From an uncultured Eubacteriales bacterium (lineage in GTDB: Bacteria > Bacillota > Clostridia > Lachnospirales > Lachnospiraceae), in contig CASFID010000065.1 of NCBI GenBank assembly GCA_949294665.1, positions 45,091 through 109,090 on the forward strand: a stretch of 64,000 nt of DNA, given 5' to 3'. Shown one piece after another: positions 1 to 64,000 of the stretch. Within the stretch, counting starts at the first letter, position 1. Every line of letters starts with the position of its first letter. The notes under the pieces are model-generated. The model searched no databases. It saw only the letters and a list, made by a program, of their open reading frames with translations, and was not told the origin of the DNA. The position numbers and the translations under genes were made by a program.

Positions 1-3000
1 ACGGACAAGATACTTGCCATAGCGCAGGTCGCTCATCTGGTACACGCCACCGCCAAGCTCCGCCATTTCTCCGAGCAACTCGTCGCCATCGTCCAGTTTT
101 CCGTCTCCGTTCTTGTCGGCATAGACTTCAAAGACCGCACCCGTCAGCTTGTTGTCGGGATAGTCTTCGTCCACCTTTGTCAGTTCGATGCTGCCCGTGA
201 TGAACTCGTTGACAAGCTCGACCTCCACAACTTCGTCCACGCTTCCAATGGTCACGGGGATTTCCTCATCGGAGAGTACAAAACCTGTCGGGCTTTCGAT
301 CTCACGGATAATCCAAGTCCCGTAAGGCACTTTCTCAAAAGAAAAACTACCGTCATCTGCTGATGTGGTAGTCTGGATCGCTGTTTCGGCTGTAAATTCC
401 TCCGTACCTGTCTTAAAGATACCGATGAGCGCACCGCCTAAAGCGTTCCCGTCCTCATCGTACTTCTTACCACTGACTGAGCCATAGATCAGCTCGTTTT
501 CAATGGCTTCTCCCTCGTTGGCAGTGATGGACACCAGTGCGGTTTCCTGACCTGCGTACTCAAAGACAACAGGGTATTTGGTATCGTCTTTCAGATAAGC
601 GGAGTTCGTGCTGATTTCCTGCACATAGTAGCTGCCCATCGGCAGGTCGCTGATGGCTTTCCCGTGACCGTTCTCGTCAAGAGTAATGACCTCAATCAGA
701 CCGTCAGCGGGAATTGTAGTACCGTCGGCGGCTGTCAGTTCCTCCGCAGCGTAAAGCCCAAAGGAAACATCAAAGATTTCCCCGTTATTGCCTACGCCAT
801 AGGCTTCGTCCACCTCAAGGCTTTTGATGAGGTCGATTTCCACCTTCTGTCTCTCATTGTAGAAGCTCGTAGAAGTTTCTGTGACCGCAACCTCCTGACC
901 TGCGTACACAAGCTCCACGGTATGCGTTTCCTCATTCAGCACCATTCCATACGGGGCTTTGGTTTCCCTGACTTCATATCTGCCAAGATACAGCTCCTTG
1001 CTCTTTGCTGTACCGTCCGCATCTGCGGTAATCGTGTCCACGACTTCGCCTTTAGAAGCCCTGAGTGTCCCGTCCAGAGTATAGATGTCCTCGGCTGCGG
1101 TAATCTCATAGACAGCTCCCTCAAGCCCACTGGCGGAAAAGATTGGCTGATACAGCCCCTTATCGCCTGACACGGTTGAGAATACCTCGCCCGTCTTTTC
1201 CACGGTAATCGTGCCTTTCTGCGCCACATTTTCCCGTACCACTTCAATAACTGTGATGCCGCTTTCCTCAGCGGAGTCCTCCTGCACCACATCAAAATAG
1301 ACTGGCTCGTAGTTCAGCACATATCCATACGGAGCCTGCACCTCTACAAGAGAATATCCCTTCCCGTATTCAAGGGTCTGGGGCGTGATAAGGTCACCGT
1401 CCGCTGTGGTATAGAAAGTGTCAATGGTCGTCACTTCGGGGTAGGTGTAGGTCATCGTCACAAGCTCGCCATTGGGGTCATAAATCTGGAAGCCTGCCCC
1501 GGCATAGGGGATGGTGTTGCCCGTTTCGGCGTCCTTTTTCACAATCTTGATATAGCTTTCAAAGTTGGCGTTATTGATCAGATAGCGGTAGGTCTGACCG
1601 TCAGAATTGATAAACACATCAAATGGTTTCATCAGCTCACGACCTTCCCATCCAGAAGTCTGCTTCACGGTATAGATACCGTAAGGCAGGTCTTTCGTCT
1701 GGGCAAAACCATTCTCGTCGCAGGTCAGGATGTCACGCTCGCTTTCCTTTGCGTCCCCATAGCTGCCTGCGGATTTCAAAAAGACTTCAAAAACTGCGCC
1801 TTCTTCGGGTGTCTCAATCTGGGTTTCCCCGTCATCCGTGTGCTTGATGACAGCGATATTGCCCTTGATGACCTGCTCATTCACATCATTTTTCGTGGTA
1901 TTCCGTTCCACCGTGTAAAGCTCCGGCTCTGCGCCCACATGGTGGATCGTCTCATCGAGCAAATATCCCTCGGACGGGCTGATTTCACGGATGCTCCAGT
2001 CGTCGCCGCACACATAATAGTCGGTGGTAAACTGCCCGTTCTCGTCCGTGGTGTAGGTGTCAATCAGTTCCTCGCCTTTATAAATACCGTAAACTGCGCC
2101 CGCAAGGGAAGCGTCGCCCTGCGGCGTTCCCGTTTCCGCATCGGTCTTTGTCACGGTCACATTGAATTTCTTGAGGATGTTGGTAAAGCTGCGCTCCGTG
2201 ACCTTGTTCCACTCAATGGGTGCGGTCTGGGATGCGGGAACGACATAGCGGACAGCGGTATCCACTTCCTCAAGGACATACGGGGTGTTGCCGCTGATGA
2301 GGACATTCTCAAATCTTGCGACTCCATCCGCATCGGTCACAGCGTACTCATCCACCGCAAGCCCGCTTAAGGAGGTCCCGTACAGATGGAAGGTCACGCC
2401 TTCCACAAGACTGTCCTCGGAAGTCTTTACCACCTCAAGGCTGCCACGCTTCAAGGTGTTATTGAAGTTGACCGTGGTGGTCTTGCCGCCGATGAGCGTG
2501 ATGGTCTGGGTTTCCTGCGGCTCATATTTGTCGATGGACTGCTCCGTCACGGTGTAAGTGCCGGGGAATAATCCCTCTACGGTAATGTTGCCATTCTCGT
2601 CCGTGGTAACGGTCTTGTTAAAGTTCTTTTCGCCTTTGATGACAAAGGAGATGCCCGCAACCACGCCATCCTCGGAAGTCTTTTTCAGGGCAATCGTGCC
2701 AGTGGGCGTCTCCACATTCAGGTATGCCCGCACAGCGTCGGCATTTTCCACGCCCGTGACTACATCCTGCAGGTTAGGGTCGCCATAGGCGATCATCTTT
2801 GCGCTGCTGCTGACGGTCGGCACATTGCTCCTTGTGGCAGTAATGCGTACCGACCCGTCAAAGGCGGTTTCCGATGTGATAATGAGCTGATTGCCGGACT
2901 TCGCCACGCTTACCTTTCTGTCGGACGAAGCAAAGGAATACTCGGACAGTACACCGTTATTGTCGGTCAGGGTCAGCGTGTATTTCCCATCCTGATAGGA

Positions 3001-3636
3001 AAGCTCTTTTGTGATGTCATTTGCACCGCCCGACATAAAGCTCGGTATGGTGTTGTGCCTGCTCATCAGGGACACGATCTGGTTGTAGACCTCCACAGCA
3101 CCGCTGTTAGGATAGTTCGAGCCAAAGTGCAAGCTGTATGCTTTCTGGCTCGTCTGCTGATAAGAGCCGGTAGACTCCCTGCATCCCGTCACAAACTCCC
3201 AGATGAGGGTCTGGGTGGCAAGCCACTTTTCATCATCGCTGCCGGAAAGGTTGTTACGGTTGCCCTGATATCCATAGAGAAGGGCAAGCCCTACCGCTTT
3301 TTTCTGGTTGGCGGAGAGGGCGTTCCAAGTCTCGGATGAATTTTTCTTTAAGGTATTTCCCGTTCTTAACGGGACACCCGGCTGAATACAGAACGCATCA
3401 TCGCCATCCACATACATACGGTATTTATAATTTCCAGTGCCGCCTGCGGTGTATCCGTCAAAGACTGCACTGGAATTGTACCGCATCGCATTTCCGTTCC
3501 TGTCATAAGTGTGGGTAAAGGAAATCGTGCCTATATCTCCCGCAGCAAACGCCGTGGTCGCAGGCAGTACGGACAGCGTTGTGACCGCAGCCATCAGAAC
3601 AGCCGCAGCCCTTTTGAATAATTTAGGGAATTTCAT
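1..3636 (-). CDS. Thioester-domain, SpaA/Cna-B repeat surface adhesin (C-terminus outside window)
   Basis: Cell-surface protein of at least 1212 residues, open at the left edge. It begins with a signal peptide (residues 1-32, ending ATTAFAA). Next comes a thioester domain: Cys83 in the FCIQPG motif and Gln142 in TQTLIWEF are the expected Cys-Gln bond partners used to bind host surfaces covalently. From about residue 260 onward there is a run of Cna-B/SpaA modules, recognisable by repeated motifs such as KTSEDG, GTYTVTE, TDENG and ending in E-x-x-A/S-P-x-G-Y. These probably form isopeptide bonds and act as a stalk. A sortase motif would be expected beyond the edge. The ATG at 3636 has an AGGAGGTAAC site. 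It is the last gene of the ParA-ParB cluster and probably the element's adhesin for mating or host attachment. Confidence 0.85.
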   Translation of the reverse strand, partial: MKFPKLFKRAAAVLMAAVTTLSVLPATTAFAAGDIGTISFTHTYDRNGNAMRYNSSAVFDGYTAGGTGNYKYRMYVDGDDAFCIQPGVPLRTGNTLKKNSSETWNALSANQKKAVGLALLYGYQGNRNNLSGSDDEKWLATQTLIWEFVTGCRESTGSYQQTSQKAYSLHFGSNYPNSGAVEVYNQIVSLMSRHNTIPSFMSGGANDITKELSYQDGKYTLTLTDNNGVLSEYSFASSDRKVSVAKSGNQLIITSETAFDGSVRITATRSNVPTVSSSAKMIAYGDPNLQDVVTGVENADAVRAYLNVETPTGTIALKKTSEDGVVAGISFVIKGEKNFNKTVTTDENGNITVEGLFPGTYTVTEQSIDKYEPQETQTITLIGGKTTTVNFNNTLKRGSLEVVKTSEDSLVEGVTFHLYGTSLSGLAVDEYAVTDADGVARFENVLISGNTPYVLEEVDTAVRYVVPASQTAPIEWNKVTERSFTNILKKFNVTVTKTDAETGTPQGDASLAGAVYGIYKGEELIDTYTTDENGQFTTDYYVCGDDWSIREISPSEGYLLDETIHHVGAEPELYTVERNTTKNDVNEQVIKGNIAVIKHTDDGETQIETPEEGAVFEVFLKSAGSYGDAKESERDILTCDENGFAQTKDLPYGIYTVKQTSGWEGRELMKPFDVFINSDGQTYRYLINNANFESYIKIVKKDAETGNTIPYAGAGFQIYDPNGELVTMTYTYPEVTTIDTFYTTADGDLITPQTLEYGKGYSLVEVQAPYGYVLNYEPVYFDVVQEDSAEESGITVIEVVRENVAQKGTITVEKTGEVFSTVSGDKGLYQPIFSASGLEGAVYEITAAEDIYTLDGTLRASKGEVVDTITADADGTAKSKELYLGRYEVRETKAPYGMVLNEETHTVELVYAGQEVAVTETSTSFYNERQKVEIDLIKSLEVDEAYGVGNNGEIFDVSFGLYAAEELTAADGTTIPADGLIEVITLDENGHGKAISDLPMGSYYVQEISTNSAYLKDDTKYPVVFEYAGQETALVSITANEGEAIENELIYGSVSGKKYDEDGNALGGALIGIFKTGTEEFTAETAIQTTTSADDGSFSFEKVPYGTWIIREIESPTGFVLSDEEIPVTIGSVDEVVEVELVNEFITGSIELTKVDEDYPDNKLTGAVFEVYADKNGDGKLDDGDELLGEMAELGGGVYQMSDLRYGKYLVR

Positions 3637-3676
3637 AGTTACCTCCTGAGTTTGATTGAATGTGCCTTACTAACCG

Positions 3677-3700
3677 AGAAAAAGCCGCCTTATGGCAGCT
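3677..3700 (-). terminator. Rho-independent terminator between parB and the adhesin gene
   Basis: On the minus strand AGCTGCC-ATAA-GGCGGCT (one G-T pair) forms a tight hairpin followed by TTTTTC. It lies after the parB stop and upstream of the adhesin start, so it probably limits read-through into the adhesin gene. Confidence 0.6.
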
Positions 3701-3816
3701 CAATAGTTTTCTTTCTTCGGACAGTAACTGGCAGTAGTTAGGGGGAGAGGTGTGGAGAGGGGGAAGCGGAAAAAATGGCTATCCTCCAATGGACAGACCT
3801 CGCCCTCGGTGTGTGG

Positions 3817-4764
3817 CTATCGTTCACGGTCTTTGCTCCGCTGCAAGTGGCGGTTGTAAAACTCCAACGCCTTGACCACAAAGTCGGTTTCCTGCCCTTT
3901 GGGGACAGTCTTGGGGATGAGCTTGGTGATCCGTTCATCACGGAAAGCGGGCTTTTCCCTCTGGTTTGGCTTTTCCTCCTGCATGATGGACTGGATAACC
4001 TCATCTGTGAGCTTTCCGTCCTGCATAAATTTCTTCATCTTGATAGCCTGCGCCAGTGACGGGGTAGCGTCGTTGTATTCTATCGCTTCGAGCAGAGTGT
4101 ACTGCTGTTCCTCGGACAGATAGGAGATTTCCACCGCAGGGCGGAACGCAATCTGCCTTTCGTCAACCATTTGCAGGATTTCAGGAACAAGCTCGGTCAG
4201 ACGGATATAGCGGCGTATCTGGTCTTTACTTTCTCCGACAAGTTCGCCTAATTCCTCGTCTGAACGCCCTTTTGAAAAATTAGTCGCCACTGGCGACGCA
4301 TTTTCTTTCGGGGGTCTGCCTGCCTGACGCTTCATCGCTTCAAGCCGCATTTTGTAGGCAAAGGCTTTCTCACTTGGCAAGATTGTGGAGCGTTGCAGGT
4401 TGCTCTCTACCATAATGATGATTGCTTCATCACGGGTCAGCTCCTTGACCTCGCATTTCAAGGTTTCCAGTCCTGCAAGCTCACACGCCTTTTTGCGCCT
4501 GTGTCCGCTGATCAGCTCATACCGTCCGTCCTCCTTGAGCCGGACAGTCGCCGGGGTCATCACGCCATTGCGTTTGATACTCTCAACAAGCTGCTCCATA
4601 TCTTCATCCATTAAGACCTTAAACGGATGGTCTGGGAACTCGTCAATCTCCGATATGGGGATTTCCCGTATCTTGCTTAAGGCAGCCTCCGCACGGCTTT
4701 CGTCTGTTTCAAAGAGGTCATCGTAAGCGGTCAGCTCGATTTTGTTTTCTCTGCTTCTCGCCAA
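3817..4764 (-). CDS. parB: ParB/RepB/Spo0J-family partition protein
   Basis: DNA-binding partition protein of 315 residues. The N-terminal ParB nuclease-like fold is clear: IPISEIDEFPDHPF, then the box II-type motif YELISGHRRKKACELAGL (about residues 83-100) and the ESNLQR motif typical of CTP-binding ParB proteins. A helix-turn-helix region follows (SKDQIRRYIRLTELVP). The start is a TTG at 4764 with AAAGGAGG nine bases upstream; no ATG fits. It overlaps the end of parA by 47 bp, indicating coupled translation. In this setting it most likely stabilises the excised circular element or organises transfer. It could also act as an element regulator. Confidence 0.88.
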   Translation of the reverse strand: MARSRENKIELTAYDDLFETDESRAEAALSKIREIPISEIDEFPDHPFKVLMDEDMEQLVESIKRNGVMTPATVRLKEDGRYELISGHRRKKACELAGLETLKCEVKELTRDEAIIIMVESNLQRSTILPSEKAFAYKMRLEAMKRQAGRPPKENASPVATNFSKGRSDEELGELVGESKDQIRRYIRLTELVPEILQMVDERQIAFRPAVEISYLSEEQQYTLLEAIEYNDATPSLAQAIKMKKFMQDGKLTDEVIQSIMQEEKPNQREKPAFRDERITKLIPKTVPKGQETDFVVKALEFYNRHLQRSKDRER

Positions 4765-5545
4765 TCTCTACCACCTCCTTTGCGAATTGCTCATAGGCAG
4801 CGGCAACCTTGCCGCCTTTGTCATAGGCAAAAATACTCTTGCCTTCTGCGGTGGCTTCCACAGCACGGACGGAGTGGGGTATCTGGGTATCAAACACCCT
4901 GATTTTCTGTCCGTATGCACTCTTGACGGATGAGATGATGTCTTTGGAGATATTTGTCCGTGGCATGACCATCGTCATCAGGATACCGTCTATCCGCATT
5001 CTGGGGTTTATCTGCCGCCTGACCTTTGACACCGTGCGAAGCAACAGCTCCAGACCTTTTGCAGAAAGATAGTGGGGCTGCGTCGGGATAACCACGCTGT
5101 CAGCCGCCGCCAGAGAATTGATGGTTATCATTCCCAAACTCGGCATACAGTCGATCAGCACAAAGTCGTAATCCCTTTTGACCTCATTCACATAGGTTTT
5201 CAGGACACTCTCACGACTCAGGGCATTGATCAGCCTTACCTCCAGACCAGACAGCTCAATGTTGGACGGGATAAGATCAACGCCTTCCTTGTGATGGATA
5301 ATCCCCTGCGAGACATCAACTGTTTTATCGTCTATGATGTCCTGCATAACGGTGGAGAGGGTAAAGGGCAGGTCGTCAGGACGGTTATATCCCAACGCCA
5401 TTGTAAGGTTTGCCTGCGCATCGGCGTCGATGAGCAGCACCTTTTTCCCCTGCTGTGCCAGTCCCACGCCCAGATTGACCGCTGTGGTGGTCTTGCCGAC
5501 ACCGCCTTTCTGGTTTGTCAGAGCAATCACTTTGCAGTTTGACAT
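4718..5545 (-). CDS. parA: ParA/Soj-family partition ATPase
   Basis: ParA-type deviant Walker ATPase of 275 residues, partner of the adjacent ParB. The start at 5545 (MSNCKVIALTNQ) is chosen because AAAGGAGG lies eight bases upstream; an upstream in-frame ATG would add 39 non-conserved residues. The deviant Walker A motif KGGVGKTTTAVNLG is near the N-terminus, the Walker A' region is LIDADAQANLT and the Walker B-type segment is DFVLIDCMPSLGMITINSLAAAD. These match chromosome- and ICE-borne ParA proteins. It probably drives segregation of the excised element; a role in chromosome partition is less likely because the genes sit among element genes. Confidence 0.9.
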   Translation of the reverse strand: MSNCKVIALTNQKGGVGKTTTAVNLGVGLAQQGKKVLLIDADAQANLTMALGYNRPDDLPFTLSTVMQDIIDDKTVDVSQGIIHHKEGVDLIPSNIELSGLEVRLINALSRESVLKTYVNEVKRDYDFVLIDCMPSLGMITINSLAAADSVVIPTQPHYLSAKGLELLLRTVSKVRRQINPRMRIDGILMTMVMPRTNISKDIISSVKSAYGQKIRVFDTQIPHSVRAVEATAEGKSIFAYDKGGKVAAAYEQFAKEVVEIGEKQRKQNRADRLR

Positions 5546-5614
5546 AGATGCGTCCTCCTTTCGCATAAATTTAGCCACTTTGTCAGGGTGGCTATGTAAA
5601 GTTCCGCAGAACGC

Positions 5615-5647
5615 AAAAAAGCCGACTGGCTTTGATACCAATCGGCT
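5615..5647 (-). terminator. Rho-independent terminator upstream of parA
   Basis: Minus-strand stem AGCCGA-TTGG/CCAG-TCGGCT followed by TTTTTT, directly after the stop of the small gene at 5666. It separates the two small genes from parA. The 11-base word GGCTATGTAAA occurs just beside it and again about 55 bp away, so partial read-through control is possible. Confidence 0.6.
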
Positions 5648-5665
5648 ATGTAAAATCTTCAATAT

Positions 5666-6004
5666 TCAGTTGTTGACCTTTGCTGCAAGCAGCTCCCGTA
5701 TATCGTCTGTGTCCCATTTATCAGGGAACAATACCGCCATTATGCGGAAAGCGTCATACAGACCTGCGGTATATGCGTGGGTAGCATACTCAATATCTTG
5801 CTTGTCCCGGCACTCAAGCAGGCGGTTACAGACTTTCCGCTGTTCCTCCGTCAAATCCAACTGGAGATAGTGCATTTCCGCAATCCCCTTATTATCAGAG
5901 TCCTCCTGATAGGTTGCGTCTGCTTCCAACAGCGGTGTGATTGTCTTTTCCCTCAGTGTTTCCACAGCTACCTTGAACAGTTCTTTAAATTCTATGCCAT
6001 CCAT
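5666..6004 (-). CDS. Small conserved element protein of unknown function
   Basis: A soluble, acidic protein of 112 residues starting MDGIEFKEL. I do not recognise a function; it resembles short hypothetical proteins (DUF6809-like) found in conjugative elements of gut Firmicutes. The sequence is mostly helical and charged, with no membrane segment or signal peptide. The ATG at 6004 overlaps the TGA of the preceding gene (TGATG), so translation is coupled. GGGAGG lies at suitable distance inside the upstream gene; an ATG three bases earlier is possible. A terminator follows. Probably an accessory or regulatory gene of the element. Confidence 0.55.
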   Translation of the reverse strand: MDGIEFKELFKVAVETLREKTITPLLEADATYQEDSDNKGIAEMHYLQLDLTEEQRKVCNRLLECRDKQDIEYATHAYTAGLYDAFRIMAVLFPDKWDTDDIRELLAAKVNN

Positions 6005-6195
6005 CATACCCTCCCACAATCGTGTTGTACTTTGAGTTTTTTAAGCGGTGCGCCCATAACCTTAAAAATCAGTTCGTCAACGCAGTCCGCATATCTGCCT
6101 TGCGCAAGGAGTTGGTTTTTCAGTTCCACAAGGCTATGTAGCAGAATTGTCCTTTCGTGGCTATCCAGATAAATGTGGAATTTCTGTTCTCTCAT
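6004..6195 (-). CDS. Small element protein of unknown function (63 aa)
   Basis: A 63-residue protein beginning MREQKFHIYLDSHERT. The start at 6195 is preceded by GGAGGTGG at five to six bases, so the longer reading frame back to 6375, which runs into the AbiJ-like gene, is rejected. Similar short proteins occur beside partition genes of conjugative elements; no function is known to me. The sequence is amphipathic and helical (LLHSLVELKNQLLAQGR). It is translationally coupled to the next gene through TGATG. The 125 bp between it and the AbiJ-like gene probably hold its promoter. Confidence 0.6.
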   Translation of the reverse strand: MREQKFHIYLDSHERTILLHSLVELKNQLLAQGRYADCVDELIFKVMGAPLKKLKVQHDCGRV

Positions 6196-6320
6196 ACGAG
6201 CCACCTCCGTTTCTTCACTTTCATTATATGTGGGAACGGAAAGCAGCTCAAATGTGCAATCTTGGTAAGAAGTTCCCTCTAATATTTTCAAAGCTGCTTT
6301 ATTACAAGAAACTAAATCTA

Positions 6321-7619
6321 TTATAAACTTCCTCCATCCAAATACTGAATAGCTGTCGAAACCAATGCTAAACATCGTTTGTAAAAATACTTATAATGCC
6401 TTTTATCCTGAATATCTGTTTTTGTCGTTTCATGATGCCTAATTCTAAAATTATTACCAAGCAAAGTAAGCTCATGAAACTCTTTCCCAAATAAATCTAT
6501 AAATGGCTGTTGATTATTGCTCATATCCATTACAATTTTATTCGCAGACTTCTTTTTATCTATGGTTGGAGAGCAGTAATATGTCTTTAATCTCTCAAAA
6601 GCATCCCAAAGTTTTTCTACCGCTATTTGCAAATTATTCTCATCATAGTATTTTGTTGCTTCTTGCAACAATTCTTTTAATCCTGCTTCTTGAACAGACA
6701 AAAGTGAGTTTTTACTCATCTGAATATCAATTACATTAGAAATCTTTCCACTTTCAAGTTTTAGAGGCAATTCATTTAATCTCAATATTGAATTTATTTG
6801 ACTTTCAAAATCATCAGAACTTCTATGCCTATAAAAAAACTCTATTGCATCCAAAACACAAAACGGAGAATTAGCCAGAATAAAATCGTGCAAATCAGCA
6901 GTTTCAATGTATTCGTTCTTGGAATTATAGCATTTTGGTATATAAAACTGCCTTATATCATCAAAAACATCTACTGCTACTGTAGTATTATAGTTCCATC
7001 CCGTCTCAGTAGTTGCTTGATATTCAATATTATTTCGTTCCAAAAACTGATAAATCTGATTTCTGGCTTTTTTCTTTATGGATAATGTTATCTTTTTTTC
7101 TTTTATTTCTTTTGCATGACGTTGAGAATATGGAATAAACAAAGCGTTTTCTTCTTTCTGATATACTCTCCATCCATAAACATCTCGATTAGATACCTTA
7201 TTAGCAGGATAAAGTTCATATCCATCATTTTGCAATAGCCTATTGATCTCTGCCAAAAATTCTTTCCAGTAACCCTTTTCATATCTAACAGCAGGATGAA
7301 ATACTTCACAAAGAAATTTCAGATATATCTCATCTTCGCCATTCTGTAAACCAAACCGTTCATCTTCAAAAACCCAACAATACGGATAATCATCGTTGTT
7401 AACTGTATGTTGCCATATATCCTGCTCTGCATTTTCATATCTCGAATCAGTGCTTGGCATATTCCCTAAATCATACATCCTTTTAAGAAAAGCTATTTCT
7501 TCAATCCTACCAAAATAATGATAAATAACTGTCTTAGTATCAAAAAATTCATTTATTTCCAATCCATTTCGGAATAAGTCCAAAATATCTCGCTTCGTTA
7601 TCTCCGTAATTCGTTTCAT
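6321..7619 (-). CDS. AbiJ-like putative abortive-infection (phage defence) protein
   Basis: A 432-residue protein. The N-terminal segment (about residues 1-150) contains YFGRIEEIAFLKRMYDL, TDSRYENAEQDIWQHTVNN and a VFEDERF stretch, which resembles AbiJ N-terminal domains. The C-terminal third (about 310-430) is helical and ends with FRIRHHETTK before a conserved helix, resembling the HEPN-type C-terminal domain of abortive-infection proteins; the R-x3-H pattern could be the RNase centre. By family analogy it would arrest or kill phage-infected cells. The start at 7619 has GGGAGG upstream and is preferred over one eight codons earlier. Base use is much richer in A and T than its neighbours (Lys, Asn and Ile codons), suggesting separate acquisition. 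It is the outermost gene of the element, next to the rlmD junction. Confidence 0.55.
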   Translation of the reverse strand: MKRITEITKRDILDLFRNGLEINEFFDTKTVIYHYFGRIEEIAFLKRMYDLGNMPSTDSRYENAEQDIWQHTVNNDDYPYCWVFEDERFGLQNGEDEIYLKFLCEVFHPAVRYEKGYWKEFLAEINRLLQNDGYELYPANKVSNRDVYGWRVYQKEENALFIPYSQRHAKEIKEKKITLSIKKKARNQIYQFLERNNIEYQATTETGWNYNTTVAVDVFDDIRQFYIPKCYNSKNEYIETADLHDFILANSPFCVLDAIEFFYRHRSSDDFESQINSILRLNELPLKLESGKISNVIDIQMSKNSLLSVQEAGLKELLQEATKYYDENNLQIAVEKLWDAFERLKTYYCSPTIDKKKSANKIVMDMSNNQQPFIDLFGKEFHELTLLGNNFRIRHHETTKTDIQDKRHYKYFYKRCLALVSTAIQYLDGGSL

Positions 7620-7720
7620 CTTTTCCTCCCATTGCAATTCCATTTAAATGTATCTATCTTACTCCCATAAAATTTCTACGAAAAGAGCATACCACGATTA
7701 CTAATGGTATGCTCGCAATT

Positions 7721-9400
7721 TTAGATAACCTCAAAATGTTTCAAAGCGTCTTTAATCGCTTCCGCCTTCTCTGCTGTCGGATGTTTTCTCGGCTGTTTCA
7801 ATTCTTCTACCGCATTAGGGGCATCATACATTGGCAAGCCCAAACTTCTCTTTACCTCCGCTATATAAGCAGTATGTACCTTGAAGCCATATTTCGCTTC
7901 TATGTATTCCTTTATCATTTTGTAGGTAACTCGCTCTTTCGGCTTGTACGCCTCGGCTCTTTTAGAGATATTATCAAGCGGTACTTTGCCCTCTCCCTCG
8001 CCAAACTCCACTTTTACGCTGATTGTGCTGTCAGGTTTTTTGTGGGAAAGCAGTACTACCGTCTCAACATGCACCGTCTCACAGAACTGATCCACCGCCG
8101 TCATCTTCTCCACCCGGTACCCCGCAAGCTGCATCATCTCCAGATCTCTCGCCAGGCTCGTCATCTTACAGGAGATATACACAATCCGCTCCACTCCATA
8201 GTTCAGGATCTTAGGCAGAGCCTTCGGGTGGATCCCGTCTCTCGGGGGATCCAGCACAATCACATCCGGCTTCTCTTCAATCTGATCCAGTACCTGAAAT
8301 ACATCGCCTGCTATGAATTTACAGTTGGAAATACCGTTCCTTGCGGCATTTTCCTTTGCTGCCTCTACAGCTTCCTCAACGATCTCCACGCCCACGACTT
8401 CCTTCGCAACCGGCGCCAGCACCTGACTGATCGTCCCGGTCCCGCTGAAGAGATCAAATACGGTCATATCATGGATATCTCCGATATACTCCCGGACCGT
8501 CTCATACAGCACTTCCGCGCCCCTTGTATTGGGCTGGAAGAAGGAGAACGGCGTAATCTTGAATTCCAGATCAAGGAGCTTTTCGTAAAAGAAGTCCTGC
8601 CCCCAGAGGATGCGGGTCTCGTCACTCTTCACCACATCAGAGAGGGAATCATTCAGGATATGGAGGATACCGACGATGCGCCCCTCCAGTTCCAGAGAGA
8701 GAAGCTCGTCCACCAGCGGCTGAAGATCATGCTCTTCCTGTGTGGTAGTCACCAGGTTCACAAGGATCTCTCCTGTTGTATCTCCTCTCCGCAGGAGAAG
8801 ATGGCGCAGGTATCCTGTATGCTGCATCTTTTTATAGTAGCTGACGCCCCGCTTTCTGAAATGCTCCAGCACGCACACAAGAATCTCATTCATATCCGCA
8901 TGCACCAGCCTGCAGTCCGCTGCTGTCAGGACATCATAAGTGCTTCCTTTTTTATGAAGGCCCAGGGAGAGCGGCCCGTCCTTATACTCATCCCCAAAGG
9001 AGAACTCCATCTTGTTCCGGTATCCGAACTCTTTCGGGCTTGCCTTTACACCCTCGAAGACATAACTTCCCTTCACTGCCTCATCCATGATACGCCGGAT
9101 CTGCCCTTCCTTCATCTTCATCTGTTCTTCATAGGGCATGGTCTGATACATACAGCCGCCGCAGGCGGGAAAGATGCTGCAGACGGGCTCTCTTGTCTCC
9201 AGCGGAGACTTCTCCAGCACCTCAAGGAGCCGTCCCTCCGCATTTCCACGCTTGAATTTATTGATGAGAAAACGCACTTTCTGTCCCGGCATTCCGTTCT
9301 TCACCGTGACATACTTGTCCTCCTCAGCAAGATACACGATCCCCTTATTCGGAAAGTCCACTCTCTCTATAGTTCCTTCAAAAATCTGTCCTTTCTTCAT
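7721..9400 (-). CDS. rlmD: 23S rRNA (uracil-5-)-methyltransferase RlmD with replaced C-terminus
   Basis: Methylates a uracil of 23S rRNA to 5-methyluridine with S-adenosylmethionine. Visible parts are an N-terminal TRAM domain (GTIERVDFPNKGIVY), the iron-sulfur cysteines C-x5-C-G-G-C near residue 80, the SAM-binding segment VFDLFSGTGTISQVLAP, the DPPRDGIHPK motif and the catalytic cysteine region YISCKMTSLARDL. The start at 9400 has GGAGG and is preferred to a GTG four codons earlier. The usual fold ends near VHVETVVLLSH (about residue 443-453). About 105 further residues, containing KYGFKVHTAYIAEVKRSLGL, make it about 559 residues, longer than the usual roughly 450. That tail is probably donated by the inserted element. 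Confidence 0.9.
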   Translation of the reverse strand: MKKGQIFEGTIERVDFPNKGIVYLAEEDKYVTVKNGMPGQKVRFLINKFKRGNAEGRLLEVLEKSPLETREPVCSIFPACGGCMYQTMPYEEQMKMKEGQIRRIMDEAVKGSYVFEGVKASPKEFGYRNKMEFSFGDEYKDGPLSLGLHKKGSTYDVLTAADCRLVHADMNEILVCVLEHFRKRGVSYYKKMQHTGYLRHLLLRRGDTTGEILVNLVTTTQEEHDLQPLVDELLSLELEGRIVGILHILNDSLSDVVKSDETRILWGQDFFYEKLLDLEFKITPFSFFQPNTRGAEVLYETVREYIGDIHDMTVFDLFSGTGTISQVLAPVAKEVVGVEIVEEAVEAAKENAARNGISNCKFIAGDVFQVLDQIEEKPDVIVLDPPRDGIHPKALPKILNYGVERIVYISCKMTSLARDLEMMQLAGYRVEKMTAVDQFCETVHVETVVLLSHKKPDSTISVKVEFGEGEGKVPLDNISKRAEAYKPKERVTYKMIKEYIEAKYGFKVHTAYIAEVKRSLGLPMYDAPNAVEELKQPRKHPTAEKAEAIKDALKHFEVI

Positions 9401-9520
9401 CTCTTCCTCCACGTTCGTTTCATCTGCTTCATCACAGCAAAACAGGCAGGGTGCAGTCCATCTACCACATCCTGCCTGTATTCTGTTTCATCATTTTTCG
9501 ATACCGGATCCGTCCGTCTC

Positions 9521-9763
9521 CTATACCTGGTCATCCTCATCGAAATAGTCATCGAAGTCATCGTCAAAATCATCTTCGAAGTCTTCCAGATAGTCCGGTG
9601 TGAAGAAACGGTATACCGCATACGCGATCGCTGCGACTGCTGCAACTGCTCCGATGATCGCCAGCACCCAGATCACTGTGTTTTTCTGTTTCTCTGCATC
9701 ATTTCTGTGCAGCAGCTCAGTTAATTTTGATTCCGCAATCATGTCTTCTATTTTTTTGTTCAT
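9521..9763 (-). CDS. Small single-pass membrane protein with acidic tail
   Basis: An 80-residue protein. Residues 1-27 are charged (KKIEDMIAESKLTELLHRND), then one hydrophobic segment VIWVLAIIGAVAAVAAIAYAV, then a tail of Asp and Glu with regularly spaced aromatics (FEDDFDDDFDDYFDEDD). No function is known to me; such proteins are common in Lachnospiraceae. The ATG at 9763 follows AAGGACGTG. It stands about 120 bp upstream of rlmD on the same strand. Confidence 0.65.
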   Translation of the reverse strand: MNKKIEDMIAESKLTELLHRNDAEKQKNTVIWVLAIIGAVAAVAAIAYAVYRFFTPDYLEDFEDDFDDDFDDYFDEDDQV

Positions 9764-9971
9764 ATCTACACGTCCTTTCCCCGCCTCAGGGCGGCGATTA
9801 CTTTCTGTTATTATACCACTATCATTTTCAGATTACTACTAATTTATTCCAAAATCCTCAGAAAGATGATTTCTCAGATTACTGTTCACATCGTGCTCAG
9901 GAATAGGAAACTGTATAGTCATGCTATCATGTAAAAGGCGGTTTCCTATCACTCCGATCTGCGCCCTCATC

Positions 9972-12260
9972 TTATGAAACCTTCACCAGCCTTGCGAACA
10001 TGGCGAACATCTTTCTGACGCCGGCGCTGTCGAATTCCACCGTCACCTCATAGTCTCTGCCGCCTTCCTTGATCTCGAGCACAGTTCCCTCTCCGAATTT
10101 TGTATGGCGCACCCTGTCTCCCACCTGATAGGAAAGGCTTCCGCTCTTTCCGGCCAGAATCTGGCTTCCCTTCTGAAGAGAGGAAAATGGCTGCTTTCCT
10201 GTTGTCTTTCCTGAAGACTGAGATGCGGAAAACTGGGAGGCAAACGGTCGTGCGCGGAACGCTTCCTTCGCATGAGAATATGTATTCTGGACCGGGATCT
10301 GTGTTCCTTCCTCGATCTTCCGGTTTCCCGTATCGATCAATTCCATGGGGATCTCCTTGATGAACCGGGACATCTTGTTGAACTGTGTCTCTCCCCGCAC
10401 CATCCTGCGCCGTGCGCAGGTCAGGGTGAGTTTCTCCTCTGCGCGGGTGATGCCCACATAGCAGAGCCTGCGTTCTTCCTCCAGATCTTCATTGTCATCC
10501 GATGTGATCGTCATATAGCTCGGGAACAGACCATCTTCCATCCCCGCCAGATATACATGGGGGAATTCCAGTCCTTTTGCACTGTGAAGTGTCATCAGGA
10601 CCACATAGTCCTGATCCTCGTCCAGACTGTCGATATCAGCGACGAGGGCAACTTCCTCGAGGAACCCGCTCAGAGACGCCTCTTCGCCCCTGTCCTGGCA
10701 GTCCTCCTCATACGCCGCCGCCTTATTGACAAGCTCGTCGATATTCTCAATCCTGGACTCCGCCTCCACTTTGTCTTCCGCTTCCAGGCTCTCCACATAT
10801 CCGGTCTTCTCTATGATCTCCCGAAGAAGGTCCGTGATGCTCTCTTTCTCTGTCTGACCTTTGAAATATTCAATCAGCGCCGCGAAGGAATCCAGCTTTG
10901 ATACACTCCTTCCCACGCCGGGGATCAGTTCCGGCGCCAGCAGCGCTTCGTAAAATCCGATTCCTCTCTCATCGGCAGACTCCTGGATCCGGTTGATCGT
11001 CGTCAGCCCGATCCCACGCTTCGGTACGTTGATGATGCGGCGCACGGCAAGATCGTCCTGCCCGTTATCCACCGTCTTCAGGTAAGCGAGGAGGTCCTTG
11101 ATCTCCCTGCGCGCGTAGAAATTGATGCCTCCTACGATCTTATAAGGGATATTCATGGCTATAAATTTTTCCTCGAACAGACGGGACTGCGCATTCGTCC
11201 GATAGAGGACCGCACTGTCATTGTAAGAAGCGCCTTCCTGTACTTCTTTTTTAATATCTTCAGCTATATATTCCGCTTCATCGAATGCAGTATCAAACTG
11301 CCTGAGCTGGATTTTCTCTCCCTCTCCGTTGTCCGTCCAGAGCGTCTTCTCTTTCCGGTTCCTGTTGTTCCTGATAACTCCGTTCGCCGCGTTCAGAATA
11401 TTGCCCGTGGATCTGTAGTTCTGCTCCAGCCTGACCACATGTGCATCCGGGAACTCATGCTCGAAGTCCAGGATATTCCGGATATTTGCCCCCCGGAACT
11501 TATAGATCGACTGGTCGTCGTCTCCTACTACACAGAGATTCCTGTATTTTCCGGCAAGCAGCCTGACAAGACGGAACTGGACCGTGTTTGTATCCTGGTA
11601 CTCATCCACCATGATGTAGCGGAACCGTTCCTGATAGTATTCCAGCACATCGGGCTGGGTCTCCAGAAGCTGCACGGTCTTGACGAGAAGATCGTCGAAA
11701 TCCAGCGCATTGTTCGCCTTAAGCTGGGCTTCATATTCGCGGTACACCTTCGCGATCTTGAGTTGTCCGAAATCGCCTCCTGCGTTCAGCTCAAACTCGT
11801 CCGGCAGGATCATCTCATTCTTCGCCGACGAGACCGCTGCCAGAAGATTCCTTTCCTTATATACTTTTGTGTCAATATCCACTTTCCGGCAGACTTCCTT
11901 CATCAGTGTCTTCTGATCATCCGTGTCATAGATCGTAAAACGGTTGTCATACCCCAGCCGGTCGATGAACCGTCTCAGGATCCTGACACAGGCTGAATGG
12001 AACGTGCTCACCCAGATGCTCTCTGCACCGAAGCTCACCAGAGAATCCACCCGCTGGCGCATTTCCTCCGCCGCCTTGTTCGTAAATGTAATGGCAAGGA
12101 TATTCCAGGGATTCACGCCTCTCTCATCGATCAGATATGCGATACGGTGAGTCAGCACCCTGGTCTTTCCCGAACCCGCTCCCGCCAGGATCAGAAGCGG
12201 ACCATCCGTATGCAGGACCGCCTCCCTCTGGGGTTCATTCAATGTATCATAAATGCTCAT
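9972..12260 (-). CDS. pcrA: ATP-dependent DNA helicase PcrA (UvrD/Rep family)
   Basis: Superfamily 1 3'-5' DNA helicase of 762 residues for repair, removal of stalled complexes and rolling-circle replication. The start at 12260 (MSIYDTLNEPQREAV) has AGGAGAG upstream; a frame opening 42 codons earlier has no site. Motifs in order are LAGAGSGKTRVLTHRIAYLI (Walker A), TFTNKAAEEMR (Ia), VDEYQDTN (II), GDDDQSIYKFRGA (III), EQNYRST (IV), LMTLHSAKGLEFPHVYL (V) and LCYVGITRAEEKL (VI). The C-terminal segment VGDRVRHTKFGEGTVLEIKEG is the Tudor-like RNA-polymerase-binding domain of PcrA. A good promoter lies at 12325-12353. Confidence 0.96.
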   Translation of the reverse strand: MSIYDTLNEPQREAVLHTDGPLLILAGAGSGKTRVLTHRIAYLIDERGVNPWNILAITFTNKAAEEMRQRVDSLVSFGAESIWVSTFHSACVRILRRFIDRLGYDNRFTIYDTDDQKTLMKEVCRKVDIDTKVYKERNLLAAVSSAKNEMILPDEFELNAGGDFGQLKIAKVYREYEAQLKANNALDFDDLLVKTVQLLETQPDVLEYYQERFRYIMVDEYQDTNTVQFRLVRLLAGKYRNLCVVGDDDQSIYKFRGANIRNILDFEHEFPDAHVVRLEQNYRSTGNILNAANGVIRNNRNRKEKTLWTDNGEGEKIQLRQFDTAFDEAEYIAEDIKKEVQEGASYNDSAVLYRTNAQSRLFEEKFIAMNIPYKIVGGINFYARREIKDLLAYLKTVDNGQDDLAVRRIINVPKRGIGLTTINRIQESADERGIGFYEALLAPELIPGVGRSVSKLDSFAALIEYFKGQTEKESITDLLREIIEKTGYVESLEAEDKVEAESRIENIDELVNKAAAYEEDCQDRGEEASLSGFLEEVALVADIDSLDEDQDYVVLMTLHSAKGLEFPHVYLAGMEDGLFPSYMTITSDDNEDLEEERRLCYVGITRAEEKLTLTCARRRMVRGETQFNKMSRFIKEIPMELIDTGNRKIEEGTQIPVQNTYSHAKEAFRARPFASQFSASQSSGKTTGKQPFSSLQKGSQILAGKSGSLSYQVGDRVRHTKFGEGTVLEIKEGGRDYEVTVEFDSAGVRKMFAMFARLVKVS

Positions 12261-12324
12261 AGATCTCTCCTGTTCTCCGATAAATTTCTGTTCATCGAAC
12301 ATTTGTCCGATGCCGGTAACTACC

Positions 12325-12353
12325 ATTATCAGATACCCCTCACTGATTGTCAA
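12325..12353 (-). promoter_or_regulatory. Promoter of pcrA
   Basis: Minus-strand -35 TTGACA (12348-12353), 17-bp spacer, -10 GATAAT (12325-12330), giving a leader of roughly 58 nt before the pcrA start. Confidence 0.65.
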
Positions 12354-12372
12354 CCTGACTTTCCCAATTTTT

Positions 12373-12402
12373 TTGTCATTTTCCATCCTTTTGTGCTAAT
12401 AT
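12373..12402 (+). promoter_or_regulatory. Promoter of the AGCS symporter gene
   Basis: TTGTCA (12373-12378), 18-bp spacer, TAATAT (12397-12402), about 70 bp upstream of the symporter start. It is divergent from the pcrA promoter. Confidence 0.5.
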
Positions 12403-12474
12403 AGAAAGGCTGGCGTCCGTGCGGCACTGCCGGGCGCCGGAGCTAGTTTATTACCAGAAAGGAATCAGATTCTC

Positions 12475-13860
12475 ATGTTGGAAACATTTGAAAAAATCAA
12501 CAGTGCAGTCAACGGCTTTGTATGGGGCGTCCCCGCCATGGTCTGCATCATTGGAGTGGGGCTTCTCCTCAGTATCCGGACCCGCTTCATCCAGTTCCGC
12601 AAATTCGGATATACCTTCAAGGTAACTCTGGGGCGCATATTTCATAAGAAGGAAGCCTCCGACGGATCCATCACCCCGTTCCAGGCAGTGTGCACCGCCC
12701 TCGCTGCCACCGTGGGCACCGGTAATATCGCAGGCGTCGCAGGCGCGATCGCGATCGGCGGCCCCGGCGCGGTTTTCTGGATGTGGATCTCTGCCCTGCT
12801 CGGCATGTGCACCAAATTTTCTGAGGTGACTCTCGCCGTACATTTCCGCGAAAAGAACAGGCAGGGAGACTGGACCGGAGGTCCCATGTATTACATCAAG
12901 AACGGACTGGGGCCGAAATGGCGCTGGATGGCAGTCCTGTTCGCCCTGCTGGGAGTTCTGACTGTATTCGGCACAGGAAATGCAACACAGGTGAACACGA
13001 TCACCTCCGCCATCAACACGGCTCTGCTAAACTATCATGTGATCGACGCGTCCTCCGTCTCTGTCTCGAGCCTGATCATCGGCATCATCATCGCAATCCT
13101 TGTGGCGCTGATCCTGCTGGGCGGGATCAAACGGATCGGAAGAGTTGCGGAGATGCTCGTGCCGTTCATGGCGCTGCTCTACATCATCCTTGCTCTGGGC
13201 GTGATCTTCCTGAACATCGACCGTGTACCCGGAGTATTTGCCTCGATCATCGAAGGCGCGTTCTCTCCGGCATCCGTGACAGGCGGAGTCGTTGGCAGCT
13301 TCTTTCTCAGTATGCAGAAGGGTGTCGCCAGGGGAATCTTCTCCAATGAGGCCGGTCTCGGTACAGGCTCTATCGCCCACGCAACCGCTGATACAGATCA
13401 CCCGGTAAAACAGGGATTCTTCGGCATCTTCGAAGTGTTTGCAGACACGATCGTGATCTGCACTATGACCGCCCTGGTCATCCTTTGCAGCGGAGTCAGC
13501 GTCAGCTACGGAACAGACGCAGGAGCCGAACTCACGATCAACGGATTCATCACCACCTACGGAAGCTGGGTATCCATCTTTACCGCTGTTGCTCTGTGCT
13601 GCTTCGCATTTTCCACGATCCTGGGCTGGGGGCTCTATGGAACACGGTGCATTGAATTTCTCTTCGGCTCATGGATCAACAAGCCCTTTATGGTCGTCTA
13701 CTCACTTGTAGCAGTCATCGGAGCGACCGCAGATCTGGGACTCCTCTGGAGCGTGGCCGAGACATTCAACGGGCTGATGTCCATCCCGAACCTGATCGCC
13801 CTGTTCCTGCTGTCAGGCACAGTGGTAAAACTTGTAAAGGACTATTTCAAGAATCATTGA
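12475..13860 (+). CDS. Sodium:alanine/glycine symporter (AGCS family)
   Basis: Inner-membrane carrier of 461 residues that imports small neutral amino acids (alanine or glycine) with Na+. The family signature is clear near residue 80: VGTGNIAGVAGAIAIGGPGAVFWMW, followed by the conserved KFSEVTLAVHFRE and GGPMYYIKNGLG segments. Later come GRVAEMLVPFMALLYI and FSNEAGLGTGSIAHA, which are also typical. The length is normal. The start at 12475 has AAAGGAATC upstream. It stands alone, divergent from pcrA. The exact substrate cannot be told from sequence. Confidence 0.93.
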   Translation: MLETFEKINSAVNGFVWGVPAMVCIIGVGLLLSIRTRFIQFRKFGYTFKVTLGRIFHKKEASDGSITPFQAVCTALAATVGTGNIAGVAGAIAIGGPGAVFWMWISALLGMCTKFSEVTLAVHFREKNRQGDWTGGPMYYIKNGLGPKWRWMAVLFALLGVLTVFGTGNATQVNTITSAINTALLNYHVIDASSVSVSSLIIGIIIAILVALILLGGIKRIGRVAEMLVPFMALLYIILALGVIFLNIDRVPGVFASIIEGAFSPASVTGGVVGSFFLSMQKGVARGIFSNEAGLGTGSIAHATADTDHPVKQGFFGIFEVFADTIVICTMTALVILCSGVSVSYGTDAGAELTINGFITTYGSWVSIFTAVALCCFAFSTILGWGLYGTRCIEFLFGSWINKPFMVVYSLVAVIGATADLGLLWSVAETFNGLMSIPNLIALFLLSGTVVKLVKDYFKNH

Positions 13861-13919
13861 GGGAAAAGGCTTGTCATATAGTTTTCAATACTATATAATA
13901 AGTACACTGAGGTGATAAT

Positions 13920-14534
13920 ATGACAATAGATACGAATGATATACTGAACAGCATCCTGGAAAGTCTCTCCCGCATCGATTATATCAAACCGGGAGAGATC
14001 CCCAATATAGACCTGTATATGGATCAGGTCACGACCTTCATGGATGAGCAGCTTTCATCGACAAAGCGCTATGAGGAAGACAAAATTCTGACAAAGACAA
14101 TGATCAACAATTATACAAAGAATAATCTTCTTCCGCCGCCTGTCAAAAAGAAGTATTCCCGAGTGCATGTCCTGATCCTTATCTTTATTTACTATTTTAA
14201 GAACATTCTTTCCATCAAAGACATCGAGACAGTCCTGACTCCTCTGACGGAAAAGTACTTTTCCGGAGAAGGCCCCATGGATCTGTCCTCCGTGTACAAA
14301 GAGGTCTGCGAGATGGAAAAGGGACGGATCAAGCCACTCCAGGAATCAGTCCGGGAAGCATACGAAAAATCAATGTCTGCGTTTTCGGAGATACCGGACG
14401 GCGAAGACCGTGATGAACTGAAGCTCTTCGCCTTTATCTGCAGCCTGAGCTTCGACGTCTATCTGAAAAAGACAATGATCGAGAAGATCATCGACGAACT
14501 GGCAGAAAAGCACACGAAAAAAAAGAAAGATTAA
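13920..14534 (+). CDS. DUF1836 domain protein
   Basis: A 204-residue soluble protein of the DUF1836 family, common in Clostridia and thought to be a MerR-like DNA-binding protein. Visible features are the segment LTKTMINNYTKNNLLPPPVKKKYSRVHVLILIFIYYFKNILSIKDIE (about residues 60-107), which resembles a winged helix reading T-x-x-M-I-x-N-Y, and a C-terminal helical part ending KKKKD. The ATG at 13920 follows GAGGTGATAAT. It shares a terminator with yerC, which converges on it. Target genes are unknown. Confidence 0.75.
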   Translation: MTIDTNDILNSILESLSRIDYIKPGEIPNIDLYMDQVTTFMDEQLSSTKRYEEDKILTKTMINNYTKNNLLPPPVKKKYSRVHVLILIFIYYFKNILSIKDIETVLTPLTEKYFSGEGPMDLSSVYKEVCEMEKGRIKPLQESVREAYEKSMSAFSEIPDGEDRDELKLFAFICSLSFDVYLKKTMIEKIIDELAEKHTKKKKD

Positions 14535-14542
14535 TGCTGTAA

Positions 14543-14590
14543 GAGCAGGTTCCGCACCGCGGCCGGGACCTGCTCCTGAAGCATTTTTTA
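14543..14590. terminator. Terminator between convergent DUF1836 and yerC genes
   Basis: GAGCAGGT/ACCTGCTC stem (14543-14575) with a GC-rich loop, followed on the plus strand by GCATTTTTTA. It clearly serves the DUF1836 gene; the minus side is weaker in T. Confidence 0.75.
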
Positions 14591-14616
14591 TTGTACCGGC
14601 ATCCTCACCGTGCCGT

Positions 14617-14910
14617 TTATTCTTCTTTATTGATCCTCTCAAACACCATATCATACCCGTCGTTTCCGTAATTCAGGGATCGGTTTACACGACTGATCGT
14701 CGCAGTGGAAGCACCTGTCTTCTCCGCGATCTCGAGATATGTCTTCTGCTCTCTCAGCATCCTGGCCACCTCAAAGCGCTGCGACAGGGAGAGAAGTTCA
14801 TTGATGGTACAGATATCTTCAAAAAATGTATAGCACTCTTCTTTATTTTCCAGGCTGAGAATCGCACGAAAGAGATAGTCTACAGCCTCTGTTCTGATCT
14901 TTTTACTCAT
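14617..14910 (-). CDS. yerC: YerC/YecD family TrpR-like regulator
   Basis: A 97-residue DNA-binding protein of the TrpR superfamily. The helical repressor fold is visible as LLSLSQRFEVARMLREQKTYLEIAEKTGASTATISRVNRSLNYG, where TYLEIAEKTGASTATISRVNR is the helix-turn-helix. The family (YerC in Bacillus, YecD) is widespread in Firmicutes; its ligand and targets are not settled. The length is standard. It stands alone on the minus strand, convergent with the DUF1836 gene. Confidence 0.88.
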   Translation of the reverse strand: MSKKIRTEAVDYLFRAILSLENKEECYTFFEDICTINELLSLSQRFEVARMLREQKTYLEIAEKTGASTATISRVNRSLNYGNDGYDMVFERINKEE

Positions 14911-15020
14911 AATTATTCAGACTCCTTCCAACCTAAAAAACGGCAGCCCGGTCTGTACCAAGCCACCGTTACATTTTAGCACACTAAATTTGTAAAGTCC
15001 ACAGTTTTATGAGAATTTTA

Positions 15021-15184
15021 GTGACAGTTCAGCTATAAGGGAAGGGGCATACTGATTTATGCTGGCATAAGAATCAGTCTGTCCCTTCCCTTATGAGCGG
15101 AGCGCCCGTATATGAGCAAAGGAGCGGCGCAGCCGCAGAAGCACGTATGTGCGGCTTTGCGAATGGCGCGGGCTGAACTGTCAC
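15021..15184. repeat. 164-bp palindromic element with 13-bp perfect inverted ends
   Basis: The ends are GTGACAGTTCAGC (15021-15033) and its exact complement (15172-15184). Inside, ATAAGGGAAGGG (from 15034) pairs with CCCTTCCCTTAT (about 15082-15094) around a second stem ACTGATT/AATCAGT, and a third hairpin GCCGCA/TGCGGC sits near 15132-15156. No protein is encoded. It lies between the yerC and PHP genes. It may be a MITE-like or repetitive extragenic element; no clear target duplication is seen. Confidence 0.6.
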
Positions 15185-15199
15185 ACTATTCCAACTATA

Positions 15200-15925
15200 T
15201 CAGATATTTTTCAGGGAAGGGATAAAGCTTTTAAGCAGTTCCAGATTTGCAGTCGCGATCAGCTCCTCCGGGAAACCGCAGTAATCGATCACTTCCTTTA
15301 TATAAGTAAAGTTGCCGGCATCCACGTTCACATGTGCATCGCTTCCTGTTGTGACCGGCACCTCATACTGACGGCACAGATCCAGCATGGTGATCATGTT
15401 CTCCCTCGTTCCTTTTCTGCTGCTCTGCGGGCGGAGAGACGAGTTGTTCAGTTCAAGAAGCGTCCCCGTCTCCTTCGCCGTACGGACGAGGACCTCATAA
15501 TCCAGCGGAAATCTTCCGTCGTCCGGGTGTCCGATAATATGGATATAGGGCTTTTTCATTGCCTCCACATAGGCACGCGTATTCTCCTTTTCCGTGTGTC
15601 CAAGCCCGTAGCACGGCGGATGGACACTGGCAACAACGATATCAAGATCTCTGCAGGTATTCTCCGGGAGATCAATTATCCCGTCCGGGTCCATGATATT
15701 GACCTCTGCACCCATGAGCAGTCGGATCCCCTTCTGCATCCTCGGCACCACGTCCAGATTCTGAAAATAGAACAGCCCGCAGGTCCCCGGCATCTCAGGT
15801 GCATGCTCCGTCAGAGCAAGTGCCTTCAGCCCCTTCGCCGCAGCCGCCTCCGCCATCTCCGTGATCGTGCTGTACGCATGCCCGCTGGCAATGGTATGGG
15901 AGTGTGTATCCACTAAAAATTTCAT
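15200..15925 (-). CDS. PHP-domain phosphoesterase (YcdX-like)
   Basis: Metal-dependent phosphatase of 241 residues in the polymerase-and-histidinol-phosphatase family. Metal ligands are visible in order: DTHSHT near the N-terminus, TEHAPEMPG, a glutamate in GAEVNIMD, VASVHPP, IIGHPDD and TTGSDAHV near the C-terminus. This pattern fits YcdX-type proteins rather than histidinol phosphatase of the HisK type. The start at 15925 (MKFLVDTHSH) has AAAGGAGG upstream and is preferred over one eight codons earlier. The natural substrate is unknown. It is monocistronic. Confidence 0.85.
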   Translation of the reverse strand: MKFLVDTHSHTIASGHAYSTITEMAEAAAAKGLKALALTEHAPEMPGTCGLFYFQNLDVVPRMQKGIRLLMGAEVNIMDPDGIIDLPENTCRDLDIVVASVHPPCYGLGHTEKENTRAYVEAMKKPYIHIIGHPDDGRFPLDYEVLVRTAKETGTLLELNNSSLRPQSSRKGTRENMITMLDLCRQYEVPVTTGSDAHVNVDAGNFTYIKEVIDYCGFPEELIATANLELLKSFIPSLKNI

Positions 15926-16073
15926 AAAACAATCTGCCTCCTTTGTCATGTATCATCTCAATTCAACTCAGTTATTATACCATATTTTTCCCCGAATACA
16001 ATTTCAGGAATAGAAGACAATACTGTACTGAATCAGTCACTGAAACAAAAAATGACCGGCGCAGCATCCAGCC

Positions 16074-16307
16074 ATGCCGGCACACACAGATCAGGAGGTG
16101 AGTGATCTGAAAAAGAAGACCAACCGGGAGATCATCGACGACTATGATTACCTTGCCAATGCAGCCTCATCCATGGACTGCACCGGATTGATCCCGTCTC
16201 TTCCGAAAGATGAAGAAGAGATCCGATCTTACAATGAAATCTATCAGTTTCTGCCCAGGGCAGCAGCGCCCAAAACGGAAGAAACACACCGTGCGGATCA
16301 GACCTGA
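16074..16307 (+). CDS. Small hypothetical protein
   Basis: Up to 77 residues, unrecognised. The true start may lie inside: AGGAGG at 16091-16096 points to a CTG at 16107, giving a protein beginning with KKKTNREIIDDYDYLANAASS, which looks like the conserved part; the ATG at 16074 lacks a site. The product is acidic, lacks membrane segments and has a variable tail (PKTEETHRADQT). The 287 bp that follow before the next gene contain only a small CCGCC/GGCGG hairpin. Confidence 0.45.
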   Translation: MPAHTDQEVSDLKKKTNREIIDDYDYLANAASSMDCTGLIPSLPKDEEEIRSYNEIYQFLPRAAAPKTEETHRADQT

Positions 16308-16594
16308 TCCGCCGCCGGCATTCTGACGGGCTGTGTATCTGAGGGTTCGCTGCTGTTCACTCCTGACCACCGCCCTCATGCGCACTCGTCACGGTGCCGC
16401 GCCCCAGTTCTGCACTTCGTGCCAAGACCGCCTATACGGGCGGCGGTTACGAGTTCTATAAGTATGGTGCGGACAGTAACGAAGGTTCGACAGATTTCGG
16501 TGTAATGTTTCATTTTTCCATTGTCCTCTCGGTTTCAAAATGCTATAATAAATGCGTTATAGGTTTGTCAATAACAAGAGAGGAGTACATAATT

Positions 16595-17752
16595 ATGAAG
16601 TGTCCAATATGTGGAAAAGATGTCGAATTAAAGAAGAAACAGATTGGCACCGATGAAAACGGTGAACCGGTCTTTAACGAATATGCGATCTGCCGCGACT
16701 GCAAAAAGCAGTGGAATCTTGACAAGCAGCGCGCGAAGAAAATGGCAGCCAAGAAAGCGGCTGCGGAACAGAAAGAAGAACCCGTAAAGAAGGCTCCTAA
16801 GAAAGTTTCTGAAGCAGATTCCGCTGAAGGCGGCGCTGCTCCGAAGAAGAGGGTTCCAGAAGATGGACCCGTGAGAAAGAGACCTGCCGGCACAGCACCG
16901 AGAAAAAGACCTGCCGGGGAAGCAGCGGCAAACAGACCTGCAGACGGCACAGTCAGAAGGAAACCCCGTCCCGCGGACGGCGCTCCGAAGAGCGTGACGG
17001 AAGACGGTGAAGCTCCGGTCAAAAGGCCGGTCAAAAAGCGTGTTGTCCGGAAGGCTGCCCCTGCTGAAGGAGAAGAGCAGCAGTATGGTAACATCCCTCC
17101 GGAGAAGGTCCGCGTCAAGAGAGAGAAAGCGGCACGCAAGGGATATGAAGATATGCTTGCCACAGATCCTGATCACAGACCGCTGAAGAAGAAAAAGGCT
17201 CCGATAGACGATACAGAATTAGAAGAGAACGAGTCCGTAAAACCGGAAGTGCCTGACTACAGCGAGGAGGAACAGACTTCGCCCAAAACTTCGGACCCGG
17301 AGGTCAACGAGTATGACGACGAGGACGATTATGACTATGAAGATGAGGCGAGATTCCGTCCGGGACGCATCTTCCTCGGAATCCTTTCGCTCCTTGGTTT
17401 TGGCTTCTTTATCTACAGAGGATTCGTGGCAGGGCTGAGCAGTTCTGGCGATAATACTTCTGCCGGAATGACCTATGTTATCCTTGCAGTCTGCCTGCTC
17501 GTTTCTGCTCTGCTGTATCTGATCATGCAGAATAAGGCAACATTATTCGCCTTCCTGCTGCCCATGATCGTCTATATCGGTACAGGCGTTTTCGCGTTCC
17601 TCAGAAGAGGCGACAGCATAGAACTTCTTGCTGCTGCCATCGCATGTGCAGTACTTGCAGTGATCTCTCTGATCCTGGCGATCGCGTCCAGAGGCGGAAG
17701 CGACGATGATGATGATTACGATGATCCTTTCGAGGAAGAGCACGACAATTAA
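16595..17752 (+). CDS. Zinc-ribbon membrane protein with long Lys/Ala/Pro linker
   Basis: A 385-residue protein. Residues 1-40 form a zinc ribbon (CPICGK and CRDCKKQW). Residues about 45-210 are a low-complexity basic linker rich in Lys, Arg, Pro and Ala with repeats such as KKRVPEDGPVRKRPAG. An acidic stretch follows (EYDDEDDYDYEDE). The C-terminal 110 residues have four or so hydrophobic segments (IFLGILSLLGFGFFIYRG, MTYVILAVCLLVSALLYLIM and two more) and an Asp-rich tail. The ATG at 16595 has AGAGGAG upstream; the frame open from 16394 is untranslated leader. The function is unknown; the linker could bind nucleic acid or anionic polymer. It is a single-gene unit with a strong terminator. 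Confidence 0.75.
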   Translation: MKCPICGKDVELKKKQIGTDENGEPVFNEYAICRDCKKQWNLDKQRAKKMAAKKAAAEQKEEPVKKAPKKVSEADSAEGGAAPKKRVPEDGPVRKRPAGTAPRKRPAGEAAANRPADGTVRRKPRPADGAPKSVTEDGEAPVKRPVKKRVVRKAAPAEGEEQQYGNIPPEKVRVKREKAARKGYEDMLATDPDHRPLKKKKAPIDDTELEENESVKPEVPDYSEEEQTSPKTSDPEVNEYDDEDDYDYEDEARFRPGRIFLGILSLLGFGFFIYRGFVAGLSSSGDNTSAGMTYVILAVCLLVSALLYLIMQNKATLFAFLLPMIVYIGTGVFAFLRRGDSIELLAAAIACAVLAVISLILAIASRGGSDDDDDYDDPFEEEHDN

Positions 17753-17815
17753 TAATTAATACCGCAGAAAGAAGGTATACCTCCTTTCCTGTCGAATCAT
17801 ATGACCGCAGAGTCG

Positions 17816-17853
17816 GCGGATATCGGATTTACAGTCCGGTATCCGCTTTTTTT
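17816..17853 (+). terminator. Rho-independent terminator
   Basis: GCGGATAT-CGGA/TCCG-GTATCCGC stem followed by TTTTTTT, about 65 bp after the zinc-ribbon membrane protein gene. Confidence 0.85.
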
Positions 17854-17964
17854 CTTTATTTTTGATTTTCTGCATGCGGAAAAAGTCTGCACCGTCCTGC
17901 GCACCCCTCTCCTCCACAGCTCATATAGTATAGTGACAACCTAAAACAATACAGGGAGAATATT

Positions 17965-18999
17965 ATGAAAAAGCGTTTACTTGCATGTGCCCTCGCCGCA
18001 GTCTTCACCCTCGCGTTGCTGGCGGGCTGTTCCCGGAAGAGTGAATCCCCCGGACCGGAGGATGCCGGACAGAAAGAAGAAACAGGACTCACAGAAGTCA
18101 CTTTAAACGAAGTTGCGCACTCGATCTTCTATGCCCCGATGTATGCTGCAGTGGAGGAAGGGTATTTTGCCGAGGAGGGAATTGACCTGGATCTTGTGTG
18201 TGGATTTGGCGCAGATAAGACCATGACCGCCGTGATCTCCGGAGAAGCTGACATCGGCTTCATGGGTTCCGAAGCATCCATCTACACTTACAATGAAGGA
18301 GCCACGGACTATGTAGTAAACTTTGCCCAGCTCACGCAGCGCGCCGGGAACTTTCTCGTCGCCCGGGAGGAGATGCCCGATTTCCGGTGGGAGGATCTTA
18401 AAGGCAGCGTTGTCCTCGGAGGACGCAAGGGCGGAATGCCGGAGATGGTCTTCGAGTATATCCTGAAGCAGAATGGGATCGATCCCGAGACGGATCTGGA
18501 GATCAACCAGAATATTGATTTCGGTTCCACAGCGGCTGCATTTGCCGAAGGCCAGGGAGAATTTACGGTTGAATTCGAACCCGGCGCGACCACACTGGAA
18601 TCCGAAGGCAAAGGATATGTGGTCGCCTCTCTCGGCGAAGACAGCGGCTACGTCCCGTACACCGCATTCAGCGCAAAGAAGAGCTTTATCGAAGAGAATC
18701 CTGAGATCATCCAGGGATTCACCAATGCTCTGCAGAAGGGCATGGACTATGTCCAGACTCACTCCCCGGAAGAAATCGCCGAAGTCATCGAGCCTCAGTT
18801 CCCGGAGACGGACCTGGAGACTATCACAACGATCGTGACGCGTTATTATGACCAGGATACATGGAAGAGCAATCTGATCTTTGAGGAAAGCAGCTTTGAT
18901 CTGCTCCAGGATATCCTGGAGAGTGCCGGAGAGCTGGCTATGCGCGCTCCATATGAAGATCTTGTGACCACTGAATTTGCCGCCAGAGCGGCACAGTAA
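17965..18999 (+). CDS. Orphan ABC substrate-binding lipoprotein (SsuA/THI5-like)
   Basis: A 344-residue lipoprotein with a signal peptide and lipobox LLAGC (Cys near residue 22). The body is a type-II periplasmic binding fold of the NitT/TauT/SsuA/THI5 group: VTLNEVAHSIFYAPMYAAVEEGYFAEEGIDLDL, then GFMGSEASIYTY and a hinge FTVEFEPGATTLESEGKGYVV. Relatives bind sulfonates, nitrate or thiamine pyrimidine precursors; here the ligand is not predictable. The ATG at 17965 has CAGGGAG upstream. No permease or ATPase gene is adjacent, so it must work with a transporter elsewhere. A terminator at 19025-19049 follows. Confidence 0.85.
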   Translation: MKKRLLACALAAVFTLALLAGCSRKSESPGPEDAGQKEETGLTEVTLNEVAHSIFYAPMYAAVEEGYFAEEGIDLDLVCGFGADKTMTAVISGEADIGFMGSEASIYTYNEGATDYVVNFAQLTQRAGNFLVAREEMPDFRWEDLKGSVVLGGRKGGMPEMVFEYILKQNGIDPETDLEINQNIDFGSTAAAFAEGQGEFTVEFEPGATTLESEGKGYVVASLGEDSGYVPYTAFSAKKSFIEENPEIIQGFTNALQKGMDYVQTHSPEEIAEVIEPQFPETDLETITTIVTRYYDQDTWKSNLIFEESSFDLLQDILESAGELAMRAPYEDLVTTEFAARAAQ

Positions 19000-19024
19000 A
19001 CCGAGCTCCGCCGCCGGTTTTTCA

Positions 19025-19049
19025 AAAAGGCTGGCACATCCCGGCTTTT
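19025..19049 (+). terminator. Terminator after the substrate-binding lipoprotein gene
   Basis: Short imperfect hairpin AAGgCTGG-CACAT-CCCGGCTT with one bulge, followed by TTTTTCC. Confidence 0.5.
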
Positions 19050-19054
19050 TCCAC

Positions 19055-19103
19055 TATAATAGAGTCAGTATAGGGATCGTGCAGGACCTCGTATGCTGAC
19101 TCT
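19055..19103 (+). promoter_or_regulatory. -10 box and inverted repeat upstream of a small gene
   Basis: TATAAT (19055-19060) is followed at once by AGAGTCAGTATA (19061-19072) and its near-complement TATGCTGACTCT (19092-19103), a 12-bp stem with one G-T pair. The repeat overlaps the expected transcription start, so it may be an operator or a leader hairpin for the gene at 19155. Confidence 0.45.
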
Positions 19104-19154
19104 GTTCTTCTGCCCGGTTCTGCCGCCCACTGTTAAAGAAAGAAGGTTACTCAC

Positions 19155-19466
19155 ATGATCGACAAGAGACTGATTCCTTTCGGGGGACTGAAAAAGGAGC
19201 CGTTTTCCGGCAACCATCACGGAATGCGCTATTTCTTCCGCGGCGATGACGGAAAAAACAGCACCACTTTCACTGTCTATATCTACCCGGAACCCTGGTG
19301 CTTTGAGGATACTCCCGACGAAGACAAGGAGAGCGCCACTTTCCCGCTGTCTGACGAGGGAATGGATCAGGCGGTCGCCTGGCTCTATGAGAGGTTTGAG
19401 GCTGAGAAGCCCCGCTGGATCAGCGCCTCAAAAGAAACGATGCATACTGTGAACAGTGCGTCATAG
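19155..19466 (+). CDS. Small hypothetical protein (103 aa)
   Basis: A 103-residue soluble protein beginning MIDKRLIPFGGLKKEPFSGN. I do not recognise a family. It has a beta-rich first half (MRYFFRGDDGKNSTTFTVYIYPEPW) and a helical second half (GMDQAVAWLYERFEAEKP). There is no signal peptide or membrane segment. AGAAGG lies about eight bases upstream of the ATG. The last codons and the stop are part of a 15-bp terminator-like hairpin (19434-19479). It has its own promoter region and stands alone. Confidence 0.6.
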   Translation: MIDKRLIPFGGLKKEPFSGNHHGMRYFFRGDDGKNSTTFTVYIYPEPWCFEDTPDEDKESATFPLSDEGMDQAVAWLYERFEAEKPRWISASKETMHTVNSAS

Positions 19467-19479
19467 TATGCATCGTTTC
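19434..19479 (+). terminator. Hairpin overlapping the stop codon of the small gene
   Basis: GAAACGATGCATACT (19434-19448) pairs perfectly with AGTATGCATCGTTTC (19465-19479). The stop codon TAG (19464-19466) lies at the stem base, so a ribosome finishing translation would melt the hairpin. The T-run downstream is weak. Confidence 0.55.
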
Positions 19480-19673
19480 TTCCTGATATGACCTGTTTCC
19501 AGGTATTTCAGAGTATTTCATTTTTATTTAATAATCTTCAAAAATTCTTCTGACTCTTGTCACAGCCGATTCACATTTCTCTGATATTGTATAGTTATCA
19601 ACAAAGAAGACGATGGCTGTACATACAGCCTGTGTGCACGGCCATTGGACTTCGCCTAATACATAACTTCAGA

Positions 19674-21053
19674 TCAGACGACATCTTTCATATTCCCGGC
19701 ACTGCCGCGGAATATTTTTTTGATGTCATGGTTCATGATATAGTAATACATCACGATCAGCAGACCGCCTGCCAGGATCCATGCCGCCGGGCTTGCAAGA
19801 CAGACGCCCAGATAACTCCTCTGTCCCGCCGCTATGACAGCGACCACGCCTCTTCCGATCAGTTCCGCGATTCCCGCCGTCATCGGCAGCAGCCCGTAGC
19901 CAAGTCCCTGAATTCCGTTCCGGTAGATATTCACAACCGCCAGCGGAATAAAGAAGATTCCCACACACTTCAGATAGATATCCACAGAATTCATGATCGT
20001 TCCTACATCCTCTGACACGAACAGATAGGTCATATATTTTCCGGCTGTCATGACAAAGGCAGCTGCGATGAACGAATAGACTATGCCGATGATCGTGCAG
20101 GCTTTAAATCCCTGTCTGATACGCGGGACGTCCCCTGCCCCCATATTCTGCGCGCCGTACGTCGCCATGGTCGTTCCCATCGCAATGTAAGCCTGCGTGA
20201 CGACCTGCTCGATCTTTCCCGCCGCAGTGTATGCCGCCACCAGCGTAGAGCCCAGAATATTCAGCGAGGACTGGACCATCATTGTTCCGATGGCAGTGAT
20301 CGAATACTGCAGCGCCATCGGAATCCCGACTTTCAGCTGGGCTGACAGGAGTGTTGTCTGGGGTTTCCAGTCCTCCTTTGTCATCCTCAGCAGCTGTACT
20401 TTCTTCCCGATATAGACAAGGCAGAGAAGGCCCGATACACCCTGGGAAATGATCGTCGCCACGGCAGCTCCTGCCGCTCCCATCTGAAACACGATGACGA
20501 ACACCAGATCCAGAACGATATTTAAAACTGCCGACAGGATCAGAAAATACAGCGGCACCCTGCTGTTCCCGAGCGCTCTGAGGATGCTTGCCAGCAGATT
20601 GTACAGCATCTGCGCGAGGATCCCTCCGCTTATGATCATGATATACGCATAGGCATCGTCAAAAATATCCGCAGGTGTGTTCATCAGCGTCAGCAGCGGC
20701 TTCATAAATACCATAAACGCTGCTGTCAGAATCAGTCCCACGATCAGCGACAGCCACGCCGCTCCTGTCACGCTCTTCCGGATTCCCCGCTCATCTCCTG
20801 CTCCGAACTTCTGGGCAGTCAGAACAGTAAATCCCGCCGTCATTCCGATCACAAATCCATTGATCAAAAACATGATCGTTCCCGTACTCCCGACCGCCGC
20901 AAGCGCATTGTTTCCCACAAATTTCCCCACGATGACCGCATCCGCCATATTATAAAACTGCTGAAATACATTTCCGATAAAGATAGGAAGCGTAAACCAG
21001 AGTATGATCTTCATCGGCGAACCGGACGTCATATCACTCTGTGCCGATTTCAT
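19674..21053 (-). CDS. MATE-family multidrug/cation efflux transporter
   Basis: Polytopic inner-membrane protein of 459 residues that exports organic cations or drugs with Na+ or H+. Two MatE halves are visible: the first starts ILWFTLPIFIGNVFQQFYNMADAVIVGKFVG and the second LKVGIPMALQYSITAIGTMMVQSSLNILG, each with about six hydrophobic segments. It belongs to the DinF/NorM-like branch common in Clostridia. The start at 21053 (MKSAQSDMTSGS) follows AGAGGGG and is preferred to an ATG seven codons upstream. A promoter with a palindrome lies at 21144-21184. Confidence 0.92.
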   Translation of the reverse strand: MKSAQSDMTSGSPMKIILWFTLPIFIGNVFQQFYNMADAVIVGKFVGNNALAAVGSTGTIMFLINGFVIGMTAGFTVLTAQKFGAGDERGIRKSVTGAAWLSLIVGLILTAAFMVFMKPLLTLMNTPADIFDDAYAYIMIISGGILAQMLYNLLASILRALGNSRVPLYFLILSAVLNIVLDLVFVIVFQMGAAGAAVATIISQGVSGLLCLVYIGKKVQLLRMTKEDWKPQTTLLSAQLKVGIPMALQYSITAIGTMMVQSSLNILGSTLVAAYTAAGKIEQVVTQAYIAMGTTMATYGAQNMGAGDVPRIRQGFKACTIIGIVYSFIAAAFVMTAGKYMTYLFVSEDVGTIMNSVDIYLKCVGIFFIPLAVVNIYRNGIQGLGYGLLPMTAGIAELIGRGVVAVIAAGQRSYLGVCLASPAAWILAGGLLIVMYYYIMNHDIKKIFRGSAGNMKDVV

Positions 21054-21143
21054 GTATGAGCACCCCTCTTTCATTGATTTCTGCGTGAAAAAAGGATACG
21101 CCTGGCCGCGGCATATCCCTCATTCTTCACTTTACGAGTGCTC

Positions 21144-21184
21144 ATTATATAACAGTTTCTGCTGCCTGTAAATATGTTTTACAG
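21144..21184 (-). promoter_or_regulatory. MATE gene promoter with overlapping palindrome
   Basis: Minus-strand -35 TTTACA (21167-21172), 17-bp spacer, -10 TATAAT (21144-21149). CTGTAAA (21166-21172) and TTTACAG (21178-21184) form an inverted repeat with a 5-bp spacer covering the -35, a likely repressor operator. Confidence 0.6.
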
Positions 21185-21217
21185 TGTTTTATTACTAAAG
21201 TTTTTCCGTTGTTCTTC

Positions 21218-22288
21218 TCAGTGGAGAAAGAGGATTCCATCCTCAGCAAACGCGAGATAATCGGGCATTCCTCTCTCATCCAGGAGCGCCGTCTTGTCTC
21301 TCTGGACGAACCAGCAGAGGACTTCCCCCGGGGAGTCGATGTCTTCCGCCCCGCCGGTCTCTGGCCGGATATAATAATTCCGCTCGAACGGAAGCACTGC
21401 GCTGCTCTCCAGACTGAACCGGATCATGTTCTCTCCTCTCCCTCCCCACACCGGGATGAAGTCATGTGCCCTGTATCCGATGTATACCGTATCTTCCGGA
21501 ATCTCCCGGCTGATATGGAGCGTGATTCCCCAGTCCGCCGCCCTCAGCGTATGGCTGTCGATCCGTTCTGCCCTGGAGAAGTTTTTACAGCCGGTCAGTC
21601 TCGCCGCCTCCTTCGCGATCGGATTCTGAAAAATCTGCTTCGTCTCTCCGGCTCTCACGATCCGCCCCTGATCGATGATGAGAAGTTCCTCGCTGAACCG
21701 GTAGACTTCATCCCGGTCATGGGAGACAAGGATAACGGTCCCCTGATAGTCCTCCAGCATCTCGATCAGTTCTCTCTGGAGCTGATCTTTAAGGTACATG
21801 TCAAGCGCCGAGAAGGGCTCGTCCAGCAGGATCACATCCGGCTCATACGCCATGATGCGCGCCAGCGCTGTTCTCTGCTGCTGGCCTCCGGAGAGCTGTC
21901 CGGGGAACTGCTTCTCCAGTCCGCCGAGCTGAAATTTCTCCACCATCTGACGCACGCGCCGCGCATTTTCCCGTCTGCTGCCCTTCAGGCCGGCAGCGAT
22001 GTTCTTCTCCACCGTCATAGTTGGAAAAAGCGCGTAATTCTGGAACAGATATCCCACATTCCTTTTCTGGGGCTTCAGGTTCACCTTCTCTTTCCGGTCA
22101 AAAAGCGTGCGCCCCTCCACTGTGATCTTTCCCTCGTCCGGAGTCTCGATCCCGGCGATGCTCTTGAGCGTCATGCTCTTTCCGCAGCCGGATGCGCCGA
22201 GTATGCCGATCCGCCTCGATGTACTGCGGAAGCTGATATCGAGATTAAATGTGTTCAGCTTCTTATGGATCTCTACAGATATCGCCAC
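21218..22288 (-). CDS. modC: Molybdate ABC transporter ATP-binding protein ModC
   Basis: A 356-residue ATPase that powers molybdate import with ModB. Motifs are GILGASGCGKSMTLKSIAG (Walker A), the Q-loop in YLFQNYALFPTMTV, the signature QLSGGQQQRTALARIMAYEPDVILLDEP (signature plus Walker B) and the switch histidine in VILVSHDRDEVYR. The C-terminal 120 residues are a divergent extension where a TOBE-type oxyanion-binding domain is usual. It is the last gene of modABC, starting three bases after modB. Supplying molybdenum fits the neighbouring xanthine dehydrogenase operon. Confidence 0.92.
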   Translation of the reverse strand: MAISVEIHKKLNTFNLDISFRSTSRRIGILGASGCGKSMTLKSIAGIETPDEGKITVEGRTLFDRKEKVNLKPQKRNVGYLFQNYALFPTMTVEKNIAAGLKGSRRENARRVRQMVEKFQLGGLEKQFPGQLSGGQQQRTALARIMAYEPDVILLDEPFSALDMYLKDQLQRELIEMLEDYQGTVILVSHDRDEVYRFSEELLIIDQGRIVRAGETKQIFQNPIAKEAARLTGCKNFSRAERIDSHTLRAADWGITLHISREIPEDTVYIGYRAHDFIPVWGGRGENMIRFSLESSAVLPFERNYYIRPETGGAEDIDSPGEVLCWFVQRDKTALLDERGMPDYLAFAEDGILFLH

Positions 22289-22291
22289 TGC

Positions 22292-23002
22292 TTACCACCT
22301 CCCGATATTCTTCATCTTCTTGCCTGAGATCAGGTTCATCAGGAAGATGACCACGAATGCGATGACCATCACGACCGCCACCCAGATCCCTGCAGTCAGG
22401 TAATCGCCATCCTGGATGACCATGGCGATCTTCTGCGAGATCGTCCCTGTCTTTCCCGGAATATTTCCCGCCAGCATGGAGGTTGCCCCATACTCGCCAA
22501 GCGCTCTTGCAAAGGTCAGGATCGTCCCTGAGGCGATCCCAGGACCTGCAGTCGGCACAATGACTTTCCAGAATATTTTTATATCGGACATGCCGAGTGT
22601 CCGCGCCGCATAGACCAGATTGGCATCGATCTGCTCCATGGCAGCTCTGGCATTGCGGTACATAAGTGGAAACGCGATCACTGTCGCAGCGATCACGCAG
22701 CCCAGCCAGGTCTGGACTACCCTGAAACCGAACTCGTCAAACAGGAATTCTCCCAGCGGCCTCCTCCTGCTGAACAGAAGGAGCAGGAAGAAGCCCGCCA
22801 CAGTCGGCGGAAGCACCATGGGAAGTGTCAGTATCCCGTCTATGACAGCTTTCTTTCCCGCAGAAGCCTTCACGGCCTTCCTTGCCGCAAAGATTCCCAA
22901 GAAAAAGGAGAGGACCGTCGCCACGACTCCTGTCTTCAGGGAGATGAAAAGAGGTCTCCAGTCCAGTTCTTTCATGATCTGCATTATCTCTTCCATACTC
23001 AT
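22292..23002 (-). CDS. modB: Molybdate ABC transporter permease ModB
   Basis: A 236-residue inner-membrane permease. Hydrophobic segments include GVVATVLSFFLGIFAA, GILTLPMVLPPTVAGFFLLLLF and IWVAVVMVIAFVVIFLMNLI. The EAA-type loop that contacts the ATPase is AARTLGMSDIKIFWKVIVPTAGPGIASG, and the ModB-typical FARALGEYGATSMLAGNIPGKT follows. The ATG at 23002 directly follows the modA stop (TAG-ATG); an ATG two codons later is also possible. Confidence 0.93.
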   Translation of the reverse strand: MSMEEIMQIMKELDWRPLFISLKTGVVATVLSFFLGIFAARKAVKASAGKKAVIDGILTLPMVLPPTVAGFFLLLLFSRRRPLGEFLFDEFGFRVVQTWLGCVIAATVIAFPLMYRNARAAMEQIDANLVYAARTLGMSDIKIFWKVIVPTAGPGIASGTILTFARALGEYGATSMLAGNIPGKTGTISQKIAMVIQDGDYLTAGIWVAVVMVIAFVVIFLMNLISGKKMKNIGRW

Positions 23003-23887
23003 CTACTCTACTTCCGTGTCAAAATAATAGGAATCAAATACCGCTTTCGCCTCATCCGAAAGCACAAATGCGAGGAAATCATCCGCTGCGGCAGACTGCG
23101 CTTCATCTGCCTCCTCGTTTACAACGCGGGCGATCGGGTAGATCACGTCTCCTGTCAGATCATAGCTGACTGTCTGAAGTATATCGAGTTCATCCTCATA
23201 CCCGTATGTATCGGAATAGTATGTTGTCCCCACCTCACAGGAACCTTCCACTACTGCGGAGAGAACCTTGCTCACATTGTCCTGCTCACTGATCTCAACG
23301 CCTCCCAGCGCCTCAGATATCTGCTCTGTGGTGATCGATGCCGGATCATCTGTCTCAGGCAGAATGCCGAGGCTGATGAGTGCCTGCCGAGTATATCTGC
23401 CGACAGGCACGCTTCCGCCTGCCAGTGCGATGCTCTCTGCTTCGCCGAGATTCTCAAGTCCCGTCACTTTTGTTCCGCTGTCCTTCAGCGTGACGACAAC
23501 GACCTGATTGTTGACCACATTGGATCTCGTTCCCTCTGCCATAAGTCCGTCCGCTTCCAGTTCATCCATCTGCTTCTGTGCTGCTGAGAAAAAGATATCG
23601 CACTCATAGCCTTCCTCGATCTGTGTCAGGAGCGTCCCTGAACTGTCCGGATTGAACGTAATCTTCACCTCCGGGTGCTCTTCATTGTACATATTTGCAA
23701 GCTCTGTCATCACTGTATTCAGGCTTGCAGCGATAAACACCTGGATCTCTGTCTCGTCTTTACTGCCCTCTGCCGTCTTCACCTCTCCGCTGCCTGATGT
23801 CTGACCGCCATCTCTTCCCGATGAGCATGCCGCCATAGAGAATACCATGCTCCCTGCCAGCAGTACCGCTAAAATCCTTCCCTTCAT
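23003..23887 (-). CDS. modA: Molybdate-binding lipoprotein ModA
   Basis: A 294-residue lipoprotein that captures molybdate or tungstate. It has a signal peptide with lipobox FSMAAC (Cys near residue 21), then a Ser/Thr/Gly-rich linker and the ModA fold: IQVFIAASLNTVMTELANMY, FNPDSSGTLLTQIEEG, DIFFSAAQKQMDELEADG and GGSVPVGRYTRQAL, which carry the oxyanion-contacting serines. The start at 23887 has GGAGGAG upstream; the longer frame from 24001 has no site. It is the first gene of modABC, behind a promoter with a palindrome. Confidence 0.93.
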   Translation of the reverse strand: MKGRILAVLLAGSMVFSMAACSSGRDGGQTSGSGEVKTAEGSKDETEIQVFIAASLNTVMTELANMYNEEHPEVKITFNPDSSGTLLTQIEEGYECDIFFSAAQKQMDELEADGLMAEGTRSNVVNNQVVVVTLKDSGTKVTGLENLGEAESIALAGGSVPVGRYTRQALISLGILPETDDPASITTEQISEALGGVEISEQDNVSKVLSAVVEGSCEVGTTYYSDTYGYEDELDILQTVSYDLTGDVIYPIARVVNEEADEAQSAAADDFLAFVLSDEAKAVFDSYYFDTEVE

Positions 23888-23922
23888 AATAGGGCTCCTC
23901 CTGTATAAAATATCCTGTTTAT

Positions 23923-23953
23923 AGTATATCCGATTATTTTTTAAAAAACAATC
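23923..23953 (-). promoter_or_regulatory. modABC promoter with overlapping AT-rich palindrome
   Basis: Minus-strand -35 TTGTTT (23946-23951), exact 17-bp spacer, -10 TATACT (23923-23928). A 22-bp palindrome (23932-23953; outer arms GATT/AATC, centre TTTTTTAAAAAA, one mismatch per arm) covers the -35 and spacer. Its placement suits a repressor. ModE-type control is the natural guess since the next gene carries a ModE-like domain. Confidence 0.6.
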
Positions 23954-23992
23954 GATAAATCCATGAACAGAGATAATTTTCCTGCAGGCACA

Positions 23993-24042
23993 AAAGAACA
24001 CCTCCGCATCGGATGAAATATCCGAACGCAGAGGTGTTCTTT
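23993..24042. terminator. Strong bidirectional terminator ending the purine/xdh operon
   Basis: AAAGAACACCTC and GAGGTGTTCTTT arms (23993-24042) enclose an inner CGGAT/ATCCG stem. It follows the nucleotidyltransferase-ModE gene on the minus strand and isolates modABC, which has its own promoter. Confidence 0.8.
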
Positions 24043-24057
24043 CCGTCGGAAAATATT

Positions 24058-24990
24058 CTACAGAATATCTCCGAAGATCTCTCTATATTTTTTCTCCGCA
24101 GCCTCAGCGGTCTCCCGCTCCAGCCTCTCATATTTCTCCATCAGACTGCGGCCGTTCTCGCTGACTCTGGCAGTCCCCCCAGTCCTTCCGCCCGGACTCC
24201 GTTCCACGATGGTACAGCCAAGCTCGCGCTCCGCTGTTCGGATCAGGGACCAGCCTTTACTGTATGACATGCCTGCTTTCTCGCATGCTTCACGCACGCT
24301 TCCAAGCACCTCGATCTGTTTCAGGATCACCATCATCCCAGGACCGAAAAATGGTTCGTTCTTTACAAGCTGTACCTTGACTCTCGGATAAACAGGCGGT
24401 GGACATTCCTTTTCCGCCACCTCCTCGAATCGTTCTTCGCTCCCCGCCCGGATGAGCACGCCGCCGTCGCTCACCTCCGCAGGGACAATCTCTGCTCCGG
24501 ATGCGTCGATAGCGCCCTTCAGCCCTCTTTCTCCCCGGTATGAGGCAATCCCCCGGGTCAGTCCCGCGTCGATCAGGACAGGATGGCCTTTCCTCCCCTC
24601 ATATACCGGGATAACTACCGGAGCGTCCTGTTCCAGCATGATCCTGAGCGTATCCTCTGTGAAAAGCGGAACGTCGGACGGGCAGAAGAAAATCCTGCCA
24701 CAGGTATTCTCCAGGTAGGTGAATCCACGCACCGCGAAATCAATCATCTGCTCCGCCTCATAATCTTCTGCTCTCAGAAAAACAGCCCCCAGCTTTGCCA
24801 GCTTCTTTTCTGTCTCCTCCGCCTTATATCCCGTCACTATGACGATATCTTCCACGCCCGCGCGGCGGAAACTGTAGATCATCCTTCTGATCATGCTGCT
24901 CCCGTCAATGTGCTCCATCTCATCATAGGAGCGAAACCCGCCCGGCGCTCCCGCGGCGGCGATCACCGCTCCGATCCTCATCAATTCCAT
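24058..24990 (-). CDS. Fusion of MobA-like nucleotidyltransferase with ModE-type DNA-binding domain
   Basis: A 310-residue two-domain protein. Residues 1-190 are a MobA/MocA-like nucleotidyltransferase fold: IGAVIAAAGAPG, the VEDIVIVTGYKAEE strand-helix, the FFCPSDVPLFTEDTLR metal-binding motif and VIPVYEGRKGHPVLID. The usual G-x-S-x-R-M-G-x-x-K loop is degenerate (APGGFRSYDEMEHID), so catalysis is uncertain. Residues about 205-290 match the winged helix of ModE/LysR-type molybdate regulators: GPGMMVILKQIEVLGSVREACEKAGMSYSKGWSLIRTAE and a following wing with SPGGRTGGTARVS. It ends the xdh operon and sits beside modABC, so it may couple cofactor synthesis to molybdate control. The start could be an ATG three codons later. 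Confidence 0.82.
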   Translation of the reverse strand: MELMRIGAVIAAAGAPGGFRSYDEMEHIDGSSMIRRMIYSFRRAGVEDIVIVTGYKAEETEKKLAKLGAVFLRAEDYEAEQMIDFAVRGFTYLENTCGRIFFCPSDVPLFTEDTLRIMLEQDAPVVIPVYEGRKGHPVLIDAGLTRGIASYRGERGLKGAIDASGAEIVPAEVSDGGVLIRAGSEERFEEVAEKECPPPVYPRVKVQLVKNEPFFGPGMMVILKQIEVLGSVREACEKAGMSYSKGWSLIRTAERELGCTIVERSPGGRTGGTARVSENGRSLMEKYERLERETAEAAEKKYREIFGDIL

Positions 24991-25040
24991 CCCCGCTTTC
25001 TGACCCGTCTTAATTTATAGCAGCCTGCATCCGTACAGAT

Positions 25041-27635
25041 CTATCGGACCGCCTTCTGCTTTTTTGAATAATATGTATCTTCCATCGGCAGCTTTGTCCG
25101 AAGGACATGATCCATGGCATAATACGCCCCCTGCGCTGCCGGCGCAGTCGGTATAGTTGCGATCTCCCCGATCCCTTTTGCGCCGTATGCGAACGGAAGC
25201 AGTTCTTCCTTCTCCACATAGATGGCATGGATATCCGGAATCTGCGTGGACCGCAGCAGCCCCAGAGTTCCGTATTTTGCCTGGGGTACTGAATCCTTCA
25301 GCGGAAAGTCTTCGGTCAGCGCATATCCCAGTCCCATCAGGACACCGCCCTCGATCTGTCCCTGGATTGAGATCGGATTGACCACCTTGCCCGAATCATG
25401 GGCCGCATAGACCTCTTTCACCCTTCCCTCATCATCCAGGATGACCACGTGGGTAGCAAATCCATATGCGACATGGCTCTTGGGGTATGGCACATCTGCC
25501 CCAAGCTTATCTGTCGGATCGAAGAACTCCGCAAAGAATTCTCTTCCTTCCAGTTTTCCCAGGTCACCGCCTGCCTTCTTCAATTCTTCATTCAGATCCG
25601 CCGCTGCCATCCTGACCGCCTCGCCCGTGATCAGCGTCTGCCGGGATCCCGACGTTGTACCGGAATCCGGTGCCACCTCCGAGTTTGCGCCCATATTCCT
25701 GATCTGCTCTTTTCCCAGTCCGGTCGTCTCCGCGACCATCTGGACAAACACAGTGGCACAGCCCTGGCCGATGTCCGAAGCCGCACTGTACAGCTCCACC
25801 TTCCCGTCATGTACGATCAGCTTCGCCCTTCCTTTGTCCGGAAGCCCGACGCCCACTCCCGCATTTTTCATGGCACAGGCTATGCCCGCCCTGCCCGGAT
25901 TGCTCTCATAGGCGTCCTTCACCGCCAGAAGCGTCTCCTTCAAAGCTGTGGAGCAGTCTGCGATCTGCCCGTTGGGAAGGACTTTCCCCGGCTCAATGGC
26001 ATTGCGGTAGCGGATCTCCCAGGGCGAGATGCCCACCTTCTCCGCCAGAAGGTTAATGTTCGACTCCAGAGCAAACTCACTCTGGCAGACGCCGAATCCC
26101 CGGAACGCTCCAGCCGGCGGATTATTCGTATAATATCCGTATCCTCTGATATCCGTGTTCTGATAACAGTAGGGTCCCACCGAATGGGTGCACGCCCGCT
26201 CCAGAACAGGGCCGCACAGAGATGCATATGCCCCCGTATCGAAATAAATCTCACAGTCCAGTCCCGTAAAGATCCCGTTTTCATCACATCCCAGCGTGAA
26301 CGTGCCTTCCATGGCGTGGCGCTTCGGATGGAAATTGATGGACTCCTGCCGGGAAAATACGACCTTTACCGGCCGCTGCACTTTCACTGCGGCCAGCGCA
26401 GCGATATGCTGGGCGGACACGTCTTCTTTGCCGCCGAACCCTCCGCCGACCAGCTTGTTCTCAACCACAACACGCTCCGGCTCCCAGCCGAACATAATAG
26501 AGATTTCCTTTCTCGTGTCGTAGACTCCCTGATCGGTGGAATAGACCTTAACACCGTCCTTATAGGGGAACGCCACCGCGCACTCCGGCTCAAGAAAAGC
26601 ATGCTCCGTAAACGGCGTCGTATACTTCTGCGTCACCACATATTTTGAATTGGCCAGCGCTGTCTTTGCATCTCCACGGGTCACATGGCGGCTCTGGCAC
26701 AGATTCCCCTTCGAATGGACCTTCGGCGCATCCTCCGCCATTGCTTCATGGACAGAGGTGACCGGCTTCAGCACTTCATAATCGATCTTGACCAGCTTCT
26801 TTGCCTGGTCCAGGATCTCCCGCGTCTCCGCGATGACCAGACAGACCGCGTCTCCCACACAGCGGGTGATACTGCCTTTTGCGATCATCACATCCCAGTC
26901 CTGCTGGAGATGTCCCACCTTATTGTTGGGAACATCATCCGCTGTCAGCACATCCAGTACCCCCGGAAGCTCTAGCACCTTTTCGTAGTGGATGTCGAGC
27001 ACTCTGGCACGCGGATACTTTGAGCGGACAGCCGATGCATACACCATTCTCTCCATCTCCACGTCGTCCGGATATTCGCCGTATCCAAGCACCTTCTCCC
27101 TGACGTCAAGACGAAAGGCTTTCTTTCCGACTCCGTATACATCGCCCTTCTCCAGACTCGCTTCTATCTTCTCATCTCCGCGCAGGATCGCTGCCGCGAG
27201 CTGGATTCCTTCGATGATCTTCTTATATCCTGTACAGCGGCAGATATTTCCTTTCAGCGCGGTCTTGATCTCTTCCTCTGTCGGATCCGGGACCCGGTCG
27301 ATCAATGCCTTTCCCGCCATCACCATTCCCGGGATACAGAAGCCGCACTGTACGGAGCCCTTGGAGCCGAAAGCATATACAAAAGCTTCCTTTTCCTCCT
27401 CCGTCAGGCCTTCCGTCGTAATGATATTTTTCCCTGCGGCAAGCTTTGTCGTCAGCACGCAGGACTTCACCGCTTTTCCGTCCACGACGATGGTACACGT
27501 ACCGCAGGCGCCCTCGCTGCAGCCGTCCTTGACAGAATGCAGGTGAAGATCATCCCGCAGATACCGGAGCAGCGGCTTATCCTGATTTGTGCTCCGCATG
27601 ATTCCGTTTACTGTAAAGCAATAGTTCTTCTTCAT
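25041..27635 (-). CDS. xdh: Selenium-dependent xanthine dehydrogenase (fused Fe-S and Mo subunits)
   Basis: An 864-residue molybdenum hydroxylase that oxidises purines at carbon with water as oxygen donor, such as hypoxanthine to xanthine to urate, possibly running in reverse in purine fermenters. Residues 1-155 hold two [2Fe-2S] clusters: Cys39, 44, 47, 59 and Cys97, 100, 132, 134 (QCGFCIPG and ICRCTG). The rest is the molybdopterin domain, including GGGFGGKED, GAFRGFG and the C-terminal GAKGIGEIA with the catalytic glutamate. The architecture fits the selenium-dependent XDH family. There is no FAD domain, so electrons must leave through a partner, most likely the adjacent ferredoxin. It starts inside the ferredoxin stop (ATGA overlap). 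Confidence 0.93.
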   Translation of the reverse strand: MKKNYCFTVNGIMRSTNQDKPLLRYLRDDLHLHSVKDGCSEGACGTCTIVVDGKAVKSCVLTTKLAAGKNIITTEGLTEEEKEAFVYAFGSKGSVQCGFCIPGMVMAGKALIDRVPDPTEEEIKTALKGNICRCTGYKKIIEGIQLAAAILRGDEKIEASLEKGDVYGVGKKAFRLDVREKVLGYGEYPDDVEMERMVYASAVRSKYPRARVLDIHYEKVLELPGVLDVLTADDVPNNKVGHLQQDWDVMIAKGSITRCVGDAVCLVIAETREILDQAKKLVKIDYEVLKPVTSVHEAMAEDAPKVHSKGNLCQSRHVTRGDAKTALANSKYVVTQKYTTPFTEHAFLEPECAVAFPYKDGVKVYSTDQGVYDTRKEISIMFGWEPERVVVENKLVGGGFGGKEDVSAQHIAALAAVKVQRPVKVVFSRQESINFHPKRHAMEGTFTLGCDENGIFTGLDCEIYFDTGAYASLCGPVLERACTHSVGPYCYQNTDIRGYGYYTNNPPAGAFRGFGVCQSEFALESNINLLAEKVGISPWEIRYRNAIEPGKVLPNGQIADCSTALKETLLAVKDAYESNPGRAGIACAMKNAGVGVGLPDKGRAKLIVHDGKVELYSAASDIGQGCATVFVQMVAETTGLGKEQIRNMGANSEVAPDSGTTSGSRQTLITGEAVRMAAADLNEELKKAGGDLGKLEGREFFAEFFDPTDKLGADVPYPKSHVAYGFATHVVILDDEGRVKEVYAAHDSGKVVNPISIQGQIEGGVLMGLGYALTEDFPLKDSVPQAKYGTLGLLRSTQIPDIHAIYVEKEELLPFAYGAKGIGEIATIPTAPAAQGAYYAMDHVLRTKLPMEDTYYSKKQKAVR

Positions 27636-28186
27636 CGTTCCACCTGCACTTCCCGGACCGTAAAGATTCCGTCATAATCTATGATCGCGCCTCTCGGACA
27701 TTTCACCGCGCACATGCCGCACGCGATACACTTCTCTTCATCGATCACTGCATGACTGTTTTCTATGCTGACCGCATTCACCGGACAGTTCTTCACGCAG
27801 ATCCCGCATGCGATGCAGCCTGTACTGCAGTACTTTCTCGTCTGTGCGCCAGTGTCCTCGCTGGCACATGCCGGGTATATAGAAGATTCCGGCAGAATGA
27901 TCCGGATCAGCCCCCGCGGACATGCCTTCACGCATAGACCGCAGCCCACGCATTTCTCCCGGTCCACTTCTGCCGCTCCGTTTCTGTTAATGCGGATCGC
28001 CTCCATCCTGCAGACCGCTGTGCAGCTGCCCTGTCCGAGACACCCCCACTTACAGATTCCTTCCGGACTGCTTTCCGACATCTGTCTGCAGTCCCCTGCC
28101 CACTCACTCCTCAGAGCATCCATTTCGGCACGGCAGCCGCCCGCGCACTGTACAACAGCCACTCTTTTCTTCCGCTTCTGGCCCAT
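27632..28186 (-). CDS. Multi-cluster 4Fe-4S ferredoxin partner of xanthine dehydrogenase
   Basis: A 184-residue electron carrier. An N-terminal cysteine-rich segment (CAGGC and CKWGCLGQGSC) resembles the Fe-S domain of RnfB. Three classical [4Fe-4S] motifs follow: CVGCGLCVKACP (about residues 79-90), CIACGICVKNCP (about 124-135) and CIACGMCAVKCP (about 153-164). The pairings suggest three or four clusters. It overlaps the xdh start by four bases, so the two are made together. It probably takes electrons from the FAD-less dehydrogenase and hands them to YgfK or another oxidoreductase; that link is inferred from position. Confidence 0.88.
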   Translation of the reverse strand: MGQKRKKRVAVVQCAGGCRAEMDALRSEWAGDCRQMSESSPEGICKWGCLGQGSCTAVCRMEAIRINRNGAAEVDREKCVGCGLCVKACPRGLIRIILPESSIYPACASEDTGAQTRKYCSTGCIACGICVKNCPVNAVSIENSHAVIDEEKCIACGMCAVKCPRGAIIDYDGIFTVREVQVER

Positions 28187-28290
28187 ACTCTTCCTCTCCT
28201 TTTACCGCGGGAATGCTCCCGGCATTCCCTTCTGTGCGCGCCGGAACTGCCTCTTTTGGTTCTCCCTGGCTGCACGCACCAGTATCCATA

Positions 28291-29649
28291 CTACATCAAC
28301 AGATCTTCCTTCCGGTCAATGTCCTTCAGTTCCTCCGGATCCGCCTGAACGATCCGCAGGCTGTCCCGATGTCTCCTCATCACCTGTCTGCCGCCCTCAT
28401 CCCCGGTCAGTCCGAGAAGTTCCGGAAAATATTTTCTGTCCCAGAGGACCGGATTTCCCGTCCTCCCGCCGTTCCCTGCACAGACGATGCTTCCGGGGCG
28501 GAGCATCCCTGCATTGAAGATCCGCTGGATCGTTGAAGTCTCAATTCCCGGCTGATCACATACTGAAAAGAGAATGCCTTTCAGTCCGGGATGGCAGTCC
28601 AGTGCACGCTCAAGCCCCAGTCTGAGAGAACGGGAGATCCCCCTCTCAGGTTCACAATTCCACACCGGTGTGATCCCTCTCTTCTCAGCCGCCTCTGCGA
28701 TCGCTTTCTCTCCTGTAACGATATATGCAGGGAAAGCCCCGAATGCCCTGGTCTTCTCCAGCATATGCTCATAGAGAGGCCTGTTCCTGACCAGGGCATT
28801 CAGCTTGTTTCCTCCGAACCGTGTTCCTGCTCCCGCCGCCAGGATAACGATCCCGAAACGGTCTTTCATCCGCTCAAATCCGGTCACCGCCTCAAGGACT
28901 CCTCCCCCGATCGCTCTGGCTTTATCGGACACCGTATAACAGTGCGCTGTTTCCGTCCTCGCATCGATATCTCCGATCTTCAGGTTTTTCCACACATCAA
29001 CGCCCTCCTGCAGCATCCCTCGGACGATCCCGGACATCTGGGCGTATACCGGCACGCCGCCTGTAAGAGCAACGATCTGTCCTTTCTCCACATAGTCGCC
29101 GATCTGCGCCTTCGGTTCCATCCTGCCGTCTGCGCCTGCGCGGATCAGCCTCTCGATGGTATAGCCCCCTACATTGCCCGGCTCCCCGGTATTAGGGATG
29201 GCGCTGCCTTTCCAAATGAGATTTCCCAGCGTATGTCCACGTTTTGTCTCTACCACACAGTTGCAGTCCTTTCCTGCAGTAAATCCCGGTCCTGCGCCGA
29301 TCACAAACGGGGCATCCGTGATACCTGTCCCCAGATTCTTCTTCGCCAGGATCGCATCCACGATCACATCCGGCCGGAACCATTTCCGGCACTCCATCTC
29401 CGGATCGACCATCACCGCGATACCGCCCCGCTCCAGCACTGCCTGCGCCGACTGACCGTCTTCTGCCAGAAAGCCTTCCATCTCTTCAATCTGCACTTTT
29501 TTCTCATACACTGCCCTCGAGAGAGCCACTGTCCGCCGTACAGTGAGCGGGACTTCGATCTCTGTCATCAGGATCTGATGCCCGGCTCCATAAAGCCTGG
29601 ATGCGATGCCCGTCGCCAGATCCCCTGCGCCTCTAATCAATATTTTCAT
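28291..29649 (-). CDS. yqeB: YqeB-MocA/YgfJ fusion: selenium/molybdenum hydroxylase maturation protein
   Basis: A 452-residue fusion of two proteins separate in E. coli. Residues 1-260 are YqeB (EF2563 family, maturation of selenium-dependent molybdenum hydroxylases): ILIRGAGDLATGIASRLYGAGH at the start, DAILAKKNLGTGITDAPFVIGAGPGFTAG and an internal lipoyl-like KAQIGDYVEKGQIVALTGG. Residues about 265-452 are the MocA/YgfJ nucleotidyltransferase that makes the molybdopterin dinucleotide: FGIVILAAGAGTRFGGNKL retains the nucleotide loop, and SVCDQPGIETSTIQRI and NGGRTGNPVLW follow. It lies between yqeC and the ferredoxin gene. Linking sulfur/selenium insertion and nucleotide addition in one chain is plausible but inferred. 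Confidence 0.92.
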   Translation of the reverse strand: MKILIRGAGDLATGIASRLYGAGHQILMTEIEVPLTVRRTVALSRAVYEKKVQIEEMEGFLAEDGQSAQAVLERGGIAVMVDPEMECRKWFRPDVIVDAILAKKNLGTGITDAPFVIGAGPGFTAGKDCNCVVETKRGHTLGNLIWKGSAIPNTGEPGNVGGYTIERLIRAGADGRMEPKAQIGDYVEKGQIVALTGGVPVYAQMSGIVRGMLQEGVDVWKNLKIGDIDARTETAHCYTVSDKARAIGGGVLEAVTGFERMKDRFGIVILAAGAGTRFGGNKLNALVRNRPLYEHMLEKTRAFGAFPAYIVTGEKAIAEAAEKRGITPVWNCEPERGISRSLRLGLERALDCHPGLKGILFSVCDQPGIETSTIQRIFNAGMLRPGSIVCAGNGGRTGNPVLWDRKYFPELLGLTGDEGGRQVMRRHRDSLRIVQADPEELKDIDRKEDLLM

Positions 29650-29685
29650 TTTTCCGTTTTCCTCCCGGTTTCAGGACAGAGACGC

Positions 29686-30471
29686 TCATCCGCCGCTCTC
29701 TCCGAAGCAGGTCACGATCGTATTTTCGATTCCTTCCTCCTTCAGCATGTTGCAGATCTCGAGGGCATAACCTCTCCGCCTTGAATCGTCCGCTTTATTT
29801 AAAATGACCGTGTACACAGCACCTTTCGGACATCCTTTCCTTCCCGCCTGTTCTGATGCTGCGAGAAACGCCACGTCCTCCACTGTAATCTGTTCTGTTA
29901 TATTCTTATTCAAAAGCGCTGCCGCCCGCTCTGGCCTGAAGCAGACATCCCCGATCTTCCCGCCGACCGCATCCAGACCGTATACCGAAAGCACGTGGGT
30001 CGTCTCCGGCAGGATCACCGGTTCCTGCTCCCCGGGCACTTTCAAAGGCAGACGCCGCGCTCCGTCCGCTTCGATCAGGACAGGCAGTCCCATCTTCCAT
30101 ATTATCTCCAGAAATTCACAGGGAACTCCCTGCATCTTTCCGCCAGGCGCCGGTGTCCCCACCCACGCCTGACCGTACGCTGCAAGCAGCTCCCGCATCT
30201 TTTCTTCAGACGGTTCCAGAAGGAACCATGGTCTGTCCTCTGCTGTCATATGTGTGGTCGTCAGAACGATCACCCTCTGTCCGCGCTCAACGTATTCCTG
30301 CGCCAGACAGCGGATCGAACTGGTCTTTCCTCCCGCGCCCACTGCTGAGATGACCGGGGAGGGAATTCCGCACAGTCCCACGGCGCTGCGCAGCGAATGG
30401 ACTTCTCGCAGCCTGCCGTCCCTGACACCGCACACCATGGGGTATCTATTCACCGGCGCCATGCTTGACAT
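29686..30471 (-). CDS. yqeC: Selenium cofactor biosynthesis protein YqeC
   Basis: About 261 residues. The family is genetically tied to selenium-dependent molybdenum hydroxylases, probably in making or inserting the labile selenium cofactor. The P-loop SAVGAGGKTSSIRCLAQEY is near residue 45, followed by VIVLTTTHMTA, GKMQGVP, VLIEADGARRLPLKVPGEQEPVI and VILNKADD, the usual YqeC order of a small nucleotide-binding protein. The start overlaps the end of hyuA; ATGs at 30471, 30462 and 30438 are all possible, and 30471 is chosen because AAGGG precedes it. It is cotranscribed with hyuA and yqeB-mocA. Confidence 0.88.
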   Translation of the reverse strand: MSSMAPVNRYPMVCGVRDGRLREVHSLRSAVGLCGIPSPVISAVGAGGKTSSIRCLAQEYVERGQRVIVLTTTHMTAEDRPWFLLEPSEEKMRELLAAYGQAWVGTPAPGGKMQGVPCEFLEIIWKMGLPVLIEADGARRLPLKVPGEQEPVILPETTHVLSVYGLDAVGGKIGDVCFRPERAAALLNKNITEQITVEDVAFLAASEQAGRKGCPKGAVYTVILNKADDSRRRGYALEICNMLKEEGIENTIVTCFGESGG

Positions 30472-31816
30472 AGCACCCTTTTCTCTCTGCGAGGACCTTT
30501 CCGTTCTCCGCCACAAGCTCACCTCGCAGATAAACCTGCTCGGCTCTCCCCCGGATCTTCGTCCCTTCCATCGGGCAGTAATCGCAGGCGGACTGCTGAT
30601 CTTCCGCAGTCATCGTCCACTCTGTTTCCGGATTCCACACCACGATATCCGCATCAGCGCCCGGGATCAGCCGTCCCTTCCACGGATACAGGTGATAGAG
30701 CTTTGCCGGGTTTTCCGACAGATACGCGCACATCTGCTCCGGCGTGATGCGCCCCTCATTGACGCCGAACTGCCAGATCAGCGCCGGACGTTCCTCAGCG
30801 CCCGGCATGCCGCAGGGCGTCTTCGCGAAGTCCTCTGCTCCCGCCTCTTTCTGCTCTTTTGTAAAACTGCAGTGATCGGTACATATCGTCTGGATCCGCC
30901 CTTCCTTCAGAGCCTCCCAGAGGATCTCCTGGTTTTTCTTTTTGCGGAGCGGCGGCGCGATCATATAACGTCTCGCCTCTTCTGCCGGCAGGGAATACCT
31001 GCTTTCGTCCATGAGAAGATACTGGGGACAGGTCTCCACATAGACCGTCTGTCCCGCTTCTCTTGCACGGAGGATCTCCCGGTACCCTGCCGCCGTACTC
31101 AGATGCACGACGATCACCGGGGTGTCCACACACTTCGCGATCTTAAGAAGCCTTGACACAGCCTCCGCCTCCGCCTCTTTCGGGCGCGTCCACGGATAAT
31201 CGGAGACGTCCTTTCTGTTCCCTTTTTTCTTCTCCACTTCCTTAAGCCTTGCGCTGATGATGCCGTGGTTCTCACAGTGTACCCCGGCGATGCCGCCCAG
31301 CTCCTTCAGGCGGAAGAGCACCTCGTACATGGTCTCATCGTCGACCCGGTTGTCATAAGTCATATAGAGCTTAAAAGAAGATACCTCCTCCTTCACCACT
31401 TTTTCCAGTTCTCTGCTGATCTCTTCATTCCATTCAGAGAGCGCAAGGTGGAAGGCATAATCGCAGGACGCTTCCCCGTCCGCCTTTCTGTGCCAGTTCT
31501 GGAGCGCCTCAGTCAGTGACTCTCCTGCATACTGGGTGGCAAAATCAATGATACAGGTGGTCCCTCCTGCCAGTTCCGCCTTTGTTCCTGTATAAAATCC
31601 ATCCGCGGTGACCGTCCCGCTCACTTCCAGCGCCATGTGCGTATGCGCGTCAATAAAGCCCGGGAAAAGATATTTTCCCTTAACGTCTACGATCTCCGCA
31701 TCCCGGAACGACAGATCCTTTCCAACTGCCAGGATCTTCTCCCCCTTTACGAGAAGATCGAGCTCCTGCATCCGCTCTCCGCTGACCACTGTTCCGCCTT
31801 TAAATAACCTTTTCAT
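30446..31816 (-). CDS. hyuA: Dihydropyrimidinase/D-hydantoinase (YgeZ-like)
   Basis: A 456-residue zinc amidohydrolase that opens cyclic ureides. The metal-site motifs are GFIDAHTHM, a lysine for carbamylation in SSFKLYMTYDN, GVHCENHG, VIVVHLS and the aspartate in ICTDHCSF. The family is typified by dihydropyrimidinase and hydantoinase; in E. coli the equivalent in this cluster is ygeZ/hyuA. In the pathway it would hydrolyse a ring of a reduced purine or a hydantoin intermediate. The ATG at 31816 is used; a GTG one codon earlier is possible. It sits between ygfK and yqeC. Confidence 0.92.
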   Translation of the reverse strand: MKRLFKGGTVVSGERMQELDLLVKGEKILAVGKDLSFRDAEIVDVKGKYLFPGFIDAHTHMALEVSGTVTADGFYTGTKAELAGGTTCIIDFATQYAGESLTEALQNWHRKADGEASCDYAFHLALSEWNEEISRELEKVVKEEVSSFKLYMTYDNRVDDETMYEVLFRLKELGGIAGVHCENHGIISARLKEVEKKKGNRKDVSDYPWTRPKEAEAEAVSRLLKIAKCVDTPVIVVHLSTAAGYREILRAREAGQTVYVETCPQYLLMDESRYSLPAEEARRYMIAPPLRKKKNQEILWEALKEGRIQTICTDHCSFTKEQKEAGAEDFAKTPCGMPGAEERPALIWQFGVNEGRITPEQMCAYLSENPAKLYHLYPWKGRLIPGADADIVVWNPETEWTMTAEDQQSACDYCPMEGTKIRGRAEQVYLRGELVAENGKVLAERKGCYVKHGAGE

Positions 31817-31932
31817 CACTGACCCCTTCTTTCTGCTGCTGATTTTTTATGCCGACCGGTTGCTCTGCCTCCGGAACGCTCTGCTCATGCAGTACGTCCC
31901 GGTTCCCGCTTTCTTACGTTCCCGGACATTTT

Positions 31933-34929
31933 CTACGGTCTTAACAGGTAAGAATATTCTGTACACACTGTCTCCATAAGCTTCTGGAGAGCATCCGGTA
32001 TCCTCGTCTCCTCTCCCTTTGTCCAGACGGTCGTCTCTCCGAAGAACCGTACCCTGCATCGCACCGCCTCTCTGTCAAGCACCGCGAACCCCTGATTGCT
32101 GCTGTCCTCCATATCCTTCTCATCCGCAAACAGGGTAAACTTATCCAGATAAGGTGCACTGTCGTAAGGACAGAAGCTTCTGCAGTTTCCGCATTCATTG
32201 CACATATAATCCACATGGATGATCTGGTGCTTCTCCATTCCCGGCACGCAGATGGAAATATTTGCCCGGTTCGGGCAGACCTCTGTACAGTTCTCACAGA
32301 TCCCGGAACATCCAAGGCATCGCCCGCTCTCTTCCTTTCCTTCCCTCTGGTCCGCCAGGACTCCTCTCCTGCCATAGATCTCTGTTTCCTCTGTATGTGC
32401 CTCATGATCTTTCACAAGTGCGCTGCCGATAACAGCCTCAGCCGCCTTCAGGCCGTCGCGTATCCCTTCTACCACGGTAGCCGGTCCGCCCAGGCCGTCG
32501 CCGATGACATAGACGCCGGGAAGGTTCGTCTCCAGAGTCTCTTCGTTGACGATCGCCCGCCCTCTGTCATTTACATTGATTCCATTCGCCTTATAGAATG
32601 CTGTCGGAACATGTTCACCTACCGCGGCAATGACAGTATCTGCCGGAATCTCTTTCTCCTCTGTTGTCTCCACAACGCCGCGTCTTCCCGATGCGTCGAA
32701 ATCGCCCAGCTGCATCACTCTGCAGACGAGCCTGCTGCCTTCCAGCTTCACCGGTGCCAGGAGCTCCATGAATTCCACTCCGTCATCAACTGCCATGACA
32801 AGTTCTTCCTCATCCGCCGGCATATACCGCTTCGTTCTTCTGTATACAAGATAAGCGTGCTCCACGCCTTTCGTCCGTTTTACGGCTCTGGCTGTGTCCA
32901 TCGCTGTATTTCCTCCGCCGATGACGACTACGTTCTTTCCGATATCAAGATCTCCGTCCTTCGCCTTGAAGTCCGCCAGGAACTGCAGAGCGTTCACCGG
33001 CTCTCCCTTCTCCAGCTTCAGCACGCCCGGCTCCGACGCGCCCGCCGCCACGATAACGGCTGTGTAGTCCGCATTTTTCAGCATGCTGATGTCGCTGATC
33101 TCTGAGTTCAGGAAGATGTTCACACCCATCTTCTCCAGGAGCGCCGCATCTCTGTCGATGGCGCTGCCCGGGATGCGGAATTCCGGAATCACATGGCGCA
33201 CCACACCGCCTAAGGCATTATTCTTCTCAAACAGCGTGACTTCCATTCCGGCCCTTCTCAGGAAATAGGCCGCCGCCATACCTGCAGGTCCTCCTCCGAT
33301 CACAGCTGCCTTTCCGGGTCTCGTTACGGCCGGCGTCTCAAGCTTCTCCATGAGTGCCCCATATCCATTCTCCGCCGCTATCAGCTTCATTCCTCTGATA
33401 TAGACCGGCTCTTCATAGAAATTCCGGGTACATTTTCCCATACATGCATGGGAGCAGATCGTCCCCGTGATAAAGGGAAGCGGATTCTTCTCGACGATGA
33501 CCTGGAGCGCTTCCTCATATTTTTCTTCCTTCACAAGCTGCAGATAGGCGGTAATATCCTGATGGATCGGGCATCCTTCTTTACACGGTGCCGTAAAACA
33601 GTCGATGAGCGGGACCTGCTGCTTCATCTTTCTGGACGGAAGCGGCTTCACCGCCTTCACATGGTACGGGCTGGTCTTTGCCTCCTCTGCCAGTTTTCCG
33701 GCTTTTTCTGCACTGACTCCCTCGAAAACAGCATTTTCTTCTTCCAGAAGGGACGCCATCTGCGCCATCCGGTCATATCCGCCCGGCTTCAGCAGCGTCG
33801 TCGCAACCGTCACCGGCCAGATTCCTGCATCCACGATGCCCTTTATATTATGAAAATCTGCTCCGCCTGAGTAGGAGATCCTCAGTTTTCCATCGAACTC
33901 CTCCGCCAGCTTCGCCGCAAGGGAGATGGACAGCGGATAGAGTGCCTTCCCGGACATGTACATTTCTTCGCTTGGAAGTTCATTCTGCTTCACATCCACC
34001 GGAAATGTGTTTGTGATCTTTACACCGAACTCCAGATTTCTCTCCCCGCAGACCTTCATCAGCCTGGTCAGCATGGGGACCGCGTCTTCATACTGCAGAT
34101 CGTCCTTAAAATGGAAGTCGCCGAACGCCACATAATCATACCCCATGTCATCCATGGTCTTTCTCGCATATTCATACCCGAGAAGAGTCGGATTACATTT
34201 GATAAATGTATGGAACCCTTTTTCCGTGATCAGATACATGGCGATCTTCTCGATCTCCTGAGGAGGACATCCGTGAAGAGTGGAGATCGTCACAGAGTTG
34301 CAGATGTCCCCTGAGATGCTCTCTATATCTTCCTCTGTAACATGCTCGAACAGATCAGTATTCCTGAGCAGGTACTCCTTACAGGACCTGAAGATCTCTG
34401 AATCCTGCGCATGCTTCATCGTATTCAGGAAGCTGTCGATCTTCTCTGACTGAATGCCCTCCAGATCATATCCCACACTGATGTTGAACTGAAATCCGTC
34501 CACGCTTCCGAGAGCGAACTCCTTCGCCATCACCTTGCAGAGGAACCACGCCTTAATGTACTCTTCCATCGCCTGCGGCACATACAGCTCTGTAGACCAC
34601 TCACAGTTATAGCACTCGTCATCCGCCTTGATGCACGGCTTATTGACGCAGGCCGACAGCTCCGCTCCGTCCATGATCTGAACCGTCTTCAGTTCGAAGA
34701 AACGGCTTCCCGTATAGTATGCCGCAGCGATATTCTGCGCCAGCTGGGTGTGTGGTCCTGCCGCCGGACCGACAGGCGTCTCAAGAGGACGCCCGAAGAT
34801 CGTTCTGTCATATTTTTTTTCGGCATGATAGGGATGGTGTGTCCCGAATACTGTGCCGCTCTGCTTCTTCTCCGTCAGAATCCAGTTCAGAAGCTGTTCA
34901 AAGGCCATGGGCCGCATTATATCACTCAT
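31933..34929 (-). CDS. ygfK: YgfK-type FMN/FAD/Fe-S oxidoreductase
   Basis: A 998-residue multidomain oxidoreductase, often annotated as a selenate reductase subunit but essential for anaerobic urate use in gut bacteria that carry this cluster. Residues 1-400 resemble an FMN-binding dihydroorotate-dehydrogenase barrel (TPVGPAAGPHTQLAQNIAAA, FFELKTVQIMDG, STLHGCPPQEIEKIA). Residues about 440-540 carry GltD-type Fe-S cysteines (CTAPCKEGCPIHQDI, ICSHACMGKCTRN). FAD and NAD(P) folds follow (AVIGGGPAGMAAAYFLRRAG, VVVIGGGNTAMDTARAVKR), then a ferredoxin tail (CLGCSGICENCTEVCP, CNECGNCRSFCP). These are the domains of dihydropyrimidine dehydrogenase in permuted order, suggesting it reduces a purine ring double bond using NAD(P)H or ferredoxin; this is inference. 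Confidence 0.92.
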   Translation of the reverse strand: MSDIMRPMAFEQLLNWILTEKKQSGTVFGTHHPYHAEKKYDRTIFGRPLETPVGPAAGPHTQLAQNIAAAYYTGSRFFELKTVQIMDGAELSACVNKPCIKADDECYNCEWSTELYVPQAMEEYIKAWFLCKVMAKEFALGSVDGFQFNISVGYDLEGIQSEKIDSFLNTMKHAQDSEIFRSCKEYLLRNTDLFEHVTEEDIESISGDICNSVTISTLHGCPPQEIEKIAMYLITEKGFHTFIKCNPTLLGYEYARKTMDDMGYDYVAFGDFHFKDDLQYEDAVPMLTRLMKVCGERNLEFGVKITNTFPVDVKQNELPSEEMYMSGKALYPLSISLAAKLAEEFDGKLRISYSGGADFHNIKGIVDAGIWPVTVATTLLKPGGYDRMAQMASLLEEENAVFEGVSAEKAGKLAEEAKTSPYHVKAVKPLPSRKMKQQVPLIDCFTAPCKEGCPIHQDITAYLQLVKEEKYEEALQVIVEKNPLPFITGTICSHACMGKCTRNFYEEPVYIRGMKLIAAENGYGALMEKLETPAVTRPGKAAVIGGGPAGMAAAYFLRRAGMEVTLFEKNNALGGVVRHVIPEFRIPGSAIDRDAALLEKMGVNIFLNSEISDISMLKNADYTAVIVAAGASEPGVLKLEKGEPVNALQFLADFKAKDGDLDIGKNVVVIGGGNTAMDTARAVKRTKGVEHAYLVYRRTKRYMPADEEELVMAVDDGVEFMELLAPVKLEGSRLVCRVMQLGDFDASGRRGVVETTEEKEIPADTVIAAVGEHVPTAFYKANGINVNDRGRAIVNEETLETNLPGVYVIGDGLGGPATVVEGIRDGLKAAEAVIGSALVKDHEAHTEETEIYGRRGVLADQREGKEESGRCLGCSGICENCTEVCPNRANISICVPGMEKHQIIHVDYMCNECGNCRSFCPYDSAPYLDKFTLFADEKDMEDSSNQGFAVLDREAVRCRVRFFGETTVWTKGEETRIPDALQKLMETVCTEYSYLLRP

Positions 34930-34961
34930 GCTCTCTCCTCCTTTTCCGGCATCTCCAGATC

Positions 34962-36392
34962 CTACTCTGCTCCCGGCTTGTCTTTCGGCAGGATCAGATT
35001 CAGGATCACCGCAAAGATCGTTGCCAGGACAACCGGCGAAGATGCAAATGTATTATTAATGATAGACTGGAAACTCTCCAGGCTCATGCTCATGTTCAGT
35101 GCATTGTGGATGCTGGCTGACATCTGGTTCAAACATCCGTCGTTTAAGGATACGCCCATTCCGATGGCGATGGACAGTCCTGCCACTGTTGTGTTGCGGT
35201 ACGTCAGTTTCTCTGTCACGAGCAGCTTGATTCCTGTCATTGCGATTGAAGCGAACACAGAAGCGACCGCTCCGCCGAGCACGCACTGCGGAATTGTCCG
35301 GAGCAGTGCGGAGAATTTCGGGATCAGTCCCGCGATCAGCAGGATCACTGCGGCTGCGGAAAATACTCTTCTCGCGATAACCTTTGTAGATCCTACGATA
35401 CCTACGTTCTGGCTGTATGTAGCCGTCGGAGGACACCCGAAGAATGCGCCTACGATGTTGCTGGCTCCGTATCCGATGATACCGCCGTTCAGTTCATCAT
35501 CCGTCGGCAGTCTGTCCATACCGCCGCTGGTCGTTGCCGAGAAATCTCCCATTGCCTGGATCGAGTTGACAAGGAACAGGATCGCCAGCGGGAGGATGGC
35601 TGAAATATCGAACTTCATGCCGAATGCAAGCGGCATCGGAATCTGAAACCATCCTGCGGAAGAGAGTGTTGAGAAGTCCACCATTCCGAAGCACAGTGCC
35701 ACCACATATCCGCAGAGCAGGCCGATCAGGATGGAGGCCAGCTTAAACAGGCCCTTTCCATAATGGTTCAGGAGCACCACGATGATCAGTGTGATAAATG
35801 CCACCAGCCAGTTCTGCCAGGAGCCGTATACGAGCGCCTCTGTCTTTCCCTGCTGCTCCACGATCAGTTCATAGGTGTTGGATGAGTTTCCTGCCATATA
35901 GTTGACTGCCGTACTATAGAGGGAGAGTCCGATCGCCAGGATCACAGTACCGATGACAAGCGGGGGAAACACTTTCCTTATCTGCCTTATCGTCAGACCG
36001 ACGATGATCGCGACAACGCCGCCGATTACCATGGCGCCGAATATGGTATCCACGTCCTTCGCCTGCGCCGCGATTGCAGTCATCGTCGGAACATATGCAA
36101 AGCTGACTCCGATGATGACCGGGAGTCCGGATCCCATTTTTATCCTGCTTCCATATAACTGCAGCAGCGTCGAGAGCGCCGCGAACACAAGGGAAACCTG
36201 GATCAGAAGTCCCATGTCCACATTTCCGCCCGCATTATTCGCCGCATTCGCCACGAGGATCGCCGGAGTAACGCATCCGACTACCGCGGCGAGCACATGC
36301 TGGGCTGCCAGAGGCAGTGTCTGTCCCATGGACGGACTGCCATTCCATTTAAAAAGTTCTGAATTGTCTTTTGCTGCCTTTTTGCCGTTCAT
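34962..36392 (-). CDS. NCS2-family purine (urate/xanthine) permease
   Basis: A 476-residue membrane carrier of the nucleobase-cation symporter 2 family (UacT/XanQ/PbuX group). Visible segments include the start of the core, LAAQHVLAAVVGCVTPAILV, the substrate-site helix region NSIQAMGDFSATTSGGMD with the conserved glutamine, and the family signature GAFFGCPPTATYSQNVGIVGSTKVIARR. There are about 14 hydrophobic stretches, some broken. Uptake of urate or xanthine fits the operon; the precise substrate cannot be read from sequence. It lies between ssnA and ygfK with a normal site AAAGGAATAAG. Confidence 0.92.
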   Translation of the reverse strand: MNGKKAAKDNSELFKWNGSPSMGQTLPLAAQHVLAAVVGCVTPAILVANAANNAGGNVDMGLLIQVSLVFAALSTLLQLYGSRIKMGSGLPVIIGVSFAYVPTMTAIAAQAKDVDTIFGAMVIGGVVAIIVGLTIRQIRKVFPPLVIGTVILAIGLSLYSTAVNYMAGNSSNTYELIVEQQGKTEALVYGSWQNWLVAFITLIIVVLLNHYGKGLFKLASILIGLLCGYVVALCFGMVDFSTLSSAGWFQIPMPLAFGMKFDISAILPLAILFLVNSIQAMGDFSATTSGGMDRLPTDDELNGGIIGYGASNIVGAFFGCPPTATYSQNVGIVGSTKVIARRVFSAAAVILLIAGLIPKFSALLRTIPQCVLGGAVASVFASIAMTGIKLLVTEKLTYRNTTVAGLSIAIGMGVSLNDGCLNQMSASIHNALNMSMSLESFQSIINNTFASSPVVLATIFAVILNLILPKDKPGAE

Positions 36393-36467
36393 TTTCTTAT
36401 TCCTTTCTCTTCAAGCCTTTTGTCTTGTTTCTTGCAGGACCGGATCTTTCCCGTGCGGTCCGCTGCC

Positions 36468-37802
36468 TTACCGGCTGTTGATCCTGTCCGCCAGCTCAGC
36501 CGCCGCCTGCCTGCAGTCTGCCATGATCTTCTCTTCATCGATCTGTGTGAGCTGTCTGTCCTTCATAAGGACCTTTCCGTTGGCCACTGTGGTCACCACG
36601 TCATGTCCGGTCACGCCGAACACAAGATGACCGTTGATATTGCCTGCATTCATCGGTGTGAGCGGATCATAGTCCACAATGATCACATCTCCTGCCGCGC
36701 CTTCCTTCAGAACGCCCAGTTCCTGCGGGAAATATCTCCCGGCGATCCTGGCGTTGTTCTTAAAGAGCATCTCCGGCACTTCCGCCCACGCTGCGTTGGG
36801 ATCGCAGAGATGATGCTTGTGCAGGACGTTCGCCACCTTGAAGGATTCCATCATATCATGGGTGTATCCGTCGGTCCCGAGCCCGGTGAGGATGCCCCGG
36901 TGCACCAGCTCCATCGTAGGAGGACATCCGCAGGCATTTCCCATATTTGACTCCGGATTATGCACCACCATGGTATCCGTCTCCCTGATCAGGTCCATCT
37001 CATGGGGATTGATATAGATGCAGTGTCCCAGGAGCGTCTTCTCTCCGAGAATCCCGTGATCCATCAGGCGGTCCACGATCCGTTTTCCATAATGCTTCAG
37101 GCAGTGGTGAAGATCTTCGATCCCCTCTGCGACATGGATATGATACCCGACCTCATCCGGCTTGTTCTCCGCGGCAAATTCAAATGTCTCATCCGAGATA
37201 GTGAACTGTGCGTGCATGCCCATCATGCCGGCGATCATCCCAGTGTCATCCTTCAGCGCATGACGGATGAATTCTGCATTTTCCATGACTGACTCTCTCG
37301 CCTTGTCCATTCCGTCCCGGTCTGAGATCTCATAGCAGAGACAAGAGCGCACGCCGGTCTCCTTCGCCGCCCTCTCGATCTCAAAGAGCGATCCCCTTAT
37401 GGAGCCGAAGCTGGCATGGTGATCGAACACTGTCGTCACACCGTTCTTGATACTGTCAATATAAGTAGCCATAGCGCTCAAATATGTATCGTGGAGCGTC
37501 AGGTTTCTGTCGATCGTCCACCACATTCCATCCAGGATATCGAGAAATCCCTTCGGGTCATACCCCCTGATCGAAAGTCCTCTTGCGAACGAGCTGTAAA
37601 TATGCTCGTGCACATTGATAAATGCCGGCATGATCAGGCCGCCCGCCGCATCTATGTACTCTGCCCCCGGATATGCCTTTCTTACCTCTTCGTCGCCGCC
37701 CACCTTACAGATCGCGGTTCCGTCGATCGCCACTGCCCCGTTCTTGATCAGCGGACATGCATCATCTCTTGTGATAACTCTTCCATTACCTAAAATCAGC
37801 AT
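36468..37802 (-). CDS. ssnA: SsnA-type aminohydrolase
   Basis: A 444-residue metal-dependent amidohydrolase of the ATZ/TRZ-guanine deaminase group. The N-terminal LILGNGRVITRDD leads to PAFINVHEHIYSSFARGL, in which HEH replaces the common HxH, then HIHVAEG, LLGHCIYINPHEMDL and GLGTDGYTHDMMES, the zinc-binding and catalytic residues. SsnA is a fixed member of the anaerobic purine cluster and probably hydrolyses an amino or ureido group of an intermediate; its substrate is not settled. It is the first gene of the leftward operon, with GGAGAATG before the start and the symmetric control region at 37,899-38,250 upstream. Confidence 0.93.
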   Translation of the reverse strand: MLILGNGRVITRDDACPLIKNGAVAIDGTAICKVGGDEEVRKAYPGAEYIDAAGGLIMPAFINVHEHIYSSFARGLSIRGYDPKGFLDILDGMWWTIDRNLTLHDTYLSAMATYIDSIKNGVTTVFDHHASFGSIRGSLFEIERAAKETGVRSCLCYEISDRDGMDKARESVMENAEFIRHALKDDTGMIAGMMGMHAQFTISDETFEFAAENKPDEVGYHIHVAEGIEDLHHCLKHYGKRIVDRLMDHGILGEKTLLGHCIYINPHEMDLIRETDTMVVHNPESNMGNACGCPPTMELVHRGILTGLGTDGYTHDMMESFKVANVLHKHHLCDPNAAWAEVPEMLFKNNARIAGRYFPQELGVLKEGAAGDVIIVDYDPLTPMNAGNINGHLVFGVTGHDVVTTVANGKVLMKDRQLTQIDEEKIMADCRQAAAELADRINSR

Positions 37803-37898
37803 GTTTCATTCTCCTTTTTATTTATTTTTACATACCATTTTCAGCACGCTCGGACAGATCTCTGTGCAATTCGCACACCAATCCTGGTCGTTGTCTAT

Positions 37899-37927
37899 AG
37901 AATAACATTAATAATGTATAAATGCAA
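37899..37927 (-). promoter_or_regulatory. Promoter of the ssnA operon
   Basis: Minus-strand -35 TTGCAT (37922-37927), 17-bp spacer, -10 TATTCT (37899-37904). Operator 37936-37950 begins 8 bp upstream of the -35. The leader is about 90 nt; no purine riboswitch is visible in it. Confidence 0.65.
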
Positions 37928-37935
37928 CAACGGTG

Positions 37936-37970
37936 CTAAATAATTTTTAGAGCATCTAAAAAATTTTTAG
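37936..37970. promoter_or_regulatory. Operator pair for the ssnA promoter (CTAAA-N5-TTTAG)
   Basis: Two 15-bp near-perfect palindromes: CTAAATAATTTTTAG (37936-37950) and CTAAAAAATTTTTAG (37956-37970), starting 20 bp apart, two helical turns. They mirror the pair at 38180-38214. Upstream placement next to the -35 suggests activation by the adjacent YheO-type regulator. Confidence 0.75.
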
Positions 37971-38005
37971 GATACTTTCGGACACTCCACGCCTTTAGCA
38001 GAAGA

Positions 38006-38044
38006 AAAGGCGTTTCCACTGTCTGTTACAGAGAAAACGCCTTT
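38006..38044. terminator. Hairpin between the divergent promoters
   Basis: AAAGGCGTTT (38006-38015) and AAACGCCTTT (38035-38044) form a 10-bp stem with a 19-base loop, T-rich on both sides. It looks like a bidirectional terminator, though no gene ends here, so it may insulate the two operons or mark an old insertion. Confidence 0.5.
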
Positions 38045-38179
38045 GTCTCACGGTCTTTTCAACCGGTCCTTTTTCATTTTTCAGACTCCTGACAGCTGCC
38101 AGCCGTCCTGCTATGGAGGTAAGTATATACAATTTTCAGGCTTCCGTCAAGACTGATCCACATGGCTTTTGCAGTGATT

Positions 38180-38214
38180 CTAAATATTTTTTAGATAACC
38201 TAAAAATTTTTTAG
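38180..38214. promoter_or_regulatory. Operator pair for the regulator-ygeX promoter (CTAAA-N5-TTTAG)
   Basis: CTAAATATTTTTTAG (38180-38194) and CTAAAAATTTTTTAG (38200-38214), again 20 bp apart. The second is the exact reverse complement of the site at 37956-37970. It ends 8 bp before the -35 at 38223, the same geometry as on the ssnA side. Confidence 0.75.
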
Positions 38215-38222
38215 AAAAACTA

Positions 38223-38250
38223 TTGACTCCGCCCTTTTTTATGCTATGAT
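38223..38250 (+). promoter_or_regulatory. Promoter of the regulator-ygeX-ygeY-ygeW-ridA-arcC operon
   Basis: -35 TTGACT (38223-38228), 16-bp spacer, -10 TATGAT (38245-38250). The leader of about 60 nt runs to the regulator start at 38318. Confidence 0.65.
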
Positions 38251-38317
38251 GGATTTAACGATACACATACAGAGACACATTTCTGCAGAATACTTTCAGG
38301 AAAGGGCAGGTGAAATA

Positions 38318-38965
38318 ATGGATCAGAAACTGGATTTTCTAAAGCAGCTCGCACACGGCCTTGCGGTTCAGTTCGGAAGCTCCTGCGAGGTCGTCATCCA
38401 TGATCTGACGAAGAAAGATCTTGACAAGTCCATCGTCTATATTGAGAACGGACATGTTTCAGACCGTCACACCGGCGACGGGCCTTCCGGAATCGTGCTT
38501 GAGACGCTGAGTTCGGATCCGTCCAGGATCAAGGATAAGCTCGCCTATCTCACGCGGACAGATGACGGCAGGATCCTGAAATCCAGCACGCTCTATATCC
38601 GCGACGAAAAAGGCCGCATTATCTATATCTTTTCAATGAACTACGACATCACCACCCTGCTTGCCGCGGAGAACTCTATCCGCGGGCTGCTCCGGACAGA
38701 ACCGGAGACGGATGCAGAACACGACGGTGCCGGCTCACCCCAGAGGATCACTCATAATGTAACAGAACTTCTCGACCTTCTCATCGAGCAGGCCATCGCC
38801 AAGGTCGGGAAACCGGTCGCGATGATGAACAAAGACGACAAGATCGCCGTGGTACAGTATCTGAACAATGCCGGTGCTTTTCTCATCACAAAATCCGGCG
38901 ATAAAGTTTCTTCACTTCTCGGAATATCAAAGTTTACATTATACAGTTACATGGACAAAGGATAA
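38318..38965 (+). CDS. YheO-like PAS/HTH transcriptional regulator of the purine locus
   Basis: A 215-residue regulator. Residues 1-120 form a YheO-type PAS sensor (FLKQLAHGLAVQFGSSCEVVIHDL, then IVYIENGHVSDR and the IIYIFSMNYDITTL strand). The C-terminal 65 residues are the helix-turn-helix (MMNKDDKIAVVQYLNNAGAFLITKSGDKVSSLLGISKFTLYSYM). The start at 38318 has GGGCAGGTGAAAT upstream; the frame open since 38246 covers the promoter and is not coding. It is the first gene of the rightward operon and the obvious candidate to bind the four palindromes between the operons, perhaps with a purine as ligand; this is inference. Confidence 0.88.
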   Translation: MDQKLDFLKQLAHGLAVQFGSSCEVVIHDLTKKDLDKSIVYIENGHVSDRHTGDGPSGIVLETLSSDPSRIKDKLAYLTRTDDGRILKSSTLYIRDEKGRIIYIFSMNYDITTLLAAENSIRGLLRTEPETDAEHDGAGSPQRITHNVTELLDLLIEQAIAKVGKPVAMMNKDDKIAVVQYLNNAGAFLITKSGDKVSSLLGISKFTLYSYMDKG

Positions 38966-38988
38966 TAGTATAAGAAGGAGGTTCCACA

Positions 38989-40194
38989 ATGGACACAATC
39001 AAATGGACAGTGAACAAAATGCCGAAGACAGCGGATGCCAACCTGAAGATCATGGGACTGGACGAGGTCCGGAAAGCCCGTACTTTCCACGAAAGCTTTC
39101 CCCAGTACAGCGTCACTCCTCTGGCAAAACTCGACCACATGGCAGCGCGTCTGGGACTCAAAGAAGTCTACGTCAAGGATGAATCTTACCGGTTCGGGCT
39201 GAATGCGTTCAAGGTGCTCGGCGGTTCGTTCGCCATGGCGCGCTACATAGCCAAGCAGACCGGGAAGGATGTCTCAGAGCTTCCTTACAGTGTACTCACA
39301 TCGGAAGAACTGAGGAAAGAGTTCGGGCAGGCCACCTTCTTCACCGCAACGGACGGCAACCACGGACGCGGCGTTGCATGGGCAGCCAGCAGGCTCGGAC
39401 AGAAGGCAGTCGTTCTCATGCCCAAGGGCAGCACGCAGACCAGGCTGAACAACATCCTGGCCGAGGGCGCCCAGGCTACGATCGAGGAATACAACTATGA
39501 CGAATGCGTGCGCATGGCAAATGCCATGGCGGAAAAGACAGAGAACGGCGTCATGGTCCAGGATACTGCATGGGACGGATACGAAGAGATTCCTTCCTGG
39601 ATCATGCAGGGATACGGCACAATGGCGATGGAGGCAGACGAACAGCTTCACGGATATGGCTGTGAACGCCCGACCCACGTTTTCATCCAGGCCGGCGTCG
39701 GTTCCCTTGCCGGAGCCGTCCAGGGGTATTTCGCCAACCGCTATCCCGAGAATCCCCCGAAAGTCATCGTAGTCGAAGCAGAAGCGGCAGCGTGCCTGTA
39801 CAAGGGAGCCTGCGCCGGAGACGGAGACATCCGCATCGTAGACGGCGATATGGTGACGATCATGGCCGGACTCGCCTGCGGAGAACCGAACACGATCTCC
39901 TGGGATATTCTGAAAAACCATGTAGATACCTTCACGGCAGTGCCTGACTGGGTAGCGGCACGCGGCATGCGCATGCTGGCCGCTCCGATCAAAGGAGACC
40001 GGCAGGTGACTTCCGGCGAATCCGGAGCTGCCCCCTTCGGCACACTGGCGTGCATCATGACAATGGATGAGTATCAGCCCTTAAGAGAGCATCTGGGTCT
40101 CGACGAAAGTTCAAAGGTCCTCCTCTTCTCCACTGAAGGAGACACTGACCCCGAGAGATACGAGTCCATCGTCTGGGGCGGGAATGACAGATGA
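38989..40194 (+). CDS. ygeX: 2,3-diaminopropionate ammonia-lyase YgeX
   Basis: A 401-residue pyridoxal-phosphate enzyme that cleaves 2,3-diaminopropionate to pyruvate and two ammonia. The PLP lysine lies in SYRFGLNAFKVLGGSFAMARY (about residue 70). Other fold-II features are TATDGNHGRGVAWAASRLG, the FIQAGVGSLAGAVQGYF phosphate-binding glycine loop and GESGAAPFG near the end. It is the first enzyme gene after the regulator, with AGGAGG seven bases before the ATG. In the purine pathway it delivers carbon to central metabolism as pyruvate. Confidence 0.95.
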   Translation: MDTIKWTVNKMPKTADANLKIMGLDEVRKARTFHESFPQYSVTPLAKLDHMAARLGLKEVYVKDESYRFGLNAFKVLGGSFAMARYIAKQTGKDVSELPYSVLTSEELRKEFGQATFFTATDGNHGRGVAWAASRLGQKAVVLMPKGSTQTRLNNILAEGAQATIEEYNYDECVRMANAMAEKTENGVMVQDTAWDGYEEIPSWIMQGYGTMAMEADEQLHGYGCERPTHVFIQAGVGSLAGAVQGYFANRYPENPPKVIVVEAEAAACLYKGACAGDGDIRIVDGDMVTIMAGLACGEPNTISWDILKNHVDTFTAVPDWVAARGMRMLAAPIKGDRQVTSGESGAAPFGTLACIMTMDEYQPLREHLGLDESSKVLLFSTEGDTDPERYESIVWGGNDR

Positions 40195-40331
40195 TCTGCC
40201 ATTTTCCGAACGCCTTCATAGACAGGAAACTTTTCAACTTTATCTGACCGGGCATCCGGACCTGCTTTCCCGGCAGCCCGGCGCCTGATGAAACATGCAC
40301 ACAGGATTTTAAGAAAAGGAGAATGAGAACC

Positions 40332-41642
40332 ATGGACCTGAACAAGATCAAAGAAGCTGCACAGAATTATGAGAAAGATATGACGGCATTTCTTCGCGCC
40401 ATCGTGAAAAATCCGGGAGAGAGCTGCGACGAGAAAGCCCACATTGATACGATCGCTGCGGAGATGAAGAAACTGGACTTTGACGAAGTGGTCATCGATC
40501 CCCAGGGAAATGTCATCGGCTACATGGGGACCGGGGATAAGATCATCGCCTACGACGCGCACATCGACACCGTCGGGATCGGGAATATCGACAACTGGAA
40601 CTTCGATCCCTACGAAGGTTATGAGAACGACACAGAGATCGGCGGACGCGGCGTATCGGATCAGTGCGGCGGTCTCGTATCCGCTGTTTACGGCGCAAGG
40701 ATCATGAAAGATCTTGATCTGATCCCTGAGGGATGCAGGATCATGGTCGTCGGAACGGTACAGGAAGAAGACTGCGACGGTCTCTGCTGGCAGTATATTA
40801 TCAATGAAGACAAGATCCGTCCTGAATTTGTCGTATCCACAGAGCCGACAGACGGAGGCATCTACCGCGGACAGAGAGGACGCATGGAGATCCGCGTGGA
40901 CGTCAAAGGCGTCTCCTGTCACGGCTCTGCCCCGGAGCGCGGAGACAACGCGATCTACAAGATGGCTGATATTCTCCAGGATGTACGCGCGCTCAATGAA
41001 AATGACGACGCGGACGAGACTGAGATCAAAGGCCTTGTTAAAATGCTGAACCCGAAGTACAACCCGGACTGGGAGGAAGCCCGCTTCCTCGGCCGCGGCA
41101 CGGTAACTGTCTCCCAGATCTTCTACACCTCGCCCAGCCGCTGTGCAGTGGCAGACTCCTGCGCGGTATCTCTTGACCGCCGCATGACATTCGGCGAGAC
41201 CTGGGAGAGCTGCCTGGACGAGATCCGCGCACTCCCCAGTGTACAGAAATACGGGGACGATGTGACCGTATCCATGTACAACTACGACCGGCCTTCCTAC
41301 ACAGGATGCGTCTACGAGATTGAATGCTACTTCCCGACCTGGGCGATTCCGAAGGATCATAAGGTCACGAAGGCACTGGAGAAAGCTTATACTTCACTTT
41401 ACGGCAACAAGAGGATCGGCGCAGAAGAAACTCTTGAGATGCGTCAGAGCCGTCCGCTGACAGACAAGTGGACCTTCTCGACCAACGGTGTCTCCATCAT
41501 GGGACGGAACGGGATCCCGTGCATCGGATTCGGACCGGGCGCCGAAGCCCAGGCACATGCGCCGAACGAGAAGACATGGAAACAGGATCTGGTAACATGC
41601 GCAGCTGTATATGCAGCCCTGCCGAACTGTTACTGCGAATAA
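40332..41642 (+). CDS. ygeY: YgeY-type M20 metallohydrolase
   Basis: A 436-residue hydrolase of the M20/ArgE/DapE group, in the YgeY family often labelled selenium metabolism hydrolase. Metal-site residues are visible in [40 protein letters not shown] and the C-terminal AHAPNEKTW; the dimerisation region contains [19 protein letters not shown]. It probably removes a carbamoyl or acyl group from an amino acid intermediate to release 2,3-diaminopropionate or its carbamoyl derivative; that role is inferred from its place between ygeX and ygeW. The start at 40332 is preferred because the ATG at 40323 lies too close to AGGAG. Confidence 0.93.
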
Positions 41643-41687
41643 AACGTGAACAGGTTTTTAATATGATTTTTAGGAGGATAAACAAAA

Positions 41688-42881
41688 ATGAAAACATTAC
41701 AGGATTACATTGATAAACTGAATGCCCTGAACTTTAAAGATATGTACAACGGAGACTTCTTCCTGACCTGGGAGAAGACAGACGATGAGCTTGAGGCCGT
41801 CTTCACCGTGGCAGATGCGCTCCGTTATATGAGAGAGCACAACATTTCCACAAAGGTATTCGAGAGCGGTCTCGGAATCTCCCTGTTCCGCGACAATTCC
41901 ACCCGCACCCGCTTCTCCTTCGCCTCCGCCTGCAACATGCTGGGCCTTGAGGTACAGGACCTGGACGAGGGCAAATCCCAGGTGGCCCACGGCGAGACGG
42001 TACGTGAGACAGCAAACATGATCTCTTTCATGGCTGACGTCATCGGAATCCGCGACGATATGTACATCGGCAAAGGAAACGCCTACATGCATGAAGTCGT
42101 GGACGCTGTGACACAGGGAAATAAGGACGGCATCCTGGAGCAGAAACCGACTCTCGTGAACCTGCAGTGCGATATCGACCATCCGACTCAGGCAATGGCG
42201 GACATGCTCCACATCATCCACGAGTTCGGCGGAGTTGAGAATCTGAAGGGCAAGAAGATCGCAATGTCATGGGCATACTCTCCGTCCTACGGCAAGCCGC
42301 TCTCCGTTCCCCAGGGCGTCATCGGTCTGATGACCCGTTTCGGAATGGACGTTGTGCTCGCCCATCCGGAAGGATATGAGGTGTTCCCGGAAGTGGAGGC
42401 TGTTGCCGCAGAGAACGCAGCGAAGTCCGGCGGATCCTTCACAAAGACAAACAATATGGCAAAGGCATTCAAAGACGCCGACATCGTATATCCGAAGAGC
42501 TGGGCCCCGTTCGCTGCCATGGAGAAACGTACAGAACTGTACGGCAGCGGCGACTTCGAGGGCATCAAAGAGCTGGAGAAGGAACTGCTGGCTCAGAATG
42601 CACAGCACAAAGACTGGGCGTGCACAGAAGAGCTCATGGCAACGACAAAAAATGGCAAAGCGCTCTACCTGCACTGTCTGCCGGCTGATATCACCGGCGT
42701 GAGCTGCGAGGAAGGCGAGGTTGACGCAAGCGTATTCGACCGCTACAGAGATCCGCTCTACAAAGAGGCAAGCTACAAGCCTTACATCATCGCAGCGATG
42801 ATCTTCCTTGCGAAGTTCGCCGATCCGGCCGACATCCTCAAGAAGCTGGAAGAAAGAGCGACGCCGAGGATCTTCGAGTAA
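41688..42881 (+). CDS. ygeW: Knotted carbamoyltransferase YgeW
   Basis: A 397-residue carbamoyltransferase. The carbamoyl-phosphate site is DNSTRTRFSFASACNMLG (about residue 65), followed by KSQVAHGETVRETANMISFM, DHPTQAMADMLHII and HCLPADITGVSCEEGEV near the C-terminus. The extra ordered segments compared with ornithine transcarbamylase fit the knotted YgeW group. In this pathway it would run toward carbamoyl phosphate by phosphorolysis of a carbamoylated (ureido) intermediate, feeding ArcC. AGGAGGATAAAC precedes the ATG. Confidence 0.95.
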   Translation: MKTLQDYIDKLNALNFKDMYNGDFFLTWEKTDDELEAVFTVADALRYMREHNISTKVFESGLGISLFRDNSTRTRFSFASACNMLGLEVQDLDEGKSQVAHGETVRETANMISFMADVIGIRDDMYIGKGNAYMHEVVDAVTQGNKDGILEQKPTLVNLQCDIDHPTQAMADMLHIIHEFGGVENLKGKKIAMSWAYSPSYGKPLSVPQGVIGLMTRFGMDVVLAHPEGYEVFPEVEAVAAENAAKSGGSFTKTNNMAKAFKDADIVYPKSWAPFAAMEKRTELYGSGDFEGIKELEKELLAQNAQHKDWACTEELMATTKNGKALYLHCLPADITGVSCEEGEVDASVFDRYRDPLYKEASYKPYIIAAMIFLAKFADPADILKKLEERATPRIFE

Positions 42882-43001
42882 ACATATCAGCTTCTGCGGA
42901 CGGAATATTCCTGCAGAGATCAAATCCATGGGCGCAGGAGAACAAAAACTGGGCTGCGCCCTGAAAATACATCAATAAATTCATCAGGAGGTAATCTGAC
43001 C

Positions 43002-43385
43002 ATGTTAAAATATGTTGAAACAAAAAACGCACCTGCAGCAATCGGACCGTATTCCCAGGGCATCGTCCTGAACGGAATCGCATTCTTTTCCGGACAGATC
43101 CCGCTTTCTCCCGAGACAGGGGAAGTTGTAGGGACTACCATCGAAGAGCAGGCAGAGCAGGTCATGAAAAATGTAGGCGCACTTCTGGAGAGTCAGGGCG
43201 CGTCCTTTACAGACGTTGTAAAGACCACCTGCTTCCTTGCAGATATGGGCGATTTCGCCGCATTTAACGAAGTATATGCAAAATACTTCACAGGGAATCC
43301 GGCCCGCTCCTGCGTCGCTGTCAAAGATCTTCCGAAGGGAGTGCTCTGCGAGGTAGAGACCATTGCTTCTGTAAAAGAGGACTGA
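43002..43385 (+). CDS. ridA: RidA-family enamine/imine deaminase
   Basis: A 127-residue protein of the RidA (YjgF/YER057c/UK114) family that hydrolyses reactive 2-aminoacrylate and imines to keto acids and ammonia. Motifs are [49 protein letters not shown] and the active-site region [20 protein letters not shown] with the conserved arginine and terminal glutamate. Its presence after ygeX and ygeW makes sense: YgeX produces aminoacrylate-type intermediates that RidA would clear. AGGAGG lies upstream. Confidence 0.94.
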
Positions 43386-43401
43386 TCACAGGAGGCAGGT
43401 T

Positions 43402-44346
43402 ATGAAAAAGAAGAAACGAATCGTCATCGCCCTGGGCGGGAACGCCCTCGGCAATACCCTGCCGGAACAGATGAAAGCCGTAAAGATCACATCCCGTGCG
43501 ATCGTTGATCTGATCGAAGAGGGCTGTGAAGTCGTCGTCGCTCACGGCAACGGTCCCCAGGTGGGCATGGTGAACAACGCCATGATCGCGCTCACACACG
43601 AGGATCCGCAGCAGCCCAATACGCCGCTGTCCGTCTGCGTGGCGATGAGCCAGGCGTACATCGGATACGATCTGCAGAATGCGCTCAGGGAAGAACTTCT
43701 CAACAGAAATATCACAGACATCCCTGTGGCTACCATGATCACTCAGGTCAGAGTAGATCCCGGCGATCCGGCTTTTGAACATCCATCCAAACCGATCGGA
43801 AGATTCATGACCAAAGAACAGGCTGATATGATGTCTGAAAAATATGATTATATCATGAAGGAGGATGCCGGCCGCGGCTACCGCCGTGTGGTCGCCTCTC
43901 CGAAGCCGCAGGAGATCATTGAGATCGGAACGATCCGCAATATGGTAGATTCCGGTGATCTCGTCATCGCATGCGGGGGCGGCGGCATCCCTGTCACGCG
44001 CCAGGGGAACCACTTAAAGGGCGCCAGCGCGGTCATTGACAAAGACTTTGCCAGCTGTCTGCTTGCGAAGGAGCTGGACGCAGATTTTCTGATCATCCTG
44101 ACCGCAGTGGAAAAGGCTGCGATCAATTACGGTAAACCGGATGAGAAATGGCTGGATGACATCACAGTGGATGAGGCGAAACAGTATATCGCCGAGGGGC
44201 ACTTCGCTCCCGGATCTATGCTGCCGAAGGTGCAGGCCGCCGTTGATTTTGCCGCGTCGAAGCCCGGCAGGCAGTCGCTCATCACTCTGCTTGAGAAGGC
44301 CCGCGACGGGATTCTCGGGAAAACAGGGACTCGAATCCATCTGTAG
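43402..44346 (+). CDS. arcC: Carbamate kinase
   Basis: A 314-residue amino-acid-kinase-family enzyme that converts carbamoyl phosphate and ADP to carbamate and ATP, the energy-conserving step of the locus. Visible are RIVIALGGNALGNTLPEQ at the N-terminus, EVVVAHGNGPQVGMVNNAM, RRVVASPKPQEIIE, VIACGGGGIPVTR and GSMLPKVQAAVDFAAS near the C-terminus. There is no argI or arcA nearby, so its carbamoyl phosphate probably comes from YgeW. It is the last gene of the operon, followed by a terminator at 44422. Confidence 0.96.
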   Translation: MKKKKRIVIALGGNALGNTLPEQMKAVKITSRAIVDLIEEGCEVVVAHGNGPQVGMVNNAMIALTHEDPQQPNTPLSVCVAMSQAYIGYDLQNALREELLNRNITDIPVATMITQVRVDPGDPAFEHPSKPIGRFMTKEQADMMSEKYDYIMKEDAGRGYRRVVASPKPQEIIEIGTIRNMVDSGDLVIACGGGGIPVTRQGNHLKGASAVIDKDFASCLLAKELDADFLIILTAVEKAAINYGKPDEKWLDDITVDEAKQYIAEGHFAPGSMLPKVQAAVDFAASKPGRQSLITLLEKARDGILGKTGTRIHL

Positions 44347-44421
44347 ACTGAGTCAGACCGCATCAGTGCAGTCTGAGACAGATTCCATTTGACGACTTAC
44401 CATAACTCCTAAAAATAGAAC

Positions 44422-44471
44422 AAGGGTATCCTGAAGCTTTGCCATGTTGCTTCAGGATACCCTTCATTTTT
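44422..44471. terminator. Bidirectional terminator between arcC and nrdJ
   Basis: Perfect 14-bp stem GGGTATCCTGAAGC/GCTTCAGGATACCC with a loop of about 11 bases. TTCATTTTTC follows on the plus strand and TTGTTCTATTTTT on the minus, so it serves both convergent operons. Confidence 0.85.
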
Positions 44472-44477
44472 CAAAAC

Positions 44478-46769
44478 CTAGTGACATTTGCTCCATCCGC
44501 AGCACTTGCAGATATTGCAGCCTTCTTCAAATACCAGCGGTTCGCCGCATTCAGGACAGTACATCCTGTCCGTCTCAGTTTCCGTGTTCACAGCCTTCGG
44601 CTTCGGCGCCTTCTCTGTCCTGCGGGCTGCCGCGGACCTGTTCCCGCCGTTTTTCTCTGCCAGCTCCTCCTGCATCTCATTGTACATATCCATCAGGGCG
44701 TTTCCCACAGCCATCGGACAGCAGGCACCCTTGCTCGTATCTTTTCTCGACACTCTTCTTGCCGTATAAGACGGGCAGGAACCGCTGGAATTGAGCTGAT
44801 CTACGATCGTCTCAATATCGATGCCTCCTCTGGCACTGATCGAGATCATACGGGAGAGGCCGACCATAAAGTTATTGCAGCCTCCGGTGGAGCCTTTGCT
44901 CAGATAAGTCTCCAGCAGTGCTCCGGTATGGGGATCAAAGAGCGCGATACAGTGCAGGCTTCCGCAGCCGGTAGTCAGCTTCCTCTTCTTTCCGACAACG
45001 TCATCTGTCACCAGGAGGATCTCGCCGCGCTTCAGTCCTTCCCCTGCTGAGAGCTTCTTTGTCTCCTTCTTGTCACTTGTGTTCAGGATTCCGATCCTCT
45101 TACAGCCGTCGCGGAAGATCGTGATGCCCTTGAGTCCCTTTTCATAGGCATACATATACAGATTCTCCGTCTCCTCCACAGTAAATCTGTTAGGCACATT
45201 CACTGTGGAACTGATAGAGGCATCAATGTGAGTCTGCCATACAGCCTGCATATCAATCCTCTGACGGTAGTCCAGTGTCATCGCAGTCACGAAATAATCC
45301 GGCAGATCCGCATCATTTCTGATCCCGTGCTGCTTCATATAATTCTCCACAATCTTGGTATATACTTTGTAGTACACATCCGTCCCGTGGAGAGACTCTG
45401 TCTTGCGCTCATAATAATTCGCATAGACCGGCTCGATGCCCCCGGAGATGCCCAGCATTGTGGAGAGCGTTCCTGTTGGAGCGATGGTAAGGAGCTGTGA
45501 GTTCCTCATGCCGTATTTCCGCACCAGCTCCCTTGTCTTCTCCGTTGTATTTGCTTCAAAATACGGAGTCGACATGATCTCCTCTGTATTGCACGCGGCG
45601 AACGGTCCCTTTTCCTTCGCCAGCATCGCTGAAGCAGCGATGGCCGAGTCCGCCATGGCGAATCCGATATTGTCGCACATCTCCACTGCATCCTCTTCCC
45701 CGTAGGTAAGGCCGAGTTTGATCAGGCAGTCCGCCAGTCCCATAATGCCAAGACCGATCTGCCTCCACTCTGCCACGCTCTCCCTCTGCTCTTCCAGGGG
45801 ATGGAGCGGAAGCCCTTCCTCGAGCACCTCGTTCAGCGCGCGCACCGCCACGTCCACACAGTGCTTCAGCCCTTCAAAATCAAACTGGGCATGGTCCGTA
45901 AACGGATCCTGCACGAACTCCGACAGGTTGATGCTTCCGAGCAGGCAGCTCCCGCCCGCAGGCAGAGGTTCCTCCGCGCAGGGATTGACTCCCGCATAAG
46001 AGAACTCTTTCGTATTGCTCAGAAGGTTCCACCCCTCGATCCTGTCCCAGAACAGCGCGCCCGGCTCTGCATAATCCCAGTTCGTCTCCGCGATTCTGCG
46101 GAAAAGCTCCCTTGCATTGACGCTGCGCTCGATGACTTCCCCAGTCGCCTCCCTCTTATAATGGAGCAGATACTCCTCATTCTTCTTCACTGCCTCCATG
46201 AAATCCTCATGGATCCGCACGGAAATATTCGCCTTTGTCACTTTCTCAAGATCTGTCTTCAGATCAATAAATTCCTCCACATCCGGATGGGAACAGTCGA
46301 TGGAGATCATCAGCGCTCCTCTTCTTCCGTTCTGCCCGATCAGCGCTGTCACAAGAGAATACAGTTCCATGAAGGAAACCGAGCCGCTCGTCTCCTTCGC
46401 TGCATTGTTGATCTTCGCGCCTCTGGGGCTCAGCTTTGAGATATCCACGCCGCATCCGCCGCCGTAGCTGTAAGTCCGCGCCAGCTTCTTTGCACAGTCG
46501 AAAATACTCTCTATATTGTCCTCCGGAGGATCGATCACATAGCAGTTGGAGTAGGTCACCTTTCTGCCCTGCTGATCCAGCCCCCTGTTCGACAGGATCC
46601 TTCCCCCGAACAGGAATTTTTTCTTTCGGATATACTCCGCTATCTCCTCATTTCCTCCGCTGATACGCGTGATCCACTCATCAAAGCTCTCTCCGTCATT
46701 GCAGTACTTCTTCGTCCAGATATCCGTCCCGAGCTGATTCTCCTCGCCCAGCCATTCTTCTACTGTCAT
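44478..46769 (-). CDS. nrdJ: Adenosylcobalamin-dependent ribonucleotide reductase
   Basis: A 763-residue class II enzyme making deoxynucleotides without oxygen. Motifs: SNCYVIDPPEDNIESIF, ARTYSYGGGCGVDISKLSPRG, the active-site segment NPCAEEPLPAGGSCLLGSINLS, APTGTLSTMLGISGGIEP with the conserved phosphate-binding turn, and C-terminal cysteines YCPECGEPLV and CNICKCCGWSKC that form a zinc ribbon and probably pass reducing equivalents. The ATG at 46769 follows AGAGGGACAAGG. No cobalamin riboswitch is visible upstream, but NrdR-like boxes are. It stands alone, convergent with arcC. Confidence 0.95.
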   Translation of the reverse strand: MTVEEWLGEENQLGTDIWTKKYCNDGESFDEWITRISGGNEEIAEYIRKKKFLFGGRILSNRGLDQQGRKVTYSNCYVIDPPEDNIESIFDCAKKLARTYSYGGGCGVDISKLSPRGAKINNAAKETSGSVSFMELYSLVTALIGQNGRRGALMISIDCSHPDVEEFIDLKTDLEKVTKANISVRIHEDFMEAVKKNEEYLLHYKREATGEVIERSVNARELFRRIAETNWDYAEPGALFWDRIEGWNLLSNTKEFSYAGVNPCAEEPLPAGGSCLLGSINLSEFVQDPFTDHAQFDFEGLKHCVDVAVRALNEVLEEGLPLHPLEEQRESVAEWRQIGLGIMGLADCLIKLGLTYGEEDAVEMCDNIGFAMADSAIAASAMLAKEKGPFAACNTEEIMSTPYFEANTTEKTRELVRKYGMRNSQLLTIAPTGTLSTMLGISGGIEPVYANYYERKTESLHGTDVYYKVYTKIVENYMKQHGIRNDADLPDYFVTAMTLDYRQRIDMQAVWQTHIDASISSTVNVPNRFTVEETENLYMYAYEKGLKGITIFRDGCKRIGILNTSDKKETKKLSAGEGLKRGEILLVTDDVVGKKRKLTTGCGSLHCIALFDPHTGALLETYLSKGSTGGCNNFMVGLSRMISISARGGIDIETIVDQLNSSGSCPSYTARRVSRKDTSKGACCPMAVGNALMDMYNEMQEELAEKNGGNRSAAARRTEKAPKPKAVNTETETDRMYCPECGEPLVFEEGCNICKCCGWSKCH

Positions 46770-46885
46770 TGCCTTGTCCCTCTTTTCACCTTTTTAGCAT
46801 ATTGTCCGCAGACCTTCTGTCCCGCTGCAGACAGACCCGCTTTTTGCGCCAGCCGCAGAAAACGCCCCCGGCTTCTGCATATATG

Positions 46886-46916
46886 CGGGTGATAACATAT
46901 AAAATGTTATCACCCG
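46886..46916 (-). terminator. Perfect 13-bp hairpin in the nrdJ leader
   Basis: CGGGTGATAACAT and ATGTTATCACCCG separated by five bases (46886-46898, 46904-46916). It lacks a T-run on the minus strand, so it may be an attenuator part, an operator or an RNA-stabilising element rather than a plain terminator. Confidence 0.4.
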
Positions 46917-46944
46917 TTTCAGATAATATCAAGGCTTGACATCC

Positions 46945-46978
46945 TGGAATATATTGTTCCAACCACAAAATATTGTGT
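46945..46978 (-). promoter_or_regulatory. Two NrdR-box-like sites upstream of nrdJ
   Basis: On the minus strand ACACAATATTTTGTGG (46963-46978) matches the NrdR consensus acaCwAtATaTwGtgt at about 14 of 16 positions, and GGAACAATATATTCCA (46945-46960) matches the core at 9 of 10. Core-to-core spacing is 19 bp, shorter than the usual three helical turns. Confidence 0.55.
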
Positions 46979-47082
46979 TTTTCATGCTTTTTTCACACAT
47001 TCACTTGAATCAGCTATTTTCCTTATATTCCCATTTTCATGTGATCCGCCGTTTCCGGGGACCGGGACCGTGCTGCGGAGAA

Positions 47083-47115
47083 ACAAAAAGAGGACGCCAC
47101 AGCTTTGGCATCCCC
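47083..47115 (-). terminator. Terminator after pgsA
   Basis: Minus-strand GGATGCC-loop-GGCGTCC stem with one G-T pair, followed by TCTTTTTG, about 35 bp after the pgsA stop. Confidence 0.65.
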
Positions 47116-47148
47116 TGCTCATCCAGATCTGCTTATTTACTTTGCTCT

Positions 47149-47739
47149 TCAGCGGACTGTCCCGCTGTCCTTTCCGCTTTTCCCTCTCAGGATCCTGCTG
47201 AACTTCCGTATGTACATGACAAACGCCAGAAGCATAAAGCAGCCGCTCACTGCGATCAGGACATTTGCCAGAGAATACGGGATCCACGGTATAAAGATCA
47301 GTATGACCATGACCGCATAGAATACAGCCGTATTCACCTTACCGTACCACATGGCGCCGTCATTGTGCTCCGTCTTCTCCAGTACCTTATACCCTGCTGC
47401 CGCCACAAGGATCTCCTTCACAAGGAAGAGTGCGAACACCGCGCGCAGCAGCGGATATTCTGAGAGGAGGCAGACGATCAGCACACACTGTGTGAGCTTG
47501 TCCGCAATGGGATCCAGTATCTTCCCGATCTCGCTGACCATGTTCCACCTTCTCGCGATCTTCCCGTCAAGAAAATCTGTCACTGCCGAGAGAAGCAGCA
47601 CGCCTGTCAGCCAGTATCTCTTGTTCTCTATCTCCGACGCATAGTACATCCAGAGAAATACTCCTGCAAGTATAAAACGGAACAGACTCAGTGCATTTGG
47701 TATCGTGAAAATATCTTTCTTACTGTTTACCAGTTTCAT
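47149..47739 (-). CDS. pgsA: CDP-alcohol phosphatidyltransferase (PgsA-like)
   Basis: A 196-residue membrane enzyme that joins CDP-diacylglycerol to an alcohol, probably glycerol 3-phosphate, to begin phosphatidylglycerol synthesis. The catalytic CDP-alcohol motif D-x2-D-G-x2-A-R-x8-G-x3-D-x3-D is complete in DFLDGKIARRWNMVSEIGKILDPIADK (near residue 56). Four to six hydrophobic segments surround it, including LLLSAVTDFL, FYAVMVILIFIPWIPYSLA and VLIAVSGCFMLLAFVMYI. GGAGGAATGATAAA precedes the ATG. Phosphatidylinositol or cardiolipin synthase activity cannot be excluded. Confidence 0.88.
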   Translation of the reverse strand: MKLVNSKKDIFTIPNALSLFRFILAGVFLWMYYASEIENKRYWLTGVLLLSAVTDFLDGKIARRWNMVSEIGKILDPIADKLTQCVLIVCLLSEYPLLRAVFALFLVKEILVAAAGYKVLEKTEHNDGAMWYGKVNTAVFYAVMVILIFIPWIPYSLANVLIAVSGCFMLLAFVMYIRKFSRILRGKSGKDSGTVR

Positions 47740-47768
47740 TTTATCATTCCTCCGTCCGTATGGAGCGG

Positions 47769-47796
47769 AAAGGTTCTCCCCTCTGACAGAACCTTT
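47769..47796. terminator. Hairpin upstream of pgsA
   Basis: AAAGGTTCT (47769-47777) and AGAACCTTT (47788-47796) pair perfectly. It lies between the ABC permease pseudogene and pgsA; the T-run is short, so it is a weak terminator candidate. Confidence 0.4.
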
Positions 47797-47866
47797 CCTC
47801 CCATGTTAATCATTGTACCCTCTGGTCGGAGAAATGGCAAGGCAAATCTTATTTTGCCCCAGGGTC

Positions 47867-49484
47867 CTATTCTATCCTTCTCAGTTTTTCCACGATGCTG
47901 CCTTTATTCCACACCCTGTCAATGACCGCTGCTGCCGGAATGCACACGAGCGCTGCCAGAGATGCCGGCAGGATTGTCAGAGCATATTTTGCAAACCACC
48001 AGCCGGAAACGACCGCTTTTACAGCCGTCAGCGACAGAACTGCACTCAGAAGAACACCGGCCGCCCCGGAGATGACCGCATACAGGATTCCCTCATACAG
48101 GAAAAGTCTTCTGAGCTGACGCCGGCTCATGCCGATACTGCGCATTACCGCAAACTCATTCTGTCTTGCAATGGCCCCGGCTGCGCATGATATTTTCCCA
48201 CGCCATCCGGAAGATACGGTGCTTTGAATTCCTGCCCTTCTTTACCGTCCGCTTCATGTCGTCGCCTTCCTGATATCGGAGGGCCTCCACCGGAGACACC
48301 CTGCACGCGATCCTGCCCGGGCGGCTGCAGCTGATCCATACTGTAAAGAATGTGAAAACGGCCGATACGATCCATACGATCAGATTGGGGCGCACGAAAA
48401 CCGCCTGATTGGTCGTCATGCTCGTCATGACAAGTGGAAGAAGTGCATTTCCGAGAAGCCATCCGAGAATCAGACCTTCCGGTATGCCGGCTGCCGCCAG
48501 GAGCCGTCCCTGCCGTTTTACCATATACCGGATCTGTCCCGGAGACGTTCCGATCGTTTTGAGCTGTCCGTACAGCCGGATATCTTTTAATATGGAAATG
48601 CGAAATATATTGTAAATGATCAGGTAACCCGCCGCCAGGATAAGCAGCACTCCCGCCACAGCGGCCAGGATGAGTCCGCCGCTCACGCCTCCCTGAGACT
48701 CATAAGCCGGATTGACATGATGGACGACAAACTCTTCCTCTCCTCTCTCGGCCTCCGGATCAAAGCCTGCGTTTCTCAGGACCTCATCCAGCTGCGCCTC
48801 CACATTACGTGAGGAATCGAAGCTTCCCCGGATACAGTAGCTTCCTGCCACGGATGCATCATGAGTGATCGTACTCTCATCGATCCGCTCCTCTAAAAAC
48901 GCTTCCGATACCATCATTTCCGCGGTCTGTTCGTATTTCTGCCCTCTCCAGATCCCGCACAGGGTAAAGTCTGTCTCCTGCACACCTTCGTCTGTAATGT
49001 ACTGAATCGTGATCCTGCTGCCAAGTTCTGCGGGGACTCCCAGAAGCCTCAGCACTTCTGTATCGCAGGCGATATCATACTGCTCCTGTGGCATATGTCC
49101 TTCTTCAATCTCCATATAACTGTATTCCGCAAAGGTTTCATCCATCCACGCAAGCGATACGTTCATATTGGCGAGTTCCGGATTGGCCGCATTCCACAGC
49201 GGTCTTTCCACTCCCACTGTTTCCCACGCCGGATCCGCCATGATCTCTTCCGTCTCTTCCGCTGTCGTAAATTTAACAGATGCCATAAACCTGGTTCCGG
49301 ACTGACGAATCCGCTGCTCGGAGATACTCACCTGCGCTCCCTGGAAGACTGTCGCCACAGCGGTAAAGAGCACTGCAGTCAGAATGATGGCGAGAAGTGC
49401 GATGACGTTTCTGATCTTGTTCGCCTTTAAACAGTTATCGGACAGCGTCCGGATAAATCTCTTATTGTCATTTCTAAGAAGCAT
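47867..49484 (-). pseudogene. FtsX-like ABC transporter permease with internal deletion
   Basis: The N-terminal part (48156-49484, 442 codons) has a first membrane segment VIALLAIILTAVLFTAVATVF, an extracellular MacB-like domain (EEIMADPAWETVGVERPLWN) and an FtsX unit (GGLILAAVAGVLLILAAGYLIIYNIF), then the start of a second half, FRMAWENIMRSRG, where it shifts frame and stops. The tail resumes in another frame as IARQNEFAVMRSIGMSRRQLRRLFLYEG and runs to 47867. In intact relatives several hundred residues separate these two segments. The junction near 48170-48180 therefore marks an internal deletion with frameshift. The partner ATPase is intact next door. A truncated but functional first half is unlikely. 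Confidence 0.8.
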
Positions 49485-49496
49485 GCCTTTCCCCTC

Positions 49497-50180
49497 CTAT
49501 CTCACAGCATTCCCGGACGCGATCTTTCCATCCTCGATCCGGATCATCCGGTCAGCCACCTGAGCGATCTCCGGATTGTGGGTGATCATGACAAGGGTCT
49601 GCTCGAACTCTGTGCTTGTCATCTTCAGAAGTTCCATCACTTCCAGGGAGGTTCTGGAATCCAGATTTCCGGTCGGCTCATCGGCAAGAATGATGGCCAG
49701 CTTGCTCGCAAGCGCCCTGGCGATCGCCACTCTCTGCTGCTGTCCGCCGGAGAGATTGTTGGGCAGGTTGTCGAGTTTTCCTTCCAGATGAAGCATCCGG
49801 ATGATCTTTTCCACATATCCACGATCCACCTGATTTCCATCCAGTTCAATCGGAAGAACGATATTCTGATATACGTTCAGGATAGGCACAAGATTGTAGT
49901 TCTGAAACACAAATCCAATGTTTCTCCTCCGGAAAACCGACAGCTGTTCATCACTCATCCTAGCAATCTTCTTTCCTCGGATGATGATATCTCCCGAATC
50001 CGGGACATCCAGACCTCCCAGCATATTGAGGAGCGTAGATTTTCCGCTGCCGCTCGTTCCGATAATGGAGACGAATTCTCCCTGTTCGACCGCAAGGCTC
50101 ACTCCGTCCAGCGCCTTTGTGATATTGGGCTCTTTTCCATAATATTTTTTCAGATTTTTTGCTTCTAAGATACAGCTCAT
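49497..50180 (-). CDS. ABC transporter ATP-binding protein (MacB/LolD-like)
   Basis: A 227-residue ATPase of the group that pairs with FtsX-like permeases in peptide-antibiotic sensing or export. Motifs are VSIIGTSGSGKSTLLNMLGG (Walker A), FVFQNYNLVPILNVYQN (Q-loop), NLSGGQQQRVAIARALASKLAIILADEPTGNLD (signature and Walker B) and VMITHNPEIAQ (switch). Its permease immediately downstream is broken and the kinase upstream is truncated, so it is probably a leftover ATPase in a decaying locus, though its own sequence is intact. Confidence 0.9.
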   Translation of the reverse strand: MSCILEAKNLKKYYGKEPNITKALDGVSLAVEQGEFVSIIGTSGSGKSTLLNMLGGLDVPDSGDIIIRGKKIARMSDEQLSVFRRRNIGFVFQNYNLVPILNVYQNIVLPIELDGNQVDRGYVEKIIRMLHLEGKLDNLPNNLSGGQQQRVAIARALASKLAIILADEPTGNLDSRTSLEVMELLKMTSTEFEQTLVMITHNPEIAQVADRMIRIEDGKIASGNAVR

Positions 50181-50228
50181 GGTCTCTTCCTTCCTTTCTG
50201 CCTGTTTTCTATAAGAACAATATAAAAA

Positions 50229-50278
50229 GAGATTGTCTCAAACTGTTCTCAAAAATATCACAGTTCTGAGACAATCTC
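50229..50278 (-). terminator. Terminator after the histidine-kinase remnant
   Basis: GAGATTGTCTCA/TGAGACAATCTC arms with an inner ACTGT/ACAGT stem; on the minus strand TTTTTATA follows. Confidence 0.75.
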
Positions 50279-50295
50279 CCAGCCATGCATTCTAT

Positions 50296-50748
50296 TCAGC
50301 GTTTCTCCAACGGAAGATGGAGCGAAAATATCGATCCCTCCCCTTTTCTTGAACGCACCTCAACGAACCCCTTTTCCTGATTGACGATCTGCCTGGTCAG
50401 ATAAAGGCCGATCCCAAGCCCCTCCGTATCCTCATTTCCGGGCTCACGGTAAAATCTTTTAAAAATATCGGTCAGCGCTTCCTCATGAATTCCGCACCCC
50501 TGGTCTTCTACACAGATCCGTACATAATAGTCAGTCGCCGCCGCGCTGATCCTGATCCTGCCTCCCTGCGGGCTGTATTTCACCGCATTATCCAGAAGAT
50601 TGAACAGCGCTTCCTGGGTCCATTTCCGGTCATACCAGGCAAACAGCTTCGTACTGCATTCGGTGCTGATATCGATTTCCTTTTTCCTGCTCTGCCGGAT
50701 TCTCGGCACAGACTCTGCCGACCGCAGGTCACGCCAGCTTTTCCAGCA
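50296..50748 (-). pseudogene. Histidine kinase remnant (HATPase domain only)
   Basis: Only the C-terminal catalytic domain of a sensor kinase remains: the N box NLLDNAVKYSPQGG, the G1 box VEDQGCGIHEE, the F box FKRFYRE and the G2 box GLGIGLYLTRQIV. The membrane sensor and the phosphorylated His region are absent; the frame stays open upstream through RDLRSAESV and meets a stop at about 50751, overlapping the end of xdhC by about 20 bases. No response regulator is adjacent. This looks like a deletion that fused xdhC to a kinase remnant of the neighbouring ABC transporter's sensing system. A GTG at 50709 could still express a 137-residue fragment. Confidence 0.75.
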
Positions 50749-51781
50749 TCACTTCCACGACTCCTCCGCACACCATACCTTCGTCCTCCGCCGCTTCCAT
50801 CGTCAGGTCCGCCTCACAGATCTGAAATCCCTTTTCTCCGGTCCGCATCATGAGCAGCGCCTTCTGCACGATCTCGCTTTCCACACAGCCGCCTCCGATC
50901 GTATCCACTGTGGCTCCGTCTTCAAAGATCAGCATCTTCGTCCCGGTTCCTCTGGGCGCAGAGCCTTTTCTCGAGATGATCGTTGCCAGCACCTTCTGTC
51001 TGCCGTCGTCCGCAAGGATAGCCGAAAGGAGTGCTTTCGGATAGCTTCCGCATTTTACACCACTGTGCTTTACCCGGATGATCTCCGCCACGATAGAGAC
51101 TGCGATCTCTTCCGGGGTCTCAGCGCCTATCTTCAGACCGATCGGTGTGTGCACGCTGTCCAGGAGCTCACGGCTGATCCCCTTCGCCGCCAGCTGGTCC
51201 TTCACGATCGCCACGCGTCTCCTGCTGCCCATCATCCCCACATAGGCGCAGGTCTTCTTCAGGATGCTCTCCAGGCAGATGGTGTCATACCGATGTCCTC
51301 TCGTCACAATGACAAACCAGGAATCCGAATCTCCTCTGACTCCTTCCAGAGCTTCTTCAAAAGGCTCGCAGATCACGGTGTCTGCCCCTGCAACTCTGGC
51401 ATTATCTGCGAATTTCGGCCGATCCTCCAGCACTGTCACTGTGAAGCCCAGCATCTTTCCGATGCGGATAACCGGCATGGACACATGTCCTCCGCCGCAG
51501 ATGATCAGCCTGGGAGTCCTTCCGATGCGCTCGCGGAAAACCGGCGCAGAGCTTTCATCCACAGCAGGAGCTGCATCTTTCACAGTCTCTCCGAAGGGAT
51601 CTTGAGAAGCCGGCGCACACTCTCCGCAGGAATCTTCCCCTGCCCCGTTTCGGACAAGGTACTTTTCTCCCGCATGACTGCCGCTCAGGACCGTCTCCGC
51701 CCAGATATCGCCGGAACTTTCGCCGAGCGCCTCCGACAGCCGGATATAAAATTCCTTCTGATCCAGTCTTTCTCTCTTCAT
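50729..51781 (-). CDS. xdhC: XdhC-family molybdenum hydroxylase maturation protein
   Basis: A 350-residue XdhC/CoxI-family protein that helps insert sulfurated molybdenum cofactor into xanthine dehydrogenase-type enzymes. The middle holds a Rossmann fold (PRLIICGGGHVSMPVIRIGKMLGF, then ADTVICEPFEEAL and VIVTRGHRYDTICLE, YVGMMGSRRR). The C-terminus carries the XdhC/CoxI domain (ATIISRKGSAPRGTGTKMLI, DTIGGGCVESEIV), usually N-terminal in relatives, so the order here is swapped. The start at 51781 (MKRERLDQKEFY) has GGGAGG upstream; the longer frame to 51838 covers a hairpin (51822-51862). It may serve the xdh operon 23 kb away or another molybdenum hydroxylase. Confidence 0.88.
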   Translation of the reverse strand: MKRERLDQKEFYIRLSEALGESSGDIWAETVLSGSHAGEKYLVRNGAGEDSCGECAPASQDPFGETVKDAAPAVDESSAPVFRERIGRTPRLIICGGGHVSMPVIRIGKMLGFTVTVLEDRPKFADNARVAGADTVICEPFEEALEGVRGDSDSWFVIVTRGHRYDTICLESILKKTCAYVGMMGSRRRVAIVKDQLAAKGISRELLDSVHTPIGLKIGAETPEEIAVSIVAEIIRVKHSGVKCGSYPKALLSAILADDGRQKVLATIISRKGSAPRGTGTKMLIFEDGATVDTIGGGCVESEIVQKALLMMRTGEKGFQICEADLTMEAAEDEGMVCGGVVEVMLEKLA

Positions 51782-52012
51782 TCCGTATTTCCTCCCTGCC
51801 GCCTCTGTGCTTTTCAGGCATGCAGAAGAGGCTGTCAAAATTCACATTTTGCAGTCTCTTCTGCCCATACGGTCTCATTATATCATAGGCTGAAATGAAA
51901 AAAAAGAAGTATCCGTCAGCCTTCTCAGCTGTCCGGAACCTTCTTTTGTGCTTGCGTTTTCACCCGATCTCCTGTTACACTGATTACATTAAAAAAGAGG
52001 TGAACTTATCAG

Positions 52013-52579
52013 ATGAAACATCCTTTTGAATACGAGATCATATACAGCCGCCGCAGAACTGCCGCCATCCAGGTCACATCCGACGGGAAAGTCCTGGTGT
52101 GCGCGCCCTTCCGATGCCCCCGCTCCTTCATCGATTCATTTCTTCTCCAGAAAGAGGACTGGGTGCTGAAGCATCTGGAGCAGGCGGAAAAAAACAGAGG
52201 AAAGCACCCGGACCCTGACCGGCCGCCCCTGTCCGAAGCGGAACGCGCCCGCTATATCAAGATCGCCCGTGATATTTTCACCCGCAAGACAGAATACTAC
52301 GCGCGGCTCATGGGAGTAACCTACGGGCGTATCTCCATCCGCGAGCAGAAGACCCGCTGGGGGAGCTGCAGCAGCAAGGGAAACCTGAACTTTAACTGGC
52401 GGCTGATCCTTGCCCCGGAGGAAGTGCTGGACTATGTAGTCGTCCACGAGCTTGCCCACCGCCGGGAAATGAACCATTCCAAAGCATTCTATGCCGTCGT
52501 TGAATCCATGCTGCCTGATTACCGCAGGGCTCAGAAATGGCTCAGAGATAACGGGCAGTCACTCTGGTACGCCGTGTAA
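52013..52579 (+). CDS. YgjP-like metallopeptidase (DUF45)
   Basis: A 188-residue zinc metallopeptidase-type protein. The family motifs are SRRRTAAIQV near the N-terminus, TRWGSCSSKGNLNFNWRL, and the zinc site VVHELAHRREMNHSKAFY, where HELAH supplies the first ligands and the catalytic glutamate. The C-terminal Y-R-x-A-x-x-W-L pattern is typical. Physiological substrates are not established. A plausible promoter is TTGCGT with TACACT 18 bp downstream; AAAGAGGTGAAC lies before the ATG. It stands alone. Confidence 0.85.
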   Translation: MKHPFEYEIIYSRRRTAAIQVTSDGKVLVCAPFRCPRSFIDSFLLQKEDWVLKHLEQAEKNRGKHPDPDRPPLSEAERARYIKIARDIFTRKTEYYARLMGVTYGRISIREQKTRWGSCSSKGNLNFNWRLILAPEEVLDYVVVHELAHRREMNHSKAFYAVVESMLPDYRRAQKWLRDNGQSLWYAV

Positions 52580-52663
52580 GTTTATACCATGCTTTTCTTC
52601 TGTGCAGTTTCTTTCTGCACAGCAGTCTGTCCTTACGCCATACATTCCCCCTGCGCCCCATTG

Positions 52664-53845
52664 TCATTCTATTCCGCTCTCTGCTCCTGTCCTCTCTCCG
52701 CTCAGTCCGGCCTCTCTTTTCTTCCGCTTCTTCAGCTTCAGATGCCATGCGCAGATAACTGATACGATCGGAACGGTTAGGATCACGCCCATTGTGGAGG
52801 CAATTCCCTGGATCACTTCAATCCCGATCGAATACATATTGGTAATCTGCATCACTGTGTAGTTATAGACATACATGAATACAAGGGTATTGATGGAACT
52901 TCCTGTGAACGCCAGGATCAGCGTATTTGACATCGTCCCCATCATATCTTTTCCCACCCGGATGCCTGATGTGAACAGCTCTTTCCTGCTCAGCTCCGGA
53001 TTCCGGTAATGGATTTCATTGATCGTAGAGGCAACCGACATCGCAACATCCATCACTGCCCCCAGCGTCGAGATCAGGATGCCCGCATAGAGCAGTTCTC
53101 CGATCTTCACGCTGGTCATCTGTCCTACATATTCAAGCTGCTCGATCTCTGCCACATTGTAGCCGGAAATCTGGGTCAGCCTTCCGAACAGCACTGCAAG
53201 AATACCGGATATTCCCACTCCCGCCACCGTTCCGATCATGGAAGTGACACTCTTGCTTGAGATGCCTCCGATCAGATACATAGTGACAAATGTCGTCAGC
53301 ACTGCCACGACAATAGCTGCAAATATAGGAGAAATCCCCCGATAGATCATCGGAAGGAAAAGGAATACGATACATACAAACGTAAAGACGAGGGCAACGG
53401 CGGAATTAAAGCCCTGCTTCCCACCGATCACACAGAGGGTGATCAGGAACAGAAGTACGATCGCATACAGCATCCAGGTGCGGTCATAACTGTAGACCGT
53501 AACATAGAGAGAGTCATCACTTTCGTTTACCTCGGCAATGACTCTCATTCCTGGTTCACAGTGAGCTCCGTAGAGATAGCTCGAAGAGCTCACTGCTTCC
53601 ACTGTATTTCCTTTATAATCTCCGCTTAAAAGTTCCAGAGAGACAACCTGATTACCGATCTGATTGCCCGACTCTGTCTCATTATCCTCCAGGATCTCTA
53701 TGACTCTGGCCTTCTCAAACGTCTTTCCTTCTGTGTCATACAGGCCGATCCTCTCAATCTGGTTGTAACGGTACAGAAAAACTGCAAATACCGCTGTGAT
53801 CAGCAGGATAATAATGTGCCTTTTATGCTTTTGGATCCACTGCAT
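52664..53845 (-). CDS. YibE/F-family membrane protein (copy 1)
   Basis: A 393-residue integral membrane protein of the YibE/F family. One N-terminal membrane segment is followed by a small extracellular beta domain (residues about 35-120, GNTVEAVSSSSYLYGAHCEPGM). About seven further hydrophobic segments follow with conserved GKQGFNSAVALVFTFVCIVFLFLP, GAVMDVAMSVASTINEIHYRNP and GKDMMGTMSNTLILAFTGSS. The function is unknown; similarity of layout suggests a transporter or channel. It begins one base after the stop of the wall-anchored phosphatase gene, so the two are made together. A second copy lies at 58326. Confidence 0.88.
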   Translation of the reverse strand: MQWIQKHKRHIIILLITAVFAVFLYRYNQIERIGLYDTEGKTFEKARVIEILEDNETESGNQIGNQVVSLELLSGDYKGNTVEAVSSSSYLYGAHCEPGMRVIAEVNESDDSLYVTVYSYDRTWMLYAIVLLFLITLCVIGGKQGFNSAVALVFTFVCIVFLFLPMIYRGISPIFAAIVVAVLTTFVTMYLIGGISSKSVTSMIGTVAGVGISGILAVLFGRLTQISGYNVAEIEQLEYVGQMTSVKIGELLYAGILISTLGAVMDVAMSVASTINEIHYRNPELSRKELFTSGIRVGKDMMGTMSNTLILAFTGSSINTLVFMYVYNYTVMQITNMYSIGIEVIQGIASTMGVILTVPIVSVICAWHLKLKKRKKREAGLSGERTGAESGIE

Positions 53846-53846
53846 T

Positions 53847-55850
53847 TCAGCTTCTCTTTCTCCTGATGTAGATTGTTGTTCCGCCTAATGCCGATGCGAG
53901 TACAAGCACTGCAGCAGGGATCACTACATTTGTATGATCTCCCGTCTTCACAGGTTTTATTGTTGACGGCTTCGCATTTACGCCAGGCGCAGATGTATTG
54001 CCCTGCGCATTTCCGTTCTGGCCCGGTTCAGCTGCTGTTCCGTTCTGGTCGTCGCCCGCCGGAGTCTGAACCGGTTTCTCCTCCAGCGCATCCATGGCGC
54101 TCTTGAGAGCTGTATATGCGTTCGTCAGTTCTTCTGTCGTCGCTTCCGCATCATCATTTACAGCCTTTGCTGCCTCCAGAGCCTGCTGCATTACACTGTA
54201 GCTGTCTGCTGTATAGTCGTCCGCTGAGAGTGTCTCTGCCTGAGAGATCAGATCCGCCAGCTGACTGTGATCCGCGGATTTCACAAGCATGAACTGAGTA
54301 TCGATCGGTTCATCTGTATCTGTGCGGTATGTGTTCAGAGTCAGGGTCGTCTCTGTTACATCGATCACAGAGTAAGTCGGCACATCCTGCTGCCATCTGC
54401 TGGCAATGTAAGTCTGCTGTCTCGGCACCAGATCGTAGTATTTACTTCCTGAAGAAGAGCCTGCGGTAAGATACATGATACCTTCGGAATCGATTGCCAC
54501 ATCCTGTCCTTCTGTAAGCTCCAGCACTGCATCATCGTCCATCACGGAGTGCAGATACTCAAGATATCTCTGCTCCGCCGGGTCTGTTGTATCGTCCTGG
54601 ATATTTCCCGGAGCCTCATATCTTGTCTCAGTGCTGTCTCCCACGTCAAGGTCTTTGTCGAGCTGCTCATCGAACTCATCGTCTGTATATTCGAATCCTG
54701 TCGTGTTTTGTCCGCCCTTGAGCATTTTCGTTCTGGAATATGCATGGTCATGTCCTGTCAGGACGATATCCACGTCGTTCTCCTCAAAGATCGGTACAAG
54801 ACTGTAGCGAAGATTTGTGATCTCCGGCTCGTTTGAATGCTCTGCAGAACCATAGATATCCTGGTGCAGAGTCACGATCCTCCATTTACAGTCCGGGTTC
54901 GCAGCTACTGTCTGCTCAATAAAATCTTTATGCTCACTTACATTCGTATCCTGTGTGTTCAGGATGATAAACAGCGCGTCGCCATATGTAAAATAGTAAT
55001 CTCCGCCTACGTATCCGTTATCACCGAGATCGCTTAAGTTTGCCGTGTTAAAATGATAGGTATAGTTCGCATTGTCCGCGTCATGGTTTCCTACCGTGGT
55101 CGCTACCGGAACACTCTTCATGATATCCGGGCTTAAATATCCGGCATACTCCATCTCGCTGACTGTGCCGTCCCCCACCTTCTCTGCGTTCGTCTGGATC
55201 TGGTCTCCTGAAGAGAGGATAAAGCTTGCTGTATTACCGGTCTTTGCATAAGCTCTCTCCAGCGTATAATTCCAGTTAAATGTATCGTTGCGCACCGCCT
55301 CTGACTGTGCTGTCAGGAAGGTGGGCTTCTGGATATCCTCCGGAGTCTTTGCCTTCTCCTCATTGGAAGAACCGATCTGCGGGTCACCTACGAACACGAA
55401 GCTGAATGAGCTTGTGTCATCGTCTGTTGTGAAAGACTCGATCTCTTTTCCTTCCACCTGATAGTAATAAGTTGTTCCCGGCTGAAGCCCCTGCAGCGTA
55501 ACCTTATTGCTCACATATCCCGGCTGCGCCGCAGCCTGCGTGATCTCAGCGCTCTGTCCGTCGCTCAGGTCGCTGCTCGTTCCATAGACAAACCCTGTCT
55601 GCTCACCGTCCTTGCTGTACCATGCGAAATTCATCTGTGTCTCATCAGCTCCCGGCGACATGGAAACCTGTGTCCAGTCCTCCTTGATCGTTTCCCATTC
55701 TTCAGACCAGGCTTCCCATGCGCCGTTCTGCGCTGCCTCTGTCTGGCTGGCGTCGGTCATCCCATCCGGAGCCGCGTCCGCGAACACGCTCATCGGCTGA
55801 CAGACCAGAGCTGCTGTCAGAATCAGCATTGCTGCTTTTTTCCACTTCAT
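53847..55850 (-). CDS. Wall-anchored purple-acid-phosphatase-like metallophosphoesterase (copy 1)
   Basis: A 667-residue exported protein. Signal peptide ends near SVFADA. Residues about 50-150 are a fibronectin-like purple acid phosphatase N-terminal domain. The catalytic domain shows the metal-site series FVGDPQIG, SSGDQI, VGNHDADNANY, LHQDIYGSAEH and GHDHAYSRT. A FIVAR-like helical domain follows (about 545-605, SQAETLSADDYTADSY), then a Pro/Asn linker, a variant sorting signal (KPVKTGDH), a hydrophobic segment and an RRKRS tail. It probably releases phosphate from extracellular esters. GGAGGAAG precedes the start. A PHO-box-like array lies upstream. Confidence 0.88.
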   Translation of the reverse strand: MKWKKAAMLILTAALVCQPMSVFADAAPDGMTDASQTEAAQNGAWEAWSEEWETIKEDWTQVSMSPGADETQMNFAWYSKDGEQTGFVYGTSSDLSDGQSAEITQAAAQPGYVSNKVTLQGLQPGTTYYYQVEGKEIESFTTDDDTSSFSFVFVGDPQIGSSNEEKAKTPEDIQKPTFLTAQSEAVRNDTFNWNYTLERAYAKTGNTASFILSSGDQIQTNAEKVGDGTVSEMEYAGYLSPDIMKSVPVATTVGNHDADNANYTYHFNTANLSDLGDNGYVGGDYYFTYGDALFIILNTQDTNVSEHKDFIEQTVAANPDCKWRIVTLHQDIYGSAEHSNEPEITNLRYSLVPIFEENDVDIVLTGHDHAYSRTKMLKGGQNTTGFEYTDDEFDEQLDKDLDVGDSTETRYEAPGNIQDDTTDPAEQRYLEYLHSVMDDDAVLELTEGQDVAIDSEGIMYLTAGSSSGSKYYDLVPRQQTYIASRWQQDVPTYSVIDVTETTLTLNTYRTDTDEPIDTQFMLVKSADHSQLADLISQAETLSADDYTADSYSVMQQALEAAKAVNDDAEATTEELTNAYTALKSAMDALEEKPVQTPAGDDQNGTAAEPGQNGNAQGNTSAPGVNAKPSTIKPVKTGDHTNVVIPAAVLVLASALGGTTIYIRRKRS

Positions 55851-55897
55851 CCTTATCTTCCTCCAATCAAAATGTATGGATCATAAATCCAGGAGGA

Positions 55898-55968
55898 ATT
55901 ATAACACAGGGACAGAGTCTCAGCGCTTTCTTAACCCAGGTTTAACATGAATTAACCTTTCCATTACC
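55898..55968 (-). promoter_or_regulatory. PHO-box-like array and promoter of phosphatase copy 1
   Basis: On the plus strand TTAACC (55931), TTAACA (55942), TTAACC (55952) and ATTACC (55963) recur every 11, 10 and 11 bp, as in PhoP-binding TT[ATC]ACA repeats. Just downstream on the minus strand is a good -10 TATAAT (55898-55903) with no recognisable -35, as expected for an activator-dependent promoter. Confidence 0.65.
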
Positions 55969-55984
55969 TGCAGCGGCAGTCTTC

Positions 55985-57295
55985 TCACTGATTCTGTGCG
56001 TCATCCGCCGACCCGAGGGTTATGCTCAGGGTCTGTGCCTGGTACTCACCATTGTCAGAGCGCTGTACAACAAGATCCACGGTCTCCCCTGCCGCGTAAT
56101 ATTGGAGCACGTCCTGAAGCTGTGCCATACTGCTGATGCTGCGTCCGTCCAGTTCTGTCAGGATATCTCCCTTCTTCACGCCTGCCTGATCAGCCGGTCC
56201 GTTTTCTACAATCTCTGTTATTACTGCTCCTGTGGGAATTCCATACAGCTCCGACGCCTCAGCGGACACATCTTCGCCTCTGATCCCCAGGTAAGACGCC
56301 TGGCTTGCATCTACTTTTTCTCTTGTCTTCAGGTTCATGAGCTGCTGCAGGCTTTCCTCCGCCTTATCAATCGGGATTGCAAAGCCGATGTTATCAACTG
56401 CCGCCCCGGTTGAAGTAGAAGAACTCTTTGCCTCGTTGATCCCGATCAATTCTCCTTTCATATTCAGGAGCGCGCCGCCGCTGTTTCCTTCGTTGATCGC
56501 TGCATCTGTCTGGATCAGGCCTGTAGAATTGATCGTCGTTCCGCTCTGATCCGTCAATGTAAGATCTCTGTCCAGAGCGCTCACATAGCCGCTCGTCACA
56601 GACTGTCCGTAGCCAAGGGCATTACCGATGGCGACGACCTGGTCTCCCAGCTGAAGATCGTCAGAATCACCGACTGTCGCGATCTTGATCTGATTCATGG
56701 TATCCTCCGGGATATCGGAGAGTTTTACTGACACGACAGCCAGATCGTTGTTGACATCCGTTCCCTTTACTTCACCTGCTGCGCTCTCCTCATCAATGAA
56801 ACCCACAGAAAGGCTGGTGGCGCCTTCTACCACATGGTTGTTCGTGGCGATCAAAAGTTCTGTATCGTTCTCCCCCACGATCACTCCTGTGCCTGCGCCC
56901 TCCACTTCATACTGCTGTGTCCCGCCGAAGAAGCTCCTCATCTCTTCCACTGACATTGTGGAGATCGTCACAACAGAGGGCATTGCATTTTTCGCTACCT
57001 CTGCGACAGTGCCCTGTCCGCTTCCGTCAGAAGAAGAGGAGTTTGAATCGCTGCTTGTTGTCTGGGTCTGTCCGACCTGATCCGACGAACTGTCGTTTCC
57101 CGCCAGATAGTTTCCCGCCGCGTTGACACCAAACATGGTTCCTCCCGCGATCAGCCCGAATACAAGAGCCATTGCAACAACCGTCACCCACTTCTTTCCT
57201 GTGGTCATCGGCTTTTTCTCCCGCACCTTCTTTGTCTTTTCCTGCTGTTCATCTGTAAAGTCCCTTTCTATATTTTCATTGAATTGTTCACTCAT
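55985..57295 (-). CDS. htrA: HtrA/DegP-family membrane-anchored serine protease
   Basis: A 436-residue quality-control protease. A charged cytoplasmic N-terminus precedes one membrane anchor (WVTVVAMALVFGLIAGGTMFGV, about residues 36-57), then a Ser/Gln-rich linker. The trypsin-like domain has the full triad: His in ATNNHVVEG, Asp in NNDLAVVSV and Ser in NEGNSGGALLN. A PDZ domain (GIPTGAVITEIVENGPADQAGVKKGDIL) ends the protein. This is the common Firmicutes HtrA layout. It acts outside the membrane on misfolded secreted proteins, which suits a neighbourhood of large wall proteins. Confidence 0.94.
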   Translation of the reverse strand: MSEQFNENIERDFTDEQQEKTKKVREKKPMTTGKKWVTVVAMALVFGLIAGGTMFGVNAAGNYLAGNDSSSDQVGQTQTTSSDSNSSSSDGSGQGTVAEVAKNAMPSVVTISTMSVEEMRSFFGGTQQYEVEGAGTGVIVGENDTELLIATNNHVVEGATSLSVGFIDEESAAGEVKGTDVNNDLAVVSVKLSDIPEDTMNQIKIATVGDSDDLQLGDQVVAIGNALGYGQSVTSGYVSALDRDLTLTDQSGTTINSTGLIQTDAAINEGNSGGALLNMKGELIGINEAKSSSTSTGAAVDNIGFAIPIDKAEESLQQLMNLKTREKVDASQASYLGIRGEDVSAEASELYGIPTGAVITEIVENGPADQAGVKKGDILTELDGRSISSMAQLQDVLQYYAAGETVDLVVQRSDNGEYQAQTLSITLGSADDAQNQ

Positions 57296-57448
57296 AACTC
57301 TCTGCCTCTTTTCTTTTTCTGAACCCTTCCCGGTCCCATTTCCTTTTTACATCTCACAAGATAGGCTCAAATTGTGACGGAACTATGAAGAAAAGGCAAA
57401 GAAAATGTGATTCTTCTCCAGCCTCTCAGACTGCCCGTGAAAGGGCTT

Positions 57449-57904
57449 TTACTCTATAAATATCTGATACCGCTCCAGCTGATTTCCCGAATCATACACA
57501 CTCTCTATACGCTCCGATTCTGCCCGGATCCTGAAGACCGGCGGCTCCTCTCCCACATCCTTCTTCTGCAGATAGACATCAATCTCCAGCTCCTCAGGCC
57601 ATCCCCCGATATCAGTAGAAAAGCGGAGAGACCGAAACGAATTTTCCATGCACATCTTTATCACTTCCCGGGCAAACGCTTCCTTATCCCGGATCTGCCC
57701 GCTGTTTGCCACGACAGTGAGACAGCATTTTTCTCCGTCACTGATACTGCTGACCGCATCCGGAATCCCGCACTCGTCTATAATCCGCTCACCTTTCCTT
57801 TTAGCCAGATACAAAAAAAGACTGATCAGCAGCACAGCTGCCCCGGCGGTCAGAACAGCTCTCGTCAGTACAGCTTTTGTTTTCACTTTGTTGCTTTTTG
57901 CCAT
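57449..57904 (-). CDS. Small single-pass membrane protein of unknown function
   Basis: A 151-residue protein starting MAKSNKVKTKAV. The start at 57904 has AAGGAGC just upstream. One membrane segment (AVLTAGAAVLLISLFLYLA) is followed by an extracellular domain with alternating strands (KCCLTVVANSG, FRSLRFSTDIGGWPEELEIDVYLQ, RIRAESERIESVY). I do not recognise a family. It is divergent from the small regulator gene at 58018 and lies upstream of htrA on the same strand, about 150 bp apart. Confidence 0.6.
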   Translation of the reverse strand: MAKSNKVKTKAVLTRAVLTAGAAVLLISLFLYLAKRKGERIIDECGIPDAVSSISDGEKCCLTVVANSGQIRDKEAFAREVIKMCMENSFRSLRFSTDIGGWPEELEIDVYLQKKDVGEEPPVFRIRAESERIESVYDSGNQLERYQIFIE

Positions 57905-58017
57905 TTTTGCTCCTTTTTGTCTCACTTTTACAACCGATTATACATTCCTGCATATATAAAATCAATAAAGGTGGTGCAAAAAGTGAGACAGTGTGCTCAC
58001 GGAAAGGACAGGTAACT

Positions 58018-58281
58018 ATGCCAAAACCTCAGACGAAAACAGGACAGAAAAATCTGATCAGTGCAAACTTGGTCGAACTGCGGAAACGGCACAACTATTC
58101 TCAGCGGATTCTGGCATACAAACTACAGCTTGCAGGGTATGATATGGATAAAAACGTGATTACCCGGATCGAGACGAACAAACGGTATGTGACGGATATT
58201 GAGCTAAAGGCTCTCTGCGAAGTGTTTGATGTGTCATATGAAGAACTGATCGACGGAAAACATTCTTCCGAACGAAACTGA
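58018..58281 (+). CDS. XRE-family helix-turn-helix regulator (87 aa)
   Basis: A small DNA-binding protein. The helix-turn-helix lies at about residues 16-65: NLVELRKRHNYSQRILAYKLQLAGYDMDKNVITRIETNKRYV, ending in a typical ELKALCEVFDVSYEELI. It resembles Cro/CI-type regulators of Clostridia. The ATG at 58018 follows AAGGACAGGTAAC. Its targets may include the divergent gene at 57449. A hairpin terminator follows directly. Confidence 0.8.
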   Translation: MPKPQTKTGQKNLISANLVELRKRHNYSQRILAYKLQLAGYDMDKNVITRIETNKRYVTDIELKALCEVFDVSYEELIDGKHSSERN

Positions 58282-58290
58282 ATACTGCAG

Positions 58291-58325
58291 AAAATCCCGC
58301 CTCCGGTATCAGAGACGGGATTTTA
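58291..58325. terminator. Terminator between the XRE gene and YibE/F copy 2
   Basis: AAAATCCCG and CGGGATTTT arms around a 17-base loop; it serves the plus-strand regulator and, by symmetry, the convergent minus-strand YibE/F gene that ends at 58326. Confidence 0.7.
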
Positions 58326-59465
58326 TTATGCATTCTTTTTTCTTGCGAGGAAAGCAGCCGTTACCGCAGAAGCCACCGGCACTGTAAGGACAATGCCGAA
58401 TGTCCCGCAGATTCCCTGTGCGATCTCAATCGTGAGATAGTTAGAGTTGAACAGCTGATCTGCCTGCACCTGATAAGACAGAAACACGAGCAGCGTGATA
58501 AAAGCGCTTCCTGTAAATGCCAGGATCAGCGTGTTTGTCATCGTACCAATCATATCCTTTCCCATCTCGATTCCCGAGAGGAACAATTCTTTTGTCCCGA
58601 GCCCCGGATTGTGCGTATAGACTTCATACAATGCCGACACGATCGACATTCCCGTATCCATGATCGCTCCCAGAGATGAGATCAGCACGCCTGCAAAAAG
58701 CACGTCCTTGATCTTGAGCCCGGTTTCCTGATTGATCAGTACAAGCCCTTCCGCTTCTGAACTGCTGAATCCATCGATATGCACCAGATGGGACATGATC
58801 AGGAAGAGCAGCAGCGAACAGATGACGCCGACTGTTGTGGACAGGATAGCTGCCCATGTTTTCTCACTCTGTCCGTTCAGCAGAAGCAGCGTGACCGCTG
58901 TAGAAAGAATCCCGCAGAGGATGCTCATCCATATGGGAGAATATCCTGAAAAAACTGCCGGAAGCACAAGATAAATGATCATGAACAGCGAGTACGCCAG
59001 TCCTGCAATGGCCTTCACTCCTTTTCCCCTGCCGATACAGATGATCGCTGCTGCAAGGACGATAAAGCATCCCGCCATCGGCAGGGTCCTGTCATAATTA
59101 TAGACAGTATAGTACGGATCGATATTGTCCGGTCTGTCTGCATTGATGATCAGCTTTGTCCCCTCTTCCGCATATACATTATGTGTCTGTGTCAGATAAT
59201 TGGTCACATCAATTATGCTGCCTTCCTCTTCACCGTCCAGCATTTCCACCTTAAGCTCCTGAGTCCCCAGATAGATCTCCAGTCCCTCGTCATATTCCAG
59301 ACTCTCATCAGAAACCTCCACTACGACTGCTTTTTCATAGTGGAGGGTGTCTGACGCATATCTGGAATAGGACTGAAAACTAAATCTCTGGAGCAGCACA
59401 GCCGCAATGACTGTTGCCAGTATGATGAAGAGAACAATACTGTTTTCTTTAATCCTGTTCCACAT
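58326..59465 (-). CDS. YibE/F-family membrane protein (copy 2)
   Basis: A 379-residue paralog of the protein at 52664. It has the same plan: N-terminal membrane segment, small extracellular domain (LKVEMLDGEEEGSIIDVTNYL) and about seven further membrane segments. Conserved shared words are YDRTLPMAGC (compare YDRTWMLYAI), GAIMDTGMSIVSALYEVYTHNP and GKDMIGTMTNTLILAFTGSA. Overall identity looks moderate, so this is an old duplication. It follows the large phosphatase gene by 21 bases, repeating the gene order of copy 1. Confidence 0.88.
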   Translation of the reverse strand: MWNRIKENSIVLFIILATVIAAVLLQRFSFQSYSRYASDTLHYEKAVVVEVSDESLEYDEGLEIYLGTQELKVEMLDGEEEGSIIDVTNYLTQTHNVYAEEGTKLIINADRPDNIDPYYTVYNYDRTLPMAGCFIVLAAAIICIGRGKGVKAIAGLAYSLFMIIYLVLPAVFSGYSPIWMSILCGILSTAVTLLLLNGQSEKTWAAILSTTVGVICSLLLFLIMSHLVHIDGFSSSEAEGLVLINQETGLKIKDVLFAGVLISSLGAIMDTGMSIVSALYEVYTHNPGLGTKELFLSGIEMGKDMIGTMTNTLILAFTGSAFITLLVFLSYQVQADQLFNSNYLTIEIAQGICGTFGIVLTVPVASAVTAAFLARKKNA

Positions 59466-59486
59466 TTTCCTATTCCTGACTTTATA

Positions 59487-62400
59487 TTAGTTTGCTTTTC
59501 TTCTTCTGAGAAGGAGGATCACAGCGCATCCCGCCGCGCCGAGCATGATCACAGCCGGCACTGCTGTCACTGTATCTCCTGTCCTCGGAGTATTTCCTTT
59601 CGAGCCGCCTTTGTCTGCGCTGCTGCCCGAATTGCCGTTGCTGCCTGTATCTCCGGCATTGCCCTGGTTTCCGTTATTGCCTGTATCTCCGGCATTGCCC
59701 TGGTTTCCGTCGTTGTCCGGATTTCCAGTATTGCCCTGGTTTCCGTCGTTGTCCGGATTTCCAGTATTGCCCTGGTTTCCGTCATTGTCCGGATCATCCG
59801 TATTTCCACCGTCTCCGCCCGGAAGTCTTGCCGCAAGCTTATCCATAGCCGCCTTCAGATCAGCATAGACTGCATCCACGTCTGCCTGTGTTGTATCCAT
59901 GTTTACTTCAAAGTTGACTGCCGCATTGTATGCTGTCTCAAACTCTGTCCAGAGATCCGCCGGATAATCTGCCTGGTTCAGTCCCTGAGCTTCATCGATC
60001 AGTGCATCCAGTGCAGAAGTATCTACATCAGACGTCTTATTGATCGTGAACTTATCCAGAACTGTCATATCGTCCGCATAATAGGTCGTCATCGTGTAGG
60101 AAGTATCCGTGACCTCCACTTCTGTGACAGTTCTTCTGTGGGACTGATCCATCACCGCCGAGAATGGAGCTTCCGGAGCCTTGATATCATAGTACTTACT
60201 TCCACTGGCTGAGTTTGCTGTCAGATACAGGACTCCGTCCGGATCTGTCACCTCGCTCTGCACGCCGTCAGCTGTATCCGGCGTGGTTCCGTTCATCATG
60301 TAAGTTCTTGTGTATACATGGTCATGTCCCATCAGCACAACGTCGATTCCGAGCTCGTCCAGTACCGGCGGAAGCTCAGATCTTCTCTGGATGATGTCGC
60401 TGTCATCTGTATGGCTTGCTGTTGAATATACGGAGTGATGGAAGATCACTGTTTTCCATTTTACTCCCGGGTTGGCAGCGATCGCAGCTTCCATGAACTC
60501 TTTATGCTCTGCAGTTGAGAGGTCATTGGAGTTAATATCCATGAACAGCGTATTGTTATATACAAACCAGTAATCTGTACCCGCTGCTGTCGCTCCCAGA
60601 CCTGCGCTCTCGTTCGGCAGATTGAAATGCTCGTTGTATGCCGCATTGCCGCTGTCATGGTTTCCGATCGTCGTCACGCTTGCCAGAGATGAGAACGCGT
60701 CATTGATATATCCTGTATACTGCTCTTCATTATTGTTCACATTAACCTGGTCTCCCGCTGAGAAGAGGAAGTCAACGTCCATATCGTTCTGGATCGTATC
60801 CAGTGTCTCATTCCATCCCTCGATGTCCTCCGGTGTCGTTCCGGCTCCAATCTGCGGGTCTCCCACAAATGCAAAGCTGAAGGAAGAATTAAAGTCGCCT
60901 GTCTCAAAGCTGTATGTCCTGCTGACCGTGTCTCCGTTTACTACACGGTATACATACTCTGTGTTCTCTTCCAGGTTAGAAAGCACCGCCTGGTTGGAGT
61001 AGAATCCCTCATCATTGGTCGGGACCGCTGATGCGTCAACGGCTGTGTACTCTGCCGGGAACTCCCCGTTCACCATGTCGGCAGCCTTCGCATACTGTAC
61101 CTGTCCGGCTTCCTCTGTATCCGCATACCATGTAAGCCCCCTGCTGCTCTCATCGCTTCCCAGTGTGAGGAACACTGATTTCTGCTCAACCGTGTTCACT
61201 TCCGGAGTTTTGTTGATCGTGAACTTATCCAGCACTGACATGTCGTCTGCATAATAAGTTGTCAGCGTATAAGAATTATCTGTGATATCCACTTCCGTTA
61301 CTGTTCTTCTGTGGGACTGGTCCATCACTGCCGAAAATGCAGCTTCCGGAGCTTTGATGTCATAGTACTTACTTCCGCTGGCCGAGTTCGCTGTCAGATA
61401 CAGGACTCCGTCCGGATCTGTCACCTCGCTCTGCACGCCGCCAGCTGTATCTGGTGTGGTTCCGTTCATCATGTAGGTTCGTGTATAGACGTGGTCATGT
61501 CCCATCAGCACAACGTCAATTCCCAGTTCATCCAATATCGGAGGAAGCTCTTCACGCCTCTGGATGATATCGCTGTCGTCTGTATGGCTGGCTGTCGAAT
61601 ATACAGAATGATGGAAGATCACTGTTTTCCATCTCACATCCGGATTCTGATTGATCGCCTCTTCCATAAATTGTCTATGCTCTGCAGTTGAAAGATCATT
61701 GGAGTTGATATCCATGAACAGCGTATTGTTGTACACGAACCAGTAATCTGAACCTGCGTTTGACACGCCAAGCTCCGCACTCTCATTCGGCAGGTTAAAG
61801 TGCTGGCTGTACGCTGCGCTTCCGCTGTCATGATTGCCGATCGTTGTCATGCTTGCCAGAGATGTAAACGCGTCATTCAGATACCCGGCATACTGTGTTT
61901 CATTGCTGGCAGTATTTACCTGGTCCCCTGCGGAGAAGAGGAAGTCGACGTCCATATCGTTCTGGACCGTATCCAGCGTCTCGTTCCATCCCTCGATGTC
62001 CGTCTCCGTGGTTCCCGCACCAATCTGGGGGTCTCCCACAAAGGCAAAGCTGAAGGATGAGTCATAGCTTCCTGTGGAGAAATTATATACATCGCTGACG
62101 GTATCTCCGTTCACGACGCGGTATACATACTCTGTGCTCTCTTCCAGATTGGAAAGCACCGCCTGATTGGAATAGAAGCCTTCATCATTTGCCGGGATCA
62201 CTGTCGCGTCAACTGCTGCGTACTCTGCCGGAAACTCGCCGTTCACCATATCGGCAGCCTTCGCATACTGTACCTGTCCGGCTTCCTCTGTATTTGCATA
62301 CCATGTCAGCCCGCGGCTGCTCTCGTCGCTTCCCAGTGTGAGGAATACTGATTTCTGCTCAATCGGAGCAGCTGCCTCATTGTAATTCACTGTCAGGTCT

Positions 62401-63092
62401 GTAAACTCGAAATAAATATCGGAGCTTGAGGCTCTGTCATTATGTAATTCCACGGACAGAACGTTTTCCCCTTCTACTGCGTACTCTGCGACCTGCTCAG
62501 CTGTCAGATTCAGATCCAGTTTTTCCGGCGCTCCCTGGGAAACTCCCGAATAGTACAGGTTGCTTTCCTGTCCCTCTGAATTCAGATACTGTGATTTGAT
62601 CAGGTGTCCGTTCAGATAGACTGCGACAGCATCGTCATGGCAGAGGGAGCCTGTAATGGAAGTGATCTCACTTACATTTGTCAGGTTGAATTTCGTTCTG
62701 AAGAAGAAAGTCGGGACATCCGTCGTAGTTCCCTCGATGTACTGCTGAAGGAGCACTGTGGGAGTGTATCCGTCAAACGAGGTAAGCTCTCCTCTCTTCG
62801 CGCCGAAGCTGCCTGCCGCCTCTTTCCAGGAGCTGTCGTCAAACCCTGCCGCTGTCCAGGCTGTCAGTGAGCCGAGCCCTGCTGCCGGATCTGTGTTATT
62901 GTCAAGATATTTCCAGCTCGTATTAAGATTTATTACCTGCTGGGACGCACTCTCTGCTCCTGTTCCTTCTTCTGCCTGAACAGTTGCAGGTGCATTTATA
63001 CAGACATTACCGGGCAGAGTGCTTCCGCCAAGGGCAAACACCACAGCTGCGATTCCGGCTTTTACTCTGTAATTCACCTTTTTCATTGCCAT
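59487..63092 (-). CDS. Wall-anchored double-headed metallophosphoesterase (copy 2)
   Basis: A 1201-residue surface protein. The start at 63092 has AAAGGAGG ten bases upstream; the frame to 63173 is leader. Order: signal peptide, a galactose-binding-like domain (about 50-250, WKYLDNN through VYLNGHLI), then two nearly identical 391-residue units, each a purple-acid-phosphatase N-domain plus metallophosphoesterase (FVGDPQIGAG, SAGDQV, IGNHDSG, IFHHSVYSTASH, GHDHVYTRT). A FIVAR-like domain, five 12-residue Asn/Gly/Asp repeats, the sortase motif TPRTGD, a hydrophobic segment and RRRKAN follow. It probably hydrolyses extracellular phosphoesters. YibE/F copy 2 follows. Confidence 0.9.
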   Translation of the reverse strand: MAMKKVNYRVKAGIAAVVFALGGSTLPGNVCINAPATVQAEEGTGAESASQQVINLNTSWKYLDNNTDPAAGLGSLTAWTAAGFDDSSWKEAAGSFGAKRGELTSFDGYTPTVLLQQYIEGTTTDVPTFFFRTKFNLTNVSEITSITGSLCHDDAVAVYLNGHLIKSQYLNSEGQESNLYYSGVSQGAPEKLDLNLTAEQVAEYAVEGENVLSVELHNDRASSSDIYFEFTDLTVNYNEAAAPIEQKSVFLTLGSDESSRGLTWYANTEEAGQVQYAKAADMVNGEFPAEYAAVDATVIPANDEGFYSNQAVLSNLEESTEYVYRVVNGDTVSDVYNFSTGSYDSSFSFAFVGDPQIGAGTTETDIEGWNETLDTVQNDMDVDFLFSAGDQVNTASNETQYAGYLNDAFTSLASMTTIGNHDSGSAAYSQHFNLPNESAELGVSNAGSDYWFVYNNTLFMDINSNDLSTAEHRQFMEEAINQNPDVRWKTVIFHHSVYSTASHTDDSDIIQRREELPPILDELGIDVVLMGHDHVYTRTYMMNGTTPDTAGGVQSEVTDPDGVLYLTANSASGSKYYDIKAPEAAFSAVMDQSHRRTVTEVDITDNSYTLTTYYADDMSVLDKFTINKTPEVNTVEQKSVFLTLGSDESSRGLTWYADTEEAGQVQYAKAADMVNGEFPAEYTAVDASAVPTNDEGFYSNQAVLSNLEENTEYVYRVVNGDTVSRTYSFETGDFNSSFSFAFVGDPQIGAGTTPEDIEGWNETLDTIQNDMDVDFLFSAGDQVNVNNNEEQYTGYINDAFSSLASVTTIGNHDSGNAAYNEHFNLPNESAGLGATAAGTDYWFVYNNTLFMDINSNDLSTAEHKEFMEAAIAANPGVKWKTVIFHHSVYSTASHTDDSDIIQRRSELPPVLDELGIDVVLMGHDHVYTRTYMMNGTTPDTADGVQSEVTDPDGVLYLTANSASGSKYYDIKAPEAPFSAVMDQSHRRTVTEVEVTDTSYTMTTYYADDMTVLDKFTINKTSDVDTSALDALIDEAQGLNQADYPADLWTEFETAYNAAVNFEVNMDTTQADVDAVYADLKAAMDKLAARLPGGDGGNTDDPDNDGNQGNTGNPDNDGNQGNTGNPDNDGNQGNAGDTGNNGNQGNAGDTGSNGNSGSSADKGGSKGNTPRTGDTVTAVPAVIMLGAAGCAVILLLRRRKAN
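59616..59795 (-). repeat. Five 36-bp coding repeats (stalk linker)
   Basis: Five in-frame 36-bp units encode variants of NPDNDGNQGNTG just before the sorting signal. The central units are almost identical in DNA, so slippage could change stalk length between strains. Confidence 0.85.
60018..62363 (-). repeat. Tandem 1173-bp duplication inside the phosphatase gene
   Basis: The sequence for EQKSVFLTLGSDESSRGLTW begins at 62363 and recurs at 61190, exactly 391 codons later; the two units stay highly similar through KFTINKT. Both keep every metal-site motif. Confidence 0.9.
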
Positions 63093-63144
63093 ACAACTTA
63101 AACCTCCTTTAAAATCGTAAAACATTGGAATCAAGTCCTCAGAC

Positions 63145-63173
63145 ATTCTACATTTAAAAAAAAGGACGTTCAA
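63145..63173 (-). promoter_or_regulatory. Promoter of phosphatase copy 2
   Basis: Minus-strand -35 TTGAAC (63168-63173), 17-bp spacer, -10 TAGAAT (63145-63150). Upstream, an interrupted palindrome ATTACGG-AA-CCGTAAT (63221-63236) may be an operator. Confidence 0.55.
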
Positions 63174-63255
63174 TACACTTTGCTTTCATTTAAATTTCTT
63201 TACATTCTCTTGATAAAGCTATTACGGAACCGTAATAAAAGATTTGTAAAAATGC

Positions 63256-63290
63256 AGAAAAATCCCGCCTCTAATACGGAGGCGGGATTA
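63256..63290 (-). terminator. Terminator after ppdK
   Basis: AATCCCGCCTC and GAGGCGGGATT arms with a 7-base loop; TTTTTC follows on the minus strand. Confidence 0.8.
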
Positions 63291-63316
63291 TAGAATCTAT
63301 CGTATTCTGTTTCCGA

Positions 63317-64000
63317 TTAAGCGTTCTTCTGAGCGATTGCTGCCTGAGCTGCTGCCAGTCTTGCAACCGGTACACGGAACGGTGAGCAGGATACATAGTC
63401 AAGTCCAATGCTGTTGCAGAACTCTACAGAGCTCGGATCTCCACCGTGCTCGCCGCAGATACCTACGTGCAGGTTCGGATTAACCGGTTTTCCTAACTCG
63501 ATTGCCATGTTCATCAGCTTGCCAACGCCTGTCTGATCCAGTTTTGCGAACGGATCGTTCTCAAAGATCTTAGCGTCATAGTAAGCGTTGAGGAACTTAC
63601 CAGCGTCATCACGGGAGAATCCGTATGTCATCTGTGTAAGGTCGTTTGTACCGAAGCAGAAGAAGTCAGCTTCTTTTGCGATCTCGTCAGCTGTAAGAGC
63701 AGCTCTCGGGATCTCGATCATTGTACCAACTTCGTACTTCAGATCGCTTCCAGCTGCTGCGATTTCTTCATCAGCTGTAGCAACAACAAATTTCTTAACA
63801 TATTTCAGCTCTTTCACATCTCCAACAAGCGGGATCATGATCTCCGGAACGATGTTCCAGTCCGGATGAGCGTTTTTCACTTTGATAGCCGCACGGATGA
63901 CAGCTCTTGTCTGCATCTTTGCGATCTCCGGATATGTGACTGCCAGACGGCATCCACGATGTCCCATCATCGGGTTGAACTCATGAAGTCCGTCGATGAT
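63317..64000 (-). CDS. ppdK: Pyruvate, phosphate dikinase, C-terminal part (start outside window)
   Basis: The frame is open to the right edge; 227 codons are visible. This is the PEP/pyruvate-binding barrel: [34 protein letters not shown], the metal and PEP site [41 protein letters not shown] and the catalytic cysteine in [16 protein letters not shown]. The enzyme interconverts pyruvate, ATP and phosphate with PEP, AMP and pyrophosphate and is widespread in anaerobic Clostridia. Pyruvate made by YgeX could feed it toward gluconeogenesis. A terminator follows. Confidence 0.95.

Follow-up and report, generated by a model that had tools for sequence, protein, structure and literature searches.

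Regulators of the PAS_6/HTH_22 (YheO-like) type include YheO, Campylobacter Cj1387c and DauR, which have the same two-domain architecture as the regulator encoded at the locus described here. DauR is a repressor, and Cj1388 is taken here to be a Rid-family protein, like the one encoded in the purine cluster of this locus. Homologues of Cj1387c are always linked to homologues of Cj1388 according to the available part of PMC4519771, and in the accessible text of PMC10717218 a YheO-like domain is mentioned in the introduction only. No operator sequence for any PAS_6/HTH_22 member was found in the literature searched, and a search for a positional precedent in TnrA returned nothing usable. Divergent promoters sharing one activator operator form a general class. 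For the purine genes themselves, the part of PMC6615313 that was available describes a Sigma54/DioR regulon comprising ygeW-ygfK-ssnA-ygeY in Clostridioides, Clostridium and Desulfotomaculum, in which largely the same genes are controlled as here.

In the window, that is, the whole stretch of 64,000 nucleotides that was analysed, two divergent gene sets of this kind are separated by a region with paired 15-bp palindromes. Judged from its conservation, this element is very probably a real operator module through which the adjacent PAS_6/HTH_22 protein co-regulates both sets of uric-acid genes.

Gene sets and candidate regulator

The left gene set starts with ssnA (36468..37802, minus strand), followed on the same strand by the genes encoding an NCS2-family nucleobase transporter (34962-36392) and YgfK (31933-34929); a hydantoinase gene is also located on this side. 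On the plus strand, the gene encoding the YheO-like PAS_6 + HTH_22 regulator (38318..38965), the candidate binder, is followed by ygeX, ygeY, ygeW and genes encoding a Rid-family protein and carbamate kinase (38989..44346). The gene names given to the operons in the initial annotation were correct. The ssnA side and the regulator side are each assumed to be transcribed as a single operon.

The regulator matched the profiles PF08348 with 123.3 bits (cut-off 27) and PF13309 with 74.4 bits (cut-off 29.6), both above the curated cut-offs. A PAS fold was predicted, with PAS/LOV domains matched at E ~1e-5 in a fold search, while the HTH domain alone had no match at E 0.001 or better in the fold search; a PDB sequence search gave no match. 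Fis-like recognition, which the 15-bp AT-rich core had prompted, received no support from the fold search, in which no Fis was present among the 50 matches listed of 75 (E up to 10) and none of them was significant.

A second regulator copy was observed in the genus at L234-L237, 58-61% identical in these four. These copies adjoin a hydantoinase gene whose product is ~40% identical to that of the cluster, and CTAAA/TTTAG-like sites 19 bp apart were present at L236.

Palindromic pairs and promoters in the window

The exact sequence CTAAANNNNNTTTAG (CTAAA-N5-TTTAG, 15 bp) was found four times in the window, with starts at 37936, 37956, 38180 and 38200. Site 1 (CTAAATAATTTTTAG, 37936..37950) is proximal and site 2 (CTAAAAAATTTTTAG, 37956..37970), starting 20 bp past site 1, is distal to the ssnA promoter; site 3 (CTAAATATTTTTTAG, 38180..38194) is distal and site 4 (CTAAAAATTTTTTAG, 38200..38214) proximal to the regulator promoter, none of them with a strand assignment. 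The start-to-start spacing was 20 bp within both pairs, and site 2 is the exact reverse complement of site 4. Across 100 dinucleotide shuffles of the window, a mean of 0.01 CTAAA-N5-TTTAG sites was obtained and four sites were reached in 0 shuffles; for the 35-bp pair with <=3 mismatches, there were 2 matches in the window vs 0 in shuffles. The four palindromes in two pairs with a 20-bp start spacing, reported in the initial annotation together with the reverse-complement relation of two sites, were thus confirmed as exact and far above the shuffles.

The predicted ssnA promoter (minus strand) consists of a -35 box TTGCAT (37922..37927), 8 bp from site 1, and a -10 box TATTCT after TGT (37899..37904), with a 17-bp spacer. 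The predicted promoter of the regulator operon (plus strand) consists of a -35 box TTGACT (38223..38228), 8 bp from site 4, and an extended -10 box TGC-TATGAT (38245..38250), with a 16-bp spacer. The distance of 8 bp between the proximal site of each pair and its -35 box, which had also been noted earlier, can be read directly from the sequence. A generic promoter scan of the window listed the regulator promoter and not the ssnA promoter, the latter being read by eye. With TTGACT, the extended -10 box and a UP element, the regulator promoter of the window looks strong by itself, which suits both repression and activation.

The region had been called mirror-symmetric. The two pairs do look mirrored, because every site is itself a palindrome, but they are direct 35-nt repeats in the same orientation (37936-37970 and 38180-38214, spanning 37936..38214, no strand), 86% identical, 244 bp apart and with a 209-bp insert between them. 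On the sequences compared, the mirror symmetry is a by-product of the duplication of a self-complementary element. An inverted repeat with 17-nt arms (38006..38044, no strand) is located within the insert, and the inserts of L029 and L031, which are different from that of the window, by eye also seem to contain an inverted repeat.

In most relatives whose regions were printed, a single pair is located between the -35 boxes in the order -35/8/15/5/15/8/-35, with 51 bp between the hexamers, and two pairs were present at 7/58 loci of the tree set. As judged from these alignments, the basic unit is one pair common to both divergent promoters, and the four-site form of the window is a direct duplication of it around the 209-bp insert. 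The single pair appears to be ancestral, since no Faecalicatena or Hungatella locus shows two pairs. On the regulator tree, the one-/two-pair label needs five changes, and L030 and L031 have identical regulator proteins, one with a single pair and the other with two, as expected if pairs are duplicated and lost by recombination. This suggests that the pair number shifts through duplication and collapse between the repeats, recently so in L030/L031.

A further palindrome (TGTGCAATTCGCACA, 37863-37877) follows the predicted ssnA start at a distance of ~15-29 nt. Its pattern TGTGC-N5-GCACA was exact in 24/59 ssnA-regulator intergenic regions and present with <=2 mismatches in 43/59, and it may represent either a binding site for a repressor or a hairpin in the 5' RNA. 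Three other candidates in this region were rejected. For a ferredoxin-like small peptide, suggested by CxxCxxxC in one reading frame of the ssnA leader, no usual start codon was seen, and what is conserved there is a palindrome; an Rfam search of 36000-40000 for a riboswitch or structured RNA gave two matches, both far under the gathering scores; and for a sigma54 promoter, the window contained one sequence resembling -24/-12 (37938-37923, 1 mismatch) vs 3.85 expected by chance.

Occurrence of the pair in related genomes

From 45 training pairs, a weight matrix of 35 columns was built and applied to the best 80 of 107 regulator-homology loci. The occurrence of pairs in related loci held for 67 of these 80, where a pair was found upstream of the regulator and was usually bp-exact to both -35 boxes, and did not hold for the other 13 (L076, L080, L087, L089, L091 and all 8 Blautia-type loci L096-L103). 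Among the 35 non-training loci of the best 80 of 107, the pair was present in 22, vs 26/1750 shuffled sequences. A family scan revealed more orthologues without a pair (e.g., L128, L129, L131, L176, L177, L179 and L180), and altered outer site bases were observed in distant relatives (e.g., ...TTTTTGTA). In other upstream regions, the pair was found in 0/61 for ygeX, 0/60 for ygeW, 0/41 for pbuX-like genes, 1/58 for ygfK (L081) and 2/63 for ygeY (L094 and L095, in which ygeY and the regulator are divergently oriented with a common upstream region).

On the regulator side, 61 of the 67 pair-bearing loci (best 80 of 107) have TTG beginning at a distance of exactly 8 bp from the pair; the exceptions were 7 or 9 bp in four, 10 in one and none in one. 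On the ssnA side, TTG was exactly 8 bp from the pair in 43/58 loci (43/51 usable), and the other 15 comprised 8 loci off by 1 bp (7 or 9) and 7 double-pair loci in which the scored pair was not ssnA-facing. The site-to-site spacing in M. massiliensis (L068/L238) is 19 bp (4-bp linker), with both 8-bp promoter distances kept. From these comparisons, selection seems to act on each site-to-promoter distance.

In the 3.59-Mb assembly, 8 exact 15-bp sites were counted vs 8 for a reversed control pattern, so the raw count is ordinary; all 8 exact sites form 20-bp pairs at two copies of the locus, in the window and on contig C36. The C36 copy (G000:C36:71500-82484, L009) is a diverged second purine locus, in which the insert between the pairs differs from that of the window and the promoter geometry is the same. 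Contamination with a contig of a sister species is possible, because the regulator of this copy, 88% identical to that of the window, has the same score and identity as the regulators of two sister genomes, and the assembly is given as 5.05% contaminated.

Across 58 congeneric genomes including that of the window, with <=2 mismatches allowed, the pair was present in 53 (63 pairs), and the reversed control gave 1 match per strand. The pair was located 79-348 bp upstream of the regulator in 61/63 cases, and the other 2 pairs were upstream of ssnA at contig ends. Regulator and pair were both present in 52 genomes and both absent in 4, with 1 genome having the pair only (contig end) and 1 the regulator only (L238, with the 19-bp spacing; Fisher p 6e-5). 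This association is with the cluster rather than with the regulator alone, because three of the four negative genomes lack ssnA and one has an ssnA fragment at a contig end; the co-occurrence was therefore downgraded as regulator-specific evidence, cluster presence being sufficient to explain it. At the family level, the pair was found in 14/250 genomes, 8 of which had it elsewhere, vs 15/250 for the reversed control, and these raw counts were dropped as evidence because the control gave as many genomes.

The pair was also scored at 12 ssnA loci clearly apart from the regulator (score >=1.5 and p <=0.02). Five of them carried it (G138, G133, G077, G088 and G084), with the pair of G088 being poor and the ssnA of G084 having an internal stop, and seven did not, some of which may be operon-internal. 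G136 also scored and was left out of the 12, as its ssnA and regulator each border a contig end and might be adjacent. The most clear-cut example is G138, with one pair in the region separating the divergent genes ygeX and ssnA and another belonging to the regulator, which is 215 kb off beside hydA; G077 is similar. The pairs at these distant ssnA loci are as predicted for a trans-acting factor.

For ssnA in genomes without a regulator match, a pair at score >=1.5 was present in 0/6 (SsnA 53-57% identity, more diverged); for equally diverged SsnA (56-58%) in regulator-bearing genomes, it was present in G084 and G162 and not in G069. The upstream regions of regulator paralogues (30-44% identity) gave 0/19 at score >=1.5, three of the 19 having p <=0.02 but negative scores. 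In the recognition-helix segment, most paralogues differ from the GISK(F/Y)TLYSY of the main group; L184 and L200 match it nearly or completely. Taken together, the 67/80 loci (best 80 of 107), the 0/19 paralogues, the 0/6 ssnA regions of regulator-less genomes and the separate loci of one genome support the earlier proposal of a single factor for both operons, the adjacent YheO-type PAS/HTH protein being the likeliest candidate.

Proposed mechanism and comparison with described systems

The mechanism considered probable is that the adjacent PAS_6/HTH_22 protein binds the pair as dimers and co-activates both reductive uric-acid operons; we infer which protein binds, that it does so as dimers, how the operons are organised, that the effect is activation, and what the ligand is. 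From the symmetry, one dimer would bind each 15-bp palindrome, and the two dimers of a pair would be neighbours on the same DNA face, separated by about two helical turns. The dimer 8 bp upstream of the -35 box (centre at ~-50 from the predicted start, with its partner at ~-70) would contact RNA polymerase and, on sensing of a purine or a pathway metabolite by the PAS domain, raise transcription. A single 35-bp pair would serve both promoters, so that the ssnA-transporter-ygfK and regulator-ygeX-ygeY-ygeW operons would be switched together, with positive autoregulation of the regulator operon; in the window, the pair would have been duplicated around the 209-bp insert, giving each promoter its own copy.

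The dyad-symmetric sites lie upstream of both -35 boxes in helical phase, and a bp-exact distance to two promoters is read as contact with RNA polymerase, and hence as activation, which makes activation by the pair-binding factor plausible. The same protein could instead act on the same operator mainly as a repressor, at least of its own operon, with dimers covering the UP region or holding polymerase at a strong promoter until an inducer releases them. This is rather unlikely overall, although the near-consensus regulator promoter of the window with its extended -10 box and perfect UP consensus would suit it, as would the repressor role of DauR, a relative by family. Sites wholly upstream of both -35 boxes are not the placement expected of a repressor, for which a bp-exact distance to two promoters would be unneeded, and in several relatives the regulator -35 box is poor beyond TTG (TTGATT, TTGCAA), so that activation is the more likely of the two from the sequence features. 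There is a small probability that the pairs are bound by another transcription factor, whose gene is located elsewhere and has been inherited along with the purine cluster: co-occurrence in the genus fails to distinguish the regulator from the cluster, but the pair is found upstream of the regulator even where its neighbour is hydA and not ssnA (G138 and G077), and it was absent from all six ssnA regions of genomes lacking a regulator match.

The sites might also be a UP element of RNA polymerase acting without a dedicated factor. UP elements are A/T tracts at -59 to -38 in the available parts of PMC4390567 and PMC5664571, the latter giving the consensus -59 NNAAAWWTWTTTTNNAAAANNN -38. Site 4 with its next 7 bases makes up the full consensus, as the regulator-side CTAAAAATTTTTTAGAAAAACT fits it in register at every specified base, and both share the A/T tracts. 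The sites of the window are unlike a UP element in their dyad symmetry, their C/G ends, the second site farther upstream, beyond the UP region, and their concentration at the locus. The ssnA side has one distal mismatch to the consensus and no proximal A-tract; the perfect UP-TTG pattern was found in the whole genome only at the two copies of the locus, with 3 more places at one mismatch; and in some distant relatives the tracts and the 8-bp distance are preserved though the spacer is TTTTCCTC or similar. The positions C1, T2, A14 and G15, which are free in the UP consensus, were the same in 46/46 proximal sites, which is weaker evidence than it appears because picking sites with <=1 motif mismatch favours it and the outer bases change in distant relatives. 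UP elements on their own give no ready explanation for the second site, for the ssnA side or for the concentration at the locus, and they leave the absence of the pair near paralogues unexplained; this reading is very improbable.

Operator and UP element may be one sequence on the regulator side. Extended to a general proposal, the PAS_6/HTH_22 operator would double as a UP element, with regulator dimers and the polymerase alpha subunit using the same A/T tracts, a metabolite-sensing PAS protein gating both divergent operons from one 35-bp element, and repeated duplication and collapse uncoupling and recoupling the operons among gut Lachnospiraceae. This proposal is tentative and, as a whole, possible but doubtful.

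Under the preferred reading, in which the adjacent regulator binds the pair and co-activates both operons, Mediterraneibacter, Faecalicatena, Hungatella and relatives have a defined candidate operator, a candidate regulator identified by name and a regulon that can be predicted, with the same operator layout recurring in many related gut bacteria. Several of these relatives come from records naming chicken, an animal that excretes uric acid. As far as the literature searched goes, the pair would be the first PAS_6/HTH_22 operator defined by sequence conservation. Compared with the Sigma54/DioR regulon, which in the available text relies on sigma54 and an enhancer-binding protein, the window has sigma70-type promoters with adjacent palindromes, which suggests a different wiring here for gene sets that in Clostridium are reported under sigma54/DioR. 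Like other divergent promoters with a common activator, this locus has one operator region between the promoters and the regulator encoded on one side; it is unlike that class in the symmetrical arrangement of two adjoining 15-bp dyads, with 8 bp to each -35 box, and in the doubling of the pair in some relatives.
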